From Brevibacillus sp. (lineage in GTDB: Bacteria > Bacillota > Bacilli > Brevibacillales > Brevibacillaceae): DNA of 6,368 bases. Positions 1-6,368 of the stretch are shown here, in pieces (position 1 is the first letter of the stretch; the number at the start of each line of letters is the position of its first letter). Below the pieces are notes generated by a model. It was not told the origin of the DNA, searched no databases, and saw nothing but the letters and a program-made list of their open reading frames with translations. Both the position numbers and the translations under genes were made by a program. The DNA is taken from assembly GCA_029240815.1 (NCBI GenBank), contig JARDZO010000303.1, positions 1 to 6,368 of the forward strand, read 5' to 3'.

Positions 1-1
1 G

Positions 2-361
2 GAGACAAATCCCCCGCGATCATCCACAGACGTAGAAGGCCCGAGTATACGCATCGCCTGGAAGGATGATCATTCTATCCAGGCAGAGTGGAACATGACA
101 AAGGAGTTCGAGCAGGAAGTGGAGAAGAAATTTTCTATCCCTTTTGCTGAACTGCCGTTTGTCCTACGCCTTTTCGATCTGACTGATCGCAAAGAGATCC
201 GTGATGATGGCACTGACCTTTACACTGATTTTGATATCAACCACCGTTCGTCCGAGTGGATTCTTTACGGAGTTACCCAAGGATTGGAATATTGTGTTGA
301 TTTGGGCATTCGGATGGTGGATGGAAGGTTCTTCTCGCTATCGAGATCTCAAATGATTTGA
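2..361 (+). CDS. DUF4912-like protein, 3' part only (5' end outside window)
   Basis: The reading frame is open from base 2 without a stop, so 119 C-terminal residues are visible and the gene begins left of the window. An ATG at 95 could be mistaken for the start. It has no convincing ribosome binding site, and the residues encoded before it (IRIAWKDDHSIQAEWN) read straight into the same domain. The pattern of an aromatic-rich strand, then LPFVLRLFDLTD, then SSEWILYGV, then YCVDLGIRMVDGRFFSLSRS, matches my recollection of DUF4912. That is a Firmicute domain of unknown function with a Trp/Tyr strand, an LRxYDxT motif and a terminal LGxxxxDGxFxxLxxS motif. No membrane segment or signal peptide is visible in this part. 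A strong terminator follows 20 bases after the stop, so this is the last gene of its transcript. The function is unknown and the family call is moderately sure. Confidence 0.65.
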   Translation, partial: ETNPPRSSTDVEGPSIRIAWKDDHSIQAEWNMTKEFEQEVEKKFSIPFAELPFVLRLFDLTDRKEIRDDGTDLYTDFDINHRSSEWILYGVTQGLEYCVDLGIRMVDGRFFSLSRSQMI

Positions 362-380
362 TCAACGTGCTCATGTATAA

Positions 381-411
381 GAGAGACCCTCTGAATAGAG
401 GGTCTTTTGTT
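381..411 (+). terminator. Intrinsic terminator after the DUF4912-like gene
   Basis: A perfect 9-bp stem (AGACCCTCT, 384-392, with AGAGGGTCT, 397-405) closes a GAAT loop. It is followed by a T-rich tail (TTTGTTGT). Weak A-T and G-T pairs can extend the stem outward to 381/408. Confidence 0.85.
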
Positions 412-416
412 GTACA

Positions 417-441
417 GATAGGAATTTATACGTTTCCTATC
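417..441. repeat. Short inverted repeat
   Basis: GATAGGAA (417-424) and TTCCTATC (434-441) form a perfect 8-bp inverted repeat around a 9-base spacer. No T-run follows on either strand, so it is not a typical terminator. Its role is unknown. Confidence 0.4.
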
Positions 442-452
442 CTGAACGATAG

Positions 453-535
453 TGAGAAGGCGAGACTTGTGCCCTTTGGGTACTAAGGCTTCGCTAAAAG
501 CTTGGCGTAGCCAAGTTTTCTAGTTTCTCAGGGCA
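453..535. repeat. Structured intergenic element with nested inverted repeats (candidate repeated element or bidirectional terminator)
   Basis: Several inverted repeats are nested here. TGAGAA (453-458) pairs with TTCTCA (525-530). TGCCCT (470-475) pairs with AGGGCA (530-535). GGCTTCGCTAA (487-497) pairs with TTGGCGTAGCC (502-512), with one T-T mismatch and one G-T pair. An alternative perfect hairpin is CTTGGC-GTA-GCCAAG (501-515), flanked by AAAAG on the left and TTTTC on the right. That last hairpin could end transcription from both convergent neighbours, though its T-runs are only four bases. The outer ends look like imperfect terminal inverted repeats of a roughly 78-bp palindromic unit. 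The right end coincides with the stop codon (528-530) of the minus-strand glucosaminidase gene. Only one copy is in this window, so the repeat nature is inferred from architecture only. Confidence 0.45.
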
Positions 536-1166
536 TTTGCCGTTGCTTGTCGAGCAAGCGAAGGGCTATTGCAAGGACGGCCCAGACTGGCATGGGTTCA
601 TCCAATTTGCTGAGCCACTCTGGGGACGTGAGCAACCCTTCTTTTAGTGCGCGTGTTCCCAGATCGAGCTTCCAAGCAGGGTAGATTACGGGCTCTTCAG
701 TAGAGAATTGATCGTATTGACTCAGATTATAGGTTGTGATGAGCGTCGTCAGTTTTTCCGCGTATTGCGGGTCGGTAGCATAGCCTGCCTTTTCCAGCGC
801 TTGAACTGCCTCTTGGGGAGTGGAGGCTGTGATTACTTTCTTATAGAGAGGCTTAAGCAAAAAGTCGGCATGGTCATCCATGGACTGCTGGAAATTGTAA
901 TACGCTTTAAATTTGGACGTACGTGTGACAGTCTGACCATTTTCCACTTCTTTGCTATCGACGCTGACGGATCCGGCTGTCCCAGTCCCTTTGATGCCAA
1001 ACAGATTATAGGAGGATCGTCCTGTCGCAGAGTCGACAGGTATTTTTTTTCCCCATCCAGACTCCAGTATCGCTTGAGCGATGGTGACGGAGGGGAAGAT
1101 GTGGTGCGTCAAATACGTTTGTCTGGCCGACCCTGCGACCAGATCAATAAACGCTTGTGTCTCCAT
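528..1166 (-). CDS. GH73-family endo-beta-N-acetylglucosaminidase without signal peptide
   Basis: This 212-residue protein is a peptidoglycan hydrolase of the glucosaminidase family (GH73, related to the FlgJ C-terminal domain), which cleaves the GlcNAc-MurNAc backbone. The domain fills about residues 1-150. Visible landmarks are AQAILESGWGKK with the expected catalytic Glu35, NLFGIKG at 54-60, the FKAY-YNFQQSMDDHADFL segment (86-103), and AGYATDPQYAEKL (127-139). A separate tail (about 163-212) contains GLLTSPEWLSKLDEPMPVWA and resembles the short Trp-rich tails seen in some Firmicute phage endolysins. There is no signal peptide or membrane segment, which is unusual for a housekeeping autolysin. 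The start chosen is ATG at 1166, because AAAGAGG (1181-1175) lies 8-9 bases upstream. A GTG at 1175 overlaps that site and is less likely. A terminator upstream separates it from the DUF1885-like gene. Phage-derived lysin or intracellular mother-cell lysin are the main alternatives. Confidence 0.85.
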   Translation of the reverse strand: METQAFIDLVAGSARQTYLTHHIFPSVTIAQAILESGWGKKIPVDSATGRSSYNLFGIKGTGTAGSVSVDSKEVENGQTVTRTSKFKAYYNFQQSMDDHADFLLKPLYKKVITASTPQEAVQALEKAGYATDPQYAEKLTTLITTYNLSQYDQFSTEEPVIYPAWKLDLGTRALKEGLLTSPEWLSKLDEPMPVWAVLAIALRLLDKQRQMP

Positions 1167-1239
1167 ATGAGTCACACCTCTTTCGCTGGATTCGTTCTGT
1201 TACTACCTTATGGGTATGAGCGGGCTGAGGAAATAACTC

Positions 1240-1275
1240 AAAACAAAGAAAAACAGCCGAGAATCTCGGCTGTTT
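1240..1275 (-). terminator. Intrinsic terminator of the DUF1885-like gene (minus strand)
   Basis: A perfect 11-bp stem (1251-1261 with 1265-1275; core CAGCCGAG/CTCGGCTG) has a 3-base loop. Read on the minus strand, it is followed by TTTTTCTTTGTTTT. It lies 20 bases after the stop of the upstream minus-strand gene, so the glucosaminidase downstream probably needs its own promoter. Confidence 0.9.
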
Positions 1276-1295
1276 CCTTTGGAGCGTGTCTATCG

Positions 1296-1724
1296 TTATG
1301 GCTTGCGAGGCTGAAAATACTGAATTCGTTTGTTAAACAGGTGGAGCTCCGCCTTGTAATCGCGGGCCAAGTAGCGACAGTATTCATTCGCTTTGTTTTT
1401 ATCACCATGTGTGGCAGATCCGGGTAAAGAAATCTGAATGTAGTGCTTTTCTTGTCCATTTGCTTCGGTGGAGCCGACACCTACGACAATGGCCTTATAC
1501 ATATCCGGGTCTTTTCCTTTGAGTAGGAACCAAGAGCCTTTACCTTCCTCGCGTTCCTCCAGCGTGTAGGGAAAAGCGGCCTCTGCATAAGACCAGCCGA
1601 GCTGCTGGCCAGTTTTGGTAGTCATGTCGATATATCGGGTAAACTTTGCCTTCACGTCTTCAATATTTGCTTGTGTGGCGGTGGAGCCATCTACGAAATA
1701 AATGTAGGCTGATTGAAGTTTCAC
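1296..1724 (-). CDS. DUF1885-like small cytoplasmic protein, function unknown
   Basis: The product is a soluble protein of about 142 residues with no signal peptide or membrane segment. SAYIYFVDGS near the N-terminus, GWSYAEAAFPYTLEER (43-58), WFLLKGKDP (65-73), HYIQISLPGSATHGDKNKAN (94-113) and the C-terminal ELHLFNKRIQYFQPRK agree with my memory of DUF1885. That is a Bacillales family with a solved Geobacillus structure but no assigned function. The start is ambiguous. GTG at 1724 is preferred because AGGAG (1740-1736) lies 11 bases upstream and the protein then begins MKLQSAYIYF. A GTG at 1736 would add four residues but shares its first base with the ribosome binding site. The gene has its own sigma-A promoter and terminator and appears monocistronic. 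It is divergent from the Hpr-like regulator, sharing a 181-base intergenic region. Confidence 0.7.
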   Translation of the reverse strand: MKLQSAYIYFVDGSTATQANIEDVKAKFTRYIDMTTKTGQQLGWSYAEAAFPYTLEEREEGKGSWFLLKGKDPDMYKAIVVGVGSTEANGQEKHYIQISLPGSATHGDKNKANEYCRYLARDYKAELHLFNKRIQYFQPRKP

Positions 1725-1762
1725 GATTGCACTCACTCCTAGTACCGAGAATATCTGCGTTT

Positions 1763-1791
1763 AGTGTAGCATTGCTTCCACTCTTTGACAA
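1763..1791 (-). promoter_or_regulatory. Sigma-A promoter of the DUF1885-like gene
   Basis: On the minus strand, TTGTCA (1791-1786, five of six -35 bases) and TACACT (1768-1763, four of six -10 bases) are separated by exactly 17 bases. The predicted start of transcription is near 1756, leaving a leader of about 30 bases before the GTG. Confidence 0.65.
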
Positions 1792-1816
1792 TGCGGCAAT
1801 TCCTAGCCGAAAATAA

Positions 1817-1845
1817 TTGCGTGTCTTTTCTGAAAAGTGTAAAAT
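1817..1845 (+). promoter_or_regulatory. Candidate sigma-A promoter of the Hpr-like gene
   Basis: TTGCGT (1817-1822) and TAAAAT (1840-1845, five of six -10 bases) are 17 bases apart. The -35 matches only three bases, suggesting a weak or regulated promoter. The spacer contains the perfect palindrome CTTTTC-T-GAAAAG (1825-1837), a possible operator. Confidence 0.4.
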
Positions 1846-1848
1846 ATA

Positions 1849-1857
1849 GATAATATT
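1849..1857. promoter_or_regulatory. Candidate Hpr/ScoC-type operator
   Basis: GATAATATT matches exactly the ScoC (Hpr) binding consensus RATANTATY as I remember it from Bacillus subtilis. It sits just downstream of the putative -10 of the gene encoding the Hpr-like protein, a position suited to autorepression. The local AT-richness makes a chance match possible. Confidence 0.35.
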
Positions 1858-1905
1858 TATATGGTAGATGAAAGAAGATCAGAATCACATGGAGGAATAG
1901 ATGCT

Positions 1906-2430
1906 ATGCAGGAGGTCTCAATTAGAAACGTTTTCGAAGCGTTAAACACAATGCGCGCCATCGACGTGGTGAATAAAGAGGACTGGGAGCGAGCAGCGAA
2001 GGAAGCGGAGCTGGATTCCTCCGTGCAATTAAACATCCTTTGGATCATCTATTGCTACGAAGGCGTACGCGTCACACAAATTGCCGACTGGACCTTCTGG
2101 CATCCTTCATCAATTGTGATTCATATCAAGAAGTTGATGGAAAAAGGGATGGTAACCATCGAAAAGTCGGAGTTGGATGGGCGTGTCGTACATGTATATC
2201 CAACGCAAAAAGGGAAAGAAGTCATTGAAGCAAGCCGTCGAAGTGTACCATCTATTTTTCGATTGACGTATGCATTGGAGAAAATGGAGGAACGCTACAG
2301 TACAGCGGTGGTAGAATTATTCTTTGAATGCCTGTCCTTTGTCGCGCAATCTTTGCACGGTGCTGAGAAAGTTCGTTGGATTCAAGAGGGCGAGGACCGA
2401 ATTCCTAATTCTAGACATTTAATCAGTTAA
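1906..2430 (+). CDS. Hpr/ScoC-like MarR-family transcriptional regulator
   Basis: The 174-residue protein carries a winged helix-turn-helix at about residues 40-105. LNILWIIYCYEGVRVTQIAD forms the first helices, HPSSIVIHIKKLMEKG (66-81) is the recognition helix, and SELDGRVVHVYPTQKGKEVI is the wing. The ILWI-Y motif, the IAD/IAK turn and the position of the basic KKL-E-G helix resemble Bacillus subtilis Hpr (ScoC), which represses extracellular protease and oligopeptide-permease genes in the transition phase. Overall similarity outside this core is not obvious, so orthology is unproven. The start is ATG 1906, ten bases after GGAGG (1891-1895). An in-frame ATG at 1861 would add 15 residues but has no ribosome binding site. 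The gene is divergent from the DUF1885-like gene, and a ScoC-type box next to its promoter suggests autoregulation. No clear terminator follows. Confidence 0.75.
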   Translation: MQEVSIRNVFEALNTMRAIDVVNKEDWERAAKEAELDSSVQLNILWIIYCYEGVRVTQIADWTFWHPSSIVIHIKKLMEKGMVTIEKSELDGRVVHVYPTQKGKEVIEASRRSVPSIFRLTYALEKMEERYSTAVVELFFECLSFVAQSLHGAEKVRWIQEGEDRIPNSRHLIS

Positions 2431-2463
2431 GTGCCAGTTGTAGCAAAAAAGTGGGTTTTCGCG

Positions 2464-2509
2464 TATACTAGTAAATACTCCGAATATTTACGTAACAACT
2501 ATTCGGAGT
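2464..2509 (+). promoter_or_regulatory. Putative -10 box followed by two mutually exclusive hairpins, leader of the DUF3055-like gene
   Basis: TATACT (2464-2469) looks like a -10 box, but no good -35 lies at 16-18 bases; the nearest, TTGTAG, is 20 bases away. Immediately downstream, GTAAATA (2471-2477) can pair with TATTTAC (2485-2491). A stronger perfect 10-bp stem, ACTCCGAATA (2477-2486) with TATTCGGAGT (2500-2509), uses overlapping bases, so only one can form. No T-run follows, so a simple terminator is unlikely. It may stabilise the 5' end of the message or protect the 3' end of the upstream one. Confidence 0.35.
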
Positions 2510-2536
2510 CATACTTTAGATGAGGAGGGATTGCTG

Positions 2537-2836
2537 ATGGAGCACTACGACCACTTATACGAGGAGTCGGAGAATGCCAATGTGCGTTTTCTGGGATTTG
2601 TATCGGAGGGAACTCGCCATGACTTTGGGATTGTCTTTACGCACAAGTTTTACGGGAAACCATTGGTGATCTGTATGCAAACGGGGCAATCGACCCTTCT
2701 CAGTTCAGAGGATGCCGTGAGCCCGGGGTATCTGCAAAAGATCTTCCGGCTGGATTCTGAAAGCGAAGCGGAAGCCCTCGCCCTGTTCTTTCAAGACTAT
2801 TTGCCTACTATCCCATTTGAAGAAAATCAGTACTAG
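2537..2836 (+). CDS. DUF3055-like small protein, function unknown
   Basis: The product is an acidic soluble protein of 99 residues. The segment VRFLGFVSEGTRHDFGIVFTHKFYGKPLVICMQTGQSTLL, followed by FRLDSESEAEALALFFQDYLP, fits my recollection of DUF3055, a Bacillales family related to staphylococcal SAV0927 with no known activity. It has a predicted beta-rich N-terminal half and a final helix, with no signal peptide, membrane segment or metal-binding cysteine cluster. The start is ATG 2537, seven bases after GGAGGG (2524-2529). TTG at 2531 is in frame but too close to that site. A strong terminator follows within five bases of the stop, so the gene is probably monocistronic. The family name is only moderately certain. 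Confidence 0.7.
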   Translation: MEHYDHLYEESENANVRFLGFVSEGTRHDFGIVFTHKFYGKPLVICMQTGQSTLLSSEDAVSPGYLQKIFRLDSESEAEALALFFQDYLPTIPFEENQY

Positions 2837-2840
2837 CAGG

Positions 2841-2871
2841 CGAGCAGAAGATTTTCTTCTGCTCGTTTTTC
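2841..2871 (+). terminator. Intrinsic terminator after the DUF3055-like gene
   Basis: An 11-bp perfect stem (CGAGCAGAAGA, 2841-2851, with its complement at 2855-2865) and a 3-base loop are followed by TTTTTC. Confidence 0.9.
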
Positions 2872-2945
2872 ATTTACGATAGGATATGCCAAAAGAAGAT
2901 TGGAAAAGCTCTGCGCAGTCGGACGAGCTGAAAGGAGGAGAGAAA

Positions 2946-3758
2946 ATGATTCGGCATCAGTGGCTGTCAGCTGATCAAAAAGGTACCGTCGTGCTTGTCC
3001 ATGGTACCGGAGAGCATTATGGTCGATACGAGCACGTAGCAGCATTCCTGAATGCACGAGGCTGGAGCGTGTTCACGGGTGATTTGCCCGGCTGGGGACG
3101 GTCTCCTGGAAGGAAGGGGCATGTCGATTCGTTTGAGCAATATGTGGAAGCTGTAGACGAGTGGAGACGTGCAGCTCTAGAAGCTTCGGGAGAACGGCAA
3201 CCTCTATACATACTGGGGCACAGTTTGGGTGGATTGGTGGCCACCCGATATGTCCAGTATTACGAGCGGAGTAAGGAGGAGGTGGCGGGACTTATTCTGA
3301 CATCCCCATGTCTTGCCTTGAAATTGGCCGTTCCACCATGGAAAGTGAAGCTTGCGGGATGGCTGGACAGCATTTGGCCTACATTGACAATGCCAAATGG
3401 CATTACACCAGATATGGTGTCACGGGATGAGCGGGTCCAAGCAGCTTATCAGAGTGACCCACTCAATTATGCAAAAGTAAGTGTACGATGGTTTCAGGAG
3501 TTGCACAGGGCGATGGACCTGGCGTGGAAAGAGCGCGACCGCATCTCGCTCCCCGTCCTCGTCCTGCAAGCAGGGGACGATTCCCTGATCGATGCTGAAG
3601 CCATCGAGCGGTTCGCTGCTGGCATAGGTTCTGACGTAGAATTTCACCGATGGCGAGGATTACGCCATGAAGTGTTGAATGAACCGGAAAAAGATCAAGT
3701 GATGCTACAGGTAGAAGCGTGGATGAACCAGACGAGAGCGTCAAATGTGACATACTAA
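2946..3758 (+). CDS. Alpha/beta hydrolase of the monoacylglycerol lipase / lysophospholipase type
   Basis: The 270-residue protein is a cytoplasmic serine hydrolase of the Hydrolase_4 (serine aminopeptidase S33 / monoglyceride lipase) group. Near the N-terminus, VLVHGTGEHYGRY (16-28) carries the HGxxEH oxyanion motif of monoglyceride lipases. GDLPGWGRSPGRKGHV (45-60) is the conserved loop, and LGHSLGG (90-96) gives the nucleophile Ser93. Asp212 in LQAGDDSLID and His241 in GLRHEVLNE complete the triad. A lid-like segment with several tryptophans lies at about 126-195. Likely substrates are monoacylglycerols or lysophospholipids; the exact one cannot be read from sequence. The start is ATG 2946, seven bases after AAAGGAGG (2931-2938). 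An in-frame ATG at 2886 lacks such a site. No strong promoter was seen between the preceding terminator and this start. The last codons overlap a CcpN-like operator of the next locus. Confidence 0.88.
   Translation: MIRHQWLSADQKGTVVLVHGTGEHYGRYEHVAAFLNARGWSVFTGDLPGWGRSPGRKGHVDSFEQYVEAVDEWRRAALEASGERQPLYILGHSLGGLVATRYVQYYERSKEEVAGLILTSPCLALKLAVPPWKVKLAGWLDSIWPTLTMPNGITPDMVSRDERVQAAYQSDPLNYAKVSVRWFQELHRAMDLAWKERDRISLPVLVLQAGDDSLIDAEAIERFAAGIGSDVEFHRWRGLRHEVLNEPEKDQVMLQVEAWMNQTRASNVTY
3746..3756 (+). promoter_or_regulatory. Candidate CcpN operator, distal site
   Basis: TGTGACATACT matches all eleven positions of the CcpN binding consensus TRTGHYATAYW as I recall it for Bacillus subtilis SR1, gapB and pckA. 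It lies about 70 bases upstream of the inferred SR1 start and overlaps the last codons and stop of the hydrolase gene. CcpN represses these genes under glycolytic conditions. Confidence 0.6.
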
Positions 3759-3769
3759 TCGTTAAAAAA

Positions 3770-3780
3770 TGTGTTGAATT
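3770..3780 (+). promoter_or_regulatory. Weaker CcpN-like sequence, middle site
   Basis: TGTGTTGAATT matches nine of eleven positions of the remembered CcpN consensus; the seventh and eighth bases differ. It lies just upstream of the -35 box and may be chance. Confidence 0.25.
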
Positions 3781-3786
3781 ACCGTA

Positions 3787-3816
3787 TTGACTCCCAATGG
3801 TGTGGCATATTAAGAT
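3787..3816 (+). promoter_or_regulatory. Sigma-A promoter of the SR1-like RNA
   Basis: TTGACT (3787-3792, five of six -35 bases) and TAAGAT (3811-3816, four of six -10 bases) are separated by 18 bases. The inferred transcription start is near 3823. Confidence 0.6.
3801..3811 (+). promoter_or_regulatory. Candidate CcpN operator, proximal site
   Basis: TGTGGCATATT matches ten of eleven consensus positions, with G instead of A/C/T at position five. It lies between the -35 and -10 boxes and touches the -10, where binding would interfere with RNA polymerase. It is 55 bases from the perfect distal site, close to five helical turns, so both could face the same side of the DNA. Confidence 0.55.
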
Positions 3817-3852
3817 GTATGTAACATCACATTTGCGTTGATATGACCATCA

Positions 3853-3877
3853 TTCACACTGCGATCAGCAATGTGAA
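3853..3877 (+). promoter_or_regulatory. Hairpin in the SR1P leader, next to the ribosome binding site
   Basis: TTCACA-C-TGC (3853-3862) pairs with GCA-A-TGTGAA (3868-3877) around a GATCA loop, giving nine pairs with one internal mismatch. The stem ends three bases before GGAGGGG (3881-3887), so it may present the ribosome site or shield it by stacking or protein binding. Confidence 0.45.
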
Positions 3878-3894
3878 AACGGAGGGGAACATAT

Positions 3895-4020
3895 ATGGGA
3901 ACGATTGTATGCCAAACCTGCGGTACGATTATTGAACATTTTGAATCCAATCAGGTGAAAACGCTTTATGCGGTTTGTAACTGTGATTGCCAGTTGAACG
4001 AAAAACAAGAAAGAGAATAG
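3895..4020 (+). CDS. sr1P: GapA-binding peptide SR1P
   Basis: This is a 41-residue peptide beginning MGTIVCQTCGTIIEHFE, the characteristic start of SR1P. In Bacillus subtilis SR1P (39 residues) binds glyceraldehyde-3-phosphate dehydrogenase GapA, stabilises the gapA operon mRNA and promotes the GapA-RNase J1 interaction. The cysteines form a CxxC pair (C6, C9) and a CxCxC cluster (C28, C30, C32), suggesting a small metal-binding or thiol-rich fold. The middle segment QVKTLYAVC corresponds to the conserved KVTxLYGxC stretch of the known peptide. Translation starts at ATG 3895, seven bases after a strong GGAGGGG. The gene sits alone in a small RNA unit, with a terminator 12 bases after the stop. 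Regulation by CcpN is likely from the upstream sites. The assignment is confident from sequence recognition, but GapA binding itself is inferred by homology. Confidence 0.88.
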   Translation: MGTIVCQTCGTIIEHFESNQVKTLYAVCNCDCQLNEKQERE

Positions 4021-4032
4021 TTTACCTACGAT

Positions 4033-4061
4033 AGGCCTTTTGCGCAAGGCCTGTTTTTTTT
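4033..4061 (+). terminator. Terminator of the SR1-like RNA
   Basis: AGGCCTT (4033-4039) pairs with AAGGCCT (4046-4052) across a 6-base loop, followed by G and eight T (4054-4061). The last two T are also the first two bases of the next gene's -35 box. Confidence 0.9.
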
Positions 4062-4088
4062 GACAACTTTTCCATCATGGGGGATAAT
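4060..4088 (+). promoter_or_regulatory. Strong sigma-A promoter of the propeller-repeat gene
   Basis: TTGACA (4060-4065, perfect) and GATAAT (4083-4088, five of six) are separated by 17 bases, giving a start near 4095 and a leader of about 35 bases. The promoter begins inside the T-run of the preceding terminator, so the two units are packed without any spacer. Confidence 0.8.
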
Positions 4089-4128
4089 AGGGAAGAGTGA
4101 AAATCGTTGCAAGAGGAGGAATTGTTTC

Positions 4129-6276
4129 ATGAAGCTTACACCCAAGCAGGGTTGGCTGGCCGCAGCAATATTGGTCACCTCTCTGTGGAGCGGGACACCG
4201 GCGTTTGCTTCCAGCATTGGCGACGAAATCAAATTAGACGTGGGCCAACCTGAGATTGCTAAAACCGGTTTTGACATTTCTGCGGACTATGCCGTGTGGA
4301 TGGTAGAGGGAGACAAAACCATCACTCTATATGACCTGGACGACAATTCGGAACTAAAGATCGGGGACAAAAGTTCCACAAAGACGAGCCCTCGCGTAGA
4401 TGGTAATTACGTCGTTTGGCTGGATTCTCGTGACGGCGGATCTGACGTGTACATGTACGATATTTCCAAGAAAAAAGAGACTCTTTTGTCGAGCGGTTCA
4501 GCTAAGGTCTCTCATGTGGAGATATCCGGAAAAAATGTTGTGTGGGATGACAATAGCCAAGGTGGTTCAGATATCTACCAGTACAATATTACTTCCGAGG
4601 ATGTCGAACAAATCAGTACGAGTGGTAAGGCTAGCAATCCAACTGTCAGTGATACATATATTGCATGGCAAGACGAGCGCAATGGCAACGCAGACATTTT
4701 TTATTACAACCTCAAAACGAAGAGTGAAAAGGCTGGCGTGACTACCCGAGGCGATCAACTGAATCCTTCGATCTACGCTGATCAGATCACATTTGAGGAA
4801 GATAATGATGAATACAGCCAAATTAGCACGTACTCGATTGCAACAGGTAAATCGAAAAAGCTGACAACCGATTCGAGTGATAAACAATCGCCGCATATTT
4901 ACAAAGATTCAGTGGTGTTTATAGATGATGGTGATGTGATGCTGGGTGACGTTGACTCAGAGGGAGGCAAAATCGTCAAAAGATCGATTTACGATAAACT
5001 GCCACCGAAAATTTACGGAGACTTCGTAATCTATGCCAAAACGGACAGCGACGACAAGCTCCGATTGACGTTGTATGACATGGATGAAAAGGAAGAATTG
5101 CCGATTGGCTCAACGGCAGGTGAGCCAAGTCAGCCAGATGGTCATGATCGTTACGTGGTCTACATTTCAGAAGGCAGCAGGAATGATTCTGTGATCCTGT
5201 ATGATGTTGAGAAGGGGACTAGCAAAGCGATCACGAAATTGGATGCGAGTCCATCACGTCCACTGGTTAGCAATCGTTATGTGGTCTGGTACGATGACTC
5301 TGAGGACGCACTCTTTTCCTACGATATTAAAAAGGGAACAACGAAACAGGTGACGGATGAAGACGATGACCAGTTGCCAGACGATAAACTGTACGAACTA
5401 GATGGCGATAACTTGCTGTGGGTCAACGTAGAAGGCAGACCAGAATTGTTCGTAACCGACTTGTCCACCAGTAAATCTAAGGACATCATTACCTTGAAAA
5501 ATGATCCATTGAGCGTTGATATTTATGGGAACTACGTATCGTGGGTTCAGGAACAAAGCTCCGACAAAGCAAGCGTGTTTCTGTATGATATGGATGAAGA
5601 AGACGACACAGAAATTCGCAAAAATGTTCAAGTAACACAAGCACAGCTTGGCGAAAATTTTGTAGTATGGAGTGAATATACGGACTCCTCGAAACCAAGC
5701 TGGGATTTGTACTATTACGATATTGATCGTGGCAAGACGAATTCTTTGCTGCGTTACAGTGATCGTGATCAAATCAATCCTCAAACATCCCGTAACATGG
5801 TTCTCTTCGAGGATAACCGTCTCTCACCAAACAAAAAGGATTTTTACCACGAGATGTACGATGTGGAAGATGGATCCTACAGTGATTACGCCTGGGATGA
5901 TGAAGCGGAAGTAGAAGATGTACGCATCGGAGGCAATCGCCTTGTTTGGATTGACAAACGCGATAGCACCCCATATGTATACACGCTCGCGTTTGACCAA
6001 CCGCAAGATGACGATGACGACAATGAGCCTACTCCAGATCCGGATCCAGAACCAGGTGATTACAAGGAATATACCATTCTGGAATTGATGACAGATGGTA
6101 CGCTGACTGACAAAATGAACGAAGCTGGCTTTAATAACTTTGTCATGGTATTCTTCGCGGGTACGAGCAAAGAAGAAACCATGTCGCTCTCTGAGGCTTT
6201 TGAAGATATGGACCACATGGCTGACTTGTTTGAGCAATCAGGACTGGACAAAATCAATATTCGTATCTACAAATAA
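4129..6276 (+). CDS. Secreted acidic TolB-like beta-propeller repeat protein with unknown C-terminal domain
   Basis: The 715-residue protein begins with a signal peptide: basic MKLTPKQ, hydrophobic WLAAAILVTSLWSG, and likely cleavage after AFA27. Residues of about 45-620 hold 14 repeats of 38-47 residues. Each has a strand such as YVVW, a polar D/E-rich turn, a strand such as DVYMYDI or SVILYDV, and K/T residues before the next unit. This is the pattern of TolB/WD40-like propeller blades. The core strands start near residues 54, 94, 136, 177, 219, 261, 299, 342, 384, 428, 469, 511, 557 and 604. Fourteen blades would fit two seven-bladed propellers. A Pro/Asp linker (625-644, DDDDDNEPTPDPDPEPGD) joins a C-terminal domain of about 70 residues that I do not recognise. 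No LPXTG or SLH motif is present, so the protein is probably released or wall-associated by charge. The start is ATG 4129, nine bases after GGAGG (4115-4119). Partners or ligands cannot be inferred from sequence. Confidence 0.8.
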   Translation: MKLTPKQGWLAAAILVTSLWSGTPAFASSIGDEIKLDVGQPEIAKTGFDISADYAVWMVEGDKTITLYDLDDNSELKIGDKSSTKTSPRVDGNYVVWLDSRDGGSDVYMYDISKKKETLLSSGSAKVSHVEISGKNVVWDDNSQGGSDIYQYNITSEDVEQISTSGKASNPTVSDTYIAWQDERNGNADIFYYNLKTKSEKAGVTTRGDQLNPSIYADQITFEEDNDEYSQISTYSIATGKSKKLTTDSSDKQSPHIYKDSVVFIDDGDVMLGDVDSEGGKIVKRSIYDKLPPKIYGDFVIYAKTDSDDKLRLTLYDMDEKEELPIGSTAGEPSQPDGHDRYVVYISEGSRNDSVILYDVEKGTSKAITKLDASPSRPLVSNRYVVWYDDSEDALFSYDIKKGTTKQVTDEDDDQLPDDKLYELDGDNLLWVNVEGRPELFVTDLSTSKSKDIITLKNDPLSVDIYGNYVSWVQEQSSDKASVFLYDMDEEDDTEIRKNVQVTQAQLGENFVVWSEYTDSSKPSWDLYYYDIDRGKTNSLLRYSDRDQINPQTSRNMVLFEDNRLSPNKKDFYHEMYDVEDGSYSDYAWDDEAEVEDVRIGGNRLVWIDKRDSTPYVYTLAFDQPQDDDDDNEPTPDPDPEPGDYKEYTILELMTDGTLTDKMNEAGFNNFVMVFFAGTSKEETMSLSEAFEDMDHMADLFEQSGLDKINIRIYK
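4249..5994 (+). repeat. Fourteen tandem propeller-type protein repeats
   Basis: At the protein level the unit repeats with a period of about 42 residues (126 bases). Recurrent motifs are Y/F-V-V-W/Y/F for the inner strand and a D/Y-rich strand ending in YD. The DNA copies are strongly diverged, so this is an old duplication rather than a recent tandem array. Confidence 0.75.
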
Positions 6277-6280
6277 TGGG

Positions 6281-6325
6281 AAACAGACAGGAAGTGGAGC
6301 ATTCCACTCTCTGTCTGTTTTTTTC
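6281..6325 (+). terminator. Terminator after the propeller-repeat gene
   Basis: AAACAGACAG (6281-6290) pairs with CTGTCTGTTT (6311-6320). The stem continues inward as AGTGGA/TCCACT after one G-T pair and one mismatch, closing a GCAT loop. The T-run 6318-6324 follows. It is a long, strong hairpin. Confidence 0.9.
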
Positions 6326-6327
6326 TG

Positions 6328-6357
6328 TTTGACTATGCTTATTGTCGAGCAGTCAAA
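6328..6357. repeat. Short inverted repeat at the window end
   Basis: TTTGACT (6328-6334) and AGTCAAA (6351-6357) are perfect inverted copies around a 16-base spacer. Each contains a TTGACT that could be a -35 box, but no matching -10 is in view before the window ends. Confidence 0.3.
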
Positions 6358-6368
6358 TACGGACGGGA

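Follow-up and report, generated by a model that had tools for sequence, protein, structure and literature searches.

The window, as the whole stretch of 6,368 nucleotides of Brevibacillus DNA analysed here will be called, carries a small regulatory locus on its forward strand. It is preceded by the gene for an alpha/beta hydrolase (Hydrolase_4; 2946–3758), the product of which is 67% identical to its counterpart in B. centrosporus and 83% identical to that of a genome of the genus (L025). The sr1 promoter follows (3787–3816), with a −35 hexamer TTGACT (3787–3792), a spacer of 18 and a −10 hexamer TAAGAT (3811–3816), together 9 of 12 matches in the promoter listing. The SR1P gene (3895–4020) encodes 41 aa that score 69.7 bits against PF13790, where the gathering cut-off is 26. 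It is enclosed by a candidate SR1-like small RNA body (3842–4061), which aligns with the whole of the Rfam model RF02376 (1–210) but, at 31.1 bits, falls short of its gathering threshold of 45 (E 3.3e-4 in a search of 551 bases), and a terminator-like stem-loop (4030–4055) lies at the end of SR1. No Rfam match was found at the gathering score in the whole window. The likeness to the SR1 family lies in the full-length alignment, the encoded SR1P and the terminator-like stem, and the difference in the sub-gathering score. Further along, a 715-aa protein (4129–6276) has TIGR04275 beta-propeller repeats and no Pfam match.

A sequence-only reading of this DNA had picked out three matches to TRTGHYATAYW, all in one orientation, as two or three CcpN-like operators. 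This string, which we take to be the CcpN operator consensus, comes from that reader rather than from a paper, and it is absent from the literature searched. A motif scan of both strands found the three matches where they had been placed. Site I, TGTGACATACT (3746–3756, forward strand), matches at 11 of 11 positions and is the only perfect match of the whole window on either strand; in its extended form, TGTGACATACTAAT, it runs to 3759. Site II, TGTGGCATATT (3801–3811, forward strand), matches at 10 of 11, the single mismatch being a G at the consensus H. Given the positions of the −35 and −10 hexamers, it occupies most of the promoter spacer and touches the −10. One site thus lies upstream of the −35 and the other in the sr1 spacer, which is the placement expected of CcpN operators, and they stand 55 bp apart, start to start, as had been claimed. 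The third match, TGTGTTGAATT (3770–3780, forward strand), is 9 of 11, with two mismatches.

A first-order Markov model built on the window predicts one perfect match per 101 kb of each strand, so that the rarity asserted earlier (about 90 kb per strand) holds with a somewhat different figure. For any given stretch of 200 bp, the chance that one strand carries both a perfect match and another with no more than one mismatch is about 1e-4. Matches with up to two mismatches are not enriched in the window as a whole (44 against 35.6 expected, with 24 of 200 shuffles reaching 44), and the 9-of-11 match by itself therefore carries little weight. Nor is it conserved: that position has at most two mismatches in six of 27 sequences and at least three in the other 21, and nine genomes with a short operator spacing do not have 11 bp at that place. 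Two operators are predicted, and the third candidate is judged not to be one. At two loci (L007 and L012) site II is also a perfect match in the opposite direction, and the operator is therefore nearly palindromic.

The genome-level comparison covers 26 genomes of the window's genus, which is that of B. centrosporus; these are relatives of the source of the window. SR1P (PF13790) is present in 26/26 of them and in 38 of the 39 genomes of the order, the exception (G196) having ccpN. The set of SR1P upstream regions excludes L179, where no SR1P start was found, and one further SR1P copy each in G142, G185, G191, G195 and G206. The perfect upstream site recurs at sr1 in all 26 genus genomes, and in all 39 SR1P upstreams of the order (26 from the genus, 12 from other members and the window). 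In the aligned upstreams of the genus the most constant stretches are the block around TGTGACATACTAAT, the TTGAC of the −35, and the spacer site. The expectation that the motifs would be conserved in related species is borne out for site I in full. Outside the order, a perfect upstream site is found in only 26 of 109 SR1P upstreams.

Site II has at most two mismatches in 25 of the 26 genus genomes and three in the remaining one, and is weak in one clade in particular: of the nine genomes in which the two sites are 44 bp apart, eight have two mismatches and the ninth has three. With these genomes in mind, and with one mismatch in the window itself, site II might be no operator at all but an AT-rich stretch of spacer and −10 with a fortuitous likeness to the motif, leaving site I as the sole operator. 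We regard this as unlikely, although of the alternatives considered it is the one that keeps the most weight. Outside the genus, a spacer site with no more than one mismatch occurs in 65 of 120 SR1P upstreams, against 0.8% of Markov controls, and CcpN of B. subtilis binds the spacer (PMC8464778).

A homologue of the regulator was looked for, as the sequence-only reading had proposed, and ccpN was found in 26/26 genomes of the genus, directly before yqfL on the same strand; at three loci the two genes are flanked by ORFs taken, on reading, for glyS and dnaG. The one protein scanned has HTH_11 and CBS domains, and it matches PDB 3fv6 (‘YqzB protein’) at 147 bits over the CBS part; CcpN is presumably YqzB, going by the title of a cited reference. 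Four orthologues from outside the order are 60–63% identical overall and one from inside the order is 84.5% identical, and all five share the HTH stretch LTRATLRPDL with the 26 genus genomes. Of 398 Bacilli sampled, 338 gave a ccpN match at 1e-15 and SR1P was present in 145; comparison of the tables by eye shows a ccpN match at that threshold in 143 of the 145. The two SR1P genomes without a match at 1e-15 are G067 and G088, and G088 still has the spacer site. Four genomes (G061, G120, G162 and G270) each have two ccpN-like matches, one of which has an in-frame TAA in G120 and in G270.

The same motif was sought at the promoters of pckA and gapB, with a positive result in 26/26 genus genomes for each. 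The sequence TGTGATATACTAAT precedes pckA in all 26, and TGTG[TA][CT]ATACTTAT precedes gapB in all 23 genomes with a recognised gapB start. The other three (L143, L147 and L150) were added by coordinates: in each, the motif is 533 bp upstream of the Gp_dh_C match, a distance also seen in other genomes. Across the 26 genomes the 14-mer TRTGHYATACTWAT has 91 matches; the reversed pattern has 21. When placed by their coordinates, 79 of the 91 fall at sr1, pckA or gapB: 26 at pckA, 26 at gapB, 25 at sr1 site I and two, inverted, at sr1 site II. None of the 12 matches elsewhere was seen, on reading them, to recur across the genus, and so no further members of the regulon were found among them. A recurrent sequence, TGTGCCATATTAAT, was set aside as a regulon site; the three copies inspected (L090, L099 and L112) each fall within an ORF that was taken, on reading, for a livH-type permease. 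Four of the 12 matches elsewhere, in four genomes of the genus (L294, L295, L296 and L299), are copies of TGTGTTATACTAAT that precede an ORF named by reading as SpoIIIE/FtsK-like; this may be a plain promoter.

In B. subtilis sr1 is a target of CcpN (PMC8464778), gapB and pckA are given as CcpN genes (PMC3616900, PMC7936320), and in Geobacillus gapB and pckA are likewise assigned to CcpN (PMC7936320). By its targets and its conservation, TRTGHYATACTWAT would almost certainly be a CcpN site in a conserved regulon. Motif identity alone cannot name the protein that binds, and the spacer site of G088 occurs in a genome lacking a ccpN match at the threshold used; another repressor with a similar motif might therefore govern sr1, pckA and gapB while CcpN, present in the cell, acts elsewhere. 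This is less likely again than a fortuitous site II. The motif, the three targets and the two-site layout all match those of CcpN of B. subtilis (PMC8464778; for gapB and pckA in Geobacillus, PMC7936320), and the regulator is there in 26/26 genomes with its HTH stretch conserved.

The relation of site I to the gene upstream is unusually close. The hydrolase ORF (2946–3758) stops at a TAA at 3756–3758, so that site I takes in the final three sense codons, a single base of one further codon and the initial T of the stop. An operator embedded in the end of a coding sequence had been claimed for the window, and the arrangement recurs throughout the genus: in 27/27 sequences (the 26 genomes and the window) the site overlaps or abuts the hydrolase stop, which starts at one of six positions (−8, −7, −4, −3, +2 or +10) relative to the base at which site I opens. 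In 11 of the 27 the operator itself supplies the stop, either as the TAA of ACTAA (five sequences, the window included) or as the TGA of TGTGA (six), and in eight further sequences a TAA stands immediately before site I. As the TAA and TGA supplied by the operator fall in different frames, the operator is the fixed element. The regulatory site stays put, and it is the hydrolase gene that changes frame at its 3′ end.

This decides against the notion that site I is kept as code for the hydrolase C terminus, or as a shared promoter element, and not for protein binding. In the window the site does overlap the end of a coding sequence, but across the 27 sequences the DNA is constant as the reading frame and the stop move about it, and the motif also precedes pckA and gapB. 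The coding explanation was rejected on these grounds, and this alternative as a whole is very improbable. Chance, to which the near-expected number of window matches with up to two mismatches might point, is negligible given conservation in 26/26 genomes and the scarcity of matches genome-wide.

The distance between the two sites varies in a patterned way. Start to start, it is 44 bp in nine Brevibacillus genomes and 53–56 bp in the other 17, the 44-bp clade having 11 bp fewer between site I and the −35 than its sisters. Elsewhere in the order, the 12 remaining members have spacings of 27, 44, 56, 56, 57, 76, 77, 96, 97, 97, 98 and 107 bp. Outside the order, among upstreams with a perfect upstream site, the spacing is 32 or 33 bp in 22 of 26, and 31, 36, 86 and 97 bp occur once each. 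The values cluster around 32, 44, 55, 76.5, 97 and 107 bp. Fitted to a comb with a period of about 10.7 bp, these centres give R 0.72 when all rows are included (permutation p 0.0008 or 0.0012 in two runs, kinship ignored); when site II is limited to at most one mismatch R is 0.69 (p 0.018, kinship again ignored). For the distinct spacings R rises to 0.65–0.67 near 10.5–11 bp, against values of at most 0.14 at 9.5 bp and, at 12 bp, of 0.11 for all rows and 0.31 for the filtered set. Two spacings, 27 bp (L284) and 36 bp (L175), are exceptions to the comb, and the 86-bp row (L261), which is included in the all-rows test, has a site II with five mismatches. As controls, the distance from site II to the SR1P start gave R 0.12 on distinct values and 0.62 on six cluster centres, and that from site I to the SR1P start 0.22 and 0.35; because the first of these controls reaches 0.62, the cluster-centre test must be regarded as permissive.

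The comb is reasonable, if inconclusive, evidence that the operator pair is helically phased, and a period of about 10.7 bp suggests that the two sites act from the same face of the DNA. It may be that the upstream sr1 operator has moved by whole helical turns in evolution, repression requiring both proteins on one face, whether for a short CcpN–CcpN loop or for contact with the alpha subunit of RNA polymerase, and that in Brevibacillus this drift brought the operator to overlap the 3′ end of the adjacent gene, whose stop it supplies in 11 of 27 sequences; we would put this history at even odds. The spacings form a natural series by which the geometry of CcpN repression becomes directly testable.

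Taken together, the two sites are best read as predicted CcpN operators at the promoter of SR1 and SR1P in Brevibacillus, which would jointly repress it on sugar and release it in gluconeogenesis; we give this reading a probability of about 0.88. The earlier proposal that CcpN control of SR1 is conserved outside Bacillus gains support from the presence of ccpN, of the sr1 sites and of the pckA and gapB motif in 26/26 genus genomes, and the sugar-sensing CcpN circuit known from Bacillus very probably operates in Brevibacillus too. From these sequence comparisons we infer binding, repression, dependence on glucose and cooperation between the sites. With ample sugar in the medium, CcpN would sit on site II within the promoter spacer and also on site I, 55 bp upstream and on approximately the same face of the DNA, some five helical turns away. 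The two bound proteins, with or without the alpha subunit of RNA polymerase, would keep the promoter shut. During growth by gluconeogenesis CcpN would be released, and SR1 and SR1P would then be made along with the products of pckA and gapB.

The B. subtilis protein requires ATP and a slightly acid pH, represses sr1 20–30-fold, and touches the alpha subunit of RNA polymerase, blocking promoter escape (PMC8464778, PMC7430163). The simplest account of the Brevibacillus promoter would be that the repressor known from B. subtilis acts there too, its distal site displaced by about two more turns. Placement on the same face would suit a short-loop CcpN–CcpN contact or an alpha contact alike; the pairs 96–107 bp apart would favour the loop.

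The B. subtilis sr1 promoter is alike in having two sites, one in the spacer and one upstream, and in its target, SR1 and SR1P (PMC8464778), and the B. subtilis regulon is alike in that pckA and gapB carry the same motif in the window's relatives. The Brevibacillus promoter differs in that its upstream site stands away from the −35, with typically 41 bp between the two starts (30 bp in one clade), and overlaps or abuts a hydrolase stop. The two also differ over cre. Of 110 upstreams outside the order (L163–L285 examined), 45 have a cre-like box (ARCGNWTNCA) in the 110 bp preceding SR1P, where shuffles give 0.5%; the count is 0/39 within the window's order (0/27 for the genus with the window, 0/12 for the other members). 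In B. subtilis the cre is placed about 260 bp upstream, according to reviews (PMC8464778, PMC7430163). The CcpN regulon of the Lactobacillales shares a CcpN orthologue and the control of gluconeogenesis but differs in its targets, which are predicted there to be ppdK, ccpN and fbp (PMC3616900) and here are sr1, pckA and gapB.

A literature search that covered part of the primary papers on CcpN and SR1 found none joining SR1, Brevibacillus and CcpN, or SR1P and Brevibacillus. As far as the literature searched shows, conservation outside Bacillus, the overlap of operator and stop across a genus and the turn-wise spacing are new, although earlier primary papers may report part of this. The sr1–pckA–gapB circuit ascribed to CcpN is extended to a genus, and its sr1 part to the order to which that genus belongs.

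Two minor observations concern SR1P loci elsewhere. Outside the genus, a candidate site III near the SR1 start follows site II at a distance of 19 or 21 bp, in 22% and 18% of 88 upstreams at two mismatches, against a background of 1.6% (for example L185, L213, L225, L246, L253 and L254, among others); as the window matches there, by reading, at only 7 of 11 positions, no site III is claimed for it. One genome (G191; L243 and L283) has three SR1P matches, and the two upstreams of these that were read carry TATGACATACTAA.
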